From contig JAIDFQ010000041.1 of NCBI GenBank assembly GCA_029054245.1, positions 1 to 64,000 on the forward strand: DNA of 64,000 nucleotides, given 5' to 3'. Each line of letters begins with the position of its first letter. Positions within the stretch are counted from its first letter, which is position 1. Shown piece by piece: positions 1-64,000 of the stretch. The notes under the pieces are model-generated. The model ran no database searches and was not told where the DNA came from. It saw only the letters and a program-made list of their open reading frames with translations. This DNA is from Lachnospiraceae bacterium (GTDB taxonomy: Bacteria > Bacillota > Clostridia > Lachnospirales > Lachnospiraceae). A program made the translations under genes and the position numbers.

Positions 1-79
1 GGTGGGATTCGAACCCACGCGCCCTTTCGGACAAACGGTTTTCAAGACCGCCTCGTTATGACCACTTCGATACCTCTCC
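1..79 (-). tRNA. tRNA-Ser (anticodon UGA), 3' end cut by window edge
   Basis: Read on the minus strand the acceptor strand begins GGAGAGG at base 79, followed by a D arm, an anticodon stem-loop with CUUGAAA (anticodon UGA, serine), a long variable arm (GTCCGAAAGGGC region) as in class II tRNAs, and a T arm with GGTTCGAATCC. The last bases of the acceptor stem lie beyond base 1. The long variable arm supports serine over other identities. Confidence 0.95.
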
Positions 80-110
80 ATGTCGTGCGCCTTTGACCGG
101 CGCAAAAGTT

Positions 111-139
111 ATTCTAGCAAATACCTTGGTTCATGTCAA
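111..139 (-). promoter_or_regulatory. sigma-A promoter of tRNA-Ser
   Basis: On the minus strand TTGACA (139-134) and TAGAAT (116-111) are separated by exactly 17 bases. The -10 box ends about 32 bases before the tRNA 5' end, which leaves a short leader to be removed by RNase P. Confidence 0.85.
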
Positions 140-227
140 CACTTTTTTTTATTTTTTTAAATCAATTTTCCTTTCAACAATATTGCGATTCAAAATGTAA
201 GGATATTTAGATCAAAGGTGACGCCGA

Positions 228-253
228 CATGGCAGATTCTCTTCTCTGCCATG
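228..253. repeat. short hairpin of unknown role
   Basis: CATGGCAG (228-235) and CTGCCATG (246-253) are perfect inverted repeats around a 10-base loop. No T-run follows on either strand, so it is not a plain intrinsic terminator. It lies between the tRNA promoter and the terminator of the next gene. Confidence 0.4.
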
Positions 254-261
254 CGGACAAA

Positions 262-321
262 AAAAGAAGCAGGGTACCTGGCGGTATACGATACTACCGC
301 CCTTGCCCCCTGCCTTTTTTT
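262..321 (-). terminator. intrinsic terminator, possibly bidirectional
   Basis: A two-part stem (GCAGGG with CCCTGC outside, GCGGTA with TACCGC inside) is flanked by T-runs on both strands. It follows the minus-strand membrane-protein gene that ends at 335. Confidence 0.75.
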
Positions 322-334
322 AAAATCATTCCCT

Positions 335-1261
335 TCAAATAGAAGCTTCTAAAGCTCCCGATGGATTTTCATCTTTCGCTTTCCGAAACATTTCTCTGAA
401 TTTACTGGAAAGTTTACAAAGCTTATCATATAAATCATATGTAATTTCCGTTTGCGGCGCTACTTCCATATAAGAAACCATCATCTTTACCAGCATGTAG
501 CTGTCAATAAAAGCCGCCTTCACCACCATTGACACCATAAGCGCCAGTAGAAATGCTGCCAGCCCCGACCAGCCTAAAAGTGCAAAGATTCCTCCAATCA
601 AAACAAATGGAACGATCCATGCTACAAAAGTTGCAACAATCACAATCAGAGATGTGATAGCAGCATCCTTTAACAAATGCTTGGCATTCTGGAAATAAAT
701 CACCACTCCGTCACAGCCGCATTTAAAAGCGCCCTCATCTTTTTGATAAAAAGTATATCCTAAGCAACATTCATCTACATATCCCAGCGCAATGCCTATG
801 AAAACTTGCAGGAAATTAACCAGTGTACTGACTCCCGGTATCCCTCCAAAAATGTTATCAATTCCTCCTACGACTTTCTGTAGCTGCTTCACTGCCCCGC
901 TGATCAGCCTATCCAGTGCAAAATACGCATTCGATGCGGCAAAGCGATTCTTTACCATATCTTTCCCTGTTTCAATCATATTGTCAGGGATGTGACCACT
1001 AGTAACTGCCGTTGTAATAATTGCAACGTGCGCTGCCTTTATCATATAGCCCACATAATACATTACGAATTCATATACACCAATGGTTAAAAGCAGCCAT
1101 ATCGTTAACATAATCAATGTTGCCGCCTCGCTCCTAAGCAGCGCAGCGATTCCTGCACATATCCCTAGCAATAAAACGCAGATCAATGTAATAGCGGCAC
1201 CAATTGCCAGCTTCAGCCATACAAACTTCAAGGTTTTGAAATAAATGTTTTTTACGCTCAT
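335..1261 (-). CDS. polytopic membrane protein of unknown function
   Basis: A 308-residue protein that I do not assign to a named family. Hydrophobic segments near residues 17-43, 48-75, 150-165, 200-230 and 230-260 indicate four to six membrane spans. The C-terminal 40 residues are charged and probably cytoplasmic. The stretch around residues 170-185 has four cysteines (DECC, then KCGCDG), which could bind metal or form a disulfide. The start is supported by GGAGG six bases upstream. It is a single gene followed by a terminator at 262-321. Confidence 0.85.
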   Translation of the reverse strand: MSVKNIYFKTLKFVWLKLAIGAAITLICVLLLGICAGIAALLRSEAATLIMLTIWLLLTIGVYEFVMYYVGYMIKAAHVAIITTAVTSGHIPDNMIETGKDMVKNRFAASNAYFALDRLISGAVKQLQKVVGGIDNIFGGIPGVSTLVNFLQVFIGIALGYVDECCLGYTFYQKDEGAFKCGCDGVVIYFQNAKHLLKDAAITSLIVIVATFVAWIVPFVLIGGIFALLGWSGLAAFLLALMVSMVVKAAFIDSYMLVKMMVSYMEVAPQTEITYDLYDKLCKLSSKFREMFRKAKDENPSGALEASI

Positions 1262-1377
1262 CGTTTTCCTCCATTCACCCTCATTCTTATATCAGAATTG
1301 ATTCTTTATGTCAGAATATTACAAATGAGCCATAGAATCTACCATTTGAAATGTGCAATTACTGCAACCTCGATTTG

Positions 1378-1788
1378 CTATTGCGCATATATTTTATGCT
1401 TTATTTCATCAATGATCTTAGAAATCGTATCCAATGTATCTATAATAGACTCCATCCTTATTTTTTCTTCATCATCGATGATGCCATCTTTCATAATATC
1501 AACAAGTTCTTTTGAAATGTTATCCATATCTTGTGCTGAGCCCAAAAATTTAAGCACAACCCGATCCAGGCTTTCATGATTGTTCAACTGAAAATGATCC
1601 TTTAACAAATAATCTGTTGACACTGCAAAAAAGTCACTGATTGCAATGACTTTATCCGTTTCCGGCAGAGTCGTTCCAAGTTCCCATTTTGAAACAGCTT
1701 GTCGACTTACATTTAGTTTTTCTGCCAATACCTCCTGTGAATATCCATATTGTGACCTTAATTTCAACAATTTTTCCGCAAAATTCAT
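1378..1788 (-). CDS. XRE-family helix-turn-helix transcriptional regulator
   Basis: A 136-residue protein. Residues 1-60 form a Cro/C1-type helix-turn-helix (YSQEVLAEKLNVSRQAVSKWE is the recognition region, about residues 16-36). The remainder is acidic and helical, with no known ligand domain, and probably serves dimerisation. GGAGGT lies nine bases before the ATG. It follows the alarmone synthetase gene on the same strand (about 100 bases apart). The target is unknown. Confidence 0.9.
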   Translation of the reverse strand: MNFAEKLLKLRSQYGYSQEVLAEKLNVSRQAVSKWELGTTLPETDKVIAISDFFAVSTDYLLKDHFQLNNHESLDRVVLKFLGSAQDMDNISKELVDIMKDGIIDDEEKIRMESIIDTLDTISKIIDEIKHKIYAQ

Positions 1789-1892
1789 TGTGCCTTACCT
1801 CCCACACGGATTATATTTTATCGCAGGATAGAAATCAACCATTTGCGGTGGCAATATCGCAACTTCAGGTTGCTTCTTCTGTATTTTTTCTT

Positions 1893-2543
1893 TCATCCCG
1901 TTTTTTGTTCCATCACTTGTGCACTCTCCATGCGTTCTCGAAGCTGCAGCATTTTCTTGTCGATCTTGTAGATGGCTTTGGCACACTCTTTTAAATCTTT
2001 TTCAAACTCGTTTTTCCCGTAATTTCCCTTCTTATATACAAAATGATGTTCCACTACTGCCCATAAGTTCATTGCCTGCGTTCTGATTTGTATCTCAACC
2101 TTTCTCTTTAAAGCCCCCTCTACCGGCACCAGCACAATTACATGCAGGCTCTGATAACCGCTCGCTTTCGGTCTTTTCACATAGTCTTTCGTCTTAACGA
2201 TTTCGACTTCATCATCTTCTTTTAAGGCTTCTACTAACTTATAAATATCATCCAGAAAGTTACATACGACCCTCACCCCGGAAATATCATTCAAACGCTC
2301 CTGCGCCGTCTCTTTCTCTATGTGATACTTTTTCTTGAGCATTTTATGCAAGCAGCTTTCCGGTGTTTTGATCCGAAAGGTAATCTGACTAATAAAGGTT
2401 CTGCCAAGCTGCCTTGAATAATCAACATTAATTTTCGCCAGCTTCTGCTGCGTTCTTCGGCACGCTTCCCTGTAAGGAACCAGAAAAGAGGCTTCTCCCA
2501 TCTGCTTTAAAAAGCTCTGGTATTGTTCTTCCGTCGTGTCCAT
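1893..2543 (-). CDS. small alarmone synthetase (RelA/SpoT synthetase domain, RelQ-like)
   Basis: This 216-residue single-domain (p)ppGpp synthetase would transfer pyrophosphate from ATP to GDP or GTP. The RelA/SpoT synthetase motifs are visible: DISGVRVVCNF around residue 93, the KDYVKRPKASGYQSLH substrate loop around 122-137, and EIQIRTQAMNLWAVVEH around 151-167. There is no HD hydrolase, TGS or ACT domain, so it is a SAS enzyme, not Rel. The C-terminal tail is helical, as in RelQ tetramers. A possible promoter (TTGGCA, 18 bases, CATAAT) precedes it. Confidence 0.92.
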   Translation of the reverse strand: MDTTEEQYQSFLKQMGEASFLVPYREACRRTQQKLAKINVDYSRQLGRTFISQITFRIKTPESCLHKMLKKKYHIEKETAQERLNDISGVRVVCNFLDDIYKLVEALKEDDEVEIVKTKDYVKRPKASGYQSLHVIVLVPVEGALKRKVEIQIRTQAMNLWAVVEHHFVYKKGNYGKNEFEKDLKECAKAIYKIDKKMLQLRERMESAQVMEQKTG

Positions 2544-2652
2544 ATTCTGTCGTTTCCTTCCATACTCATACTCCCTATTATTTTAGGCTCTGAATACCAT
2601 TATTATGTGAAAGTCGTGCAGAATATGCCAAATATGAAAAAATATGCCTTTG

Positions 2653-3531
2653 TTAAATTTTGATGCTTAATGCCAAATATCCCACTCCTGTATTAAACAG
2701 CATACTATACTGGGGATATTCCTTTCCAAAATCCTGGCTTAGCTGATCCGTGCTTAAGAGATTGACCTTTTCAAGTTTATACATTCCCAATGAGTTATAG
2801 TAAGAACCCACACGCTTCATAAACTGCTGGGTAATCAGACTGCCTGCATCTGCTACCACTTTACTTACTTTCGTAAGCTGCTTGCCTAAAAGCTGATTAA
2901 TGATATGTAAAAGCAGTCTTTCTTCCAACACAAAAAAGACATGGATCCTCTTATTCTCCTCATAGCGGTAATTCAAACGATAACATATTCTTTTGCCAAA
3001 GTCCTCCCCAGCGTAATGTTCACTGATAACCTGTGCCTCAACCCCAAGCAGCTCCTTTATGACCCGGGCGGCTGCCTCCTCTAACACAGACAGCTCCTCC
3101 GTCCTTTCATACTTCCATTTGTTTGAAATCCTTCCTGTAATAGCATGGTCTTCGAGCATGATGTGTCCCGTCAGCCATCCGATGCAGATTCCCAAAAAAT
3201 GCTGAACAGATTCCACCGAATAGTCTGACTCGATCATATCCCTTTCAAGCGCTGGAAGCGTCTTCTCCTTCAGATCATCATGAACACGCTTATGCGCAGC
3301 ATACCCACTGTAATTGATGGACTTCATATATGCTTCTTCGTCGGCAAAATGCTTGAGTGTATAGCTTTTAAAATATTTTATCCCTTCCCCGCAGACCCAC
3401 TGTCTGCCTTTTTCATCTTCCTGGTCATAGTTAAGCATTTTGTTTACAATGGAAAAAAGTCTTTGATGCGCTTTGTCTACCGATTCTACTCCAATATTGA
3501 AACGATCATGCCACAGTATCTTTGTCGTCAT
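2653..3531 (-). CDS. bacteriohemerythrin with an additional C-terminal domain
   Basis: Residues 1-135 are a hemerythrin four-helix bundle that binds O2 at a di-iron site. The ligand pattern is present: H22, H61-x3-E65, H80-x3-H84 and HIMLED near residue 121. Bacterial hemerythrins are usually about 135-150 residues; this one is 292. The second half (about 150-292) carries no iron motif. Its LLLHIINQLLGK and VADAGSLITQQF segments resemble the CheX-like phosphatase fold, but that is only an impression. It is the last gene of the long operon, 13 bases after ispD. A role in oxygen sensing or scavenging in an anaerobe is inferred. Confidence 0.85.
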   Translation of the reverse strand: MTTKILWHDRFNIGVESVDKAHQRLFSIVNKMLNYDQEDEKGRQWVCGEGIKYFKSYTLKHFADEEAYMKSINYSGYAAHKRVHDDLKEKTLPALERDMIESDYSVESVQHFLGICIGWLTGHIMLEDHAITGRISNKWKYERTEELSVLEEAAARVIKELLGVEAQVISEHYAGEDFGKRICYRLNYRYEENKRIHVFFVLEERLLLHIINQLLGKQLTKVSKVVADAGSLITQQFMKRVGSYYNSLGMYKLEKVNLLSTDQLSQDFGKEYPQYSMLFNTGVGYLALSIKI

Positions 3532-3543
3532 ACATCTTCTCCT

Positions 3544-4263
3544 TTATCTTCCCAAAAAATTTTCTGCAATCAAAATGTCTTCAGGCGTTGTTATTTTTAT
3601 GTTTTCGTAAGACCCCTGTACCAGTTTGACAGAATGACCCGTCAGGGTTTCTACCACCATCGCGTCATCTGTAACTGCAATCCCCTTCCTCTGTAATTTT
3701 TCCTCTTGTGATATCAATTTGTGATAGGCGTCTTTTATTAAATAATAATCGAATACCTGCGGCGTCTGTACCATCCATACCAGATTTCGGTTAGGTGTAG
3801 ATACAATGTTCCCTGCTTCATCCGCAATCTTAATGGTGTCCTTTACAGGCATACCCACTGCACAGGCCCTGTATTCCTTCACACAGGATAACGCTCTTTC
3901 CAGAATTTCTTCTGTGACCATCGGTCTGGCTCCATCGTGGATAAACACATACCCACATTCCTTTATACAGTCAAGCCCCACAGCCACTGAATGATAGCGT
4001 TCTTTTCCCCCTTCCACAATTTGAATCACCTTGTCAAACCCATATTTTTCAACGATCTCTTTTTTGCAATATTCCTGATCTCCAGGCGCTACTACCAGCA
4101 CAATTTCATCTATAAAGCTTTCCTGGAATATTTTCAACGCATAATAGATGATTGGTCTGTCTTTCATCAGCATATATTGCTTTTTCGTACTGCTCCCCAT
4201 TCGTTTACCGCTGCCTGCTGCCAGAATGACTGCAGCAGTACGCATTTTTTCTAGATTACTCAT
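3544..4263 (-). CDS. ispD: 2-C-methyl-D-erythritol 4-phosphate cytidylyltransferase
   Basis: The third step of the MEP isoprenoid pathway: MEP + CTP to CDP-methylerythritol + PPi, in the cytoplasm. The 239 residues cover the whole enzyme. The nucleotide-binding loop AAGSGKRMGSSTKKQY (about 15-30), the DGARP motif (about 111-115) and VTDDA near the C terminus match the IspD family. IspF is not fused to it, and the other MEP genes are not in this window. The start is preceded by a GGGGAAAGG ribosome binding site. It follows tsaD by 22 bases. Confidence 0.95.
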   Translation of the reverse strand: MSNLEKMRTAAVILAAGSGKRMGSSTKKQYMLMKDRPIIYYALKIFQESFIDEIVLVVAPGDQEYCKKEIVEKYGFDKVIQIVEGGKERYHSVAVGLDCIKECGYVFIHDGARPMVTEEILERALSCVKEYRACAVGMPVKDTIKIADEAGNIVSTPNRNLVWMVQTPQVFDYYLIKDAYHKLISQEEKLQRKGIAVTDDAMVVETLTGHSVKLVQGSYENIKITTPEDILIAENFLGR

Positions 4264-4284
4264 GCACCTTTCCCCACAATCAGC

Positions 4285-5310
4285 TTAGCGCCTCTCGCCA
4301 AGCTTTAAATTCGGCACCGCATTTAAATCAAACCCGTGACGCACACCTTTTTGATATTCGTAATAAGCGGCTGTGCCTATCATGGCTGCATTATCTGTAC
4401 AGTATACAGGCGACGGATGATAAAATGCAATCTCCTCTGCTCTGCAAGCCTTATCAAAAGCCGCCCTAAGCCCACTGTTAGATGCTACGCCCCCTGCAAT
4501 GGCAAACTTTTTGCAGCCATATCTTCTGACTGCTTCCATGGAATGCTCCACCAGCACGTCGATCACTGCTTTTTGAAAGGACGCTGCTACATCTGCCGTA
4601 TGAATTTCTTCCCCTTTCATCTGACAGGAATTTAGGTAATTCAAGACCGCTGATTTCAGACCGCTAAAGCTGAAATCGTACTGCGCATCTGAAACCTTTG
4701 CCCTGGGAAATGCAATCGCATCGGGGTTGCCTTCCTTTGAGACCTTATCAATCTTAGGTCCCCCCGGATATCCAAGACCGATAGCGCGGGCAACTTTGTC
4801 AAATGCTTCTCCTGCGGCATCATCTCTGGTCCTTCCGATAATCTCATATTCTCCATAATCCTTCACCACCACCAGATGGGAATGCCCTCCCGATACTACC
4901 AAACATATAAAAGGCGGTTCCAGTTCTTTATTTTCAATGTAATTCGCGCTGATATGTCCTTCGATATGATGCACGCCCACAAGCGGGATGTCGGAAGCAA
5001 AGCTGATTGCCTTGGCTGCCGATACCCCCACCAACAATGCCCCCACCAGACCGGGACCATAGGTGACAGCAATCGCACTCATCTGGGATAGTTCTTTTTC
5101 TGCGTCCACAAGCGCCTGCCCAATTACCTGATTGATCTTCTCTATATGTTTGCGGGATGCAATCTCCGGCACCACCCCACCGTATTCCGTATGAAGTGCA
5201 ATCTGAGAGTAAATAACATTTGACAGCACTTCTCTTCCATTCTTTACCACTGCCGCTGCTGTTTCATCACAGGAACTTTCAACCGCCAGTATGTAAATAT
5301 CCTTTTCCAT
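4285..5310 (-). CDS. tsaD: tRNA N6-threonylcarbamoyladenosine transferase subunit TsaD
   Basis: The catalytic ASKHA-fold subunit that transfers the threonylcarbamoyl group to A37 of ANN-decoding tRNAs, acting with TsaB and TsaE. It is full length at 341 residues. Motifs: an N-terminal ESSCDET, the metal-binding HHIEGH (about 111-116), SGGHSHL, a glycine-rich [10 protein letters not shown] and a terminal CTDNAAMIG. TsaB and TsaE are encoded upstream in the same operon, so three of the four bacterial t6A genes are linked here. A perfect GGAGG lies five bases before the ATG. Confidence 0.97.
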
Positions 5311-5360
5311 CTTTACCTCCGTCGCGAAACACTTTCATGCAAAAAGCCGCATAGTTCCTC

Positions 5361-5957
5361 TTACTGCCCGCTGCCGTTTTGCCCGCCATCCTCATCCATG
5401 GTCCAGCCGTAGATTTTCCAATGCCCGTCCGCGTCTTTTCGCAAAAGAAAGATTTCCTTTGAAGATGCAAGTTTTGTTCCCTTCCGCAGGGTAAACGTAC
5501 ATCTCATCTGTGCCCAACTGTAACCGTCCTGCGTAAACTGCTCCACATCCACGCTGGAGGCAGGGGCAAAGGAGGATATGACCACACCCTCTTCTTTAAA
5601 CTGATTGACGTCCCATTTCAAGTTTTCAATATATTGTTTTTCTGTATTATTTGCAAGCAGCTCCTCGTCATACAGCTTTCTTGCCTGCATCGCCAAATCC
5701 GTAAATTCCTCATCTGTATAGTCGCCCCCGTACAGACATTGGGCAACTTCGCAGAAATATTTCACCACTTCTCTCGGCGTCGGCGGATAATTTTTGTCCA
5801 GATTTCGGAGCAGCAATTCCTGGGCTGCACTGATTTTGACACCATCCTTTGAATCTTGTTTTGGCTTTTTGTTGGAAAGATAATAAAAATAGCCAAGCAC
5901 TAGACATACCAGTATAACGCCGATAATTAAGACTTTCACTCCTGTTTGCTTCTTCAT
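5361..5957 (-). CDS. membrane-anchored protein of unknown function
   Basis: A 198-residue protein with a short positive N terminus and one hydrophobic segment (about residues 8-28), with no lipobox cysteine. It is therefore probably anchored in the membrane with the remainder outside. The external part ends in a compact beta region (RCTFTLRKG, EIFLLRKDADGHWKIYGW) that looks like an NTF2/SnoaL-like fold. Similar proteins are common in Lachnospiraceae without known function. It sits between rnz and tsaD and is likely cotranscribed. Confidence 0.8.
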   Translation of the reverse strand: MKKQTGVKVLIIGVILVCLVLGYFYYLSNKKPKQDSKDGVKISAAQELLLRNLDKNYPPTPREVVKYFCEVAQCLYGGDYTDEEFTDLAMQARKLYDEELLANNTEKQYIENLKWDVNQFKEEGVVISSFAPASSVDVEQFTQDGYSWAQMRCTFTLRKGTKLASSKEIFLLRKDADGHWKIYGWTMDEDGGQNGSGQ

Positions 5958-5990
5958 TCGGATCTTCTCCTTCCCCGATTTTCTCTTTCT

Positions 5991-6914
5991 TTATTCTTTT
6001 GTTTCCTCATCTTCAAACATCAATTCTATTGACTTTCCATCCTTGCAGGTCTCTGCCCTAGGAAAGATCTTCCTTACTGCCGGCAGATATTCTTCCGGTC
6101 TGTTTAAGGACGGACTATAGTGTGTCAGCCAAAGCCTTGAAACCTCCGCCCGCTTAGCAAGCTCTGCCGCCTCATAAAAGGTCATATGCTTATTTTCTTT
6201 TGCTTTTGCCTTCTTATCCGGTTCGCCATACATCCCTTCACAGATAAAGAGATCTGACCCAGCCGCATGCTTTACGATTCCCTCCGTGGGTCTTGTATCC
6301 GTGCAGTAAGTCACCTTAAGTCCCTTCCTTGCTCCCCCAAGGACCATTTCCGGCACAAGTGTCATTTCCCCTGTATCTATGGTTTCTCCATGCTGCAGGC
6401 GGTTCCAGTATTTCTTTTCAATCCCCAAAGCAACAGCTTTGTCAACTTGGAATTTACCAATTCGGTCAATAGAAAGGGTATAACCATAACAGGGAACATT
6501 ATGATTTACCTTAAAAGCTTCCATCTTAAATCCGTCAAAGCGAATCGTATGTTCTGCTTCATTCAGCTCCAGACAGTCTATCACGAAGGGCAACTCGGGT
6601 GCAATCACCCGGAGGGATGCAACCACCCTTGAAAGTCCTTTCGGTCCCACTAAAAGAAGCGGCTCTGTCCGTTCTGCATTTCCCATCGTGAGAAGCATTC
6701 CCGGCAGTCCGCTGATATGGTCTGCATGAAAGTGGGTGAAGCAGATCACATCAATAGGCTTCGGGCTCCACCCCTTTTCCTTCATGGCGATCTGCGTTCC
6801 TTCCCCACAATCGATCAATATACTTTGTCCATTATATCTGGCCATCATGGATGTCAGCCACCTGTAAGGGAGCGGCATCATTCCTCCTGTCCCTAATAAG
6901 CAGATATCCAGCAT
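5991..6914 (-). CDS. rnz: ribonuclease Z (tRNA 3' processing endonuclease)
   Basis: A metallo-beta-lactamase-fold nuclease that removes 3' trailers from tRNA precursors. The zinc motif THFHADH is at about residues 60-66, with further ligands in NHNVP, a CTDTRP segment and LTHYSPS near the C terminus. I place the start at the ATG at 6914 (MLDICLLGTGG). GGAGG lies just before it, and family members begin at this point. An upstream in-frame TTG at 6950 would add 12 residues without family support. The enzyme is 307 residues from this start. Confidence 0.93.
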   Translation of the reverse strand: MLDICLLGTGGMMPLPYRWLTSMMARYNGQSILIDCGEGTQIAMKEKGWSPKPIDVICFTHFHADHISGLPGMLLTMGNAERTEPLLLVGPKGLSRVVASLRVIAPELPFVIDCLELNEAEHTIRFDGFKMEAFKVNHNVPCYGYTLSIDRIGKFQVDKAVALGIEKKYWNRLQHGETIDTGEMTLVPEMVLGGARKGLKVTYCTDTRPTEGIVKHAAGSDLFICEGMYGEPDKKAKAKENKHMTFYEAAELAKRAEVSRLWLTHYSPSLNRPEEYLPAVRKIFPRAETCKDGKSIELMFEDEETKE

Positions 6915-6968
6915 CTTTCCTCCAAACTGAATATTGACCATCCCAGCCAATTCTAAAACGAGGAGATT

Positions 6969-7217
6969 TTAAATCAGTTCTATTGCCTCCTCTTCTTCCA
7001 CCGGAATGGCAAATCCTTTAATCATTTTATCATAACATTCCTCGCACAAGTCGAAGGAATGTCTGCTTCCATCCTTATTGCTGAAATATCCAAACTGAAT
7101 ATTTCCGCTAAAACATCCTTCCTTGATTATTCCATTTTTAACATTTAATTCTTTTTTGCACTGATTGCAAATAACAGCTGAAAGCTCATTTTTGTTCTTA
7201 TCTAAATAAATCCGCAT
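6969..7217 (-). CDS. small zinc-ribbon-like protein of unknown function
   Basis: An 82-residue protein with two CxxC pairs (CNQC around 17-20 and CEEC around 58-61), likely holding one zinc. The C terminus is very acidic (EEEEAIE). A strong AAAGGAGG precedes the start. It lies between rimI and rnz, in line with the operon. No function is known to me. Confidence 0.8.
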   Translation of the reverse strand: MRIYLDKNKNELSAVICNQCKKELNVKNGIIKEGCFSGNIQFGYFSNKDGSRHSFDLCEECYDKMIKGFAIPVEEEEAIELI

Positions 7218-7301
7218 GGTCTTATCCTCCTTTGGTATCCTCTAAGTACCATTATACATAAAAGAGAAATAAGGAACAGTGGTAATTCTTCCATGCCCTT
7301 C

Positions 7302-7736
7302 CTATCTTTTCCACATGATCAGTGCATCTTCATCCGGCTTGTCATAAAAGTGAGGTCTAACCCCCTCCCCCTTAAAACCAAGCCGTTCATAAAGTCTGAT
7401 TGCCGGCTGATTACTGACCCGTACCTCTAAGGTGCAGTCCCCAATTCCGGCTTTAACCGCCTCTTTTAACATATATTCCATCATCTTTAAAGCAATGCCT
7501 TTTCTTCTGTAAGAAGGCGCCACCACTACATTGGTGATTTCCCCCTCACCGGCAATGTTTCTGATTCCACAGCAGCCTGCAATTTTTCCGTCTAATTCTG
7601 CCACATAATAGTACGCATAATCAGCCTCCACCATTTCCAGAAAATCCTTTGCCGACCACGGCATGGAGAACACTTCGCTTTCGATTTTGCTGACGACTTC
7701 CACATCATCTGCTTTCATTTCCCTAATCAGCAACAC
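7302..7736 (-). CDS. rimI: ribosomal-protein-alanine N-acetyltransferase RimI
   Basis: A 144-residue GNAT enzyme, related to those that acetylate the N-terminal alanine of ribosomal protein S18. The acetyl-CoA loop YRRKGIALKMM (about 88-98) and the closing NQPAIRLYERLGF motif are present. The gene starts with GTG inside the end of tsaB (10-base overlap), with GGGAG at proper distance, so translation is coupled. Linkage tsaE-tsaB-rimI is a classical Bacillota arrangement. Confidence 0.92.
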   Translation of the reverse strand: MLLIREMKADDVEVVSKIESEVFSMPWSAKDFLEMVEADYAYYYVAELDGKIAGCCGIRNIAGEGEITNVVVAPSYRRKGIALKMMEYMLKEAVKAGIGDCTLEVRVSNQPAIRLYERLGFKGEGVRPHFYDKPDEDALIMWKR

Positions 7737-8449
7737 TTTTCTGCTTTCTCCCTTTCAGCCTGCGATAATCTTAAGTATTCCGGCGCATGATCCTTTGCTG
7801 CCACATAATTTCCTTCTTTAAAGTACTCAATGGCAAGGAATGCGAACGCCGCCGAACGCTGCCTGTTCATGTGGGCAGGTGCAAACCCATACGGAACATG
7901 CATAAGCTCTGACAGCCTTCCGGCAAAAACGGGCACTCCGTCCCCTAAAAAGATGACTTCTCTTCCGTATGCATTACATTTAGCCGCAATTTCCTCAATG
8001 GAAACCGCACATTGGGGCAGAAGTCTTGCCAGTTCATACAAGACAGGCGCCTCCTGTTTTTTATTAAATTCGTAAATCCCTGTATAAACCTGATTTCTTC
8101 TCGCATCCATGATAGGACAGATAAGTTTATCTGTTCCGTACAGACAACATGCCATGCCGTCCAATGTGGGTATCTCGATAAGAGGTATCTCAAGCGCCAA
8201 TCCAAGCCCCTTCGCTGTTGCCGATCCGATCCGAAGCCCCGTAAAGGAGCCAGGTCCCTTTGCCAGCGCAATGGCGTCAACCGTCTTTAAATCAAGCTTT
8301 ACCATCTTCTTAAGTTCATCCAGCATAGGGAGCAGGGTCTCGGAGTGGGTTTTTTTGTATTGAACATTGTACTCTGCAATGAGAATATCATCTTCCACCA
8401 CCGCCACAGAAGCCACCAGCCCCGAGCTGTCAATTGCTATTATCTTCAT
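7727..8449 (-). CDS. tsaB: t6A biosynthesis subunit TsaB
   Basis: A 240-residue ASKHA-fold partner of TsaD, needed for t6A37 tRNA modification but without catalysis of its own. The N-terminal IDSSGLVASVAV and the GPGSFTGLRIG motif (about 66-76) are diagnostic. It sits between tsaE and rimI, overlapping rimI. Confidence 0.95.
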   Translation of the reverse strand: MKIIAIDSSGLVASVAVVEDDILIAEYNVQYKKTHSETLLPMLDELKKMVKLDLKTVDAIALAKGPGSFTGLRIGSATAKGLGLALEIPLIEIPTLDGMACCLYGTDKLICPIMDARRNQVYTGIYEFNKKQEAPVLYELARLLPQCAVSIEEIAAKCNAYGREVIFLGDGVPVFAGRLSELMHVPYGFAPAHMNRQRSAAFAFLAIEYFKEGNYVAAKDHAPEYLRLSQAEREKAEKCC

Positions 8450-8464
8450 GTCAGACTATCTTCC

Positions 8465-8899
8465 TCATTTTCTTTTAATACTGATTTTCCTGTAATCAAA
8501 ACCTTTTTCCAAATCCTTGGAAATGGTAATCTGGGTATACTGCTCCGGTAAAATCTCTTCAATCAGATCTGCCCACTCAATCAGGCAGATTCCCTCTCCA
8601 TAAAAGCAATCCTCATATCCTATCTCATCCATCTCGGACACATCGCCAATCCGGTATACATCAAAATGATAAAATGGGCACCTTCCTTCCTCATATACCT
8701 GCAAAATCGTGAAGGTAGGGCTGTTTACCGGCTCTGTTATCCCTAATCCTGCTGCCACGCCCTTAGTAAAAATCGTTTTGCCAACGCCCAAATCGCCAAT
8801 CAGCGTATAGATACTTCCGGGGACTGCTTGTGCCCCGATTTTCCTGCCCAGTTCAAAGGTTTCCTCTGGGCGATAGGTTTCCACAAGTATTTCTTCCAT
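8465..8899 (-). CDS. tsaE: t6A biosynthesis ATPase TsaE
   Basis: A 144-residue P-loop protein that drives the TsaBD cycle. Walker A GDLGVGKT is at about residues 35-42. NSPTF and the YHFDVYRI/IEWADLI segments are typical of the family. It is 16 bases upstream of tsaB and has its own GAGGAA ribosome binding site. Confidence 0.95.
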   Translation of the reverse strand: MEEILVETYRPEETFELGRKIGAQAVPGSIYTLIGDLGVGKTIFTKGVAAGLGITEPVNSPTFTILQVYEEGRCPFYHFDVYRIGDVSEMDEIGYEDCFYGEGICLIEWADLIEEILPEQYTQITISKDLEKGFDYRKISIKRK

Positions 8900-8915
8900 C
8901 TGTTCCTCTTTTCCT

Positions 8916-9395
8916 TTAGCTGCGGATCTTCACCTTTTTGGGGGGCATATGGGTGGATATCATTTCAATTACCCCGGGCGCCTGCATCCCCAAATCTTTC
9001 TTTGGAAAAATAGAGGCATTTACAGGAGAAGTGTATAAAATCAGGCTCCGCGAGGTAGACACCGCCTTATACATGTCCTCCCACTTCTGCCCCTGGGTCT
9101 CATCATTCTGGGATACCGTAACCCCTTCTTCTGTCATTTTGTAATGAAGGGACGTTTTAAAAGCCGGATTGGCAAGATACTGCTGCCTGGATTTCAGAAA
9201 AAGGGTCCATGGCAGATATGCAAGTATGATAATTCCTGCAATCAAAACAAGTAAGCCTGCACCCATAAAGTAAGCTACCACCATCAGCGCGCCTGCTGCC
9301 GCGCCGATCAGCCCTGATGCACTGGTGTAGGTATGGTACAGCATATAATCGTAGAGGACTGCCGGTGTTATTTTTACGTCAAATTCTATTTCCAT
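8916..9395 (-). CDS. YcxB-like membrane protein
   Basis: 159 residues from the ATG at 9395 (MEIEFDVKITPAVLYDYMLYH). The frame is open further upstream, but AAGGAA lies just before this ATG and the extension has no family character. Two adjacent hydrophobic segments (about 25-60) are followed by a soluble beta domain with SLHYKMTEEGVTV and W-x-DMYKAVST, the pattern of YcxB-like proteins. The function of the family is unknown. It is the first gene of the housekeeping operon. Confidence 0.8.
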   Translation of the reverse strand: MEIEFDVKITPAVLYDYMLYHTYTSASGLIGAAAGALMVVAYFMGAGLLVLIAGIIILAYLPWTLFLKSRQQYLANPAFKTSLHYKMTEEGVTVSQNDETQGQKWEDMYKAVSTSRSLILYTSPVNASIFPKKDLGMQAPGVIEMISTHMPPKKVKIRS

Positions 9396-9420
9396 AAGTA
9401 ATTCCTTCCACTGCCTCAAA

Positions 9421-9443
9421 GAGCACCTACACGGCAGGTGCTC
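9421..9443 (-). promoter_or_regulatory. hairpin at the 5' end of the tsaE-tsaB operon transcript
   Basis: GAGCACCT and AGGTGCTC pair perfectly around a 7-base loop, about 10 bases downstream of the -10 box at 9457-9462. The transcript would therefore start with a hairpin, which could protect its 5' end. No T-run follows, so premature termination is unlikely. Confidence 0.55.
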
Positions 9444-9456
9444 TCTATTCCTCTTT

Positions 9457-9484
9457 ATTATACTAAAAATATGATAATGTGCAA
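9457..9484 (-). promoter_or_regulatory. promoter of the t6A/rnz/ispD operon
   Basis: TTGCAC (9484-9479) and TATAAT (9462-9457) lie 16 bases apart on the minus strand. The first gene starts about 60 bases downstream. It is back to back with the apt promoter. Confidence 0.75.
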
Positions 9485-9526
9485 CATGAAAAATTTTCAC
9501 GCCGCTTCCTACAATCATTAAATGCC

Positions 9527-9555
9527 TTGTTCTATATGATATTTTCTGATAGAAT
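9527..9555 (+). promoter_or_regulatory. promoter of apt
   Basis: TTGTTC at 9527-9532 and TAGAAT at 9550-9555 with a 17-base spacer, about 43 bases before the apt start. Confidence 0.65.
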
Positions 9556-9597
9556 AGTCAAGTATTATCAATATAAATGAGAGAAGGTATTCATGCT

Positions 9598-10122
9598 ATG
9601 AAAAAAATTAAAGAGTATATACGAAGCATTCCGGATTTTCCGGAGAAAGGCATTATTTTCAGGGACGTGACCAGTGTGCTGCAGGATCCAGACAGGTTAG
9701 CGCTTGCCATTGATTCCATGAAAAAGATGCTGGAAGGAATTGATTTTGACGTGATTGTGGGAACAGAGTCAAGAGGATTTATTTTTGGCGTTCCAATTGC
9801 CTATTCCTTACATAAAGGATTTGTACCAGTTCGTAAGAAAGGAAAGCTGCCGCTGGCGGTTATTTCCAAGGAATATGATCTGGAATATGGCAGCGCTGTG
9901 GTGGAAATGCATAAAGACTCCATTAAGCCGGGACAAAAAGTAGTTGTGGTGGACGACCTGATTGCCACAGGCGGCACCATTGAGGCGAGCATTCAGATGA
10001 TTGAAGAGCTGGGCGGCGAAGTCGTGAAGGTGGTCTTCCTGATGGAGTTGGCGGGGCTTAAGGGAAGAGAACGGCTGAAAGGCTACGATGTGGACAGCGT
10101 CATCATCTATGAAGGCAAATAA
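9598..10122 (+). CDS. apt: adenine phosphoribosyltransferase
   Basis: Purine salvage: adenine + PRPP to AMP + PPi. 174 residues from the ATG at 9598, which has GAGAAGG ten bases upstream; an in-frame ATG at 9577 lies before this ribosome binding site and is unlikely. The PRPP loop VVVVDDLIATGGT is at about 115-127 and the family's GTESRGFIFG at about 53-62. A purine permease follows 37 bases later, so import and salvage are probably one transcript. Confidence 0.95.
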   Translation: MKKIKEYIRSIPDFPEKGIIFRDVTSVLQDPDRLALAIDSMKKMLEGIDFDVIVGTESRGFIFGVPIAYSLHKGFVPVRKKGKLPLAVISKEYDLEYGSAVVEMHKDSIKPGQKVVVVDDLIATGGTIEASIQMIEELGGEVVKVVFLMELAGLKGRERLKGYDVDSVIIYEGK

Positions 10123-10159
10123 AAGGATATTTACCACTTATGAGAAAAGGAGAAAAGAG

Positions 10160-11518
10160 ATGTTAGAGAAATGGTTTAAGCTCAAAGAAAACAACACGAA
10201 CGTCAAAACAGAAGCCGTTGCCGGTGTCACCACATTCATGACCATGGCGTACATTCTGGCAGTGAACCCGTCGATTCTTTCAGCGTCCGGCATGGACAGT
10301 AACGCTGTGCTGATGGCAACGGCGCTTGCTGCGTTTATCGGTACCCTGGCAATGGCGCTGCTAGCAAACTATCCCTTCGCCCTTGCCCCGGGTCTTGGTC
10401 TTAACGCATATTTTGCCTATACGGTATGCGGCGTTATGGGATACTCCTGGCAGATTGCGCTGCTTGCGGTGTTTGTGGAAGGACTGATTTTTATCGTATT
10501 GTCCGTGACAAATGTGCGGGAGGCAATCTTTAACGCAATTCCCATGCAGCTTAAAAGAGGCGTGTCTGTAGGTATCGGTTTGTTTATTGCTTTTATCGGA
10601 TTCCAGAATGCAGGGGTTGTAGTGAACTCAGATAGCACACTGGTAACAGTAATTGACTTTACAGCAGACTTCCATACGGCAGGAATCAGCGCGCTATTGG
10701 CGGTCATCGGAGTTTTTATAATCGTTATCCTCCATGTAAAAAAGGTAAAAGGCTCTATTTTAATCGGTATCTTTGCCACTTGGATCCTGGGTGTCCTCTG
10801 TCAACTGACGGGCTTATACACGGTAGTGCCGGAAGCAGGCTATTATTCTTTGATTCCTTCCTGGAGCAGCTTCAGCATCAGTTCCATTGGTTTGACCTTT
10901 GGCCAATGCTTTAAAGCAGATTTTGGATCCATTAAGGCGGTTGACTTTATCGTAATAATTTTTGCATTTCTGTTTGTAGATATTTTCGATACGCTTGGAA
11001 CACTGATCGGATGTGCAAACAAGGCGGATATGCTGGATAAAGAAGGAAAGCTTCCCCGCATCAAACAGGCGCTTTTGGCAGATGCTATCGCAACCAGCGC
11101 AGGTGCCGTGCTGGGTACTTCCACCACAACCACATTCGTAGAAAGCTCTGCAGGCGTTGCAGAGGGCGGCAGAACGGGACTTTCTTCCGTTGTGACTGGT
11201 TTCCTGTTTCTGCTGGCAATCATATTTGCTCCCATCTTTACAACCATCCCTGGATTTGCAACGGCTCCTGCACTAATATTTGTAGGATTTTTGATGATTA
11301 CTGCTGTTGTGCAGATCGATTTCGAGGATCTGACAGAGGCAATTCCCGCTTACCTGTGTCTACTTGCCATGCCTCTTATGTACAGTATTTCCGAAGGTAT
11401 TGCCGTAGGCGTCATTTCTTATGTGATCATTAACCTTGTATGTGGGAAGGCAAAAAAGATTACCCCCCTTATGTATATACTTGCAGTATTGTTTATTTGT
11501 AAATACATTTTCCTGTAG
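10160..11518 (+). CDS. NCS2-family purine permease (guanine/hypoxanthine type)
   Basis: 452 residues from MLEKWFKLKENNTNVKTE, preceded by GGAGAAAAGAG. About 12-14 membrane spans. Marks of the AzgA/PbuG branch: TEAVAGVTTFMTMAYILAVNP near the N terminus, APGLGLNAYF in span 3, and VDIFDTLGTLIG and SAGVAEGGRTGL in the substrate region. These are proton-driven purine symporters. Being directly after apt supports adenine or hypoxanthine/guanine as substrate; which one cannot be told. Confidence 0.9.
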   Translation: MLEKWFKLKENNTNVKTEAVAGVTTFMTMAYILAVNPSILSASGMDSNAVLMATALAAFIGTLAMALLANYPFALAPGLGLNAYFAYTVCGVMGYSWQIALLAVFVEGLIFIVLSVTNVREAIFNAIPMQLKRGVSVGIGLFIAFIGFQNAGVVVNSDSTLVTVIDFTADFHTAGISALLAVIGVFIIVILHVKKVKGSILIGIFATWILGVLCQLTGLYTVVPEAGYYSLIPSWSSFSISSIGLTFGQCFKADFGSIKAVDFIVIIFAFLFVDIFDTLGTLIGCANKADMLDKEGKLPRIKQALLADAIATSAGAVLGTSTTTTFVESSAGVAEGGRTGLSSVVTGFLFLLAIIFAPIFTTIPGFATAPALIFVGFLMITAVVQIDFEDLTEAIPAYLCLLAMPLMYSISEGIAVGVISYVIINLVCGKAKKITPLMYILAVLFICKYIFL

Positions 11519-11648
11519 GGTGAATTAACTTTTTTAAAATTGTATCAGGAAAATATCATATATGGAAACTGTTTTTACTGATATTGAAATTATGAAAAGG
11601 TGATTGCAGAACATTCCGAAAAACACCAGAAATTAGCATAAATATAAC

Positions 11649-11698
11649 AGCAGCAGCCCGAACAAGACATTACGCACAGTTCAGGCTGCTGCTTTTTC
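11649..11698 (+). terminator. intrinsic terminator after the purine permease gene
   Basis: A 15-base stem (AGCAGCAGCC...GGCTGCTGCT with one mismatch) around a 15-base loop, followed by TTTTT. It is shared with the converging FlxA-like gene, though the T-run favours the plus strand. Confidence 0.8.
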
Positions 11699-11725
11699 AT
11701 ATTTGCATTGGCATTATATCACTTA

Positions 11726-12589
11726 TTACAAACGGATATCTACGCGAGTATAAGACATAGGCTGTGTAACTGCCCCTGTGGCATCTGCTATATGATTTGC
11801 ATCTTGAGGATTTTCCTCAGTATTAACTGCCTCAGTATTAACTGTCTCAGTATTAACTGCCTCAGTATTGTCTTTGTTTTCCGCCGCTTTTCCCGGGATT
11901 TTGTCCTCTTTCTGGGAGGCTTGTATTGTTTTGCTGTCCTTGTCTTCGGTCTTTTTGTCAGATTCACTTGCCTGTGTCTGCTGTTCTGTTTTGGCTGCCT
12001 CTTCCAGTGTCCGGTTTGCATCTGCCAGAGTTCCTATCTGCGAAGTCTCTGCCTCCAGCTGCTTAGCTCTAGCTTTGGCAAGTTCTTCCTCTTTTGCCTC
12101 TGTGCTTCCGCCTCTGCTGCTGTCCAGCTTTATTTCCACCTCCAAAACACCAGCTCTTCCTTCCATTTTCGTCGCAACACTGCCCTGTACCTTTGCCTGC
12201 TTTACAGAGGAATCCGCTGAAATCATTGCCTGCATACTTGAAGTTGACAGCCCTGCCCCTTTTGATCCCGATTTAGCGGCACTGGTCTTACGACTTTGAC
12301 CGGTGAGCGCTTCCATCGATGAATCCTTTGACTGCTGCTCTCTTTTCTGCTCAATCTGATGCTGCCGCAGCTGTTGCTGCAGACTTGCAATCTCCTGCTG
12401 GATTTCCTGCCTTTTTTTCATCTTCTCTTCCGGTGTCATCTTGTCATCCGCCGAAAGATCCTTCAGTTTCTTCTGCGCGTTTGCAATCTGATTCTGAATA
12501 TTTCTACTGACAGGATCCGCCTGCATATTTCCTGCTGGTTTACCTGCTCCCTGAAACGCTGTTCCATTTACACTGCCAATTGCCATCAT
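11726..12589 (-). CDS. FlxA-like coiled-coil protein with a degenerate repeat tail
   Basis: A 287-residue hydrophilic protein. Residues 25-85 predict a coiled coil with Q/K/E heptads (IQNQIANAQKKLKDL, EIASLQQQLRQHQIEQ), like FlxA-type proteins whose function is unclear. The rest is low complexity (A, K, E, Q, S, T) and contains VNTEA-type pentapeptide repeats (about 240-257) from 15-base DNA repeats. There is no signal peptide or membrane span. AAGGAG is nine bases before the start codon. Confidence 0.75.
   Translation of the reverse strand: MMAIGSVNGTAFQGAGKPAGNMQADPVSRNIQNQIANAQKKLKDLSADDKMTPEEKMKKRQEIQQEIASLQQQLRQHQIEQKREQQSKDSSMEALTGQSRKTSAAKSGSKGAGLSTSSMQAMISADSSVKQAKVQGSVATKMEGRAGVLEVEIKLDSSRGGSTEAKEEELAKARAKQLEAETSQIGTLADANRTLEEAAKTEQQTQASESDKKTEDKDSKTIQASQKEDKIPGKAAENKDNTEAVNTETVNTEAVNTEENPQDANHIADATGAVTQPMSYTRVDIRL
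11816..11870. repeat. 15-base tandem repeat, 3.7 copies, inside the FlxA-like gene
   Basis: The unit CTCAGTATTAACTGC occurs at 11816, 11831 (last base T), 11846 and partially at 11861. As a multiple of three it changes the protein only by whole VNTEA units, so copy number may vary between strains without breaking the frame. Confidence 0.9.
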
Positions 12590-12770
12590 AGTTTTGATCT
12601 CCTTTCCAAGTCATACATCCATGTTCTGTGAGCAAACTCTTTCCATACCCATCTTCAACTATTATTTCGGAGCTCTCCTTTTCAGTCTGAACCGTTTTGC
12701 CGTGAGCAGCCTGTTTTCTGCTGTAAGCCATATAAAGCAATGGTCGGCAAGGCTAGGCTCCCACTTCCCA

Positions 12771-14165
12771 CTAATAACCTGACTCCTCCAGCATCAACAT
12801 TACGCTTAAACAGAACTCCCCATCTTTCAAGTCTATCGCTATGTCACCGGAATATTTCTCCGCCACCCTGCGGATGTTGGATAGTCCATATCCGTGCGCA
12901 CTCGTGCCTTCTTTTGATGTAAGGGGCAGCCCGCTTTCCACATCCCACTGTAAATTTCCCGTAAAACAATTTGCAACTTCTATCATATAAGCGTTATACC
13001 TGCGGTAAGACCGGATGCGTATATAGGGCTCTCTGCTCATATTCACGTTTTCAACCGCATTCTGCAGAGCATTGTTTAAAATCACACTGACATCAAATGC
13101 ATTGATGTTTGAATCCTCTGGATAATAAAACGCCGACTGGAATCGTATTTTCTTTTTTTCCGCTTCACTTTTCTTTTCCAGCAAAATCACATCCGTTACC
13201 GGATTTCCGCTTCTAATCCCTGTAAGGCTTTGCTCTCCTTCTGTTCCCGCAAGCGCTGCCTTTAAATCTTCACTGTATTCCCTCGCTTCTTCCATGCGGT
13301 TTCCTGCGTAAAGTCCTTCCAAGGTAAGGATATGGTTTGCCATATCATGCCGGATGCTGCGGATATTTTGATAAAGTCCTTCCACCTGCGAAATATGCTG
13401 CTGAATACTTTTAACCTGTGCTTCAAGCTGCCTGCTTCGCAGCTTTTCCTCCTGCTTTTCTTTGATGGACTGATACAGCCCTATGAATACTATCAGAATT
13501 ACAAGAGAAATCACATAATATAAAAACAAAAGCAAATCATAAACTCCGGGACTCCCCTCTACTTCCATGATATAAAAGTAGCGGTAATACTGTAAGATTT
13601 CATACCCCGCTGCTCCTTCCACCGAAGGAATCAGCAGCATAAGCAGCTCTCCCTTTTCCATTTTTTCCTGTTTATTTGAATAAGTCTTGAGAATCAGCCA
13701 GATACATCCAGCGATAAAGAATGTCTCGAATATTAAATGAAACACAGATGCCCCCGCCCACAAAGCAAACCACATATCCGGATGTTCTAGCATATAATTG
13801 GTTCCTGCTGCCCAGCTGTAAAAATGGTCATACAAAATTTCTGCCATTGCAGTTGTAGACCGGCGCATAGGAAAAAAGGTGCCCGCAAGGAAAGCCTTCT
13901 GCGCATAATTTCTGCGATCACTCAAGCACATCACAAGCATTGTGGCAAATAGAGCAATCCCATATACCACCCAGACTTCCATATGAAAAGGAATCTCATA
14001 AAGAATCAGATTAATCAGAAACCATGCTCCTCCACTGGCTGCCGCTCCCTTTTTATTTCTCATAAAAGGTTTTACAAGCCGGTAAAAGCAGTAGCCCTTT
14101 ATAACCAGTCCAATAATCATCAATACATAGGCAGTAGTCTCAACTGCCACTTCATTCTCTATCAT
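12771..14165 (-). CDS. sensor histidine kinase, GHKL type (AgrC/VirS-like)
   Basis: A 464-residue kinase. The N-terminal 215 residues are very hydrophobic, with six or seven spans forming the sensor. A coiled-coil linker follows, then the phosphoacceptor region IRSIRHDMANH (His near residue 272), DVSVILNNALQNAVEN as N box and HGYGLSNIRRVAEKY as G box, closing with the GHKL ATPase. It is transcribed 37 bases after its LytTR partner. No AgrD-like peptide or AgrB gene is next to it, so the signal is unknown. Confidence 0.92.
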   Translation of the reverse strand: MIENEVAVETTAYVLMIIGLVIKGYCFYRLVKPFMRNKKGAAASGGAWFLINLILYEIPFHMEVWVVYGIALFATMLVMCLSDRRNYAQKAFLAGTFFPMRRSTTAMAEILYDHFYSWAAGTNYMLEHPDMWFALWAGASVFHLIFETFFIAGCIWLILKTYSNKQEKMEKGELLMLLIPSVEGAAGYEILQYYRYFYIMEVEGSPGVYDLLLFLYYVISLVILIVFIGLYQSIKEKQEEKLRSRQLEAQVKSIQQHISQVEGLYQNIRSIRHDMANHILTLEGLYAGNRMEEAREYSEDLKAALAGTEGEQSLTGIRSGNPVTDVILLEKKSEAEKKKIRFQSAFYYPEDSNINAFDVSVILNNALQNAVENVNMSREPYIRIRSYRRYNAYMIEVANCFTGNLQWDVESGLPLTSKEGTSAHGYGLSNIRRVAEKYSGDIAIDLKDGEFCLSVMLMLEESGY

Positions 14166-14201
14166 CTCCTATTCTCCTGTCTAACACCTTATAGGATTTC
14201 T

Positions 14202-14924
14202 CTACTCTTTCTCTTTCTTTTGGATAAATCGCAGATACCGCCTCACGAACTCCCTATAATTCTGCTTTGCCATAAGCGCCTGTCCCTTTTCCATATAAAT
14301 CGTGGTACTGTCATATTTCCTGATGAACCGGAAATTCACAAGATATCCCCTGTGGGAGCGATAAAATTCATCCCCCGCCTTCTTCTCCAATTCCTTCATC
14401 CTTCCATAATACTCTATATCTGAATCCATGGTATGAATGACCACTTTCCGGTCAAACACCTCCGCATAGATAATATCTTCCAGATTCACAACAATATGCC
14501 TGCCGCCCGTCGTCACCACAAGGCTGGGCGTTTCCCTTTTGTTCCCTGTATCTTCCAGCCTTATCCTCTCTTCAAACTGCTCCCCTGCTCTTTGCAATAC
14601 TTCCATAAATTTCCGATCATCAAAGGGCTTCAACAAATAATGAAACGCTCCCACATCAAAGGACTGAAACACATAATCACGAAAAGCCGTCACAAAAATA
14701 AGAATCACATCTTTGTGCCTCCTGCGCAGCTGCCGCGCCGTATCCATTCCATTTTTCCCCGGCATTTCAATATCAAGCAGCAAAATATCCGGCGGATTCC
14801 CATCTAAAAGCACTTCTTCCCCCGACTGATATTCCTTCAGTTGTGCCTCTGGATAAATCCCTCTAATTTTCTCTATGAACCTATCCCTTACTTCCCTTTC
14901 ATCATCACATATCCCAATCCGCAT
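14202..14924 (-). CDS. LytTR-family response regulator
   Basis: 240 residues from MRIGICDDE (ATG at 14924, GGAGAGG upstream; an open extension to 14990 has no support). The receiver domain has the acidic pair in CDDE, the phosphorylated Asp in DILLLDIEMPG (about residue 54), T in FVTAF and K in LLKPF. A LytTR DNA-binding domain follows (about 135-235, with FYRSHRGYLVNFRFI). Together with the adjacent GHKL kinase it makes an AgrA/AgrC-type pair. Confidence 0.93.
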   Translation of the reverse strand: MRIGICDDEREVRDRFIEKIRGIYPEAQLKEYQSGEEVLLDGNPPDILLLDIEMPGKNGMDTARQLRRRHKDVILIFVTAFRDYVFQSFDVGAFHYLLKPFDDRKFMEVLQRAGEQFEERIRLEDTGNKRETPSLVVTTGGRHIVVNLEDIIYAEVFDRKVVIHTMDSDIEYYGRMKELEKKAGDEFYRSHRGYLVNFRFIRKYDSTTIYMEKGQALMAKQNYREFVRRYLRFIQKKEKE

Positions 14925-15074
14925 CTTTTCCTCTCCTTGCCGCCTGCACATGAATAAAATTATATCGGAATTTCCCGCCTCTCCCAACACCTAAATGCCG
15001 TAAACCAACCATTTTCCGCCGTCAAACGTTAATCCACCTTCTTACAAGGAAGAATAGGAAGATACCGCTCCTCC

Positions 15075-15126
15075 AAAAAGTGGGGCGGATATGGCACCGC
15101 CTGGCACCGTATCCGCCCCACTTTTT
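15075..15126 (-). terminator. strong intrinsic terminator of the MacB-like operon
   Basis: AAAAAGTGGGGCGGATA pairs with TATCCGCCCCACTTTTT around an 18-base centre that holds a small hairpin of its own (GG...CC). It ends the minus-strand operon whose last gene stops at 15156 and could act on both strands. Confidence 0.88.
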
Positions 15127-15155
15127 GTCCACCGCCTCATCATTCGCCGCATACT

Positions 15156-16373
15156 CTACTCATGTCTTAGCGCCTCGATCGGATTCAGCCGTGCCGCCTT
15201 CCTTGCTGGATAAATTCCAAAGAAAATACCAACCCCACAAGAGAAAACAGAAGCAAACAAAATCGTCCCCACACTGACCTGGGGTGTAATATCCGCAATG
15301 GAGCCGACTCCCATAGCGCCCAAAACCCCCAGTGCTATTCCTATCAAACCGCCCAGCAGTGTAATGATTCCCGCTTCCGCCAAGAACTGCAAAAGCACCG
15401 AACCTGTCCTTGCACCAAGCGCCTTTCGGATTCCGATTTCCCTAGTCCGTTCCGTCACGGACACCAGCATAATGTTCATAACGCCGATACCGCCTACCAA
15501 AAGAGAAATTGCCGCCACAAAGGAAATAAATATCGTAATAAATCCTAAAATCGTATCGTACTGCGCTGCCACATCTGTAAAGCTCTGCATCATGATCTGG
15601 TTTTCTCCCCTCACATTATGTCTGCCTTCCAATAATGCCAACACTTTAGAAGCAACCTCCGTACAATAGGCAGACGACTCTGCAATGACATAAAACTGGT
15701 CAATCTCGTCAATATAATATCCCAGTTTGTTCGCCATAAACGTAAGCGGAACCTCCGCTTCTATGGTCGTAACGCCATAGCTGCCGCTGATCAATGACGA
15801 AGCGCTGTCCTGTCTGATTCCAACCACCCGCAGCTCCTGCGTAATTCCCCAGAAGGTTGCATCAAAGCTCATGCCGACCACATCCGTGGTTCCAAAAAGA
15901 GCTACCGCACTACTTTCATTGATTACACAGGCATTGCTTGCGCCGTCATAATCATTCTGAGAAAAATATTTCCCTTTGACAATGGGTTCGCTTGAAATAT
16001 ACTGCAGCCCAACCGTACCGCCGCTCATTCTGATATCAAAATCACCTTTAGGTCCTTCTGCCGTTCCCCACGTTCCAAACTGCGGCGTAACGCCCTTTAC
16101 ATGATCGATCTGCGTATTGATTGCATCAAAATCCTCCTGATTAAAAGATACTGTGGTATCTTTTCTTGTGGTATCCGCATAAAACACAATCTGACCACCG
16201 GCAAGACCCTCTAACTCTGAATTGACCTGTCCTCTGACACCATTTCCAATTGAGATGACCATGATGACGGAGGAAATGCCAATAATGATTCCCAGCATGG
16301 TTAGAACGGAGCGCCCCTTATTGCTCCTGATATTCATCAGAGCAATCTTGATGTATTCCCATATCTGTGCCAT
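15156..16373 (-). CDS. MacB-like ABC transporter permease (FtsX domain)
   Basis: 405 residues from MAQIWEYIKIALMNIRSNK (ATG at 16373 with AGAGG). Architecture: one N-terminal span (RSVLTMLGIIIGISSVIMVISIG), a long external domain (about 50-270), and three C-terminal spans of the FtsX/MacB core with the conserved TERTREIGIRKALGA loop. MacB-type transporters work by mechanotransmission and push substrates already outside the membrane. With the adaptor and ATPase genes upstream it makes a complete tripartite-like system in a Gram-positive. Confidence 0.93.
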   Translation of the reverse strand: MAQIWEYIKIALMNIRSNKGRSVLTMLGIIIGISSVIMVISIGNGVRGQVNSELEGLAGGQIVFYADTTRKDTTVSFNQEDFDAINTQIDHVKGVTPQFGTWGTAEGPKGDFDIRMSGGTVGLQYISSEPIVKGKYFSQNDYDGASNACVINESSAVALFGTTDVVGMSFDATFWGITQELRVVGIRQDSASSLISGSYGVTTIEAEVPLTFMANKLGYYIDEIDQFYVIAESSAYCTEVASKVLALLEGRHNVRGENQIMMQSFTDVAAQYDTILGFITIFISFVAAISLLVGGIGVMNIMLVSVTERTREIGIRKALGARTGSVLLQFLAEAGIITLLGGLIGIALGVLGAMGVGSIADITPQVSVGTILFASVFSCGVGIFFGIYPARKAARLNPIEALRHE

Positions 16374-16450
16374 TTTTACCTCTTTCCACTGCCGCGGCAA
16401 TCTGCTTACGGATAGCCGCGGCAGTCTTCTTACTTACGCTGTCTTACATA

Positions 16451-18172
16451 CTATTGGGGCATTGCTGCTACTACCATGCCTTCCATAAGGTTAGCAGTTA
16501 CATCCGTAACGACCTGTTCGCCATCTGAAAGCCCTTCCGTCACCTGCACCATCGTATCAGAGGAAATACCTGTTGTAATCCGCTTCTTGACTAGGATATT
16601 TTCCTCCACTACATAGACAAATTCACCTTCCATATCCACATTGACTGCTGTTACCGGAATGAGCACGGCGTCCTTTTCCTGCGCGGTGCTGATGATCACC
16701 TTTGCTTCCACGCCCAGAATGACTTCACTGTCAGGATTGGTTATCTTAATTTCGGTTCCTACCACAGAAGCGCCGCTGTTGTTCTGTTCTGCCATCTTAT
16801 TGATTTTCGTCACTTTGCCTTCATACTCCTGGCTTCCGATGGTGACAATCGCATTCTGGCCTACCGCAATCTTATCCAAATCATACTTGGTCACTGTAAC
16901 TCTGACCATAACGTCCTGCGTACTTTCCAGTTTCAAAAGCTGGGAGCCTGTGGCAACCGTGCCGCCCTCCACAGCATTGATCTCTGTGACGACACCGTCA
17001 AACTCTGCTGCCACACCATTTGCTGCCGCCTGCAGGCTTTCCAGCGAGTTAGACGCTTCAATCCCCTTAGTCTGGTTTTCAGCCTCCAGCTCCTGGCGTG
17101 CGCCGGAAGTCATCCTGCCTGCTTCCGCCGAACTCTTCTGTGATTTCATTTCTGAACGATATTCTTTGTAATCTGAGAGCATCTTATTATATACCGCAAG
17201 CTCATCCTCCCAGCCCTTGACCTCTTCGTTATTCTGCTGTTCATAACTGTTAAGCTGCACCAGTTTCTGCAGATTCATATACTCATCAGAATCGGGATGA
17301 TCCTGCCAGTCTAAAAGCGATATCTGGAGCAGTGCTCCTTCATATGCCAGATCGCTCTTTTTCTGTTCGATCTTATTTTCCAGATTGGTTATGTATGCTT
17401 CCGTGTCTGCAATCTGCTGATCCAGCACGCTGATATTAACGTTTGCCTCGTTTAAATCTCCCCACTTTTGACCGTTGCTCTGTACGGAATCGTTATAATT
17501 CCCCTGATTCGACTGAATCTTCAACTGTGCCAGCGTCGTCTTCGTCGCCAAATCCTCTGCATCGTAAGAAATCAGTATATCTCCTGCTTTTACCGCATCG
17601 CCCGCCGCTACAGCCACATCTCCGATTTTTACGTCCACATCAGAAAAATAGCTCTTTGTCAGTTCTGTTGTGACTGTTCCGCTGGTGCTGATTGTCTGTT
17701 CGATTTCTCCGGTAAAGGCCCCTGTGGTCATTACAAAGGTCTGGGGACCATTGCTGCCAAACACTTTGCTTACGGCAAAAAACACGATGACCACCCCAAG
17801 GATACTGCACAGAATGATTCTTCTGCGTTTTTTCTTTGCCGCCCTGTCTAAGGGCTTCTTTTCCTTTTTCTTCTTCTCTTTCTTTTCTTTCTTCTTTTTC
17901 TCAGGCAGGTCCTTAGATTTTGTAGTAGTTACCAGTTCTACGCTTTCCATTGCTGACGCTTTGGTCTGTGTATTCTCCTGCTCTGCGCCTTTGGCATTGG
18001 CACCATCCAATGTGCCATCTGCCTGTTGGGCGCCTTCCATCTGTGCTTCTTTTGTTTCCACTACTTCCATGTTTGTGCCCTCCGCATTTTCCGATACGGT
18101 CGTCTCTTCCAAGATGTCAACCACATTTTCCTTTCCGGTCTTATTATTTTTTTGCTTCTTCTTGTCAGACAT
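16451..18172 (-). CDS. HlyD/MacA-family membrane-fusion adaptor with long cytoplasmic lead
   Basis: 573 residues. The first 120 residues are unusual: an acidic half followed by a lysine-rich block (KKKKEKKEKKKKEKK) just before the single membrane span (about 122-142). After it come the lipoyl/barrel-sandwich half (GDVAVAAGDAVKAGDILISYD), a coiled-coil hairpin (about 215-400), the second lipoyl half (AEFDGVVTEINAVEGG) and beta-barrel and MP domains. MacA-type adaptors normally have only a few residues before the span, so the lead may bind a cytoplasmic partner. It lies between ATPase and permease genes. Confidence 0.9.
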   Translation of the reverse strand: MSDKKKQKNNKTGKENVVDILEETTVSENAEGTNMEVVETKEAQMEGAQQADGTLDGANAKGAEQENTQTKASAMESVELVTTTKSKDLPEKKKKEKKEKKKKEKKPLDRAAKKKRRRIILCSILGVVIVFFAVSKVFGSNGPQTFVMTTGAFTGEIEQTISTSGTVTTELTKSYFSDVDVKIGDVAVAAGDAVKAGDILISYDAEDLATKTTLAQLKIQSNQGNYNDSVQSNGQKWGDLNEANVNISVLDQQIADTEAYITNLENKIEQKKSDLAYEGALLQISLLDWQDHPDSDEYMNLQKLVQLNSYEQQNNEEVKGWEDELAVYNKMLSDYKEYRSEMKSQKSSAEAGRMTSGARQELEAENQTKGIEASNSLESLQAAANGVAAEFDGVVTEINAVEGGTVATGSQLLKLESTQDVMVRVTVTKYDLDKIAVGQNAIVTIGSQEYEGKVTKINKMAEQNNSGASVVGTEIKITNPDSEVILGVEAKVIISTAQEKDAVLIPVTAVNVDMEGEFVYVVEENILVKKRITTGISSDTMVQVTEGLSDGEQVVTDVTANLMEGMVVAAMPQ

Positions 18173-18198
18173 TTTCTTCTCCTCCCAAATGCTGTCTA

Positions 18199-18894
18199 TT
18201 AAATTTCCTGCTGATTTATAATGTCATTCACAATCTTGCCGTCCATGATCCGTATGATGCGTCTGGCTTTGGCGGCAATATCGTTATCATGGGTAATCAG
18301 AATCACAGTTCTTCCCTCCGCATGTAATCCCTTCAATATTTCCATGATTTCCTTGGTGGAACCAGAATCAAGGTTTCCGGTAGGCTCATCTGCAAGGATC
18401 ACCGGAGGCGCCTGCGCTATCGCTCTCGCTATGGCAACTCTCTGCTGCTGCCCGCCGCTCATCTCGGAAGGCTTGTGATCCATCCTAGCCTTCAGTCCCA
18501 CTTTTTCGAGCGCTGTTTTGGAAAGCTGCATCCTCTCTTTTTTCCCAACGCCGCGGTAAATCAGGGGAAGTTCCACATTCTCAATGGCTGTGAGTCCTGA
18601 AATCAAATTAAATCCCTGGAAAATAAATCCAATTTCTCTGTTTCTGATATCTGACAGATCATCATCTGTAAGTCCTAAAACATCCTGTCCATTTAATATG
18701 TATGTGCCGCTGGAAGGCACGTCCAGACATCCTAGCATGTTCATCAGAGTGGATTTACCGGAGCCAGACTGTCCAATGATGGCTACAAATTCATTCTTAT
18801 CAATCCTTAAATTCACGTGATCCAATGCCCGGACCTCATTCTCTCCCGGATTGTATATCTTACACATATCCTGGATTTCAATTAATTCATTCAT
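18199..18894 (-). CDS. MacB/LolD-type ABC transporter ATPase
   Basis: 231 residues with Walker A GQSGSGKST (about 40-48), Q-loop FIFQGFNL, signature MSGGQQQRVAIARA (about 142-155), Walker B VILADEPTGNLD and switch His in LITHD. GQSGSGKSTLMNMLG and FQGFNLI are typical of the MacB/LolD/FtsE-like class. It is the first gene of the exporter operon, directly after the promoter at 18931-18958. Confidence 0.95.
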   Translation of the reverse strand: MNELIEIQDMCKIYNPGENEVRALDHVNLRIDKNEFVAIIGQSGSGKSTLMNMLGCLDVPSSGTYILNGQDVLGLTDDDLSDIRNREIGFIFQGFNLISGLTAIENVELPLIYRGVGKKERMQLSKTALEKVGLKARMDHKPSEMSGGQQQRVAIARAIAQAPPVILADEPTGNLDSGSTKEIMEILKGLHAEGRTVILITHDNDIAAKARRIIRIMDGKIVNDIINQQEI

Positions 18895-18930
18895 TCGTCT
18901 ATGCGCTCCTTCATTTATTTGTACTATTGT

Positions 18931-18958
18931 ATTATATAACTAGAACACGATTTGTCAA
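18931..18958 (-). promoter_or_regulatory. consensus promoter of the MacB-like operon
   Basis: Perfect TTGACA (18958-18953) and perfect TATAAT (18936-18931) on the minus strand, 16 bases apart. The -10 box lies 36 bases before the ATG. With both boxes perfect it should be strong unless repressed. Confidence 0.85.
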
Positions 18959-19110
18959 GACTCTAATCACAAAATACCCTATTTTTGTCGTGAAATTGTC
19001 CACCACACATTATAACGAATTATATGGGGAAAAAATTACAACATACTATAAATTTTTCTTAATTTTATCTAAAGAAATTTGGTGTATGCTTTCATTCCTT
19101 TATTCTATTC

Positions 19111-20862
19111 TCATTCATAAGCAAAAGAAAATACTACTTTCCGGTTAAAAAGTAGTATTTTCCGTACCAAATCTTCAAATTCCGCCTTGTATTCATCCTC
19201 CAACTCCATCCCCTTGAGTACAGACAGCACATGCTCCACCGATGCATCCTCTGGATATGCGCTATGGGATGCCAAGAGCCCAAACTCTGCCACCGCCGCC
19301 GCAAACTTAAAATCTTCTCCCGGCTCATAGGTATAGCTGTCATAATCCACCGGATATTGTAAAAGATTGCTGGTATTTTCCGCCGGCTTTTTGTACCGGA
19401 TGCTGATGGTCAGCCACTCCTCTTCCATCGCCTTGCTGTCAGCGTCGGAGGCACTCAATTCCTCTTTATACTTATCGCTATATTTCAAATCTTCTATCTC
19501 GCTCTCGCTCATCGCCCCAAGAGGCTTTTTCAGTATCAATTCATACATTGCCGTAACGCTGTGACCTGCGCCAATTTCACCGGCATCTTTCGCATCGTCA
19601 TCAAAATCCTTTCTGTCCATTGCCCTGTTCTCATAACCGATCAGCCTGTACTGCTCCACCACCGCCGGATTGAATTCCACCTGGAATTTAACATCCTTGC
19701 AGATGGTAAGAAGGGTGGCTGTCATTTCTGTCTGCAAAACCTTTTTTGCCTCCCAGAAGCTGTCGATATACGCATAATTTCCATTTCCCTTATCTGCCAG
19801 CGTTTCCATTTTGTTGTCCTTGATATTGCCTGTTCCAAATCCCAATACGGACAGGAAAATGCCTGACTCTTTCTTTTCAGAAATAAGCGCTTCCAACTCC
19901 TCTTCCGTGGTCATACCAATGTTCAGATCCCCATCTGTTGCAAGTATGATCCGGTTGTTGCCGCCCTCAATGAAATTCTCCTCAGCAATCCTGTACGCTG
20001 TTTCAATCCCCTTGCTTCCATAGGTGCCGCCGCTTGGTCTTAAGGCATTAAGGGCTCTTTTGATTTTACTGGTCCGGTCGCCGCTTACGCCCTCCAGTAC
20101 CACCTTATCCTCTGACGCATAAGTGACAATGGAAATCCTGTCCTTATCTGTGAGATTTTCCGCCAGAAGACTGAAGGCATCCTGCAAAAGAGGAAGCTTA
20201 TCATCATCTCCCATGGAGCCGGAAACGTCCAAAAGAAATACCAGATTAGAGGCAGGCGCATCCGCGTAATCAATCTTTTGTGTTTTTAATCCGATTGTCA
20301 AAAGCTGTGCTTCCTCGTTCCAGGGGCACCGGCTGATTACGGTTGTCACACCGAACGGTTCGCTGCCCTCTGGTTCCTTGTAATCATATGTAAAGTAATT
20401 AATCATCTCTTCTACTCTGACAGCACCCTCTGGAATCTCATCCAGCAAATAGCCGTCCAAAATCATCCTGCGCAGGTTACTGTAGGAAGCAGTATCCACA
20501 TCCGCTGCAAACGTAGACAATGACTGATTCAATACAGAAGAAAAGCCCTTCTCGTTCCATTTGCTGTATTCTTCCGTGTTTTCAATAAATTCATCGGTTC
20601 GATAGCAGGACTCGGCATAACTTGCTCCTTCTGCTCCCGATTTGGCTATATATCCCTCTCCTGCCGTCCCATCATCATAACCTTCATCGGTCACATCGGC
20701 GGAATCATTCCACAAAGCGGACTCATCTGTAGGTGCTTCTGTCTCCGCCGTCGCATTCCCACTATCTTTTGAACCATTTAAATTCCTGCCAGCACCACAT
20801 CCCGACAGCGCTCCCAATACAAAAGCTGCACTCAAAATCATTGCCACTAATCTTTTTCTCAT
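19111..20862 (-). CDS. von Willebrand factor A domain lipoprotein (YfbK-like)
   Basis: 583 residues. A lipoprotein signal ends in LSGC (Cys about residue 22) followed by a D/E/T-rich linker. Then come the segment typical for this family (STFAADVDTASYSNLRRMI, about 116-134), a VWA domain with an intact MIDAS motif DVSGSMG (about 212) and a later ATDGDLNIG, and a C-terminal domain of the YfbK type. The protein would be anchored outside and bind a metal-dependent partner. The specific role is unknown. The gene stands alone between two ABC systems. Confidence 0.9.
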   Translation of the reverse strand: MRKRLVAMILSAAFVLGALSGCGAGRNLNGSKDSGNATAETEAPTDESALWNDSADVTDEGYDDGTAGEGYIAKSGAEGASYAESCYRTDEFIENTEEYSKWNEKGFSSVLNQSLSTFAADVDTASYSNLRRMILDGYLLDEIPEGAVRVEEMINYFTYDYKEPEGSEPFGVTTVISRCPWNEEAQLLTIGLKTQKIDYADAPASNLVFLLDVSGSMGDDDKLPLLQDAFSLLAENLTDKDRISIVTYASEDKVVLEGVSGDRTSKIKRALNALRPSGGTYGSKGIETAYRIAEENFIEGGNNRIILATDGDLNIGMTTEEELEALISEKKESGIFLSVLGFGTGNIKDNKMETLADKGNGNYAYIDSFWEAKKVLQTEMTATLLTICKDVKFQVEFNPAVVEQYRLIGYENRAMDRKDFDDDAKDAGEIGAGHSVTAMYELILKKPLGAMSESEIEDLKYSDKYKEELSASDADSKAMEEEWLTISIRYKKPAENTSNLLQYPVDYDSYTYEPGEDFKFAAAVAEFGLLASHSAYPEDASVEHVLSVLKGMELEDEYKAEFEDLVRKILLFNRKVVFSFAYE

Positions 20863-21017
20863 AATAACGCCTCCTCTGCATATTAGCCTTACATAAAATA
20901 CTTTTCATCATAAAGACAAGTTTCCATCCAAGTATATTTATGATACGCAGGAGAAGGCGCATTTTTATGGAATAAAATAAATATTTTGTTCGTACACCCA
21001 TGCGTTAAAGTCTACAA

Positions 21018-21818
21018 TTAGTTCCCCGCACTTTCATATACATGTGTCCCCTTGTTAAACACTGCATAGGCAATGCACCAGAAAACTGCTGCTATTACGC
21101 ATTCGATTCCAATGGCTGCCCCAGAAGCCTCGCTCTTTAAGAAAAATCTTGCCGGCAGGTATGCCACGAATGCAAAGGGAATCACCCAGGTAATCAGAAA
21201 GCGGATTCCCTTTGCATAAATTTCTGTAGGGTACTTTGCAAAATCCGCCGTTTCATATGCCAGCTGCAAAAAGGGACCGCTGGTTTTAATCCAGAATGCC
21301 AGCGATGCAAAGAACAATTTGATAGACGTATAAATAAGGGCGCCGGCAAAAATGGATACAAAGAACAGTACCCCATGGACCGGATCTGTGATGACAATCC
21401 CTTTTGACAGAGAGCGCACCACCAGAATCGTCCCCACCAGAAGTTCCCCTAAGGCATCCGGTTGAAGCTTTTCTGCTATGACTTGGAAAAAAATGTTCAT
21501 GGGACGCAGCATATAACGGTCAAAATCACCGTTAAGGACGATCCGCCATGCCACCAGCCAGATATTATCCGTAAAAAGATGATCGATTCCCCTTGGAATC
21601 TGGGCAAATCCATAAATAAAAATCAACTGGTCCAGCGTCCACCCTTTAAGAGACGGAATTTGCTCAAATACCAGATACAAAAAAGCAATGCCCATAATCT
21701 GTGTAAAGAAAAACCCAAACAAACCCATCAGGAAATCAACCTTGGACTGCATGATCGTTTTTATAAACTGGGTAATCAAAACCCGGTAAAGGCGCAGATA
21801 GCGTTTACATGTTTTCAT
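21018..21818 (-). CDS. ABC-2 family transporter permease, second subunit
   Basis: About 266 residues with six membrane spans. Three ATG codons follow each other at 21824, 21821 and 21818; GGGAGG touches the first one, so I choose 21818 with a six-base spacing, which is the best. The upstream gene ends at 21821, so the two genes overlap or touch and are translationally coupled. The FDRYMLRPMNIFFQVIAE segment is typical of the paired ABC-2 permeases that occur with an ATPase of this type. Substrate unknown. Confidence 0.88.
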   Translation of the reverse strand: MKTCKRYLRLYRVLITQFIKTIMQSKVDFLMGLFGFFFTQIMGIAFLYLVFEQIPSLKGWTLDQLIFIYGFAQIPRGIDHLFTDNIWLVAWRIVLNGDFDRYMLRPMNIFFQVIAEKLQPDALGELLVGTILVVRSLSKGIVITDPVHGVLFFVSIFAGALIYTSIKLFFASLAFWIKTSGPFLQLAYETADFAKYPTEIYAKGIRFLITWVIPFAFVAYLPARFFLKSEASGAAIGIECVIAAVFWCIAYAVFNKGTHVYESAGN

Positions 21819-21820
21819 CA

Positions 21821-22639
21821 TCATCCTCCCAACACCACCAGACGTCTGGTCACTCTTTTCCATATGATACTGCCCAACACATAGAGAATCACAATCCATA
21901 CCGCCTGCCGCAGGAGTACGAACGCCAGCATCTTGCCGCTGTACTTCCCAAGATAAATCATCACCGGCGTATAAATCATGGAGGAAAAGGGCAGAAACTC
22001 AAACAGGGTCTGCACCGCCTGTGGGAAAAAGCTGATAGGAATCAGCTGTCCCGTCAAAAAGCCCAAAAGCGCTTCCTGCACCATCATCAGCCCCAGAATA
22101 TAGGTCGTAAAAAAGGCAATCATCCCAAAGCAGAAATCAAACAATACATAAATCAGAAAACTCATGATACAGCTTATAAGGTACAAAACAATCCTTCCTG
22201 CCGTAACCGGCGCCAATCCCAGCACCGTCACTTTATAGATTTCCACCCCGATCCAGATAAAGACGCTGGGGGCTAAGAAATTGTAGATCATACTGCCTAC
22301 CGCCCTGGAAATCAGACTCAGGCGGTAATCAATGGGTTTGATCAGATTCATTGCAACCGTACCTTTTACCACATCTTCGCTGACGCAGTCCGAAATAGGA
22401 ATCATCACAGACGACGTCACATAGACCATAAACACATAGACAATCATCTCACTTTGAGACAGCCCGCCGATCACCGCCTTATCGGAACTTCTATAAACCG
22501 CCATCCAAAGATAATAACTGATAAAGGATTTAAACAGGCTGATCAGAATAAACAGATAAAATGCACCCTTATATGCCATCTTGCGCTTTAATTCATTGGC
22601 GGCAAAGGGCAGATAGATTCTCAATCTTTTTCCCATCAT
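21821..22639 (-). CDS. ABC-2 family transporter permease, first subunit
   Basis: 272 residues, six predicted spans, with the homologous GTVAMNLIKPIDYRLSLISRAVGS stretch seen in the sister permease. It overlaps the ATPase gene by four bases (ATGA), so the three proteins should be made in balance. Together they form an exporter of heterodimeric permease type; no substrate gene lies beside it. Confidence 0.9.
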   Translation of the reverse strand: MMGKRLRIYLPFAANELKRKMAYKGAFYLFILISLFKSFISYYLWMAVYRSSDKAVIGGLSQSEMIVYVFMVYVTSSVMIPISDCVSEDVVKGTVAMNLIKPIDYRLSLISRAVGSMIYNFLAPSVFIWIGVEIYKVTVLGLAPVTAGRIVLYLISCIMSFLIYVLFDFCFGMIAFFTTYILGLMMVQEALLGFLTGQLIPISFFPQAVQTLFEFLPFSSMIYTPVMIYLGKYSGKMLAFVLLRQAVWIVILYVLGSIIWKRVTRRLVVLGG

Positions 22640-23655
22640 GCTCCCTCCACTGCGCCGTGATTGTAGATTTCCTTCACAATCTGGGCAAGCTCTGTTTCCT
22701 GTATCTGTACGTCTTTGATTTCCACCCTGTCCATGACTGCTGAAAGGATCTGGGGCACCTGCAGCTTATGCTTGTCAAAGGTAACGGTGAGGGTACTGTT
22801 TTCCTTATCATATTCCGCAAGGCATTCCTGTTCCTGCGCACCCAGCGTCTTCGCAAGGTCAAGGTCCTTTACCTTATAGGGCTGCCTGATTTCCATGGAC
22901 ACCTTTCTTTTCGTTCCATAAGTATCCTTCAGCTTGTCAAGGGATCCATCATAAATCTTTCTGCCCTCATCAATGATTATGATCCTGCTGCAAAGTTCCT
23001 CGATATCACCGATATCATGGGTGGTCAGGATAACCGTCGTCTGATACTTCTCATTGATTTCCTTGATTGCCTCCCGGATATTATCCTTAACCACCAGATC
23101 AAGCCCAATAGTGGGTTCATCCAGATAAAGGACTTTCGGATTATGCAATAATGCCGCGCCCAAGTCTGCCCGCATGCGCTGCCCTAAAGAAAGGGTTCGG
23201 ACCGGTCTGTCAAAAAATTCTTCCAATGCCAGTACTCTGTTTAAAAATGCCATCTGTTCCTTGTAGCTTTCGTCTGATACATCGTAAATTTCCTTCAGTA
23301 TGGTAAAAGATTCGCTTAACGGCAGGTCCCACCAGAGCTGGGTCCTCTGCCCGAATACCACGCCGATATTCTGTGCGTTCTCGCGCCTCCTTTTGCTCGG
23401 GTCTATACCTGCCACCCGGCAGGTTCCCTTGGTGGGGTTCAAGATTCCCGTCATCATCTTGATGGTGGTGGATTTGCCGGCGCCGTTGCTGCCGATATAT
23501 CCTACAATTTCCCCCTTCCCTATAGAAAAGGAGATATCGTCCACTGCTGTCTTTAAAATTTTCTCATTGGAAAATAAACCTTTGATGGCGCCCCGAAGCC
23601 CCGGATATTTCTTGGGGGATACGAAGTCCTTGGAAATGTGATTTACTTCAATCAT
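22636..23655 (-). CDS. ABC-2 exporter ATPase
   Basis: 339 residues. Walker A GSNGAGKST (about 58-66), Q-loop FGQRTQLWWDLP, signature LSLGQRMRADLGAALLHNP, Walker B VLYLDEPTIGLD and switch His in LTTHD. The FGQRTQLWW variant of the Q-loop and the C-terminal regulatory domain (about 240-339) are typical of this subgroup working with the two ABC-2 permeases. Upstream is a possible -10 (TATACT) near 23770, but no good -35 box. Confidence 0.93.
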   Translation of the reverse strand: MIEVNHISKDFVSPKKYPGLRGAIKGLFSNEKILKTAVDDISFSIGKGEIVGYIGSNGAGKSTTIKMMTGILNPTKGTCRVAGIDPSKRRRENAQNIGVVFGQRTQLWWDLPLSESFTILKEIYDVSDESYKEQMAFLNRVLALEEFFDRPVRTLSLGQRMRADLGAALLHNPKVLYLDEPTIGLDLVVKDNIREAIKEINEKYQTTVILTTHDIGDIEELCSRIIIIDEGRKIYDGSLDKLKDTYGTKRKVSMEIRQPYKVKDLDLAKTLGAQEQECLAEYDKENSTLTVTFDKHKLQVPQILSAVMDRVEIKDVQIQETELAQIVKEIYNHGAVEGA

Positions 23656-23881
23656 AAAATCTAGTCCCTCTCATAATGTCTGCATGCTGCTTTGATTCCC
23701 GCGAGCAATGAGCCAAACGATGGCTTTAGGCATTTGGCGACTGCCGCAAGGTTATTGACTTTCCAAGTATATCATAAAAAAAGAATACTTACTTGATAAA
23801 ATGGGTTATGTGTTTTTTAGAATAACAAGAAATAAAAAGACTTGCAAGAAGAAAAAGGGATGAAAAGCCAGACCGCAATCA

Positions 23882-25420
23882 TTACTTCTTCCTCTTTTTC
23901 TTCATCTGCTTTGCCTTTTTGCAATTCTTCGATTTCTTTTCCTTCCCTACATCAACAACGTTTTCTACCACCAATCCGTGTTCCAATTCTATATCAAAAT
24001 ATTCCTGATTTTCTACTCCAAACTCTAATTCCTCCAAGCACTCTGCAATTGTCCGATCTGGATTTTTCCCCGAATCTTCAATTTCTTCCGTCTCTTTAAA
24101 GCTTTCAACTTTTTCAAGATCTTCAGCAATTTCCGCCTCGCCGCCCTCCTGCCGTTCCATATTTTCCCCACCCACAGATTCATTGCAGCCCTCCGTCTCC
24201 GCTTGTTCATGCGCCAACATCTTATCCCTAGGAATGCTGCCGGATAAAATCAGCGCCAATTTCGCACAGACCGGTCCCGCCATTTCATACAAAACGGATG
24301 AGGACAGGATAATCGTAAGCAAAAGCTTCCCCGTCTCTTCCGGCAGGATGCGCTGCCCTAAAAAGGCAAGTCCAATCGCCACCCCCGCCTGAGGAATCAA
24401 AGCTAATCCCATGTAGTTCCTGATTTCCCTGCTTGTTTTGGTAATCAGACAGCTTATATAGGTTCCTGCGTATTTGCCGATGATGCGCAGAAGAAAATAA
24501 CTTATGCCGATAGCCCCCGCCGTCCCCAGCGCTCCCATGTCAAGATTCATGCCGGAAACGATGAAGAAGATGGACATGATCGGCGGCGAAAAATTGTTTA
24601 ATTGTCTGTAAAGCTTTTTGTCCTGCGTCAGGTTAATATATGCCGCGCCGAAAACCATACAGGATAACAGCGGAGAGATATCAAGCCACGCACAGATGCC
24701 GGAAATTCCTACCAGCATGGCGATTGCCAGAATCAGCCGGTTGTCCTTGCTTCTTGCAGGAATGAGGAGCCTGCTTAAGAAATAGCCGCAGAAAAATCCA
24801 AAGACCAACGCCAGAATATTATAGAAAACAGGCAGCATCACGTCTTTTGCTGTAACTGCTCCTGCGCCAGAGCTTCCTGCAATTGCTGCCACGATGCTGA
24901 ACGCCATCAGGCAGACCACATCGTCCAGCGCAACAATCTGCAACAGGGTATTAACGAACTCTCCTTTTGCTTTATACTGATTGATTGTCATCATGGTACT
25001 CGCCGGCGCTGTGGCGGTTGCAATTGCCCCCAAAATCAAAGCAAACTTAAAATCAAGTCCAAAAATCACTGTTGCTGTAAGAGTAACCAGCAGTCCCGCC
25101 GCCAATGTCTCGAACAGTGTAATGATGATAATCTTGCTGCCAGTTTTTACTATGACCTCTTTTTTAAAGAATTTTCCTACACCAAATGCGATAAAGGCAA
25201 GCGCCACATCGCTGACAAATCCCATATTTCCAATCATCTTCGCCGGTATCAGGTCAAGTCCGCAAGGCCCGATTAAAATTCCCGCCAATATGTAGCCGCT
25301 GACTTTGGGAAGGTTCAGCGTGTTGGTCAGCCGGGTCATAATGAATCCCGCAAAGAGGATGATCGATAACACCAGCAAAATCTGGGTTCCTTCACTTGCT
25401 CCGTTTAAATATCCATTCAA
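23882..25420 (-). CDS. CPA2-type cation/proton antiporter with charged C-terminal tail
   Basis: 512 residues. The first 390 hold 12-13 membrane spans of the Na+/H+ exchanger fold with GYILAGILIGP (span 2) and ALDDVVCLMAFS (the acidic transport motif, about 165). The tail (about 400-512) begins very acidic and ends with a lysine-rich block (KSKNCKKAKQMKKKRKK). It has neither a TrkA-N nor another known regulatory domain. It comes 43 bases after the isomerase gene and may be the last gene of the sugar operon. Confidence 0.88.
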   Translation of the reverse strand: MNGYLNGASEGTQILLVLSIILFAGFIMTRLTNTLNLPKVSGYILAGILIGPCGLDLIPAKMIGNMGFVSDVALAFIAFGVGKFFKKEVIVKTGSKIIIITLFETLAAGLLVTLTATVIFGLDFKFALILGAIATATAPASTMMTINQYKAKGEFVNTLLQIVALDDVVCLMAFSIVAAIAGSSGAGAVTAKDVMLPVFYNILALVFGFFCGYFLSRLLIPARSKDNRLILAIAMLVGISGICAWLDISPLLSCMVFGAAYINLTQDKKLYRQLNNFSPPIMSIFFIVSGMNLDMGALGTAGAIGISYFLLRIIGKYAGTYISCLITKTSREIRNYMGLALIPQAGVAIGLAFLGQRILPEETGKLLLTIILSSSVLYEMAGPVCAKLALILSGSIPRDKMLAHEQAETEGCNESVGGENMERQEGGEAEIAEDLEKVESFKETEEIEDSGKNPDRTIAECLEELEFGVENQEYFDIELEHGLVVENVVDVGKEKKSKNCKKAKQMKKKRKK

Positions 25421-25462
25421 TTTCCATCCCCCCTGCCTGTTACTTGCTACATTCCCTCTGCC

Positions 25463-26347
25463 TTACGAAAGTGACAAAAGATACGCGCCGATTTCGTATG
25501 CCAGCCTAAGTGCCGTCTCGATGACCGCATCCGGCAGACGGTTTAAATAGTTGTGGACTTCATAGCAGAAATCCCCCTTATAATTGATTTCCTTAAGTGT
25601 AAGCATCACCTCTTCCCAGGGAACTGTCCCCGTCATGGGAAGCACATGCATTAAAGTATTATCGGTTTTGCTGTATGTGTCCGACACATGTGTGGCAAAT
25701 AAAAGATCTCCTATATAAAGCAATGCCTCCCGCTGATTTTGTCCCATAATATCTGCATGTTCAAAATCCCAGCAGATTCCGATCCGGCCGCTGCCAAAAG
25801 ATTTCACGAAAGATACCAGTTCTTCCGGATAAGCGCCGAACTTTCTTCTTGGAGCAATCCCATAATCACACATGTTCTCAATGGCAAGCCGCATACCCCA
25901 GCTTTCCATCTGTTCAACAATAGGTGCAAAGTATTCCCGGTTGCCGGAAATGGAATTTTTCACAATATCCACTCCCTCCCATCTGGTTTCCGGATGGAGC
26001 ACACAAGTATGGGCGCCTACCCGCCTGCAACAGTCAAAAGAACGCTGCTGCAGACGTCTATGATACGCCTTTTTCTCTTCACTTAAGGTTTCGTCTAAAA
26101 AAGGATAAAAATAGGCATGACACTGGCCAAACTTAACTCCCAGCTTCGCCGCACACTCCGCCACATCGTCAATCCACCATTCCCATCTGTCTGAAAGAAA
26201 CTCTGTCCCAGGCAGAGACCAGTCATAAAAATTAAGATCAAAAATCTGAAAACCAGCCGCTGATACCATCTCTAACGTCTTTGGCAAATCGAATCTTTTT
26301 CCGTCCGGTCTCAAATACAGAAGATTTGTTGAAGTCGCAAGCCTCAT
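25463..26347 (-). CDS. sugar phosphate isomerase/epimerase-like TIM barrel
   Basis: 294 residues from the ATG at 26347, which has AGAGG eight bases upstream; an in-frame GTG at 26356 is less well placed. The fold is of the xylose isomerase-like TIM-barrel family (also AP endonuclease 2, IolE): ENMCDYG, CWDFEHADIM and HVSDTY carry the expected metal-binding Glu, Asp and His. It overlaps the end of the promoter-distal part of a sugar import operon, 12 bases after the HAD-SIS gene, so isomerisation of the imported sugar is likely. Exact substrate unknown. Confidence 0.85.
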   Translation of the reverse strand: MRLATSTNLLYLRPDGKRFDLPKTLEMVSAAGFQIFDLNFYDWSLPGTEFLSDRWEWWIDDVAECAAKLGVKFGQCHAYFYPFLDETLSEEKKAYHRRLQQRSFDCCRRVGAHTCVLHPETRWEGVDIVKNSISGNREYFAPIVEQMESWGMRLAIENMCDYGIAPRRKFGAYPEELVSFVKSFGSGRIGICWDFEHADIMGQNQREALLYIGDLLFATHVSDTYSKTDNTLMHVLPMTGTVPWEEVMLTLKEINYKGDFCYEVHNYLNRLPDAVIETALRLAYEIGAYLLSLS

Positions 26348-26359
26348 CCCATTCACCTC

Positions 26360-28282
26360 TCACAGTTCCTTTTTCTCTTTGATAAACGCCCCGCCTGCCG
26401 CGAAGCTCCACGGTCCTAAGCATCCCCTGCAATTCTTTTCTCCCAACATGGCGCCCATATATCCTGCAAGGATACAGACCGGCACATACTGTGTCAATGC
26501 CATTGCCGGCAGGAAGGATGCAGAAGGAACCTGAATACAGGGAACCTTTACCCCTAAGTCTTCCTCCGTACCATCTGTAATCACCAAAGTAGGACGTCCC
26601 AGCCGGACACTGTAGCACACAGCTTCTTTGGTCCGATCATAACCGGGGGCTTTTACAGATGCAATAAAAATCGTCCCACATTTATCGATATCTTTCACAA
26701 AGTTGTTCATATGAAACCATTCTTCTGAATTGATCTGCATAGCAAAAGCGCCCGTAATCTCTAAAATCTTTGCATGACTAAAAAAGGCGCTGCCATATTC
26801 CATACCGCTTCCCACAAAATCAAAACCTGTCATCTCCCTCCAGTCCTTTGCAAGCTGGAATAAAGGTTCTTCCCATGTGGGAAGATATTCTATAAGCAGC
26901 TCTCCCTGCCTTTTGATTTCCTCATAATAGAACTGACTCTTTGCCTCATCATGTACGCCCCGCCTCTCTCCCATGGCAATTCCAAATAACAAAAGAGCAA
27001 GCAGGCTTGAAAAATAAGTACGGTTGCCGGGACCTCCTTCAAATGGGGACAAAGGAAGCAACAGCACCTTCTTTGCCCGGTTTCCAATATCAGAATCTTT
27101 GTTCTTCGTTACCGCAAGGGTCAAAGCGCCACAGGCATTTGCTTTCTTAGTGATTTCTTTGATACGGAATCCATTCCCGGAAATGCTTACAACAATCACC
27201 AGCGTCTTATCCGTCATACGCTCCTTCCTATAATACCGGCTAAAATCCATGGCATTTACCAGTTCTACCGGCAGATCAGTCAGTTCTTCCATGGGATAAC
27301 GAAGGGCAAGACCTGCCGCATAGGAGTCGCCGCAGCCGGTAAGAATCAGCCGGTCCACCTGTTCAAGCGCTCCATCCTCAAGTAATTCTCTCACCTGATT
27401 TTTCAAATCCTCAAACTGTTCTTTCAAAACAATGGGAAGATTATAAGACTGACGCCTAAGAGAGTTATCCATAGCTGACCGCCATGCATCCGCCCCCGTA
27501 AATTTGTCCACCGCTTCCATCACCCCCAGATAGCACTTTTCTTTTGTCACATAGTCCGCGGCTTCTTTGGCGGCGGGCTGGGCATTCCCTACTGCAACGC
27601 CTATGCCTGCTGCCTTTATCATGTTGACATCGTTTAAGTCATCGCCTACGAACAGGATTTCATCCATGGACAAATTCATCAGTCTTGCCAGTTCACGGAC
27701 TCCATTTTCTTTTGTCGCCTCCGCGCTTTGAATATCGATTGCCTTGTTTCCATACGGTATATACTCGATGGAAGATGGCAGTTCTTTTAAAAGCTCTTCT
27801 ATGACATGGATGCTTCCGTCCCGCACTGCCGCCATGACAATCACCTTTTCCAGTTCCAGAGTTTCCCATGTTTCTTCTGTAAAATCAGGCTGTGTGAAAT
27901 AACGGTTATGATTTTCCTGCTGGGAAAGGACAAAGGGGGTTTCCCTGTACGCATACTCCATCCCGTCCACGCTGTAGATCACAGCCATCCCCATCTCATC
28001 CGCTGTTTCAAAAACCTTCCGTAACGGTTTAAGGGGGATGGTTCTCTTAGCGAGAACCTCTCCCTTTCTTACAACACTCCCTCCATTGCAGGCAATATAA
28101 GGAACTTCGATTCCCAACTGCTCCACATAATCTTTTACTAGCCCGGCACACCTTCCTGTTGCGATGGTATAATCAATCTGCTTTTCCTTAAGCTGCTTCA
28201 CGTAGCTGGTCATCGCATCATGTAAGATCTCATCTTTTCCCACAATGGTCCCATCCACGTCCGTTACAATCATCTTAACCAT
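26360..28282 (-). CDS. HAD (Cof-type) phosphatase fused to a SIS sugar isomerase/deglycase domain
   Basis: A 640-residue two-domain protein. Residues 1-265 are a Cof-type HAD hydrolase: DVDGT nucleophile motif (8-12), ATGRC, and VGDDLNDVNMIKAAGIGVAVGNA near residue 215. Residues about 275-640 are a double SIS module with GCGDSYAAG (about 315), VVSISGNGF and EEWFHMNNF, the layout of GlmS, AgaS and FrlB-type sugar-amine isomerases and deglycases. The two families are normally separate proteins. The fusion suggests consecutive or opposed reactions on one sugar phosphate. It lies directly after the sugar-binding protein gene. Confidence 0.9.
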   Translation of the reverse strand: MVKMIVTDVDGTIVGKDEILHDAMTSYVKQLKEKQIDYTIATGRCAGLVKDYVEQLGIEVPYIACNGGSVVRKGEVLAKRTIPLKPLRKVFETADEMGMAVIYSVDGMEYAYRETPFVLSQQENHNRYFTQPDFTEETWETLELEKVIVMAAVRDGSIHVIEELLKELPSSIEYIPYGNKAIDIQSAEATKENGVRELARLMNLSMDEILFVGDDLNDVNMIKAAGIGVAVGNAQPAAKEAADYVTKEKCYLGVMEAVDKFTGADAWRSAMDNSLRRQSYNLPIVLKEQFEDLKNQVRELLEDGALEQVDRLILTGCGDSYAAGLALRYPMEELTDLPVELVNAMDFSRYYRKERMTDKTLVIVVSISGNGFRIKEITKKANACGALTLAVTKNKDSDIGNRAKKVLLLPLSPFEGGPGNRTYFSSLLALLLFGIAMGERRGVHDEAKSQFYYEEIKRQGELLIEYLPTWEEPLFQLAKDWREMTGFDFVGSGMEYGSAFFSHAKILEITGAFAMQINSEEWFHMNNFVKDIDKCGTIFIASVKAPGYDRTKEAVCYSVRLGRPTLVITDGTEEDLGVKVPCIQVPSASFLPAMALTQYVPVCILAGYMGAMLGEKNCRGCLGPWSFAAGGAFIKEKKEL

Positions 28283-28317
28283 AGTATGTCTGCCTTTCTT
28301 TTTTGCTTTGAACGAAA

Positions 28318-29778
28318 TTATTCTGCATTTACCTTCACATAATCAGCAAGTTTCTGATTGCACTTATTCACGATGTTGTCATGCGTCGTCTGCTTGTCCT
28401 GTTCCCCCTGTGCAAATGCCACCATTTCTTCATCTATGATGGAGTTGATATCTCCTGTCACGATGTCGAAGGGCTCCTGTACATTGGGGTTAGACGCAAG
28501 AAGCTGATCCACTGCTGCCACGATTTCAGGATTCTCTGCCATATAAGTTTTCATCTTCTCTGTCTCATACAAATCCTTATTCATGGGGATATATCCGCTT
28601 GCCGTGCAGAAGTCATACTGTGCATCTTCCCCGCCCAGGTACTGCTGGAAAATCCATGCTGCTGTAAGCTCGTCTGCATCTCCCTTATCGAACATGACGA
28701 TTCCTGAACCGCCTACTGCTGTTCCGCCCTTATCAGACGCATTTACCTTCGGAAGGGGCGCTGTTGCCCATTCAAATTCATCTCCAATCAGTTCTTTCAA
28801 CTTTCCAATTCTTGCAGATGACATGATTGCCATTGCGGAAAGTTCCATTGCAAATTCTTCGTTGATGTTATCTTCTATAGGCTTATAGCCTCCTGTGGCA
28901 ATCACTTTCTCCCACTCATCCAGATAAGTCATAAGTGTGCCGTCTTCGCCGAAAGTAACCTTTGACATTAATCCAGCCCGTCCGCCTTCGTTGTCACCTA
29001 TAAAGTTATATTCGCCTTCACCGCCTACCCAGTTGACTAACTGATAGCGTTTTACCTGAACATTCAGACCATAGGTGGTCACTTCATCTCCATCCTTCTT
29101 TGTCAGCTTTTCAATTGCTTCTGCCATCTCCGCAATGGTCTTAGGCGGATTCTCCGGATCTAATCCTGCTTCCTCAAAGAGCCCCTTGTTATAATAAAGG
29201 AGAATCGTTGAGTTACTGAAAGGAATCGCACAGAGCTGATCCTTATAGGTAAAGGTACGTGCATTGTTTGCAATAATGGACTCTCTCGGAAGAATGATGT
29301 TCTCCCCCTTTGCATACATTTCCTCAGGGGATACAAAAAGATCATATCCCGAAATAGTGGGAATGCCTGCGCTTGCCACCTGGCAGATATCCGGGAAGTT
29401 CCCCCAGTCGCCTGCCTGTGCCAAGGTATTTAATTTTTCTGCTGTATTGGTTCCCTGGAAGCTGGGTGTTACGATGATTCCATACTCTTTTCCTACCGTA
29501 TCATTAAAATTGTTACATACGGTTTCAAGCGCATTGGCATTGGTTCCTTCCATGTGATGCCAGAAGCTGATTTCTATATCAGCATCGCTGATCCGCCCCA
29601 AAGCTCCTGCTGGTTCCTGTGCCTCATCCTGCTGGCTGTCGCCTTTGGGCTGTTCGCCTGTATCCAAAGCAGCTCCGGTGCTTTCTGGTTCCTTGACCTC
29701 CCCCGTATCTTTAGAGCCGCATGCAACTAAAGATAAGGTCATAACTACCGCCATTAATAGACTGATGAATCGTTTCAT
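28318..29778 (-). CDS. sugar ABC transporter substrate-binding lipoprotein
   Basis: 486 residues, with a lipoprotein signal ending LVACGS (Cys about residue 20) and a D/E/Q-rich linker. The mature protein is of the family 1 carbohydrate-binding type (IEISFWHHMEGTNANALETVCNNFN near 65-90, then VTPSFQGTN, LYYNKGLFEEAGLDPENPP near 200). Binding of an oligosaccharide or glycerol-phosphate-like ligand is typical. A strong GGAGG precedes it. Confidence 0.93.
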   Translation of the reverse strand: MKRFISLLMAVVMTLSLVACGSKDTGEVKEPESTGAALDTGEQPKGDSQQDEAQEPAGALGRISDADIEISFWHHMEGTNANALETVCNNFNDTVGKEYGIIVTPSFQGTNTAEKLNTLAQAGDWGNFPDICQVASAGIPTISGYDLFVSPEEMYAKGENIILPRESIIANNARTFTYKDQLCAIPFSNSTILLYYNKGLFEEAGLDPENPPKTIAEMAEAIEKLTKKDGDEVTTYGLNVQVKRYQLVNWVGGEGEYNFIGDNEGGRAGLMSKVTFGEDGTLMTYLDEWEKVIATGGYKPIEDNINEEFAMELSAMAIMSSARIGKLKELIGDEFEWATAPLPKVNASDKGGTAVGGSGIVMFDKGDADELTAAWIFQQYLGGEDAQYDFCTASGYIPMNKDLYETEKMKTYMAENPEIVAAVDQLLASNPNVQEPFDIVTGDINSIIDEEMVAFAQGEQDKQTTHDNIVNKCNQKLADYVKVNAE

Positions 29779-29821
29779 GTTTCTTCCTCCTTTTGTAATT
29801 GATTTATTTGTTGTAAATTGC

Positions 29822-30649
29822 TTACCCCTTCACCGAACCTGTCATCATTCCTCCCACAATCTGTTTCTGGAATACGATAAAAATAATCAGGGTCGGAACC
29901 ATTACCATTACAGATGCCGCCATAATGGGACCATAAATCGTGCCTCCATCTTTGGAGTTAAGCATGGTGATCCCAACCTGCACCGTGCGCATGGTATCTT
30001 TGTTTGTTACAAGCATCGGCCACAAATACGTATTCCATGTACTCACAAAAGAGGATATGAATACTGTGGCGATAACCGGTTTTGACAAAGGCAGCAGAAT
30101 GCTGGTAAAAAACCTTAAGTTTCCGCATCCGTCTGCTTTTGAAGCCTCATATAGTTCCTTTGAAAAAGACAGATAATACTGCCTGAACATAAAGATGTTC
30201 ATCACCGACACCAGAAACATTGTCATCATACCAAGATAGGTATCGGTAAGCCCAAGGGTGGCGACCGTCTTGTAATTGGTAATCAGCACCACATCTCCCG
30301 GTATCATCATGGTGGACATGCACAGCATGAACAAAAAGTTCTTTCCCTTAAATTCAAAAAATGCAAAGGAAAATGCTGCTAAGCTTGCCACGATCACGCG
30401 CACGAGGCTGGATCCCCCCGCCAGAATCAACGAGTTGAGCATATATCTTACCAGATGGGTCAGCCGAAGCGCTTCTTTATAATTTTTCCACTGAATCTGA
30501 TTCGGCAAAAGGTGCAGCTTCTTTGTCAGAATCTCCCTCTGCTCCATAAAGGAAATGGAAAATGCGTATAAAATAGGTGCAATGATGATAATACCCACAA
30601 GCAGACAAATAACCTGATAAAGTATGTTTTGGTACGTTTTCTTTTTCAT
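29822..30649 (-). CDS. carbohydrate ABC transporter permease (MalG/UgpE type)
   Basis: 275 residues, six membrane spans, with the EAA loop ELYEASKADGCGNLRFFTSILLPLSKPVI (about 160-190) that docks to the ATPase. It overlaps the preceding permease gene by four bases (ATGA). No ATPase gene is in the operon, as is usual for these importers in Bacillota, which share an MsmX-like ATPase. Confidence 0.94.
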   Translation of the reverse strand: MKKKTYQNILYQVICLLVGIIIIAPILYAFSISFMEQREILTKKLHLLPNQIQWKNYKEALRLTHLVRYMLNSLILAGGSSLVRVIVASLAAFSFAFFEFKGKNFLFMLCMSTMMIPGDVVLITNYKTVATLGLTDTYLGMMTMFLVSVMNIFMFRQYYLSFSKELYEASKADGCGNLRFFTSILLPLSKPVIATVFISSFVSTWNTYLWPMLVTNKDTMRTVQVGITMLNSKDGGTIYGPIMAASVMVMVPTLIIFIVFQKQIVGGMMTGSVKG

Positions 30650-31506
30650 GAATAATGTACCCCCTTTTTCTCAAAGGAAAAACTGATCAACGTAGCAATG
30701 AGCGTAAATAAAAAGGTAATCACTGCCGCCGCATATGCATCATTATAGCTCATGTTGCTGAAAGCCTGTTTGTACATATAGTAAATCATGGTTGAAGTGG
30801 ACCCCTTAGGCCCGCCTTCTGTCAGAATGATCGGAAGTCCCGCCATAATAATATTCTTTGCAAGAGACGTACAGATTAAGAAAAATACGGTAGGTGAGAT
30901 CAAAGGAAGAATGACCTTGGTCACCTTTTTGTAAAGACTCGCCCCATCAATATCTGCGCTTTCTAAAAGTTCCCCCGGAACCCCGCGGATTGCCGCAAGC
31001 AAAAATAAGAAATTAAATCCGATATTCATCCAGACAGAAATAAAACTCATGGAGACCATGGCATACTTGGCGTCGTTAAGCCAGTTGATTTTTGTCCCCA
31101 GCAATTTATTGATCAGCCCCACATTGGGATTGTACATGATCTTGAAAATCATTGCCGTAACAGACATTGACATCGCCATCGTCAATGAGAACATGGTCTC
31201 ATAGATAGATGAAGTTCTGGTCTTTCTATTGGCAAGCACGGCAAGGATCAGTGCAATGAAAATCGCAAGAGGCGATGCCAGAATCACGTACACAAGAGTG
31301 TTCCATATAGAACGCAGAAATGCCGGATCTGTAAGAACATGGATGTAATTGTCTAACCCGGCAAACGCTTTTACTTTGCCGTCCGCACTGACCGTGAAAA
31401 AAGTTAAGCCAATGGTCCTTAAAAAGGGATAGAAGGAAAACACCGCAAAATAAATCAGCGCTGGCAATAAATATATATAGGGTTCTATCTTTCTTAATCT
31501 CTTCAT
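30646..31506 (-). CDS. carbohydrate ABC transporter permease (MalF/UgpA type)
   Basis: 286 residues from MKRLRKIEPYIYLLPALIYF (ATG at 31506, AGGAG seven bases upstream). An in-frame extension to 31575 would run into the preceding gene and lacks a ribosome binding site. Six spans, with the EAA loop ELLESADIDGASLYKKVTKVILPLISPT. It starts 11 bases after the ADP-ribosylglycohydrolase-family gene. Confidence 0.93.
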   Translation of the reverse strand: MKRLRKIEPYIYLLPALIYFAVFSFYPFLRTIGLTFFTVSADGKVKAFAGLDNYIHVLTDPAFLRSIWNTLVYVILASPLAIFIALILAVLANRKTRTSSIYETMFSLTMAMSMSVTAMIFKIMYNPNVGLINKLLGTKINWLNDAKYAMVSMSFISVWMNIGFNFLFLLAAIRGVPGELLESADIDGASLYKKVTKVILPLISPTVFFLICTSLAKNIIMAGLPIILTEGGPKGSTSTMIYYMYKQAFSNMSYNDAYAAAVITFLFTLIATLISFSFEKKGVHYS

Positions 31507-31516
31507 ACTGCTTCTC

Positions 31517-32539
31517 CTATCGTGCCGAAACACAGGTTGTGATATCATCTGCCATAGCGGCAATATCAAATCCATTTACCGACTGGATAAGATCCAGATA
31601 TTTCTCCATTTCCACAGTGCTTCCGCACAGTGCACCTAAAACTGCCCCCGTCATAGAAGCGATTGTGTCCGTGTCAGAACCAATATTCACTGCTGCTACG
31701 ACTGCTTCCATTAAGTCTCCCTTTGCCGCTATGATAATGCCGAAGACTGCCGGAACTGCCTCCGATACATGCAGACCACTGCCAACCAGATCCGCAATCT
31801 CTGTGGTCGCTTCATCCAGGCTCCCGGCTGTAAGTCCAATCTGGATTGCCAGCTTCATTCTCTTTTGTACACTGGGACCTGCCAGGACTGTACAACTTCC
31901 CTTACTTAACTCTGCCCCGCGCTTTGCACCGTAAAGTCCTGCCTGTACCACAGAATAGAGATTGCTCTCCTCCCGCAAGGCTTCGCTTACCGCTGCCGCT
32001 ATCGCACAAGCGCCTTCAATGGATAAATTGTTGTTGTGCGTCGGTCTGCATATGGTAATAGCCGCCTTCACGGCTTCCTCCACATCTCCTGGATTGAACA
32101 ATCCGGCTGGCGCAATTTTCATGGCGGAACCATTGGATGCCTTTGCATTGTCACAGCAGATAAATGCGTACGGATTGACGGTTTCTATTCCTTTGATTTT
32201 TTCCACCGCCGCCCTTGTGGTAGGACCTGCATACTTATCATAAAAAGCCTGATCCTCTGCCCAGCTTAAAAGCGCCTGATTCGCTGTCTTTTCGTCAATG
32301 ATACCGTTCCTGTCAAGAATCGCCCGGGCTGTATAATAAGTCAGACTAAAATCATCCGTCACACTTCCCGCTTTCGCCCCTCTTGCAAAGGTGTCATCCG
32401 GCGGCGGAATGATGTCCCGCACAGTGCCGCCGAAACGCTCTTTAATCTGCTCCTTTGTCCGCAATTCTGTAGCTGCTCCCATAGCATCTCCAACGGCTGC
32501 GCCCAATAAACATCCGAATATCTTTTTTTTCAGTTCCAT
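31517..32539 (-). CDS. ADP-ribosylglycohydrolase (ARH/DraG)-family hydrolase
   Basis: 340 residues. The two metal-binding parts of the ARH/DraG fold are seen: GDAMGAATE near the N terminus and GSVTDDFSLTYY (about 58-69), and GSDTDTIASMTGAVLGA near residue 287. Members hydrolyse N- or O-glycosidic bonds of ADP-ribose, and many bacterial ones work on unknown ribosides. As first gene of an operon with a sugar importer and sugar-phosphate enzymes it is more probably a catabolic N-glycosidase than a protein de-modifying enzyme. It begins after a strong AAAGGAGG. Confidence 0.88.
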   Translation of the reverse strand: MELKKKIFGCLLGAAVGDAMGAATELRTKEQIKERFGGTVRDIIPPPDDTFARGAKAGSVTDDFSLTYYTARAILDRNGIIDEKTANQALLSWAEDQAFYDKYAGPTTRAAVEKIKGIETVNPYAFICCDNAKASNGSAMKIAPAGLFNPGDVEEAVKAAITICRPTHNNNLSIEGACAIAAAVSEALREESNLYSVVQAGLYGAKRGAELSKGSCTVLAGPSVQKRMKLAIQIGLTAGSLDEATTEIADLVGSGLHVSEAVPAVFGIIIAAKGDLMEAVVAAVNIGSDTDTIASMTGAVLGALCGSTVEMEKYLDLIQSVNGFDIAAMADDITTCVSAR

Positions 32540-32581
32540 AGTTCACCTCCTTTAGATTACGCATCTTTTTTCTTAAATCAT

Positions 32582-32610
32582 ATTTTATATAAAAGCCCTC
32601 TCCATAGCAA
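32582..32610 (-). promoter_or_regulatory. promoter of the sugar-uptake operon
   Basis: TTGCTA (32610-32605) and TAAAAT (32587-32582) on the minus strand with 17 bases between. Just upstream, around 32637-32650, ATGCCATGGTAT is a near-perfect palindrome that might be an operator, for instance for the GntR protein encoded at 35053-35790. Confidence 0.55.
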
Positions 32611-32743
32611 ATCGTACACGGATTATTCCGGCAAAATGCCATGGTATTCTCCATTTTTCCTTATATTTTCTCTTTTTTTCTAACTATTTTATATCAACTT
32701 ACTTTTTGCTGGTGCCATATACTGTTATCATGCCCGCCGTATA

Positions 32744-32772
32744 TTGACCAAACTGCAAAAGCATGCCATAAT
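32744..32772 (+). promoter_or_regulatory. promoter of the zinc-ribbon gene
   Basis: TTGACC at 32744-32749 and CATAAT at 32767-32772 with a 17-base spacer, 47 bases before the ATG at 32820. Confidence 0.6.
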
Positions 32773-32819
32773 AAATCCATACCAAATACGAAAAACTCAG
32801 CAGACTGGAGGATAATAAA

Positions 32820-34724
32820 ATGTTTTGTACTCATTGCGGGAAAAAAATAGATGATCATGCAAAGTTCTGCAACTATTGCGGAACCCAGGTGCAGACCACC
32901 TTGCCTTCCGGCACGCCATCTCCGGAAGTATCCACACCCTCAATTCCAAAGAAAGGCATTTCCACGGTTTTCATCGGCGCTGTTTGCGCCGCCGTCCTGA
33001 TAGTCGCGGTCATAGCAGGCAGTGTACTATATTTCACTTCGCGGAACAATGACCGCGCGGACGAAACAACCGTTTCTTCGGAAAGAACGGAAAAGGAAAG
33101 CGAGACCGAAAAAGATGAGACATCAACGCATGAGACGGATGTCAAAGAAGAACCCAAGGCTGCCTCTGCGACAGCCGAACTGCTCCAGAACTATCTGGAG
33201 ACAGATCTGATCCCTCAATACGGCGCCGCTAACCTGGGAGCGCAGACAAAAACCTTTGATTATGACAACGTATATACGGAAGAATCTGAGAATCAATTTT
33301 GGACAGCCTCCGCCGGCCTATCCGACGCCAAAATCTACGATCTTGATCAAGATGGAAAGGAAGAACTGCTCGTCTTTCTTCTGACCGAAGAAGATATTAC
33401 TTTGTGCATTTACGAAGCAGAGAACGGCGAAGTTCGTCAGACAGTTGCGTATCCTCAAAAACGTTACTCCGACATGAACGGTTTTAATCTTTCCTGGTCG
33501 CTGTTTCTTGCTAACGGAACTCCTTATCTGTTCTGCCAGGATCTTCAATACGGTATCATCTTTGATTTCGCTGACACAAACGCCGGATTGTACCGTTATG
33601 ATGGCAGTTCGCTGACTTCGCCTCTGGTCATTGAACAGACAGCTGGCGGCTCATCAGATTTTGAATATACGGCTTATCAATATAGCCCCGAAGGAGAACT
33701 GCTGGATGTGGAAGTCATTTATGACGAAAACATCGCGTACCAGCAGGAGGATCCGCTGGAATACTACTTTCAACGTATCGCCGCGCTTTTTGACGCATAC
33801 GGGATTCATCTGGACAGTGAAGCTGCCTCACAGGAAGGAGCGGATATTTACCAGGGCGTCGCTAAGATGGACGGATATGAGACGCTCCTTGCGCTTGAAA
33901 TGTGGGGTGACTACCGCCAACAGGACGATTCCTATTTTGTCGTGTACCACTTTAACGATTTTGACAGCCCGTTGTCCTTCTACAGACGTTTTCTCGCCGG
34001 AGAGGAAACCGTGCAAATACGGGAAGGTGCATGGTACAACAACGGCGGGCAGTCGGAATGGTCCCTGAACGATATCCTAAGCGAACTTACAAACACATAT
34101 CTGGAAGGGCGTGACCGCCGCCCCTATGTCGAATATGCTTATTTAGATTGCGGCGGGGACGGTGTGGATGAGCTTGCTATCCGTTTTGTAGGCCTTGACC
34201 TTTATTCAGAGGATGATAACAGCAATTTAACCATGATTATTACCTGCAGCGGCAGCACACCTGAAGTCGTATATTCCTGCGAGTCGTGGGCTAGAAGTTA
34301 TACAGAGCCCCGATACCACGGATGTATCCCAAGCAGCGGTTCCGGCGGTGCAGGCGATCATTTCTTTGGTCTGGAATATCTGGACGGCAACGGCGATCTG
34401 TATACTGTATATGCTGCTGAAATTTTGGGCGGTACATGGTTTAGAGATCTGGAGGAAGATGCCTATGATACCGTCTTTGACTCCATCGACCCAAGTGCTG
34501 ACGTCACCTATTATCAGATAAACGGCGCAGACTACTTTGTCATGCATTCCTATGATGCATCCATTGATTCTCTATGCCAGGAATATATATCCCTATGTGA
34601 ACAAAAGGGCATGCGCTTTATCTCTGAAGACGAAGTCAACGAGCTGATCATGCAATACGCAAAAGACCTGGGTATCGAGGATGCCTGGTTAGACGAGGAA
34701 GATCTGTCCTGGGGGATGTTCTAA
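32820..34724 (+). CDS. zinc-ribbon membrane-anchored protein with large external domain
   Basis: 634 residues. An N-terminal zinc ribbon (CTHCGKK...CNYCGT, 3-21) is followed by a P/S-rich linker, a membrane span (about 47-70), an acidic S/T/E stretch and then a 530-residue external region. The last part contains repeated short D-x-D-x-D-G motifs (DLDQDGKEELLVF about 174, DCGGDGVDELAI about 443, LDGNGDLYTVY about 522), like calcium-binding FG-GAP or dockerin-type loops. GGAGG precedes the start. Function unknown; it could be a cell-surface sensor or structural protein. Confidence 0.82.
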   Translation: MFCTHCGKKIDDHAKFCNYCGTQVQTTLPSGTPSPEVSTPSIPKKGISTVFIGAVCAAVLIVAVIAGSVLYFTSRNNDRADETTVSSERTEKESETEKDETSTHETDVKEEPKAASATAELLQNYLETDLIPQYGAANLGAQTKTFDYDNVYTEESENQFWTASAGLSDAKIYDLDQDGKEELLVFLLTEEDITLCIYEAENGEVRQTVAYPQKRYSDMNGFNLSWSLFLANGTPYLFCQDLQYGIIFDFADTNAGLYRYDGSSLTSPLVIEQTAGGSSDFEYTAYQYSPEGELLDVEVIYDENIAYQQEDPLEYYFQRIAALFDAYGIHLDSEAASQEGADIYQGVAKMDGYETLLALEMWGDYRQQDDSYFVVYHFNDFDSPLSFYRRFLAGEETVQIREGAWYNNGGQSEWSLNDILSELTNTYLEGRDRRPYVEYAYLDCGGDGVDELAIRFVGLDLYSEDDNSNLTMIITCSGSTPEVVYSCESWARSYTEPRYHGCIPSSGSGGAGDHFFGLEYLDGNGDLYTVYAAEILGGTWFRDLEEDAYDTVFDSIDPSADVTYYQINGADYFVMHSYDASIDSLCQEYISLCEQKGMRFISEDEVNELIMQYAKDLGIEDAWLDEEDLSWGMF

Positions 34725-34767
34725 ATAATGCTTTCATCCGCTAGAAATATGCGCCGCAAGGCACACT

Positions 34768-34812
34768 AAAAAACCGCAGCTTTCAAGATTTCTCTTAAAA
34801 GCTGCGGTTTAA
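34768..34812 (+). terminator. intrinsic terminator after the zinc-ribbon gene
   Basis: AAACCGCAGCTTT and AAAGCTGCGGTTT pair perfectly around a 14-base loop, starting 47 bases after the stop codon. The T-run is short, but the A-rich/T-rich flanks fit. Confidence 0.75.
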
Positions 34813-34858
34813 ATGACAATAAGCTGGCTCACAGCGCGTGACAACGTTTGTTGCTAAA

Positions 34859-34981
34859 TCAGCCAAACCGGCACATACCAATTTTTTTCATCCACAGGAA
34901 GTAGATCATTTGCCATACGGTTGAACAAGCGCGATAATAAGTCTCCCAGTCGATGTTCTTATCTGCGTATAGTTCTGGCAT
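34859..34981 (-). pseudogene. short reading frame, perhaps a gene remnant
   Basis: On the minus strand a 40-codon frame (MPELYADKNIDWETYYRAC...) follows an AGAGG four bases upstream and ends in TGA. The same frame stays open upstream to about 35050 (GRERTVLGLNRIYQRIFRG). The composition is protein-like (aromatic residues, mixed charge) but I do not recognise a family. It may be the 3' end of a lost gene between a terminator and the GntR gene, or a genuine small protein. Confidence 0.3.
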
Positions 34982-35052
34982 GGAACCTCTGAATATCCGC
35001 TGATAAATCCTATTAAGCCCAAGCACAGTCCGCTCCCTGCCCTTAGGACTGA

Positions 35053-35790
35053 CTAATCAATACTGATGGACCGCACCCAGATTCCGTTTACATCTGAACT
35101 TTCATAGTCCTTACAGTATTCAATAGGTACATCATGGGAATCGTAAGTAACTCTTCTCACGTACAAAATAGGATCTCCCTCCTCTACCTTAAAGTAGGAG
35201 GAAAGTTCCTCGTCCGCACGGATTGCACGGAACCGCTCATCCACATAGCTGAGCACCAGCCCTGCTTTCCGCTGCAGGACATCATATAAAGAATATTCAT
35301 TCAGGTTTTCCTTTTCAAAATCAATTCCCGCTACTCGTTCTCCCGGCAGAAAGGATTTCTGAAATGCCACGCAGACCTCATTTAAATATCTCAGCCTCCC
35401 AATCATCACCACCTTGCCCCCTTCTGCAATCTGCAGGTAGGATGCAAGGGCTTTATCCGCCTTGATTTCTTTAATTTCGATGACCTTGGAGTGCGCCTTT
35501 GCCGTCTTGGATACCACGTTGGAGCTGAATCCCGCCACCCTGCGGTAGCTGTACGCCTTGGTAGCAATTTCCTGCACGAAGGTGCCCTTCCCCTTCTCTG
35601 TGCGCAATATTCCTTTTGCCACCAGATCATCAATCGCCTTGCGCACGGTAAGACGGCTCACATTGTATTCCTTCGCATAATCACTCTGCTTGGGAATCAT
35701 ATCCCCAGGCTCATAAACGCCGCCCAAAATATCCTCAACAATATCTTCCTTAATCTGCTTATGCTTTGGTCCAATGTTTCTTTTTTCCAT
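35053..35790 (-). CDS. GntR-family regulator with UTRA effector domain (HutC type)
   Basis: 245 residues. Winged helix-turn-helix at 5-75 (GDMIPKQSDYAKEYNVSRLTVRKAIDDLVAKGILRTEKGKGTFV is the whole signature region, quoted here in parts: SRLTVRKAI and GKGTFV). The UTRA domain (about 90-240) ends DDVPIEYCKDYESS-like (here DVPIEYCKDYE), and such domains bind sugar phosphates or similar metabolites. The nearest sugar operon begins at 32539, one gene away, so it is a candidate regulator for it. Confidence 0.9.
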   Translation of the reverse strand: MEKRNIGPKHKQIKEDIVEDILGGVYEPGDMIPKQSDYAKEYNVSRLTVRKAIDDLVAKGILRTEKGKGTFVQEIATKAYSYRRVAGFSSNVVSKTAKAHSKVIEIKEIKADKALASYLQIAEGGKVVMIGRLRYLNEVCVAFQKSFLPGERVAGIDFEKENLNEYSLYDVLQRKAGLVLSYVDERFRAIRADEELSSYFKVEEGDPILYVRRVTYDSHDVPIEYCKDYESSDVNGIWVRSISID

Positions 35791-35852
35791 ACCCTGACAT
35801 CCTCACTGGATTTTCTGTTTGAAACAATTCCTTCCCCACGTAATCCGCGGCA

Positions 35853-36110
35853 TTACTGCCCGGCAGAGGGCTGCGCCTGTACACACCTGCCCGCAATGGT
35901 TTCCGGCAGCACCGCAGATAAGACAATGTTGGCGTTTTCCATCACGATAATGGCTCTGGTGCGCCTTCCCTGGGTGGCATCAATCACCGTTCCCTGGTCC
36001 TTGCCGTTTTGGATCATGCGCTTCGCCGGTGCCGAATCCGGGCTGATGACTGCGATAATCTTATAACGATTCACAAAGTTTCCAAATCCTATGTTGATCA
36101 GTTGTTCCAT
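35853..36110 (-). CDS. remA: RemA-like DNA-binding protein
   Basis: 85 residues. LINIGFGNFVNRYKIIAVISPDSAPAKRM and IDATQGRRTRAIIVM (in two parts, about 4-32 and 43-57) match RemA (DUF370), a Bacillus ring-forming DNA-binding regulator of biofilm matrix and osmoprotection genes. In clostridia remA normally lies between yicC and gmk; here it stands instead 62 bases before a GntR gene, so it may be a second copy. Confidence 0.9.
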   Translation of the reverse strand: MEQLINIGFGNFVNRYKIIAVISPDSAPAKRMIQNGKDQGTVIDATQGRRTRAIIVMENANIVLSAVLPETIAGRCVQAQPSAGQ

Positions 36111-36168
36111 TTGCGCTGCCCTTCCTTACCATTCATTTTCCTTATCATAATATAAAGAAATGGTTTCG

Positions 36169-36708
36169 TCAAACAAACGCCTTACAATTCTTCCTATGCG
36201 CCTTTATTTTCTTTACCGCCCAGGTATAATGACTTGCCGTGTCGGAAACAAAATAAGCGCCCAGCGCGTTGTTTCCTGCCCACTGGTAGATTCCTTTTGA
36301 AAACAGCTCTTCATTTGTGAATGTTTCCGCCAGCTCCATCACTTTTCTGTGGGACTCATCCAGCATTACCTTTGCCTCTTCCAAATCAGTATCCTGATGT
36401 TTTTGCCAAAACCATTCATTCATCTTCCCGTAATTCTTCCAATTATATGGTTTGGGTAAGAACGGCTTACTGACACCCGCCTGATTGGATGTGACAAAAT
36501 CCAGCAGAAGCTGATGCCATTCGTAAAGATGTATCAGCACATCGCGAAGGTTCTTATCCCTTTTCCAGTGCGCCTCCTTCTTGCTGTCATCAAACTGAAA
36601 GGGGGTAGATAATTCCTTTTCTGATAGCGATGCAATCAATGCCTTTAATTCCTTGTAATTTGCTTCTGCTGCATTTAACAAATCTGTTTTTGATGTTGGT
36701 CTTCCCAT
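36169..36708 (-). CDS. ClbS/DfsB-family four-helix-bundle protein
   Basis: 179 residues from MGRPTSKTDLLNAAEANYKEL (ATG at 36708, GGAGG nine bases upstream). The N-terminal GRPTSK start, LIHLYEWHQLLLDF and SHYTWAVKKIKAH near the end are typical for the DfsB/ClbS (DUF1706) family of DinB-like bundles. ClbS is a colibactin self-resistance protein, but most members have no known role. It lies next to a WYL regulator on the same strand. Confidence 0.85.
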   Translation of the reverse strand: MGRPTSKTDLLNAAEANYKELKALIASLSEKELSTPFQFDDSKKEAHWKRDKNLRDVLIHLYEWHQLLLDFVTSNQAGVSKPFLPKPYNWKNYGKMNEWFWQKHQDTDLEEAKVMLDESHRKVMELAETFTNEELFSKGIYQWAGNNALGAYFVSDTASHYTWAVKKIKAHRKNCKAFV

Positions 36709-36795
36709 GTTTCTTTTCCTCCGTAAACGAATATTTAACACTCACTTTATATAAGTTTACAGGTCTCACCCTGACACCCTATGTCAGGGTTTCTT

Positions 36796-37695
36796 CTATG
36801 ACATCCGATTTTTTTCATAAATCAATCTTGCCTGCTCCGCTAAAGTCTCCTTCAAATAAACAGGCTCCAAAACTTCTACCTGCGGGCCAAAAGAAAGCAG
36901 AAATCCAGTCAGCCATGCATCCTCCGGCATCTTTGCGCAAACAATCAAGTCCCCGTTTTCCTGCCGCTTCACCTGCGCCTCCTCAAATTCATCATAGACA
37001 CGATATGCCATTTCTTTTGGAAAGAAAAGAGTAATCTGGTGATATTTTTCTTCTCTCCCCTCTTCCTTATCCGGGAAAACACGCCCCGAAAAAACCTGAT
37101 CCAAAACTTCTAAAGATAAGATACGGTTCAGTTTGAATATGCGGTAATCCTGCCTGTGGGTACAGAACGCTTTCAAATACCATGCCTTTGCTTTAAAGCA
37201 CAGTTTCAGTGGCTGTATGACTCTTTCGCTGATTGTTTCATATGTGTCCGCATAGCGAATCCTGACACTTTTATGATAAATGACTGCTGATTTCAGCAAT
37301 TCAAATTTCTCATTGTCATATTCCTTGTTTCCCCATCTGGAAAAATCCACCTCAAGCCAGTTCTCCGAATGAAAAGAAAAAACTGCAGAAAGCTTCTGCA
37401 GAATATCACTGCTGCCAGTATTTCTTGCCACATTTACGCTTTGCAGCGCGGCAAGAATCTCATCCTTTTCTTCCTTGGACAATACCGCTTTATCCAGAAC
37501 AAAATCCTGCATCAGATAAATCCCGCCGTTTCGCCCCGTCTCCGTATAAACGGGTATGCCGGCACTGCTTAATGCATCAATATCCCTGTAAATCGTCCTC
37601 ACCGATACCTCAAACTTTTCTGCCAGTTCCGGCGCCGTCGCCTGTCCCTTGGCAAGCAGATGGTACATAATTTTGAATAATCTGCTTTCCTGCAT
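36796..37695 (-). CDS. YafY/DeoR-like HTH and WYL-domain transcriptional regulator
   Basis: 299 residues. N-terminal winged helix (about 1-60, FEVSVRTIYRDIDALSSAGIPV). A WYL domain (about 135-205, KSVRIRYADTYETISERVIQPL and KAWYLKAFC) and a C-terminal WCX-like extension follow. WYL domains sense ligands or nucleic acid. It is transcribed towards the DfsB-like gene (about 90 bases before it), which is its likely target. Confidence 0.9.
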   Translation of the reverse strand: MQESRLFKIMYHLLAKGQATAPELAEKFEVSVRTIYRDIDALSSAGIPVYTETGRNGGIYLMQDFVLDKAVLSKEEKDEILAALQSVNVARNTGSSDILQKLSAVFSFHSENWLEVDFSRWGNKEYDNEKFELLKSAVIYHKSVRIRYADTYETISERVIQPLKLCFKAKAWYLKAFCTHRQDYRIFKLNRILSLEVLDQVFSGRVFPDKEEGREEKYHQITLFFPKEMAYRVYDEFEEAQVKRQENGDLIVCAKMPEDAWLTGFLLSFGPQVEVLEPVYLKETLAEQARLIYEKNRMS

Positions 37696-37729
37696 GAATC
37701 CTCTATCCTTCTGTACTGTCAGTTACATT

Positions 37730-38254
37730 TCATTTCTGCTTCCACTGTCCTAATATCTGCATAAATGCCCGTGCCTCTTCCACCTGGACAATGTTTACAG
37801 GATATGTTTTGTCGAGTTTTGTATTTTTCTCTTCTAATCTAAAATCCAATATAACATTCCCATTGCCATCCATGCATTTTATAAAATAAATCGGTCCGCC
37901 CGGCTTTCCTGTATCAATTTTATCTACCGAATCCTTTTCTATGACAATCGCCTGCGAGTGTCCTATCTCTTTATCTCCAAAAATCAGCGGAACCACATAC
38001 ATTTTATCTGCCGTAAGCGCAATGGCATAATACCAGCATCTGACACTCCTCGCATGATCATCCCTCTGATAGGCGTACACGGACACATATTCTCCAAACT
38101 CTTTATGCTCCTCCATGATCTTTTGAAGAATCTCCCCAATTTTCCGCTTTTCGGGGCTGTCTATTCCTTTTTTCTCGTCAAAATGTGATTTGATTAAAAT
38201 AATTAATACGCCAACTACAAATACACCAAAAAACATTAGCACCGGATGTTCCAT
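37730..38254 (-). CDS. single-span membrane protein of unknown function
   Basis: 174 residues; one N-terminal hydrophobic segment (about 5-23) and a soluble domain rich in beta strands (YYAIALTADKMYVVPLIFG). It does not match a family I know. It is in line with the next gene upstream (22 bases gap), and the two may form a unit, as both carry the same type of LxxDKxYVVP or LYYDNKIVLG strand pattern, which resembles a PH-like fold. Confidence 0.65.
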   Translation of the reverse strand: MEHPVLMFFGVFVVGVLIILIKSHFDEKKGIDSPEKRKIGEILQKIMEEHKEFGEYVSVYAYQRDDHARSVRCWYYAIALTADKMYVVPLIFGDKEIGHSQAIVIEKDSVDKIDTGKPGGPIYFIKCMDGNGNVILDFRLEEKNTKLDKTYPVNIVQVEEARAFMQILGQWKQK

Positions 38255-38276
38255 TTGTATCTGCTCCTTTCTGTAA

Positions 38277-38720
38277 TCACTGGTTTAAATAGCATTTTAT
38301 AAAGGTATCTTTTGCATCCTTCATATAGGTAACATCAATCACATTCGAGCTCAACATGAAATCCTTAAATGATTCCTTTTGCGCAGCAGCTGAATTACAA
38401 ATCTTTGTCCTTGCTCCGAAAAAATACATTTTTTGTCTGCTCCACTGAATTTCCACAGGGTTCTTAAATGTAATCTGCTTCTTACCAAGCACGATCTTGT
38501 TATCATAATAGAGTAATACATCCTTTAAATGAACCAGCGGAAATAATGCAAATACGAGCAATGCTATTAATATAACGGCAATTGCAATTTCTGCTTTTTT
38601 ATTAGCACTCTGATTAAAAACAGGTACCATTCCCGCTATGATAAACAATATGCTCCTTAATGCTATGTTTATAAATATCTTCTTCTTGTCCACTTTCATT
38701 TCAGCCAGTATCTTTTCCAT
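38277..38720 (-). CDS. two-span membrane protein of unknown function
   Basis: 147 residues. Two hydrophobic segments (about 17-35 and 46-65) precede a small soluble domain (VLLYYDNKIVLGKKQITFKN). This layout resembles bacterial PH-domain membrane proteins, but the match is by eye only. It is cotranscribed with the following single-span protein gene. Confidence 0.65.
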   Translation of the reverse strand: MEKILAEMKVDKKKIFINIALRSILFIIAGMVPVFNQSANKKAEIAIAVILIALLVFALFPLVHLKDVLLYYDNKIVLGKKQITFKNPVEIQWSRQKMYFFGARTKICNSAAAQKESFKDFMLSSNVIDVTYMKDAKDTFIKCYLNQ

Positions 38721-38855
38721 ATCTCCCTCCGTATATAGCTGTTAGCTTTTCTTCTCAACTTGTCTCGTAGCTATAATCCTAAGTATCGCTATTTATTATA
38801 TATTAAGTTGATAATTTGAACAAGGCATCATTGCCCACTTTGTTTTTGTCATTTT

Positions 38856-38897
38856 AAAAAGCTGACATATGAAAATTTCTCATACGTCAGCTTTTTT
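38856..38897 (-). terminator. intrinsic terminator after ribU
   Basis: AAAAAGCTGAC and GTCAGCTTTTT pair, extended by TATG/CATA, with T-runs on both strands. It starts 11 bases beyond the ribU stop codon. Confidence 0.85.
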
Positions 38898-38907
38898 ATC
38901 ATCTTTT

Positions 38908-39669
38908 TTATCCTTCTTCCACAACCTTTGCCTTTTTGCTGATCCTTCCTTCCTTTAAAACAGGACTCAGCTTTTTGTACACTAATACTGTCGCCACTGA
39001 TACACTGCATCCTTTCAGCAGATTCAAAGGCGCCACTGCAAAGAGCACCAGCGTGGTCACACTGGTAATGTTGGCATTGATGGTGGTCCCCATTCCAACA
39101 ATCACATCCAGAGGCATTCCATAAAGAGAGGCAAATGCCGGAAGCAGGTAGATTGCATTGAACATAGTTCCGAACACAGTCATGATCATGGTTCCCACAG
39201 CAGAAGCAGCAATTGCATTTCTTTTGGTCTTCTTAAACATATAAATGATAGACGCAGGCAATATGAAGCTGCATCCAATTACAAAGTTCGCCAGATCCCC
39301 CACAAAGGCAGTGCTGGTTCCCTTAAGGAAGAGCTTCAATAATATTTTGCAGAACTCGATCATGACACCAGCCACCGGACCAAAGGCAAACGCGCCGATC
39401 AGTGCCGGGAGTTCGCTGAAATCCAGCTTATAAAAAGGCGGTGCAAAGAAAACCGGAAAGTCAAAAATATGGAGCGCCATCGCCACTGCCGAAAATACGC
39501 CGATCATTGCCATCTTGCGGGTCGTAAGAATTCTTTCTGTGTCATTATTTTTCTTTTTTATCAGCTTCTCTGCCAGATATGCAATCCCAAACAGGGCGAT
39601 TGCAATTCCCACTGATACCAAAACAAATACAACATTGTCCTTTATACTCGTCCATAATCCATTATTCAT
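38908..39669 (-). CDS. ribU: riboflavin ECF transporter substrate-binding subunit
   Basis: 253 residues. Residues 50-235 are an ECF S component with six spans (FDFPVFFAPPFYKLDFSELPALIGAFAFGP is the hallmark, here given in parts: FDFPVF and LDFSELPALIGAFAFGP). An additional N-terminal span (10-30) precedes it. The FMN riboswitch in its leader (39899-40040) confirms riboflavin as the substrate. The ATPases and EcfT are encoded elsewhere, as in group II ECF systems. AGGAGG lies upstream of the ATG. Confidence 0.95.
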   Translation of the reverse strand: MNNGLWTSIKDNVVFVLVSVGIAIALFGIAYLAEKLIKKKNNDTERILTTRKMAMIGVFSAVAMALHIFDFPVFFAPPFYKLDFSELPALIGAFAFGPVAGVMIEFCKILLKLFLKGTSTAFVGDLANFVIGCSFILPASIIYMFKKTKRNAIAASAVGTMIMTVFGTMFNAIYLLPAFASLYGMPLDVIVGMGTTINANITSVTTLVLFAVAPLNLLKGCSVSVATVLVYKKLSPVLKEGRISKKAKVVEEG

Positions 39670-39807
39670 TTCATTTTCCTCCTAAAATCTTCCGCATTTG
39701 CGGTATGCATCTGCGGTATTTGGCTTTTGCCAGATTTTTAGAAAGGTTCTTCCTGCATCCTGCCGCCCAAACGCCGATATACTTCGCCCGCGAATTGGCT
39801 TCTCAGA

Positions 39808-39842
39808 CAAAAACCCCGGATACTTTAAAAAGCATCCGGGGC
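39808..39842 (-). terminator. terminator of the FMN riboswitch
   Basis: Read on the minus strand CCCCGGAT and ATCCGGGG pair around a short loop and are followed by TTTTT. It lies between the aptamer and the ribU start, so FMN binding most likely causes premature termination here. Confidence 0.85.
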
Positions 39843-39898
39843 ACAATCTTTCGCATTTTGCAAATGACCATTTCAGCTGTCAGCTAAAACAGTCTATT

Positions 39899-40040
39899 TC
39901 TTCTTTCATCCAGACTTTACTGTTGGTTTTGGACTTGCACCAAATCAGCCATTCGTTTCTGCCGCCTGCAGTACGGCTAAAACTCATGGGTCGCGGACTA
40001 TACCGCCAGTAGGGAATTTCACCCTGCCCCGAAGAACTTT
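39899..40040 (-). ncRNA. FMN riboswitch (RFN element)
   Basis: The conserved parts are all present on the minus strand: TTCTTCGGGGCAGGGTG at the 5' end, AATTCCCTACTGGCGGT, AGTCCGCGACCC, GATTTGGTGCAAGTCC and AACAGTAAAGTCTGGATG at the 3' end. A terminator hairpin and ribU follow. It senses FMN and turns ribU off. Confidence 0.97.
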
Positions 40041-40107
40041 TCTATATTTACCGAGGTTATTGTAATACGTTTTTATAAGAAAATCAAGAGATTTAAAAAA
40101 TTTTTGC

Positions 40108-40486
40108 ATCTTTGGAGTAACAGTTCAGCCCACAGAGGCGGTGCAGCAGGGGCGACATGACACCTACAGAAAAGAATCGCTGCCGCTGACGTCGCGCCCT
40201 ATCGTTTCAAAGCTCGTCTACAAATCGGATTTCACTAACAGAATTGGATATAGATGATTCCATACGGACGGGGACAGAGCCCGGCGGCATCCGTGCCGCA
40301 TGGCTCTTAATCCGGCATCCATGCCGGATTCCCCTGATATTCACCAATTCTGTAAGTAAAATTGCCGATTTTTCGCCAGAGCCTTGAAACGATAGGGCGC
40401 GACGTCAGCGGCAGCGATTCTTTTCTGTAGGTGTCATGTCGCCCCTGCTGCACCGCCTCTGTGGGCTGAACTGTTACTCTAAAGAT
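40108..40486. repeat. long inverted-repeat element 1 with branched centre (E1)
   Basis: Arms 40108-40215 and 40379-40486 are inverted copies of each other, 108 bases with only two differences. The 163-base centre holds an inner stem (AAATCGG with CCGATTT, ACAGAATTGG with CCAATTCTGT), then GGGGA/TCCCC (40270-40274, 40330-40334) closing a three-way junction with two hairpins: GAGCC...GGCTC at 40277-40306 and AATCCGGCAT/ATGCCGGATT at 40309-40330. The centre is shared with element 2 at 55793-56141, the arms are not. The right arm includes the stop codon of the permease gene ending at 40479. It may be a large structured RNA, a terminator or a mobile element; I do not recognise a family. The strand is undecided. 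Confidence 0.9.
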
Positions 40487-41363
40487 TACTATGTCTCCCA
40501 TCCCCCTTTTTCCGCATATAATTTCCGATACTGGTAATGCACAATAATGTCACCAGCAGAAACATACCCGGTAACACGATGATCCACCACGCGTTCGTCA
40601 ATAGCGCCTGTTCCGCCAAAGAAAGCATGGTTCCCCATGAAATCACTCCCACAGGCAGACCGATTCCCATAAAGCTTAGGGTGGCTTCCGCAATCATCGC
40701 ACTGCGGATATTCATAACGACCATAAACATAATGGAAGATATAAAATTAGGTGTCAAGTGCCTCCAGAGCACATGAAAGAAACTTCCGCCCATACATTTG
40801 GAAGCAATCACATACTCACTGCTGCGAAGCCTTCTCACCTCAGTCCGAACCACTTTTGCAATGGAGGTCCAGCTTGTAATGCCAATCACAAATGAAAGGC
40901 TTAACTGGTCTGCTTTACCTAAAACCGCCTGTATCAAGATGATGATAAGCAAATCAGGAACACTGAGCCAGATATCTGTAAGCCGCATCAGCAACATATC
41001 CGCCCACTTGGGCGCGCAGCCGCTGAATGACCCGAAAATAATTGCAATTGCTGTGGAAATCAGTGTTGCCGCCATCCCGATCAGCAAGGAAATTCTTCCC
41101 CCATACCAGATCATAGAAAAGATGTCCCTGCCCATGGCATCTGTTCCAAAGAAAAATTCCCTGCCGGGAGCAACACTGCAGTTTGCAAGATCCAGATACG
41201 CAGGATCCTTCGTAATAAACAAATTGCAGCAAAGGCATCCGGCTATTATGAAGATAAGGATTCCAATTGCCAAAACCGGCTTGCCCTGATACCATTTTTC
41301 TTTTTTGAAAGGCACTTCCTTCGGCATTTGCCTTATACCGACCATCTCAAACTGTGCGCTCAT
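40479..41363 (-). CDS. oligopeptide ABC transporter permease (DppC/OppC type)
   Basis: 294 residues. An N-terminal span (about 30-52), then five spans of the OppC class: FFFGTDAMGRDIFSMIWYGGRISL (given in parts: GTDAMGRDIFSMIWYG) is the family mark, and the EAA-type loop is around RSSEYVIASKCMGGS. It overlaps oppB by four bases. Its last four codons lie inside the right arm of long inverted-repeat element 1, so its mRNA ends in that structure. Confidence 0.93.
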   Translation of the reverse strand: MSAQFEMVGIRQMPKEVPFKKEKWYQGKPVLAIGILIFIIAGCLCCNLFITKDPAYLDLANCSVAPGREFFFGTDAMGRDIFSMIWYGGRISLLIGMAATLISTAIAIIFGSFSGCAPKWADMLLMRLTDIWLSVPDLLIIILIQAVLGKADQLSLSFVIGITSWTSIAKVVRTEVRRLRSSEYVIASKCMGGSFFHVLWRHLTPNFISSIMFMVVMNIRSAMIAEATLSFMGIGLPVGVISWGTMLSLAEQALLTNAWWIIVLPGMFLLVTLLCITSIGNYMRKKGDGRHSNL

Positions 41364-42367
41364 CCCCCTGTCACCTCCGTAATTGGGGCTGTATCAGGTT
41401 TCATCCTAGGATCGATTCTTTCATTGATGATCTGCGCCGCCATATTACCTAATATCACTATGATTCCTGAAAGAATGCTAAGCAGCATCAAAAGATTGTA
41501 ATCCTTATATCTCGCGCTTTCATAAGTAAGTGTGCCGATTCCCGGATAGGAAAAAACAGTTTCTACAATATAGGTTCCTCCCAGAATATGGGGAACCGAA
41601 ATTGCCATAATGCTTAAATAGGCAGGAATCACATTGCGCAGACAATGTCTGAACATCACGCTTTTCTTTTTCAGTCCCTTGGATTTTGCAAGCAGAACAT
41701 AATCCGCCCTTACTTCCTCCAGAATTTTGTTGCGAATCATATAAGCATAGTACCACAGATGCCCCAGAACCACCACAATCATGGGAAGAATCAAATGGCG
41801 GACGCGGCTGCCTATCTCATCTGCTTTGCCAATGGCATACGCACCGCTGCTGGGCAGCCATTTCAGATTGACCGCAAAAATCAAAATAAGCACCAGCGAC
41901 AGCCAAAATTCCGGTATGCAGCTTGTCACCGTACCCATTCCACAGATGATTTTATCCGGCAACCGGTCTTCATACCATGCGCACAAAATTCCTATAAGCA
42001 TTGCCAGACCAAAAATGAATAAAAATCCCACACCCCCTAAAATCAACGTGTTTCCAATCCGCATGCTGATAATCTCTGCCGCATCCATCTTATATTTATA
42101 TGAAATGCCAAACTCTCCCTGAATAGCGTTTTCTATCCAACGGATATATTGTACGATAATAGGATCATTTAACCCCAGCTTCTCTTCCGCCCATGCCCTC
42201 TCCTTTGGTCCCATCTTTTCAACCCGGTCTCCATAATAGGACACCAGCGGATCTCCCGGAGCCAGCCGTGAAATATAAAAGACTGTAATAGATAAAAGCA
42301 ATACACTGGCACTAAAAAACAATATTTTTTTGCCGGCATAAGCAAGCTGACCAAAAAAAGTCTTCAA
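41360..42367 (-). CDS. oligopeptide ABC transporter permease (DppB/OppB type)
   Basis: 335 residues from the TTG at 42367: GGAGG lies eight bases upstream, and TTGA overlaps the upstream stop codon by four bases, which is the usual coupling. The family has no ATG start here; the frame extends further but only into the coding region of the previous gene. Six spans, FGISYKYKMDAAEIISMRIGNTL and YSYPGIGTLTYES-like (here FSYPGIGTLTYES) segments are typical. Confidence 0.9.
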   Translation of the reverse strand: MKTFFGQLAYAGKKILFFSASVLLLSITVFYISRLAPGDPLVSYYGDRVEKMGPKERAWAEEKLGLNDPIIVQYIRWIENAIQGEFGISYKYKMDAAEIISMRIGNTLILGGVGFLFIFGLAMLIGILCAWYEDRLPDKIICGMGTVTSCIPEFWLSLVLILIFAVNLKWLPSSGAYAIGKADEIGSRVRHLILPMIVVVLGHLWYYAYMIRNKILEEVRADYVLLAKSKGLKKKSVMFRHCLRNVIPAYLSIMAISVPHILGGTYIVETVFSYPGIGTLTYESARYKDYNLLMLLSILSGIIVILGNMAAQIINERIDPRMKPDTAPITEVTGG

Positions 42368-43266
42368 CTCTCCTTCCTCCTTCCTAATACAAAATGCCCG
42401 GGCGCTGTCTGCATAAGTTCTCCGCCGCATAAAAGATCTTCCTCACGGAATGCCGCCATTGTTCTTGCCCTCTCTTTTTTCGGATCCGGGATGGGGATGG
42501 CTGATAAAAGCGCTTTGGTATAAGGATGCTGGGGATTTGCAAACAATTCTTCCGTCGGGGCGATTTCTACCAGCTTTCCCTGATACATCACACCCACGCG
42601 GTCACATAAAAATTCCACCATGGCAAGGTCATGGGCAATAAAAAGAAAGGAGAACCCATGCTCCTTCTGGAGATGCTTAAACAGATTCACAATCTGTGCC
42701 TGAATAGACACATCCAATGATGCAATCGGTTCATCTGCCACAAGCAGCTCCGGTTCCATCGCCAGCGCTCTTGCAATCTCCACTCGCTGCCTCTGACCGC
42801 CGGACAATTCGCTGGGATATTTATCCAGATATTCTGCATCCATTCCAACATAGTACATTTGAAATTCTGCTTCCGCCCTAAAAGAGCCTCTCTTAGGCGT
42901 CATATGCTGTATTTTCATCGGTTCTGCAATAATATCACAAACCTTCATACGTTGGTTCAGGCTCGAATCAGAATCCTGAAAAATCATCTGCCGGGTCGTA
43001 TGAAGCATTTTCTTATTCCTGCGAAATGTTTTTGCATCGCATACGTCAATTCCTTTGTAAAAAATTCTGCCCTCCTGCGTCTTATATACATTCATAATAC
43101 AGCGCGCAATCGTAGATTTTCCACAGCCAGATTCGCCTACCAGCCCAAAAATCTCTCCTTTATGTATGGTAAAGGAGACATCATCCACAGCCTTAATTGC
43201 AGTCCTCTTTGTAACCGGAAAGCTATGAGAAAGATGCTGTACACTTAATAAGATTTCATCGCTCAT
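42364..43266 (-). CDS. oligopeptide ABC transporter ATPase (DppF/OppF type)
   Basis: 300 residues from the ATG at 43266 (MSDEILLSVQHLSHSF), with GGAGAA upstream and an 11-base overlap with the previous gene. The open frame continues to 43596, but that part is antisense-like filler overlapping oppD. Walker A GESGCGKST, Q-loop IFQDSDSSLNQRM, signature LSGGQRQRVEIARAL, Walker B LLVADEPIASLD, and the C-terminal HPYTKALLSAIP of the Opp family are all present. Confidence 0.94.
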   Translation of the reverse strand: MSDEILLSVQHLSHSFPVTKRTAIKAVDDVSFTIHKGEIFGLVGESGCGKSTIARCIMNVYKTQEGRIFYKGIDVCDAKTFRRNKKMLHTTRQMIFQDSDSSLNQRMKVCDIIAEPMKIQHMTPKRGSFRAEAEFQMYYVGMDAEYLDKYPSELSGGQRQRVEIARALAMEPELLVADEPIASLDVSIQAQIVNLFKHLQKEHGFSFLFIAHDLAMVEFLCDRVGVMYQGKLVEIAPTEELFANPQHPYTKALLSAIPIPDPKKERARTMAAFREEDLLCGGELMQTAPGHFVLGRRKES

Positions 43267-44284
43267 TTTTTTCTCCATTCCAAAGCGTCTTATGCTGTGT
43301 CTGCAGCCCTTTGGCGCGCTGATCAAGAAGCCAGGTGGCAGCATAATGTGTGTCTGTGATACGGAACATGGGTGGTTCCTCCTCATAATCAATTGCCAGT
43401 GCATATTCATTGCGGCAGGCAAAAGCATCTCCTTTTGGCGGATGCAGCAGCGTAGGCGGCATCCCCGGTATGGTGTACAGAGTATCCCGGTCCTTAGAGA
43501 ATGCCGGGAGAGAACGCATGAGCCCCCATGTATAAGGATGCCTTGGATCATAAAAAATTTCTTCCGCCGTACCGATCTCCACAATTTTTCCCGCATACAT
43601 CACCGCAACGCGATCTGCCACCCTTGCCACCACCCCCAGATCATGGGTCACAAAAATTGTGGCAGTACCCAGCTTCTCCTGAATTTCCCGAAGCAGATCC
43701 AAAATCTGTGCCTGAATCGTCACATCCAATGCCGTTGTAGGCTCATCCGCAAACAAAATAGCTGGATTTCCAGCAAGCGCCATAGCCATGACGCTGCGCT
43801 GCCGCATGCCGCCGGAAAAGTGATGGGGATACAACTTCATGCGTTCTTTGGGTCTGTCTATTCCCACCAGATGCATCAATTCTATGGTTCTGTCATGCAC
43901 CGCCTTTTTTGAAATACCGGGCTGGCTCTGCTTCACTGCCTCCGCTATCTGCATTCCTATGGACATGGTGGGATTTAAAGCCGTCATGGGATTTTGAAAA
44001 ATCATGGAAAAAAGCTTTCCGCGTATCCTGCACATATCTCTTTCCCGGTATGCGATGATATCCGTTCCATTTACCAGAATCTCTCCTGATTTTATTTTGG
44101 CACAGGCGGGAAGCAGTTTCATGATTCCTTTGCACATCACACTTTTTCCGCATCCCGACTCACCTACAACGGCAAGCACTTCTCCTGCATCCAGAAAAAA
44201 GCTGACATCTCTTACAGCTTCCACTTCCCCCTGGGTTGTATAAAAACTAATTGAAAGATTCTTCACTTCTAGCAACTTTGACAT
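43256..44284 (-). CDS. oligopeptide ABC transporter ATPase (DppD/OppD type)
   Basis: 342 residues. Walker A GESGCGKSV (about 40-48), Q-loop IFQNPMTALNPTM, signature FSGGMRQRSVMAMAL, Walker B ILFADEPTTALD, switch His in FVTHD and a C-terminal oligo_HPY extension (HPYTWGLMRSLP, and CRNEYALAI close to the expected cysteine cluster). It pairs with OppF as a heterodimeric importer motor. Confidence 0.94.
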   Translation of the reverse strand: MSKLLEVKNLSISFYTTQGEVEAVRDVSFFLDAGEVLAVVGESGCGKSVMCKGIMKLLPACAKIKSGEILVNGTDIIAYRERDMCRIRGKLFSMIFQNPMTALNPTMSIGMQIAEAVKQSQPGISKKAVHDRTIELMHLVGIDRPKERMKLYPHHFSGGMRQRSVMAMALAGNPAILFADEPTTALDVTIQAQILDLLREIQEKLGTATIFVTHDLGVVARVADRVAVMYAGKIVEIGTAEEIFYDPRHPYTWGLMRSLPAFSKDRDTLYTIPGMPPTLLHPPKGDAFACRNEYALAIDYEEEPPMFRITDTHYAATWLLDQRAKGLQTQHKTLWNGEKNER

Positions 44285-44305
44285 TTTTTCTTATCCTCTG
44301 TTTGT

Positions 44306-45901
44306 TTACGGCTGTGTGCCCGGCTCTTCAATCTCCCACTCGGCAACATTCCAGAAAATTCCAACGCCATGATGTCCCATAACCGTATCCGGTGAAATAC
44401 CAGAAATTCCTGCATCCGCAACATAATTGGCATCCACATAGCAGATAAATGCAAAGGCTGGATCCTTTGCCAGTTCTTCCTGAAACTGATCATATGCCTT
44501 TCTGCGGACCGATGGATCATCGGACTGTCGTGCCATAATCAGGTATTGATCCACCAGCTCATTGGAATAGCCGCTGTAATTTGCACTTTTATCCGTACCG
44601 AATACCTTATAGGTGTGTGCATCGGCATCAAAGGGGCTTCCCCAGCCAATCAGATAAGCCATCTGCCCACCCCAGTCTACCTGTACAGGAATTTCTACGC
44701 TGCATTCAATCCCCACTTCACGAAGCTGCCCGGCAACTGCCTGGGCGATGTCAAGACGCACTTGGTCTCCTGCGCCGACACTGATAACAAAGCCGAGGGT
44801 TTTCCCATTTCTCTCATAAAAACCGTCCTCATTTCGCACACACCCGGCTGCTTCCAATAGTTCCTTCGCTTTTTCAGGTGCATAGTCGTAGTGCTCTACA
44901 GTTTCATTATGATAAATATTACGCTGCAGCGGACCATAAGCGGGGATTCCCTGTCCCAGCAGAACCGCATCAATGATTGCTTCACGGTCAATCGCATAAC
45001 AAATGGCTGGAATAATGTCTTTATTCTCCACCCAGTACGCATTCTGGAAGTTAAATAGAATACCGCGATAATCAGATGTCTTCATGTCATAACAAATATA
45101 TCCGTCTTTGCCTTGAAAGCGCTGTGCATCTTTGGGCGCAAGCAGTGCAAGATCCAGCTCCCCTGATTCCATCTGAAGCGCCTTGACGTTATCATCCGCA
45201 ACAATTTTGAAAATAATCTTGTCTATATTCGGAGCACCTTTAAAATAATTCTCATTCTTTACAAGGGTAATTGCCTGCCCCACATCCCAGCTTTCCAGCC
45301 TGTAAGGTCCTGTCCCTACGGGCGCGCGAAAGAAATCCGATTCCTGCATATCCTCCCCTGCCAAAAGATGTTCCGGCAAAACCGCCATGGTCATATAATC
45401 CAGAAAGGCAGCGTTGGGTGACGCTAACTGAAAGGATATGGTATAATCATCTATCACATTGATTTCCTCCACCTCCTCATAGTCCGGGCTGTTTTCAGAA
45501 CCATTTTCCGGATTCATAATCGCTTCGACCGTAAACTTAACATCCTTTGCCGTAAAGGTCTCCCCATCATGCCATTTCACCCCCTCTTCCAAATGGAATG
45601 TATACGTGCAGGTATCTTTGTCAAACTCCCAGCTTTTCGCAAGAGAGGGAATCACTTCATTGTCGCCATTATGCGCTGTAAGACCATTAAAAATAAGGAT
45701 GTTGATTTCCCCATGTTCATCCATGGCGGGATTGATTCTGGTATAATCGCCGCTGCCGTAGATAAGCACGGTCTCGTTATTATCCTCCTGCAAACCATCG
45801 TCCTGTGCCTTTACTCCGGCATCCCCAGGCGCTAAACTGCTGCATGCCGCCAGTAACAAAGATGTAATCAATGCAAATAATATAACACATATTTTCTTCA
45901 T
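44306..45901 (-). CDS. oligopeptide ABC transporter substrate-binding lipoprotein (family 5)
   Basis: 531 residues from MKKICVILFALITSLLLAAC (ATG at 45901, GGGAGG eight bases upstream). The lipobox LLAAC places the lipid-bound cysteine at about residue 20. Family-5 markers: SLAKSWEFDKDTCTYTFHLEEGVKWHDGETFTA (in parts: YTFHLEEGVKWHDGE) near residue 95 and VGTGPYRLESW near 205. It is first in the operon, the usual place, and would deliver peptides or nickel-type ligands; peptide is more likely given the ATPase type. Confidence 0.93.
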   Translation of the reverse strand: MKKICVILFALITSLLLAACSSLAPGDAGVKAQDDGLQEDNNETVLIYGSGDYTRINPAMDEHGEINILIFNGLTAHNGDNEVIPSLAKSWEFDKDTCTYTFHLEEGVKWHDGETFTAKDVKFTVEAIMNPENGSENSPDYEEVEEINVIDDYTISFQLASPNAAFLDYMTMAVLPEHLLAGEDMQESDFFRAPVGTGPYRLESWDVGQAITLVKNENYFKGAPNIDKIIFKIVADDNVKALQMESGELDLALLAPKDAQRFQGKDGYICYDMKTSDYRGILFNFQNAYWVENKDIIPAICYAIDREAIIDAVLLGQGIPAYGPLQRNIYHNETVEHYDYAPEKAKELLEAAGCVRNEDGFYERNGKTLGFVISVGAGDQVRLDIAQAVAGQLREVGIECSVEIPVQVDWGGQMAYLIGWGSPFDADAHTYKVFGTDKSANYSGYSNELVDQYLIMARQSDDPSVRRKAYDQFQEELAKDPAFAFICYVDANYVADAGISGISPDTVMGHHGVGIFWNVAEWEIEEPGTQP

Positions 45902-45997
45902 AAGACCATCCTCCCTAAATGCACAAAAAGACATACAATCCCTTCAAAGAGATGGTATGCCTTCCTGTACATACTTTTTATGTGTGTCGTTTTATTT

Positions 45998-46016
45998 CCA
46001 CAATCTTAAGTCGTGG
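45998..46016. promoter_or_regulatory. imperfect palindrome upstream of the oligopeptide operon
   Basis: CCACAATCTTAAGTCGTGG is a 19-base imperfect palindrome (CCAC...GTGG around CTTAAG). The 250 bases between the Opp operon (start 45901) and tex (end 46151) otherwise hold small hairpins, such as AAGGAC/GTCCTT near 46110, but no clear promoter. It may be a regulator site for the Opp operon. Confidence 0.35.
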
Positions 46017-46150
46017 AGCTATACTTAAATATCAAACTTATTTATACAGCAAATAAGCTGGCAGCTTCCCTATTGCTGTTTCATCCAGCCGGCAGCTGTC
46101 ATATACAAGGACTTCTGTCCTTAAGGAACGCTTCCTGCCTTCCTTTTCAA

Positions 46151-48544
46151 TTATTTGGCATTATTTTTATCCTGATTAAGCCGCATGGTAAGTCCAATCC
46201 GCTTCTTTGCCACGTCCACGGTAAGCACCTGCACATCTACAATATCTCCGACGCTCACAGCTTCCAGCGGATGCTTGATGAAGCGGTCTGTAATCTGGGA
46301 AATATGCACGAGTCCGTCCTGATGTACCCCAATATCCACAAAAACGCCGAAGTCAATGACGTTACGGACGGTTCCCTTTAAGATCATGCCCGGCTTTAAG
46401 TCCTTCATATCAAGCACATCGCTTCTTAAGATGGGCGCCGGCATATTTTCCCTTGGATCTCTTGAGGGCTTCTCCAGTTCCTTTAAAATGTCCGTAAGCG
46501 TTATCTCGCCAATCCCAAGCTCCTCGGCCATTTTCTTTTTGTCTTTGATCTTTTTCTCAAGCGTGCTTACTGCCGTGCCCTCTGCTGCCGCCTTTGCGCC
46601 TGCCTGTCCGCTCTTAGCATCTTTTCCACTTAAAGGCTCTTCCATCGCCATGGTCATGCCGCCCATGGCTGCTGCTAATGCCTTGCCCATAGCGGTATTG
46701 GTATTACGGATCACTACTTTCTGCTGCCTGCTCTTTTGTTCCTTTCTTTGGGCAGGCGCCTCTTTCTTAAGGGTTCCTTTATTCTTTGCCGCCTGCTTCT
46801 GTGCAAGCCGCACATCCTCCATGGTAAGGTTCATCTTTTCAAGCAGTTTCATAGCTGCCTCATAGGATTCCGGGTGCACACTGGTCGCGTCTAAGGGATT
46901 GTCCCCGTCTGGGATTCTAAGAAATCCGGCACACTGCTCGTATGCCTTGGGACCTAATTTAGGCACCTTAAGGAGCTGGGCACGGCTTGAAAAGCGTCCG
47001 TTCTGCTCCCTGTAATCCACAATATTTTTGGCAATCGCCTTTGACACACCGGATATGTATTCCAGCAAAGATGCGGACGCGGTATTTAAATCCACTCCCA
47101 CCTTATTCACACAGTCCTCCACTACCCCGCCAAGAGCTTCACCCAGCTTTTTCTGATTCATATCATGTTGATACTGACCCACGCCGATAGACTTAGGATC
47201 GATCTTAACCAACTCTGCCAGTGGATCCTGCAGTCTTCTTGCAATGGATGCTGCGCTTCTTTGTCCCACGTCAAAGTTAGGAAATTCCTCTGTGGCAAGC
47301 TTGCTGGCAGAATAAACGGAAGCGCCCGCTTCATTTACGATGATATACTGAACCGGTGTATCCAGTTCCTTGATCAATTCCACAATCACCTGCTCAGATT
47401 CTCTCGACGCTGTTCCGTTTCCTACACTGATAAGGGAAACCCCATATTTCTTAATCAGCTTCTTTAACTCCGCCTTGGCTTCCTCCACCTTATTCTGCGG
47501 CGCTGTGGGATAAATCACCTTGGTATCCAGCACCTTCCCTGTGGCATCCACCACCGCCAGCTTGCAGCCTGTACGGAAGGCAGGATCCCAGCCAAGCACT
47601 ACCTTGCCTGCAATGGGGGGCTGCATCAAAAGCTGTTCTAAGTTTTTGCCAAACACGGAGATTGCACCATCCTCCGCCTTTTCCGTCAGATCGTTCCTGA
47701 TTTCACGCTCGATTGCAGGGGCTATCAGACGCTCATAAGCATCTTGAACTACCTCCCTAAGAGCAGCATCCGTAAATTCATTTTCCTTCGTAATCACTTT
47801 CTTACAAAGATATTGCAAGATTCTCTCTGCAGGCGCCGCTACCTTCACCGTCAGGAACTTTTCACTTTCACCCCTATTAAGCGCCAGCACGCGATGCCCT
47901 GCCGCCTTTTTGATGGGCTCTTCATAAGCGTAATACATCTCATAAACGCTCTCTGCCTTTTCATCCTTTGCCGCACTTATAAGGGTTCCTTCCTCCATAG
48001 TAATGTTACGGATATACATACGATAATCCGCCTCATCTGAAATCATTTCAGCAATAATATCTTTCGCACCCTGCAGCGCTTCCTTAACATCCTTCACTTC
48101 TTTTTCTTCGCTTAAATATTTCTCCGCCTCGGTCTCTAAAGGATGATCTGCCTCCTGCTTTAAAATATATTCAGCAAGACCATCAAGTCCTTTTTCCTTT
48201 GCAACACTTGCCCTGGTCTTTCTCTTAGGTCTATAAGGACGGTAAAGATCCTCCACTACTACCAACGTTTCTGCCGCCAGAATTTTGGTCTTTAACTCTT
48301 CTGTCAGCTTGCCCTGCTCCTCTATGCTTCCAAGAACCTGTTCCTTTTTCTCCTCCAGATTCCTAAGATAATTCAGCCTTTCATACAAATTCCTCAGCAC
48401 TTCGTCATTTAAAGAACCGGTCGCCTCCTTGCGGTAACGGGAGATAAAGGGGATGGTATTGCCCTCATCGATCAACTTGACGGCGGCTTCCACCTGCCAT
48501 TTTTCTACCTTAAGTTCTTCTTTCAATTTCAGTATAATGTCCAT
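46151..48544 (-). CDS. tex: Tex family RNA-binding transcription accessory protein
   Basis: 797 residues. N-terminal Tex domain (GNTIPFISRYRKEATGSL about 28-45), YqgF/RNase H-like domain (VVLGWDPAFRTGCKLAVVD about 315), HhH domain (GVDLNTASASLLEYISGV about 483) and a C-terminal S1 domain (LKPGMILKGTVRNVIDFGVFVDIG about 710). Tex usually has about 720-740 residues; here an A/K/Q-rich insert (about 590-680) lies between HhH and S1. It acts on RNA or the transcription complex. Single gene with its own promoter. Confidence 0.95.
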   Translation of the reverse strand: MDIILKLKEELKVEKWQVEAAVKLIDEGNTIPFISRYRKEATGSLNDEVLRNLYERLNYLRNLEEKKEQVLGSIEEQGKLTEELKTKILAAETLVVVEDLYRPYRPKRKTRASVAKEKGLDGLAEYILKQEADHPLETEAEKYLSEEKEVKDVKEALQGAKDIIAEMISDEADYRMYIRNITMEEGTLISAAKDEKAESVYEMYYAYEEPIKKAAGHRVLALNRGESEKFLTVKVAAPAERILQYLCKKVITKENEFTDAALREVVQDAYERLIAPAIEREIRNDLTEKAEDGAISVFGKNLEQLLMQPPIAGKVVLGWDPAFRTGCKLAVVDATGKVLDTKVIYPTAPQNKVEEAKAELKKLIKKYGVSLISVGNGTASRESEQVIVELIKELDTPVQYIIVNEAGASVYSASKLATEEFPNFDVGQRSAASIARRLQDPLAELVKIDPKSIGVGQYQHDMNQKKLGEALGGVVEDCVNKVGVDLNTASASLLEYISGVSKAIAKNIVDYREQNGRFSSRAQLLKVPKLGPKAYEQCAGFLRIPDGDNPLDATSVHPESYEAAMKLLEKMNLTMEDVRLAQKQAAKNKGTLKKEAPAQRKEQKSRQQKVVIRNTNTAMGKALAAAMGGMTMAMEEPLSGKDAKSGQAGAKAAAEGTAVSTLEKKIKDKKKMAEELGIGEITLTDILKELEKPSRDPRENMPAPILRSDVLDMKDLKPGMILKGTVRNVIDFGVFVDIGVHQDGLVHISQITDRFIKHPLEAVSVGDIVDVQVLTVDVAKKRIGLTMRLNQDKNNAK

Positions 48545-48586
48545 ACTCTGTAAACCTCACGATTTCCTTTTTCATTACAACTAACT

Positions 48587-48616
48587 ATTATAGAGGATAA
48601 GGGTATACTTTTTCAA
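48587..48616 (-). promoter_or_regulatory. promoter of tex
   Basis: TTGAAA (48616-48611) and TATAAT (48592-48587) on the minus strand with 18 bases between, about 43 bases before the tex ATG. Confidence 0.7.
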
Positions 48617-48711
48617 GAGGGATTTCATCACAGCATTGAAACCGGGCAGCCGTCCTTGAAGACGGAACTGTTGCAGAACGATATTACAATAGCAGATGGC
48701 AGTAGTTTTAT

Positions 48712-48740
48712 TTGACAAGTTGCTCTGTATGACATAACAT
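48712..48740 (+). promoter_or_regulatory. promoter of the zinc-ribbon gene at 48798
   Basis: TTGACA at 48712-48717 and TAACAT at 48735-48740, spacer 17. The leader to the ATG is about 50 bases. Upstream near 48650 a small stem (CCGTC/GACGG) without T-run is also present. Confidence 0.65.
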
Positions 48741-48797
48741 AAAGGAAGTGACAACCGAGACTATGTTTAGCGTAACATACATAAAATGAGGGGCTAT

Positions 48798-50087
48798 ATG
48801 AAAATAAACTGGGCAGATGAAATTAAAAAAGATTTAAAAGATGTAGGCAAAAACCTAACGCTATCGCAGGAGTGCCAGCATTATAACGGGGCCATGACGG
48901 GAGTTGTAAATCGATATAAGAGCGAAGTTGCCGCATGGTACGACGACAATAATCCTAAAGAAAATGGTTTTTCTACAACAACACAGAATTTGTGGTATGA
49001 GCATTTTTTGAACAAGAAGCGGCTAAGCGCAAGAAAGATTGGCGTTCATTATGAATATATGCACCCAACGCAGTTTCCAAAGCAGGACAACCAACGGCTG
49101 CCTTTCTTTTCTTATGCCCATGATGGCAAAAATATGATCTGCACAGTGAAGGATTCTGTTTTTTATAAGAAAGTCTGGTATCGGAATCGAAAGATTCTAT
49201 GGACAGAAGAGCCCTCTGGAAAAGAAGGGTATTATTACATTATGCAGTCAAGGTCTGTCAACGGAGGTTATATCTGTCCGAACTGTGCCAATCCCGGGAC
49301 CCTGGAGAGTATGATAGACGGATGTGATTACTGCGGCACAAAATTTCATTTAGAGGACTTTAAAGAAAAAATATCCTGCTTCTACCTATCTAGATCCTTA
49401 ACGGGAAGCCGGAACCGGAATCCTGCAAAATTAGCCGTCATTCCTGTCGTATGGGCGATATTGGGGCTTTATATTCTGAATATGCTTGGCTACATCGGCG
49501 TGAATACAACTCCTGCCTGGATTGTACTTATAGTTGGTTTTCTTTTGATTATAATTACAATGGAAATATTAAATTCAACAAGAGGCGCATCCCACAGTAC
49601 CATAACGAAGAATAAGATACGCACAGTGGATCCACACTTTTCGGAGGAATACTTTGTGAGTAATCTGACAAACAAGCTTCTGTCAATTCACTATGCAGAA
49701 AATGCAGATGAAATTCGCCCTTTTGCCATGTGTGATCTTTCAAGACACATCAAATCCTATCAGGATGTGATAGAATGCAGTCTGACCAATTATCTGTTGA
49801 AAGATTTTTTCACGGATGAAAACTGGCAGCATCTAAAGGTTGTCGTAGAATTAAGATTACGGCGGGATGCCGGAGGAACACTTCGGGATGAAAAAGAGAA
49901 TTTGACGCTTCATCTTATCAAGAATGTGAACCTGAAAACTGCCGCCGTGAGCGATGCCGTCGCTTATGCCTGCCGCGGCTGCGGCGCCAGCCTTTCCCTG
50001 TTAAACGGCGGCAAATGCCAATATTGCGGAAACGAATTGAAACTATACAATTATGACTGGGTAGTAAAAGAATATCGTGTAAAATAA
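48798..50087 (+). CDS. membrane protein with two zinc ribbons, function unknown
   Basis: 429 residues from the ATG at 48798, chosen because GAGGGG lies a few bases upstream; an ATG at 48786 is earlier. A first zinc ribbon (CPNCANPG...CDYCGTKF about 153-178) and a second at the C terminus (CRGCGASL...CQYCGNEL about 393-415) flank two membrane spans (about 214-255). The tail after the spans (NKLLSIHYAENADEIRPF) may be a TIM44-like fold. It heads a run of four plus-strand genes of unknown role. Confidence 0.75.
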   Translation: MKINWADEIKKDLKDVGKNLTLSQECQHYNGAMTGVVNRYKSEVAAWYDDNNPKENGFSTTTQNLWYEHFLNKKRLSARKIGVHYEYMHPTQFPKQDNQRLPFFSYAHDGKNMICTVKDSVFYKKVWYRNRKILWTEEPSGKEGYYYIMQSRSVNGGYICPNCANPGTLESMIDGCDYCGTKFHLEDFKEKISCFYLSRSLTGSRNRNPAKLAVIPVVWAILGLYILNMLGYIGVNTTPAWIVLIVGFLLIIITMEILNSTRGASHSTITKNKIRTVDPHFSEEYFVSNLTNKLLSIHYAENADEIRPFAMCDLSRHIKSYQDVIECSLTNYLLKDFFTDENWQHLKVVVELRLRRDAGGTLRDEKENLTLHLIKNVNLKTAAVSDAVAYACRGCGASLSLLNGGKCQYCGNELKLYNYDWVVKEYRVK

Positions 50088-50167
50088 TCATTTGTATTCT
50101 TTCTAAAAAAGTGATACTATTAATTTACATAAGTAAATGTTTACCATTTTTTCAGGAAGTGAACTCC

Positions 50168-50623
50168 ATGGATTACAATCGCAACAACAATCCTTATACC
50201 CCACCTAACCACCCATACGATTCAAACGGTCAACACCAGTTTGTCCGTAACCCCGGTCAGACCATGGCTATGATTTCGCTGATTTTGGGCATTGCAAGTA
50301 TTGTCACTTTGTTTTCAATCTATCTTCCTATTATTCTGGGAAGCATTGCCATTGTACTGGCAATCCTTTCAAAAGGATATGGAAAGAAAATGCTCACCAC
50401 TGCGAAAGTCGGTGTCGGAACAGCAATTGGCGGAATGACCCTGATTGTCGCAATCTTTGGCGCCATTATCAGTTTGTTCCTCTCCATGACCGGAGATGAG
50501 CTTGTGGAATTCGGCAGGCAGATCGATCAACAGTTTGAACAGCAGACGGGTATGGATATTGAAAAATTAACAGGAACTTCTTATGAAGAAATTATGAAAA
50601 GTTATGCAGAAATGATGGAATAA
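50168..50623 (+). CDS. small membrane protein with P/N-rich N terminus (DUF4190-like)
   Basis: 151 residues from MDYNRNNNPYTPPNHPYD (ATG at 50168 with AGGAAG upstream). The N-terminal 30 residues are proline- and asparagine-rich. Two hydrophobic segments (about 32-68 and 77-108) follow, then an amphipathic acidic tail (QIDQQFEQQTGMDIEKLTG). The layout is that of DUF4190 proteins. Function unknown. Confidence 0.75.
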   Translation: MDYNRNNNPYTPPNHPYDSNGQHQFVRNPGQTMAMISLILGIASIVTLFSIYLPIILGSIAIVLAILSKGYGKKMLTTAKVGVGTAIGGMTLIVAIFGAIISLFLSMTGDELVEFGRQIDQQFEQQTGMDIEKLTGTSYEEIMKSYAEMME

Positions 50624-50640
50624 TAAAAAGGAGGCTTTTT

Positions 50641-51150
50641 ATGAGCAGTATGATAATCGGTGCTTCTAATTATATGAATCCCTATGCCGGCAGTTATGCA
50701 GGTGTCAGACAGACCTCTGCTGCAGAACAAACCGGAAAAGTGCTTGCCAATCCCGGCGAATCCACGAAAGTCTCTCCGGGCAGGAAATCTTCTCCTGCGG
50801 AATGTGAGACCTGCAAGAACCGCAAATATCAAGATGGTTCTGATGAAATGGTTTCTTTTAAATCAGCCGCCCACATTTCTCCTCAGGCTTCTGCTTCCAG
50901 AGTCAGAGCCCATGAGCAGGAACACGTGAGCAATGCATTTACCAAAGCAGCACGAAATGGCGGAAAGGTTCTTTCCGCTAACGTCACTCTTAAAACAGCC
51001 ATTTGCCCGGAATGCGGAAGCAGTTATGTGGCAGGCGGCACCACTGCAACGAAAATCAAATACCCAAACGAAAGTAATCCCTATACCCAGAACCGCAAAT
51101 CCTTAGATGCTGCGTCCGTTATAGGACAAAATCTGGATATAGCAGTTTAA
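50641..51150 (+). CDS. SprA-related putative zinc metalloprotease (HExxH)
   Basis: 169 residues. CETCKNRKYQDGSDEMVSFKS (55-75, in parts: CETCKNRKYQDGS), HISPQASASRVRAHEQEHV with an HExxH site (HEQEH about 91-95), and CPECGSSYVAGGTT (about 121-134). This matches the SprA-related/putative metalloprotease family that is found widely without proven activity. It has no signal peptide. AGGAGG precedes the ATG. The gene follows the membrane-protein gene by 17 bases, so both are likely cotranscribed. Confidence 0.82.
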   Translation: MSSMIIGASNYMNPYAGSYAGVRQTSAAEQTGKVLANPGESTKVSPGRKSSPAECETCKNRKYQDGSDEMVSFKSAAHISPQASASRVRAHEQEHVSNAFTKAARNGGKVLSANVTLKTAICPECGSSYVAGGTTATKIKYPNESNPYTQNRKSLDAASVIGQNLDIAV

Positions 51151-51174
51151 ATTTAAAATAAACAGGAGTTTTTT

Positions 51175-51939
51175 ATGAATCAATATTTATCTTCTGTCAG
51201 TCTGAAATCACTGGCAAGGGGACAACTGCTTGGAAAATATGGAACAGTAGTCGGTATCTATCTCATTCAGATTCTCTGTACTGCTCCTATTAGTCTTGCA
51301 ATTGCCCTGCTTATTGGCACCAACACTTTATTGAACATCTTTCTTTACACCATAGCCCAATTTCTATTTGGGCTGCTTACAGGTTATTTTCTTGCCGGTC
51401 AGTGCTATATATCTTTAAAAGTTGCCTGTCTCCAGCCGCCTGCAGTAAGCGATTTATTTTACTTTTTCAGGGAAGACGCTTCAAAGGTCCTGTACATTCA
51501 GGTCATCCTTTCTGCCATTTCTACCCTCTGTTCACTGCCGTCCCTCATTTCCGGACATTATGTGAACCTTTCCATGATGGAGCTGGCATCTAAAGCCCTC
51601 ACAGCATATGAGCTTCCTGTAAATGCACCGCTGTTTCTGTTCTACACCATAATGTATGTGACAGGCAATGTAATCAACATTTATATTCGGTATATCTTAT
51701 TTTCACAAGCATTTTACCTGATGCTGGATTTCCCAGATTATTCAGCATCACAGCTGCTTAAGATGAGCATTCAGCTGATACAGGGAAGCCGGGCAAGACT
51801 ATTTTATCTTATTCTGTCTTTTGTCCCGCTGCTTCTCCTTAGCGTGCTTTCCTGTGGAATCGCACAGCTGTGGATACAGCCTTATATGCAGACCACTTAT
51901 GCAAATTTTTACCTCGACTTAATCAAGAAAAAGAATTAA
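51175..51939 (+). CDS. DUF975-like integral membrane protein
   Basis: 254 residues with six or so hydrophobic segments and the conserved LKSLARGQLLGKYGTVVG N terminus and YILFSQAFYLMLDFPDYSASQLLKMSIQLIQG (in parts: FYLMLDFPDYSASQLLKMS) of DUF975. Role unknown. It ends 31 bases before a terminator shared with prfB. Confidence 0.8.
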   Translation: MNQYLSSVSLKSLARGQLLGKYGTVVGIYLIQILCTAPISLAIALLIGTNTLLNIFLYTIAQFLFGLLTGYFLAGQCYISLKVACLQPPAVSDLFYFFREDASKVLYIQVILSAISTLCSLPSLISGHYVNLSMMELASKALTAYELPVNAPLFLFYTIMYVTGNVINIYIRYILFSQAFYLMLDFPDYSASQLLKMSIQLIQGSRARLFYLILSFVPLLLLSVLSCGIAQLWIQPYMQTTYANFYLDLIKKKN

Positions 51940-51969
51940 ACCAACATGTGCCGTCAATCAGCATTCATA

Positions 51970-51998
51970 AAAGGAGCCATCAATTTGATGGCTCCTTT
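51970..51998. terminator. bidirectional terminator enclosing the prfB stop codon
   Basis: AAAGGAGCCATCAA pairs with GATGGCTCCTTT around a tiny loop. It serves the converging genes at 51939 (plus) and prfB (minus). The prfB stop codon (51980-51982) lies inside the hairpin near its loop, so the last codons of prfB are part of the stem. Confidence 0.85.
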
Positions 51999-53099
51999 AT
52001 ATTAATCCACTTCAAATAAGCATTCATAAAAAGATCAATGGCCCCGTCCATGACGGAATCCACATTTCCCGTTTCTGCATTTGTCCTGTGATCCTTCACC
52101 ATGGTATATGGCTGCATGACATAAGAACGAATCTGGTTTCCCCAGCCAATATCCTTGATTTCTCCTCTGATATCCGAGAGTTTCTCTGCATTGGCTTCCT
52201 TTTTCAACATATACAGCTTTGCCTTCAACATCTGCATTGCCTTGTCTTTATTCTGGAATTGGGAACGCTCATTCTGGCACTGCACCACGATTCCGGTAGG
52301 AAGGTGGGTAATACGGATTGCCGATGAGGTTTTGTTGATGTGCTGCCCGCCAGCTCCACTGCTTCGGTAGGTATCGATCCGCAGCTCATCTTCATTAATC
52401 TCTACATCCACATCCTCTTCAATATCCGGCATAACATCCAACGAAACGAAAGAAGTCTGGCGTTTTCCCTGCGCATTAAACGGGGAAATACGCACCAGCC
52501 TGTGCACACCTTTTTCTGATTTGAGGTAACCATATGCATTCGTTCCGTTTACCTGAAAGGTGACAGATTTGATTCCTGCCTCATCCCCATCCAGATAGTC
52601 CAGCACCTCCACGGAAAAGCCTCTGCGCTCCGCCCATCTGGTATACATGCGGTAAAGCATGGAACACCAGTCACAGCTTTCCGTACCGCCTGCCCCTGCA
52701 TTCAGCTTCAAAATGGCATTATAGCCGTCATACTCGTCCGAAAGCAACGTGCTGATGCGAATATCCTCAAAGGTTTTAATGAGCTCATCCAGTTCTTTGC
52801 GGATATCGGTCACAAGTTCAGCGTCTTCCTCCTCGTATCCCATCTCAATCAGGGTCTCAATGTCCTCATACTGTGCCTCCAATCCTTCCATGGTCTCCAC
52901 AGTATCTTTTAAATTTTTCAGTTCCTTCATCTTCTGGTTGGAAATCTCCGGGTCATCCCAAAATCCAGGCGCCTCCATTTCCCTTTCCAGTTCTTCTATC
53001 TTCTTTGACTTATTTGCCAAGTCAAAGTGAATCCCTCACTTCCGCTAAAGGGCTCTTGTAAGTCTGAAGCTCAGACTTCATCTGATCTAGTTCTACCAT
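51980..53099 (-). CDS. prfB: peptide chain release factor 2 (with programmed +1 frameshift)
   Basis: Recognises UAA and UGA and frees the finished protein. The gene starts with ATG at 53099 (MVELDQMKSELQTYKSPLAEVRDSL), reads 25 codons to an in-frame TGA and continues in the +1 frame with DLANKSKKIEELEREM. The remaining 346 codons give the GGQ motif (SSGAGGQHINKTSSA about 245) and the SPF-type anticodon loop (RISPFNAQGKRQTSF). The upstream part is absent from simple frame searches. It follows secA by 28 bases, an established arrangement. Confidence 0.95.
53021..53027 (-). promoter_or_regulatory. programmed +1 frameshift site of prfB
   Basis: CTTTGAC read on the minus strand, with TGA as codon 26 of the short frame. 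Upstream AGGG is placed as the internal Shine-Dalgarno-like stimulator, with a somewhat longer spacing than the Escherichia coli site. Low release-factor-2 levels slow the stop at TGA and cause the shift, thus autoregulation. Confidence 0.93.
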
Positions 53100-53127
53100 C
53101 TAACGTCACCTCTTTCTTTTTGTGTTT

Positions 53128-55692
53128 TTATTTGCGCCCGCAACACTGTTTATATTTTTTACCGCTTCCGCAGGGGCAGGGATCATTGGGATAAATCTTG
53201 GCATTCTCCCGTTTCACTGGCGCCTTTGCCAGAGAATCATCTTTGTTGGTGCCGGTTACTTTGGCAACCTGTTCTCTCTCTACCTTCTGCTCTACTCTCA
53301 CATGGAACAGAACCCTGATGGTCTCCTCCCGGATATTCTGGGTCATATCATCGAACATCTCATAACCGCTTAACTTATATTCCACAAGAGGATCCCTCTG
53401 TCCATATGCCTGAAGACCAACGCCTTGACGGAGCTGATCCATATCATCGATATGATCCATCCATTTTCTGTCGATTACCTTAAGGAGAATGACCCTCTCC
53501 AGTTCACGGATAGCTTCCGGTTCAGGAAATTCTGCTTCCTTTGCCTCATAAAGCTTCACAGCCTCTTCCTTAAGCTGCTGCTTTAGTGCATTCTTCTTCG
53601 GTGTATTGATCCGTCCCCTGTTGATGACTTTTAGGGGAATCGTGGGAAGCAGCAGGGTATTGAGCTCTTCCAGATTCCAGTCATCATAATCCGTATCATC
53701 ACCGATTACAATATCCACACAATTCTCTGTGATATCTGTAATCATCTTGTAGATGGCATCCCGCATACTCTCGCCATCTAACACACGGCGTCTCTCCTCG
53801 TATATGATCTCTCTCTGCTCATTCATGACCTGATCATATTCAAGCAGGTTCTTCCTGATTCCATAGTTGTTATTTTCTATCTTCTTTTGTGCTGATTCAA
53901 TTGCATTGCTTAAAGTCTTATGCTCTATTTCCTGATTTTCAGGTATGCCCAACGTATTGAACATATTGATCAAGCGCTCGGATCCAAACAGACGCATCAA
54001 ATCATCTTCCAGGGAAATGTAGAACTTAGATACACCTGGGTCACCCTGACGGCCGGAACGCCCGCGCAGCTGATTATCAATACGTCTGGACTCATGACGC
54101 TCTGTCCCGATGATCTTAAGCCCGCCTGCCTCTCTTGCCGCATCGTCCAGCTTAATATCTGTACCACGACCTGCCATATTGGTGGCAATGGTAACAGCGC
54201 CATGGATACCTGCATCCGCAACGATTTCCGCTTCCAGCTCGTGGAACTTAGCATTTAAGACCTTATGGGGAATTCCCTGTTTGGTCAAAAGCTTACTCAG
54301 TTCCTCAGATGCCTCAATGGTAATCGTACCTACCAGTACCGGCTGTCCCTTAGCGTGTGCTTCCTTTACAGCCTCCACGATTGCGCAGAGCTTTTCCTTT
54401 TTTGTCTTATAGACCGCATCCTGTAAATCTTTTCTTGCAACCGGCTTATTGGTGGGTATTTCAATAACATCCATCCCGTAAATATCACGGAATTCTCTTT
54501 CTTCTGTGAGCGCTGTACCGGTCATGCCCGCTTTCTTCTCAAATTTATTAAAGAAATTCTGAAAGGTGATAGTCGCTAACGTCTTGCTTTCTCTTTTGAC
54601 CTTCACATGTTCCTTGGCTTCAATCGCCTGATGCAGACCGTCCGAATAACGGCGTCCCGGCATGATACGCCCTGTAAATTCATCTACAATCAATACCTGG
54701 TCATCCTTGACCACATAATCCTGATCCCTGAACATCAGATTGTTTGCACGCAGCGCCAATATGATATTATGTTGAATTTCAATATTCTCTGGATCGGCAA
54801 GGTTGTCTATCTGGAAGAATTTCTCCACCTTATCGACGCCCTGGGCTGTCAGATTGACCACCTTGTCCTTTTCATTGACAATGAAATCGCCGGTTTCTTC
54901 TCTTTCCACACCCATAATGGCATCCATCTTGGACAAATCCTGCATGTCCTCGCCGCGCTTCATCTGCTTGGCAAGTATATCACAGACTTCATAAAGCTTA
55001 GTGGATTTACCGCTTTGTCCTGATATGATAAGCGGTGTCCTAGCTTCGTCTATCAATACGGAATCGACCTCATCGATAATGGCATAATGCAACGTGCGCA
55101 GCACCAACTGTGCCTTATAAATCACCATATTATCTCTCAGATAGTCAAAACCAAGTTCATTGTTTGTCACATAAGTAATATCGCAGTTATAGGCTTCTCT
55201 TCTCTCGTCTGACTTCATACTGTTCAGCACTACGCCGACAGTAAGTCCAAGAAATTTATGAACTTCTCCCATCCATTCGGCATCACGCTTGGCAAGGTAA
55301 TCATTGACGGTTACAATATGAACCCCTTTCCCTTCCAAGGCATTTAAGTATGCGGGCAAAGTGGAAACCAGCGTCTTTCCTTCACCTGTTTTCATTTCCG
55401 CGATACGCCCCTGATGGAGGATGATACCGCCGATGAGCTGAACCCTGTAATGTTCCATATTCAGCACCCGCCTGGCTGCCTCCCGCACCACGGCAAACGC
55501 TTCTGGGAGCAGATCATCTAACGATTCTCCGCCTGCCAGACGCTTCTTAAATTCTTCCGTCTTTCCGGCAAGCTCTGCATCGGATAGTGCCTGCATGGAA
55601 GGTCTCAAATCCTCAATCGCCTGTACAATGCCCTCGATACGCTTTAGCTCTCTTTCACTATGTGTTCCAAATACCTTCTGGATTAAGTTCAT
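53128..55692 (-). CDS. secA: preprotein translocase ATPase SecA
   Basis: 854 residues. Walker [10 protein letters not shown] (about 100-108), [13 protein letters not shown] (about 206-218), the helicase motifs [12 protein letters not shown] and [11 protein letters not shown], the helical scaffold near [12 protein letters not shown] and a C-terminal zinc-binding tail ([17 protein letters not shown]) for SecB/ribosome binding. Moves preproteins through SecYEG. Transcribed with prfB. Confidence 0.98.
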
Positions 55693-55726
55693 TTTAATAC
55701 CTCACTCTATAAAAACTGCAAACCTT

Positions 55727-55755
55727 ATTGTAACAGATTTGTAATTTATATTCAA
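55727..55755 (-). promoter_or_regulatory. promoter of secA-prfB
   Basis: TTGAAT (55755-55750) and TACAAT (55732-55727) on the minus strand, spacer 17, about 35 bases before the secA ATG. It lies just outside the left arm of long inverted-repeat element 2. Confidence 0.65.
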
Positions 55756-55792
55756 CTATACAAATATTATCATTTTGTAAACAATTGGGGGA

Positions 55793-56141
55793 GTTACCGT
55801 TCAGACCGCAAGGGGAGCAGGATGGATAAGGGGCGGGAAAGGCAATGGCATCTGTGGGCGGCACCTATTTCATCTTTGCAAGTCTCGTCTTCAAATCGGA
55901 TTTCACTAACCGAATGGATATAGATATTTCAAACCGAACGGGGACAGAGCCCAGCGGCATCCATGCCGCAGGGCTCTTAATCCGGCATCCATGCCGGATT
56001 CCCCTGATACCTCACCATTCTGTAAGTGAAATTGCCGATTTTTCGCCAGAGCCTTGCAAAGATGAAATAGGTGCCGCCCGCAGATGCCATTGCCTTCCCG
56101 CCCCTTATCCATCCTGCTCCCCTTGCAGTCTAAACGGTAAC
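55793..56141. repeat. long inverted-repeat element 2 with branched centre (E2)
   Basis: Arms 55793-55886 and 56049-56141 are inverted copies of 93-94 bases with about five differences, mostly G-T type changes, and a one-base gap. The centre (162 bases) is nearly the same as in element 1: AAATCGG/CCGATTT stem, GGGGA/TCCCC, and the hairpins GAGCCC...GGGCTC and AATCCGGCAT/ATGCCGGATT. The arms have no similarity to those of element 1. The inner stem GAATGG/CCATTC is one base pair shorter than GAATTGG/CCAATTC in element 1. It lies between trpB (with element 3) and secA. Confidence 0.9.
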
Positions 56142-56155
56142 GATGACAGGGAAGA

Positions 56156-56499
56156 CCCCGCGCAGGGCATCGGATACAGCAGCAGGTGGTATTGGCAGGG
56201 CAGTTCCCCTGCATTCGGTCGGTCAAAAATTTATAGCGGAGCCTTATGGGAAGCAATTAGAAGGACTTAGCTGCTCTCTCAATACCCTGCAATCGGCGGA
56301 CAGGACGTCCGCCGAAGGCGTGATTTGACCCATGGATGGGTCAATACGCCGGTTGCGTCCGGCGCTAATCCCTAAACAAGAGCTGCTTAGTCCTTCTTAT
56401 CGCTGTACATAGGTCCGCTATAAACTTTTGACCCGACCGAATGCAGGGGAACTGCCCTGCCAATACCACCTGCTGCTGTATCCGATGCTCTGCGCGGGG
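56156..56499. repeat. long inverted-repeat element 3 (E3), different centre
   Basis: Arms 56156-56240 and 56414-56499 (85-86 bases) are inverted copies with two substitutions and a one-base gap. The centre (173 bases) differs from elements 1 and 2 in sequence but has the same plan: an inner stem (AGAAGGACT with AGTCCTTCT), a GGCG/CGCC pair and two tight hairpins, GGCGGAC/GTCCGCC (56295-56313) and TTGACCCAT/ATGGGTCAA (56325-56344). It begins 14 bases after element 2 and ends 30 bases after trpB stops on the minus strand. Function unknown. Confidence 0.88.
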
Positions 56500-56529
56500 G
56501 CTTAATTGTATTTAAAACAAATATCCCCT

Positions 56530-57918
56530 TTAAATCTCATTCCCCGGAAACTTAGGAATTCCTGCCAGTCCTTTGGCAAGGTCTTCGTCGGTGGGGATGT
56601 AGTCGGTCATTTCACCGTTGTTGTAGCGTTCGTATGCTATCATGTCGAAATAGCCGGTTCCTGTAAGTCCGAAAAGGATCGTTTTTTCTTCGCCTGTTTC
56701 CTTGCATTTAAGGGCTTCATCGATAGCAACCTTGATTGCATGAGAGCTTTCAGGTGCGGGCAGGATGCCTTCCACTCTTGCAAACTCTTCTGCTGCCTTA
56801 AATACGGAGGTCTGTTCTACGCTGACAGCTTCCATGTATCCGTCAGCATATAGCTGTGACAGCACAGAGCTCATGCCGTGGTAACGCAGTCCTCCTGCAT
56901 GGTTCGGCGCAGGCATGAATCCGCTGCCTAAGGTGTACATCTTTGCAAGCGGGCATACTTTACCAGTATCGCAAAAATCATATACATATTTTCCTCTGGT
57001 GAGACTGGGACAGGAGGCAGGCTCAACAGCAATAAATCGATAATCCGCTTCGCCTCTCAGCTTTTCGCCCATAAACGGAGAAATCAGACCGCCTAAGTTA
57101 GAACCGCCGCCTGCACATCCAATAATCATGTCAGGTTTAATTCCGTACTTGTCCATGGCTGCCTTAGCTTCAAGTCCGATTACTGACTGGTGAAGCAGAA
57201 CCTGTGTCAACACAGATCCCAATACATAACGGTATCCTTCCCGCGCTGTAGCTGCTTCCACTGCCTCGGAAATCGCACAGCCAAGGCTTCCTGTGGTTCC
57301 AGGAAACTCCTCTAAGATTCTGCGTCCCACTTCTGTTGTGTCAGAGGGGGAAGGGGTAACATTTGCACCATAGGTACGCATTACTTCGCGTCGGAATGGC
57401 TTCTGCTCATAAGAGCATTTTACCATATATACTTGACAGTCCAGTCCGAGATAAGCACACGCCATGGAAAGTGCCGTACCCCACTGACCTGCACCGGTTT
57501 CCGTTGTCACACCTTTAAGTCCCTGTTGCTTGGCATAGTATGCCTGGGCTATGGCAGAGTTCAGCTTGTGGCTGCCACTGGTGTTATTTCCTTCAAATTT
57601 ATAGTAAATCTTTGCAGGCGTCTGCAGCTTTTCCTCAAGACAGTAAGCGCGGACGAGGGGGGACGGACGGTACATCTTGTAAAATTTCCTGATTTCCTCC
57701 GGGATTTCAAAATAAGCCGTTGTATCATCCAGTTCTTGTCTGCAAAGCTCATCGCAGAAAATACCGCGCATTTCCTCGAAGGTTAGCGGCTTAAGAGTTC
57801 CCGGGTTTAAAAGGGGCGCCGGTTTATTTTTCATGTCTGCGCGGACATTATACCAACTGACTGGCATCTCATTTTCTTCAAGATAAATTTTGTAAGGAAT
57901 CTTCTTTTCTTCACTCAT
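56530..57918 (-). CDS. trpB: TrpB2-type tryptophan synthase beta chain (PLP enzyme)
   Basis: 462 residues, longer than TrpB1 (about 400), with the N-terminal extension of the TrpB2 branch. The PLP lysine is in SGSHKLNSA (about residue 118), the phosphate loop is CAGGGSNLGG (about 236-245) and the ending is APESSHAIKVAID. It converts indole plus serine to tryptophan and is usually free of TrpA; no trpA or other trp gene is beside it. Element 3 starts right after it. Confidence 0.93.
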   Translation of the reverse strand: MSEEKKIPYKIYLEENEMPVSWYNVRADMKNKPAPLLNPGTLKPLTFEEMRGIFCDELCRQELDDTTAYFEIPEEIRKFYKMYRPSPLVRAYCLEEKLQTPAKIYYKFEGNNTSGSHKLNSAIAQAYYAKQQGLKGVTTETGAGQWGTALSMACAYLGLDCQVYMVKCSYEQKPFRREVMRTYGANVTPSPSDTTEVGRRILEEFPGTTGSLGCAISEAVEAATAREGYRYVLGSVLTQVLLHQSVIGLEAKAAMDKYGIKPDMIIGCAGGGSNLGGLISPFMGEKLRGEADYRFIAVEPASCPSLTRGKYVYDFCDTGKVCPLAKMYTLGSGFMPAPNHAGGLRYHGMSSVLSQLYADGYMEAVSVEQTSVFKAAEEFARVEGILPAPESSHAIKVAIDEALKCKETGEEKTILFGLTGTGYFDMIAYERYNNGEMTDYIPTDEDLAKGLAGIPKFPGNEI

Positions 57919-57972
57919 AGCGGTATCTCCATTCTGCGTATATGACGCTTTTTTAACAATTGATTTTTGTTA

Positions 57973-58001
57973 CTTATAACACATACCCCTTAGAAAGTCA
58001 A
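57973..58001 (-). promoter_or_regulatory. promoter of trpB
   Basis: TTGACT (58001-57996) and TATAAG (57978-57973) on the minus strand with a 17-base spacer, 55 bases before the ATG. The leader is too short for a T-box, so no tryptophan attenuator is seen. Confidence 0.65.
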
Positions 58002-58070
58002 TGTAATTGCCCTAACAACTGCCGATCTTCTTGCTTTCGGAACATTGTCCTAAAATCAGTGGCAAATCCG

Positions 58071-59426
58071 TTACTGTGAAGCCGAAGGCTGAATTGGAAT
58101 CCGAATGCTTATTCCCGGCAGCAAATATTTATTTCCGGAAAGAACATCTGCATTTTCTTTCTCAATCCTTTCGTACCAGCTTCCGGTTCCATAAAACTTC
58201 TTTGCGATTCCCCACAGCGTATCCCCAGGCTGCACCACATATTCGGTCATATGCACTTCTTGTCGCTGATTTTGCCGCCGGCTCTCTGCTATCTCATTGT
58301 CATTTTTGATTTCAAAGATTTCCTCCTGCGGATTCCACAGCATATAATATGGTCCCTCATATTCCTCTATCACAGCCCTCCTGCCGCTGCTGTGAACAGG
58401 TCTATTAATCTGCATATCAAGATACCCATCTGCATTCAGATCCAAAAAGGAAATCATATCAGGAAGTTCTATGCTAAGCGACACCTTCTGTTGCTGATAA
58501 AGTTCATTTGTCTCCATATTTTTTACCGTCATTTCATAATCCTCATCCATACAGAATCCATTAATCAAATATGCCTCATAACCTGTTTCAGGGATTTCCT
58601 CTGCAAAACTAAAATGGATTTGGAGCATAGGCGCATCCCCACGCAGCCTAATCTGATAATCTGCTTCCTTTAACATGGCAAAGTTCTCCATAATGGTCTG
58701 TCCCGACCAGCAGGTATCGATTCCCCGTACTTCCAAAAAATCACGGTTCGGATTTTCCAGATGTATCTCCCGCTCTTCATGATCAATCCAGTACAGCTTT
58801 TCATCACTCAATCCCCATCCCCCCAAGTCCTTTGCGCTCAATTTATTTGTAACAAAACAGGATATCAGTTTGTGAGCAGAGGTCAAATAAAACTCGGTAT
58901 CGATGGTTCCTTTACACTCCATTCCATATAGCACATCTCCTTTGACTACCATTACCCTGTCAGGCCATTGATCAAAATAATAACCATCCTTTTTATTTCC
59001 GGCTTTGGATGCGTACAGCGGATTTTCCTTCTCATCATACCTCTCCTTCAGAGAATAGTACAAATCAAGAGCATGTATGTCTTCTTCAAGCGGATACTGA
59101 TAATAAACAAATTTCATCGCATATTCTGTATTTTCAAAAGAAACTGCGCCGCTCTCATCCTCTTTCTTCAAAAGATATTCCTCAAACGCTTCTGACGTCT
59201 GGAAGGATTCCCATGAAATATCTGCCGTTCCTCTTGCATACGGAGACTGATAATCGGTCTTTACCATGATTTCGGCATATGCATATAGCGACTGCTGCGC
59301 TTCTTCATCCAGATATCTAATCAACGTGCTGACCGGGTGTCTTTCCGGCTCCATTGCCCGTCCAGCCATGATACTAAAAAAGAGCATACCAGCCATGATA
59401 CAGATACTGACCAATTTCTTATACAT
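58071..59426 (-). CDS. secreted LysM-domain protein of unknown function
   Basis: 451 residues. Signal peptide (YKKLVSICIMAGMLFFSIMAGRA, about 2-24) with a likely cleavage after AGRA. The middle part has a D-x-D-x-D-G loop (LDLNADGYLDM about 350), and a C-terminal LysM domain (EYVVQPGDTLWGIAKKFYG about 395-413, PGISIRIP end) binds peptidoglycan. It would be cell-wall bound. No catalytic motif was recognised. Confidence 0.85.
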   Translation of the reverse strand: MYKKLVSICIMAGMLFFSIMAGRAMEPERHPVSTLIRYLDEEAQQSLYAYAEIMVKTDYQSPYARGTADISWESFQTSEAFEEYLLKKEDESGAVSFENTEYAMKFVYYQYPLEEDIHALDLYYSLKERYDEKENPLYASKAGNKKDGYYFDQWPDRVMVVKGDVLYGMECKGTIDTEFYLTSAHKLISCFVTNKLSAKDLGGWGLSDEKLYWIDHEEREIHLENPNRDFLEVRGIDTCWSGQTIMENFAMLKEADYQIRLRGDAPMLQIHFSFAEEIPETGYEAYLINGFCMDEDYEMTVKNMETNELYQQQKVSLSIELPDMISFLDLNADGYLDMQINRPVHSSGRRAVIEEYEGPYYMLWNPQEEIFEIKNDNEIAESRRQNQRQEVHMTEYVVQPGDTLWGIAKKFYGTGSWYERIEKENADVLSGNKYLLPGISIRIPIQPSASQ

Positions 59427-59457
59427 TGTTATTCCTCAATTCCTCTATTAAAATCGC

Positions 59458-59657
59458 CTAGATATCCTTATTTGTCTGCAATATTATTTTGATTATATTG
59501 GTTTTATCATTATACACCTTAAATGCATCAAAGTTGCATACTGGAAAAACCACATCTGCCAAATATACACAGAACAAAGTCAGCAGCATGCCAACTGTCA
59601 ACGCCGCAATCAGGAACAGCACAATGCCCTTTTAAAAAAGAACGATCCAAACCTCAT
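59458..59657 (-). pseudogene. small membrane protein, frameshifted remnant
   Basis: On the minus strand the frame ATG at 59657 (MRFGSFFFK) meets a homopolymer run (T6 A4 G3) near 59630, and the reading continues in another frame with GIVLFLIAALTVGMLLTLF, a membrane span, then DVVFPVCNFDAFKVYND and a stop at 59458. A one-base change in the run would join both. A homologous piece (VCNYDAF...) is found at 62518-62598, so this was a real gene family. Confidence 0.5.
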
Positions 59658-59733
59658 GCAAAATAAGCAGACACGGTTTCTACTCTTTTACAATTCCCCA
59701 GCAGGAACAAAACCTCCTAAAACAAAATGGTAA

Positions 59734-59946
59734 TTATTCCTTCCCAAGCTTAATGACATATACGTCTGCTTCTTCACTTTCAAAATTGAAACTATAACTA
59801 TATACACCGCCATTCTTCTGTATGGTACGGACAGAAGCGATATTATTGGGGGTGACAGACAGCTTTAATTCCGGCAAACCATATCCTTTCGCAATATTAC
59901 AAATCTGCCGCAACATTTCTGTTGCGTATCCTTTTTTTCTTTCAGA
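59734..59946 (-). pseudogene. 3' remnant of a GNAT acetyltransferase gene
   Basis: The frame begins in SERKKGYATEMLRQI, the middle of a GNAT acetyl-CoA loop (R-x-x-G-Y/F-A), and continues with LSVTPNNIASVRTIQKNGGVY, the usual C-terminal half, to a proper stop at 59734. The first two thirds of the protein are missing; TAG stop codons stand just upstream. The break next to the TetR promoter suggests a deletion or an insertion at 59946. Confidence 0.7.
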
Positions 59947-60035
59947 CTACTACTTCTTCTCTTTTTTCCTCTATTCGTTCTCCGGTCCGGTCACGCATAA
60001 AAAGCAGTCTGAAAAATCTATGCTTTTTTATACTC

Positions 60036-60064
60036 TTGACAAAAAAATTTAAAATAGGTATACT
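60036..60064 (+). promoter_or_regulatory. promoter of the TetR/hydrolase operon
   Basis: TTGACA at 60036-60041 and TATACT at 60059-60064 with a 17-base spacer. The -10 box overlaps the first half-site of the operator at 60064-60086. Confidence 0.88.
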
Positions 60065-60086
60065 GGTCAAAATGACCACATGGTCA
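60064..60086 (+). promoter_or_regulatory. three-half-site operator for the TetR repressor
   Basis: TGGTCA (60064-60069), TGACCA (60073-60078) and TGGTCA (60081-60086) form two overlapping perfect palindromes, with spacers of 3 and 2 bases. It covers the end of the -10 box, the start of transcription and the start of the ribosome binding region. Autorepression by the TetR protein is very likely. Confidence 0.8.
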
Positions 60087-60100
60087 TCAAGGAGGTTTTT

Positions 60101-60727
60101 ATGCCAACGGCTCTATTTCTCGAACTAAATGATGAAAAGAAACAAACCATTATCGCAGCCGGTCTTTCTGAATTTGCAGACTATGGTTACGAAAACAGCT
60201 CCACGAACCGGATTGTGAAAAGAGCTGGCATCAGTAAGGGAAGTTTATTTAAATATTTCCCAACGAAAGAAGACTTTTACTTCTATATCCTTGACAAAAT
60301 TACAGCCGAGCTTATCTCCGGCTTAAAAGAAAAGGCGGGTACGCTTTCAACTGAATTATTTCAACGCATCATAGAATATTCTGTTTTAGAATTTTCCTGG
60401 TATATTCAATATCCTGAAAAGTCAAAAATGATTGTCAAAGCATTTGCCAAAAGCGACACAGAAATCTACAGAAAAACTTTGTCAAAATATAGTGCGAAAG
60501 AACAAGATCTATATTATTGGTTTATGCAGGATGTTGACACGACACAATTTCGATTTAACAGGCAAAAGACTCTTGAAATCATAAAGTGGTTCCTCAAGGG
60601 ATTTAATGAAGATTTTTTGAGTCTGCTTCAAATACAAAAGAATAGCAATTTGGGGACAATCAGACAGGAATATACAGCAAGCTTATCAGAACACTTAGAA
60701 ATGTTAAAAACAGGACTTGCAAAATAG
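60101..60727 (+). CDS. TetR-family transcriptional regulator
   Basis: 208 residues from the ATG at 60101, which has AGGAGG right before it; an ATG at 60080 lies in the operator and has no ribosome binding site. The HTH is at about 25-55 (SSTNRIVKRAGISKGSLFKYFPTKEDFY, in parts: SSTNRIVKRAGISKGSLF). The rest is a helical ligand-binding domain. It probably represses itself and the following hydrolase gene (10 bases downstream). Confidence 0.92.
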   Translation: MPTALFLELNDEKKQTIIAAGLSEFADYGYENSSTNRIVKRAGISKGSLFKYFPTKEDFYFYILDKITAELISGLKEKAGTLSTELFQRIIEYSVLEFSWYIQYPEKSKMIVKAFAKSDTEIYRKTLSKYSAKEQDLYYWFMQDVDTTQFRFNRQKTLEIIKWFLKGFNEDFLSLLQIQKNSNLGTIRQEYTASLSEHLEMLKTGLAK

Positions 60728-60736
60728 GAGGTTGTT

Positions 60737-61543
60737 ATGTTTTATCATGCAAGGGGCGGAAATATCCATGTAGGAAACTCAAATATGGATTACATCTCTT
60801 TTGGAAGCGGAAGCCAAATTCTGGTTATGCTGCCCGGTCTTAGCGATGGACTGTCTACATTGAAAGGAAAAGCCCTTATTTTCGCCATGGCATATCGCAT
60901 GTATGCAAAAAAATATACCGTATACGTTTTCAGCCGAAAAAATCACCTGCCAGAGGGCTACTCTACAAGAGAAATGACAAAAGATCAGGCGGAGGCAATG
61001 ATTGCGCTGGGCATTTCAAAGGCAGATGTTCTCGGCGTATCCCAAGGCGGTATGATCGCCCAGTATCTTGCAATTGATTATCCTGATCTGGTTGGTAAAC
61101 TCATACTTGCCGTAACAGCCTCAAAGCCAAATGAAATCGTGCAGGAGGCAATTAATACCTGGCTCCAGATGGCAGTGCAGGAAGATTATAAAAATTTAAT
61201 GATCGATACCGCAGAAAGATCATATTCACAATGTCACCTGAAAAAATATGGTTTTCTTTATCCACTGCTTGGACGAATCGGCAAGCCCAAAAGTTTTAAC
61301 CGCTTTCTCATACAGGCTGCCTCCTGCGCGCAGCATAATGCATACTCTGAATTAGATAAGATTGTATGCCCAACACTCGTCATCGGGGGAGCGTGTGATA
61401 AGATTGTAGGAACTGCTGCTGCCTCTGAATTATCTGAAAAAATCAGAGGCAGTGAACTGTTCATTTACGAAAATCTGGGACACGCCGCCTATGAAGAAGC
61501 AAAAGATTTTAATGACCGATGTTTAAATTTTTTGTCAAATTAA
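60737..61543 (+). CDS. alpha/beta hydrolase
   Basis: 268 residues. Oxyanion region near LPGLSDGL (about 31-38), nucleophile elbow GVSQGG (Ser about residue 97), acid in GACDKIVG (about 215) and catalytic His in LGHAAYEE (about 248). The family covers esterases, lipases and lactonases, so the substrate is open. Cotranscription with a TetR repressor suggests a xenobiotic or lipid-like inducer. Its end overlaps the converging AraC gene by nine bases. Confidence 0.9.
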   Translation: MFYHARGGNIHVGNSNMDYISFGSGSQILVMLPGLSDGLSTLKGKALIFAMAYRMYAKKYTVYVFSRKNHLPEGYSTREMTKDQAEAMIALGISKADVLGVSQGGMIAQYLAIDYPDLVGKLILAVTASKPNEIVQEAINTWLQMAVQEDYKNLMIDTAERSYSQCHLKKYGFLYPLLGRIGKPKSFNRFLIQAASCAQHNAYSELDKIVCPTLVIGGACDKIVGTAAASELSEKIRGSELFIYENLGHAAYEEAKDFNDRCLNFLSN

Positions 61544-62398
61544 TTTCTTCTTAACCGGAATCCATATTTCTGTATAATAATTTTCATCCTGCATTCCATT
61601 GGGATATTTATCCGGCGCATCATACATCTCCACACAATATCCTGCTGCAAATTCATAACCCTGCAATGCAGGAAGCCATTCAGAGAATATTTTGACATTT
61701 ACATCCTGCAAAGATTGAGGAAGTGCACCTTTACATGGAAAAACCGCCCATGTGAATGCGGGAATTGTCTTTACAGTGAGTCCATTTGGAATGTCTATAG
61801 ATGGATTATAAATATCTGCTATCAGATATTCAAATGTTTCATTTCCCATCTGTGGATCAATATTGATTCCAAACATTCCGCAAACATATTTTCCATTTCC
61901 CTTGGCATAATGCTCCTGCCAAAATGCAGGTACTGCCTGCTTTGCATTTTCGTAGCTGAACCTCGCTGATGATGCCAGAACCGTAAAGGATTCTTTTTTT
62001 GTAATTCTGTAGTCCATGATATAACCGCCTTTCAATGATATTGTTAATTTCAGCGGTGCGAACGTTTTGAGCATAGCTCCTTTTTTCCGCACGGTTGAAG
62101 GTGCAAATCCATGAAAGCGGGAAAAGGCTTTGGTAAAACTGTCAGGAGAATCGTATCCATACTTCATTGCAAGCTCTATCACCGTAATATCGCTTCCAAC
62201 CAGTTCTTCTCCTGCAAGCGCCAGCCTGCGGTTTCTTATATATTCCGTTATTGAATATCCACACAGGATGCTGAACCCTTTATTGAAGTAAAAGGGGGAA
62301 ATATTAACATGACTGGCCACATCATACATCGTAATATTCTCTGTTATGCGATTTTCAATGTAACTGACTGCTTCCTTGATTGCCTCTGTCCATTCCAT
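61535..62398 (-). CDS. AraC-family regulator with GyrI-like effector domain
   Basis: 287 residues. Two HTH motifs at about 15-105 (MYDVASHVNISPFYFNKGF and DITVIELAMKYGYDSPDSFTKAFSRFHGFAPS, in parts: MYDVASHVNISPFYF and YDSPDSFTKAFSRFHG), then a GyrI-like small-molecule domain (about 125-285, ending ENYYTEIWIPVKK). This layout is that of Rob/MarA-type multi-drug sensors. GGAGG precedes the ATG. Its target is unknown. Confidence 0.9.
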   Translation of the reverse strand: MEWTEAIKEAVSYIENRITENITMYDVASHVNISPFYFNKGFSILCGYSITEYIRNRRLALAGEELVGSDITVIELAMKYGYDSPDSFTKAFSRFHGFAPSTVRKKGAMLKTFAPLKLTISLKGGYIMDYRITKKESFTVLASSARFSYENAKQAVPAFWQEHYAKGNGKYVCGMFGINIDPQMGNETFEYLIADIYNPSIDIPNGLTVKTIPAFTWAVFPCKGALPQSLQDVNVKIFSEWLPALQGYEFAAGYCVEMYDAPDKYPNGMQDENYYTEIWIPVKKKLI

Positions 62399-62517
62399 GA
62401 TTGCTTACCTCCCTGCTGTGACTACAGTATAATGCTTGGAATCTATCACGTCCCGACATTACTGGCTTTCTTTTGTCCGAAAGAGGTCAACATGATTCTA
62501 CCCACCATTTTGCAACA

Positions 62518-62598
62518 TCACTTCTTCCAACTTGTTACACCATTATACAACACAAATGCATCATAATTGCATACTACATCGACAATGACACACGGATT
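62518..62598 (-). pseudogene. remnant homologous to the broken small membrane protein gene
   Basis: Minus-strand codons NPCVIVDVVCNYDAFVLYNG end in TGA at 62518. They align with CVYLADVVFPVCNFDAF of the remnant at 59458-59657, and 29 of 35 bases agree at 62541-62575 and 59508-59542. No start or upstream frame remains. The rest of the 349-base gap between the AraC gene and the DHFR-family gene is AT-rich and shows only the promoter at 62702. Confidence 0.55.
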
Positions 62599-62701
62599 CC
62601 TTCTATTTGCAAAAGTTTATCTTCAGGCATACAATTTGCGTATATTTTGCTGGCTTGTTAATCGAAATCTAATAGTTCTAACAAAATTTCCATATGTTTT
62701 G

Positions 62702-62710
62702 TGTTATAAT
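62702..62710 (+). promoter_or_regulatory. extended -10 promoter of the DHFR-family gene
   Basis: TG (62702-62703), one base, and TATAAT (62705-62710), an extended -10 box. No good -35 box. It lies 38 bases before the ATG. Confidence 0.6.
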
Positions 62711-62747
62711 GTTTTATATAACTTTGGATTTGAGGAGATAAAGAAAG

Positions 62748-63278
62748 ATGAGAAAAATTAGTCTATTTATTGCGATAAGCCTTGACGGATATATCGCAGA
62801 TAGTAAGGGCAGTGTTGATTGGCTGAAAGGACAAAGCAATGAGAATGAGAATGTTGACTCCTATTCTGAGTTTGTAAAGAACATTGATACGATTTTAATG
62901 GGGTGGAATACTTATCATCAAATTGTTACTGAACTTTCTCCCAAAGAATGGATATATAACGATTTTACAACTTATGTTATTACACATAATGAGCATACTT
63001 CCTCTGAAAAAATTCTATTTGTAAATTTAAATCCTGTTAACTTGGTAAAAAGGCTAAAAGAAGAAAACGGAAAAGATATTTGGATATGTGGTGGCGCTAA
63101 TCTTGTCCAGCAGTTAGTAAATGAGGATTTAATCGACTGCTATTATATTACTGTAGTTCCAACACTTTTAGGCTCTGGTATTCGGCTTTTTGGAAGCGCA
63201 AAACATGAGATTAAGTTAAGATTACTTAATACACGGTCATATAATGGTATGACAGACTTAATCTATACGCGAAGATAA
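62748..63278 (+). CDS. dihydrofolate reductase-family protein (RibD C-terminal type)
   Basis: 176 residues. ISLDGYIADSKGSVDWLKG (about 10-28), TILMGWNTYHQIV (about 48-60) and the IWICGGANLVQQL glycine-rich NADPH loop (about 111-123) match the YyaP/YwjB-like group of the RibD C-terminal/DHFR fold. Members are probable NADPH-dependent reductases with unclear substrates; it need not be a true DHFR. AGGAG lies ten bases before the ATG. Confidence 0.9.
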   Translation: MRKISLFIAISLDGYIADSKGSVDWLKGQSNENENVDSYSEFVKNIDTILMGWNTYHQIVTELSPKEWIYNDFTTYVITHNEHTSSEKILFVNLNPVNLVKRLKEENGKDIWICGGANLVQQLVNEDLIDCYYITVVPTLLGSGIRLFGSAKHEIKLRLLNTRSYNGMTDLIYTRR

Positions 63279-63473
63279 CTTTCATTTTGTCTAATTCAAA
63301 ACTGAATGATAATCACTGCCAAGGGATATAAAAGAGCCGAGATAAAACTTCCTTTTTCATCTGTCAAAACACACTCTTCACATTATTGCTTTTTCCAGTA
63401 ATCAGTGTTATTATTTTAACGAAGTAATTATTCAAAAAATTAAAATAAAACAAATCATACGAGGTGAAAAGAA

Positions 63474-64000
63474 ATGAGTAAAACATTTGCTGATTTAATT
63501 GCCAAAGTCAATGAATGCGGCATGAAAAAAGTTGCCGTTGCCGTTGCACAGGACTCTGCCGTGCTTGAAGCTGTCAAAGCCGCCAAGGAAAGAAAGATTG
63601 CAGATGCGATTTTAGTTGGTAATGAAAAGGAAATCAGAGATATCGCTGCTTCCCTAAATATGGATTTAAGCGGTTTTGAGATCATCAATGTAGAAGATAC
63701 CACCGAAGCGGCACTCACCGCCGTGAAGCTGGTCCATGAAGGAAAAGCAGATATGTACATGAAAGGGCTGATCGATACCAAAGGCTTTTTAAAGAGCGTC
63801 CTGGACAAAGAAGTGGGACTTCGTACCGGCAAACCTTTATCTCACGTATGCGTGTTTGAAATTGAGGGCATCGACCATCTCCTCTTCTTAACAGACGTGG
63901 CATTTATTCCTTACCCCACGCTGGAAGACAAAATCAATATCATCAACAATACGCTTGAAATCACCAGTGCCTGCGGCATCGAAAATCCTAAGGTCGCTCC
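63474..64000 (+). CDS. ptb: phosphate butyryltransferase, 5' part (runs off the window)
   Basis: The frame is open from the ATG at 63474 to the window end (175 codons, no stop), starting MSKTFADLIAKVNECGMKKV. VAVAQDSAVLEAVKAAKE, DMYMKGLIDTKGFLKSVLD and LSHVCVFEIEG follow the Ptb/Pta fold and are closer to Ptb, which makes butyryl phosphate from butyryl-CoA. A butyrate kinase gene would be expected next. GAGGTG precedes the ATG. The gap of 195 bases upstream shows no clear promoter. Confidence 0.88.
   Translation, partial: MSKTFADLIAKVNECGMKKVAVAVAQDSAVLEAVKAAKERKIADAILVGNEKEIRDIAASLNMDLSGFEIINVEDTTEAALTAVKLVHEGKADMYMKGLIDTKGFLKSVLDKEVGLRTGKPLSHVCVFEIEGIDHLLFLTDVAFIPYPTLEDKINIINNTLEITSACGIENPKVA

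Follow-up and report, generated by a model that had tools for sequence, protein, structure and literature searches.

The closest described relative of the repeat reported here is the TwoAYGGAY motif (Rfam RF01731), which is tabulated as probably RNA and not cis-regulatory in the part of Weinberg et al. 2010 (PMC2864571) on which we draw. All three cores found in our window, by which we mean the whole 64,000-nucleotide stretch of DNA that was analysed, match RF01731 over the full model (positions 1-168) and above its gathering cut-off of 43 bits. Rfam models these 168 positions only, however, and the long arms, the insertion into sites that are empty in relatives, the homogenisation of the arms and the inversion of the core all fall outside the model. 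With respect to the arms, the nearest parallel is quasipalindrome correction or template switching, which, according to the excerpts used of PMC8794818 and PMC8604942, gives arm homogenisation as well as spacer inversion. Both outcomes are seen here, but in a dispersed bacterial family with a conserved spacer of ~165 nt and arms of up to 170 bp in three genomes, where they recur and occur in place.

Two further kinds of repeat resemble the family in part. MITEs moved by IS66 elements are likewise gene-less and repeated, and a subset of our copies carries the end sequence GTWACNGTTCAG, some copies are flanked by 8-bp duplications, and an IS66-type element with near-identical ends is present in the genus; IS66 elements themselves end in GTAA and generate an 8-bp duplication. 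The difference is that the end motif is recognised in just 17 of the 127 copies, that the arms are unlike between copies, and that a conserved structured core lies inside. REPIN/BIME doublets are palindromic and intergenic as well, and their units recur side by side in inverted orientation, but REP units are much shorter and are tied to a Y1 transposase, whose domain (PF01797) is absent from the genome of the window. Among the papers listed by searches of freely accessible main texts on TwoAYGGAY, palindrome correction, IS66 MITEs, single-stranded DNA motifs and Lachnospiraceae repeats, none describes the arms, mobility or homogenisation of RF01731. What we report is a known Rfam core within a new kind of context, that of mobile palindromes in which DNA copying most likely keeps the arms complementary.

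The feature under study, element 2, lies on the minus strand. Its outer arm (55793-55885, the 3' arm in Rfam orientation) starts with the end motif GTTACCGTTCAG at 55793-55804, its core (55886-56048) is an RF01731 match of 88 bits and belongs to type A, and its inner arm (56049-56141, the 5' arm) closes with the inverted end motif, which reads GTTACCGTTTAG on the minus strand. The original prediction, which gave these limits and proposed self-complementary arms of about 94 bases, was borne out on these two points, as inverted-repeat pairs were detected and the arms of 94 and 93 nt (55793-55886 and 56049-56141) align with 89 pairing positions, four mismatches and a single gap of 1 base. When folded, the strand is far more stable than shuffled sequences (z -21.4, with 0 of 100 shuffles as good).

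A third element, overlooked at first, directly adjoins element 2. On the plus strand, and thus divergent to element 2, element 3 consists of a 5' arm with the junction to the core (56152-56244), a type B core (56245-56411, 114.7 bits) and a 3' arm (56412-56503); the ungapped repeats within the two arms (56152-56232 and 56423-56503) are 93% complementary. Element 1 lies some distance away on the minus strand, with an outer arm at 40108-40214, a type A core at 40215-40378 (89.3 bits) and an inner arm at 40379-40486. Its end motif is found as GTAACAGTTCAG at 40117-40128 and on the minus strand at 40466-40477, and pairing passes this motif by 9 bases (40108-40116, ATCTTTGGA, against 40478-40486, TCTAAAGAT), as if arm copying had reached into flanking DNA. 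The other two elements of the window, like element 2, also fold far beyond their shuffles (z -26.2 and -34.1, 0 of 100 each). Elsewhere in the window, an FMN riboswitch (39894-40040, minus strand, 113 bits) is located ~70 bases past position 40108, where the arm of element 1 ends, and two tandem gene segments (42518-42738 and 43530-43750, spacing 1,012 bases) are 72-73% alike.

Comparison of elements 1 and 2 confirms that they have a common centre, with 88% identity over 149 nt (partner 40245-40393), and the balanced insertion or deletion in the inner stem, GAATTGG/CCAATTC against GAATGG/CCATTC, is present in the sequence. Two other statements about this pair need correction. The stem GAGCCC/GGGCTC had been taken as balanced by change on both sides, but on the plus strand the sequence of element 1 is GAGCCC/TGGCTC, so that the change is one-sided. 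The arms had been described as having no sequence in common; in fact the outer ends of both elements carry GTWACNGTTCAG, and the 5' arms align over their outer 35 nt with a score of 15, which was reached by 1 of 300 shuffles.

The locus between secA and a trpB-like gene shows that the elements have the distribution of insertions. A query spanning this junction runs in G009, G010 and G042 from window position 55786 to ~56523-56530 with 0 or ~10 bases between, so the stretch absent from these relatives is 55787-56522, its right boundary being approximate; there AACAATT abuts, or lies no more than ~10 bases from, the sequence that precedes the downstream stop codon. The pair formed by element 2 and element 3 (56152-56503) is absent from all eight relatives examined at this junction. 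Three of them, G004, G019 and G044, have unrelated sequence there, and in G044, where this sequence was read in part, it includes none of the RF01731 matches listed. Seven other insertions of G044 were checked in G019, and we found four empty sites, one inverted copy and two sites with one flank matched. Members of the family are thus missing at sites that are occupied in relatives.

Target duplications accompany some of these insertions. The empty site corresponding to the G044 copy at C35:18150 reveals an 8-bp duplication (AATGAGTG/AATGAGCG), and another, ATAAGGAT, flanks the copy at C37:654 in the genome of the window; around element 2 itself no such duplication can be recognised. When duplications of 8 bp were searched for generally, there was a modest excess, partly due to palindromic artefacts, with 25 cases identical in seven of eight positions against 12.3 expected and two identical in all eight against 1.2 expected. 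Direct duplications measured from the arm ends showed no clear excess, and the orientation of copies relative to genes, as called by a crude ORF caller, showed no clear bias.

The general architecture of the family is a conserved core of ~165 nt between two arms of ~30-170 bp, without genes. The family is dispersed, with up to ~50 copies per genome, and its copy number differs between species of the genus. There are three RF01731 matches in the window and 45 in its genome (G000), 44 of them above the cut-off and 43 of the 45 with arms. Twelve of 40 relatives have matches above the cut-off, with from at least 1 to at least 50 listed per genome (no more than 52 candidates were scored in each), including 39 in G019, 49 in G044 and at least 34 in G010. 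Long complementary arms (>20 bp) flank 127 of 131 copies from G000, G019 and G044, a set that uses 47 of the 49 G044 matches and leaves out the partial ones at C35:18769 and C11:1. Beyond the genus, 34 of 392 sampled genomes of the order have a match, 32 of them above the cut-off, in 20 of 174 genera, and 30 of the 34 are Lachnospiraceae; the named records with a close core variant are Lachnospiraceae as well (a MAG, Agathobacter ruminis and a Pseudobutyrivibrio). Pairing adjoins the core in 44 of the 46 copies that were studied outside the genus, by an arm threshold that is uncalibrated and looser than that for the three genomes, which makes the shortest arms the least certain. Database searches with elements 2 and 3 against phages and with the core against plasmids returned no match, and one 30-base arm pattern had 0 matches in viral contigs, so that the idea that the arms are captured phage or plasmid sequence, in the manner of a memory, was rejected for what was searched.

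We consider it likely that the family is a gene-less, repeated, insertion-borne palindrome, that DNA copying preserves the complementarity of its arms and that its core is separately selected; some copies may depend on an IS66-type mover. Template switching by the polymerase, or gene conversion from one arm to the other, would maintain complementarity in the DNA itself, at times when the palindrome is folded or sister arms undergo recombination. The arm sequence would then be nearly free to drift, since complementarity would be restored at no cost. As a weaker part of this proposal, at least the copies with GTWACNGTTCAG ends, element 2 included, may have been moved in trans by an IS66-family transposase.

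The close pairing of elements 2 and 3 is not an isolated case. Neighbouring copies in G000, G019 and G044 are divergent in 15 of 16 cases within 700 bp, and within 3 kb there are 19 divergent, 3 same-direction and 0 convergent neighbours; in other genera, all eight neighbours within 3 kb among the matches listed are divergent. Three larger gaps between divergent pairs (G044 C9, C19 and C23) were considered as possible cargo and rejected, as judged by eye from their ORFs they hold ordinary-looking host-type genes. Three single copies in G019 (C41:31560, C51:8432 and C20:71683) are hybrids that combine both partners of a divergent pair in G044, which looks like the collapse of such a pair. One of these hybrids, C41:31560, has no pairing arms at all, which indicates that pairing is not strictly needed for persistence.

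The core is the least divergent part of the element (5.1% between G044 and G019) and is recognisable across 20 genera. A T-T mismatch in its stem, CTTA opposite TTAG, is retained in all 57 type A copies, 73 of 74 type B copies and 40 of 44 other copies (170 of 175 in total); type B cores also contain many G-A and A-G mismatches. Judging from its conserved loops and this mismatch, the core seems to be under selection of its own, and since the T-T mismatch is kept although mismatches elsewhere are corrected, a folded single-stranded form appears to be the functional one. The core thus probably has a function, as a folded single strand. Mismatches in the core stems gave no G-U signature: a first count of G-U against A-C found 5 versus 9 in type A and 29 versus 37 in type B, and a second found 3 versus 7 in type A, 52 versus 41 in type B and 13 versus 11 in other genera (the core counts draw on 49 of 57 type A and 64 of 74 type B sequences, after a length and N filter).

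These observations allow an alternative in which the folded core is a site in single-stranded DNA and not an RNA, which a predicted recombinase or transposase would read and which would travel as a divergent doublet, a logic comparable to that of integron attC sites and REPINs. The missing G-U signature, the conserved T-T mismatch, the strong bias towards divergent neighbours and the insertion behaviour would all agree with such a site. No protein is tied to the copies, however, and the Y1 transposase domain PF01797 has 0 matches in G000 and G415 and one or two in several other genomes both with and without many copies, which gives no link. In addition, arm copying would also erase G-U pairs in an RNA gene, so that the missing signature does not exclude an RNA core, and core-less palindromes, described below, move without it. 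We regard this alternative as possible but doubtful. The same tentative standing applies to its extension to the whole family, according to which RF01731 would be a DNA element, a self-copied palindrome with a folded single-stranded site that is moved as divergent doublets by a predicted recombinase, and the covariation by which it was called an RNA would be a product of DNA copying.

Arms at shared insertion sites change in concert. We compared 16 orthologous copies of G044 and G019, assembled from 17 hand-picked pairs (out of 22 two-sided and further one-sided flank matches) from which three hybrids were dropped and to which two inverted pairs were added. Over 1,101 arm columns, a count that omits the innermost seven, there were 90 concerted changes, 51 one-sided changes, 8 shared mismatches and 5 others, while independent change in the two arms would be expected to give at most ~6 concerted changes. 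The arms have a concerted divergence of 8.2%, about the same as the divergence of the flanks (8.0%). Selection acting through double mutations would slow the arms below the flanks, and this similarity therefore argues against selected pairing. Transversions account for 43 of the 90 concerted changes, against 114 of the 376 one-sided mismatches left over in the arms of 127 copies (p 0.003), and as a transversion cannot pass through a G-U pair, these changes had no G-U route. At two shared sites, moreover, the core is inverted between the same arms (G044 C17:28491 / G019 C26:348173 and G044 C25:62220 / G019 C28:185886; a rearranged third candidate, G044 C5:51714, was not used). Such inversion of the spacer is predicted for template switching or recombination between inverted repeats, and template switching in bacteria favoured transversions, in the excerpt of PMC8604942 used here.

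The leftover mismatches within arms give the same picture. Among 10,463 pairs in 127 copies there are 121 G-U, 141 A-C and 114 other mismatches, counts that are not independent because G019 and G044 have copies in common. The same kind of count in an FMN riboswitch control from the same genus (30 of 51 listed matches) gave 45 G-U against 4 A-C. In other genera the arms have 110 G-U and 87 A-C mismatches overall, and those shorter than 120 nt show a weak G-U excess (60 versus 36, p 0.018).

It is improbable, in light of these data, that all 350 nt of the unit form a long structured RNA in which arm pairing itself is selected, for example as a long double-stranded RNA. Such an RNA would be in keeping with a core that belongs to an Rfam family with covariation and has conserved loops and non-canonical pairs, and with the weak G-U excess in the shorter arms of other genera. 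Against it stand the lack of a G-U excess both in the arms of the 127 copies and in the first count of the cores, the divergence of the arms at flank speed, the large share of transversions among the double changes and the G019 hybrid without pairing arms, and for the arms we reject it. Paired change at the flank rate, no G-U excess and inversion of the core together mean that covariation here is not by itself evidence of selected RNA pairing, and the arm data most likely reflect DNA-level copying between the arms. The original prediction had offered two readings of the covariation, namely selected pairing, or arms of which one strand had been copied from the other; the data favour copying for the arms, while selection seems to act on the centre with its kept T-T mismatch.

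Transversions are commoner among the concerted changes than among the leftover mismatches, which suggests that the correcting process may itself introduce changes. Copying of ordinary point mutations alone would not yield this excess, which counts against simple copying. Another source of concerted change would be ectopic conversion, in which other family members overwrite whole elements or long arm tracts. The dense clustering of concerted changes in some copies (17 of 55 counted columns at G044 C39:76131) and an ortholog pair whose cores differ by 23% (C9:40883) point in that direction, but most concerted changes are scattered single positions within otherwise identical arms, and we find it unlikely that ectopic conversion accounts for them, although it may have acted in the copies with clustered changes. 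Arms made complementary only once, by hairpin-primed or snap-back copying at the birth of the insertion, and merely decaying afterwards, would explain why arms are near-perfect within a copy and strongly different between copies, but this is very improbable and is contradicted, for the copies compared, by the 90 concerted changes that arose at shared G044 and G019 sites after the two lineages split.

Returning to the reading that we prefer, a palindrome kept complementary by copying, the ends of some copies provide information on how it may move. The end motif GTWACNGTTYAG, with at most one mismatch and at one or both ends, is found in 17 of 127 copies, element 2 included, and in 0 control stretches; the other 110 copies are without it. 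An intact IS66-type element in G018 encodes a transposase of 478 aa (PF03050, E 1.7e-38) and ends in GTAACTATTCAGCACC and GTAACTATTCAGAACC; the end motif shares 11 of its 12 positions with both of these ends, and the intact element has no clean 8-bp duplication. In G044, contig C49 (1-2200) carries an IS66 transposase fragment whose frame ends at 1554; the fragment is followed by GTAACTGTTCAGAACC, and GTAACTGTTCAG lies on the minus strand at 1561-1572, 6 bases past the stop codon. A similar terminal-inverted-repeat-like site in an IS66 fragment of G009 was dropped, as it sits inside the reading frame. Palindromes that lack the core and have the end motif on both sides are flanked by exact 8-bp duplications in three of four cases, and they are apparently deletion products or sister families. 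Those with exact duplications measure 54-136 bp (G000 C69:73491-73626, G000 C38:109577-109630 and G019 C45:62615-62747).

Taken together, the end motif in a subset of copies, the 8-bp duplications and the IS66 elements with like ends suggest that part of the family is moved by an IS66-type element. No IS66 was found in G019, with its 39 copies, or in G010, and its role as sole mover is therefore unsupported. The genome of the window has five IS66 matches, none of them with a matching outward end.

For RF01731, the results give a first setting, that of mobile palindromes in gut-type bacteria, and they point to the core with its T-T mismatch as the selected part and to the arms as the unselected part. 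Each genome offers dozens of palindromes that are independent of one another and in which the correction of arms and the inversion of the spacer become measurable in place. Covariation is widely taken as strong evidence of a selected RNA structure, and the arms around the RF01731 core would present a natural case of covariation produced by DNA copying without selection on pairing, with change at the flank rate, about half of it transversions, and no G-U route. Should the covariation of RF01731 as a whole likewise stem from DNA copying, a check of G-U against A-C mismatches may be needed for some other families that were recognised by covariation alone.
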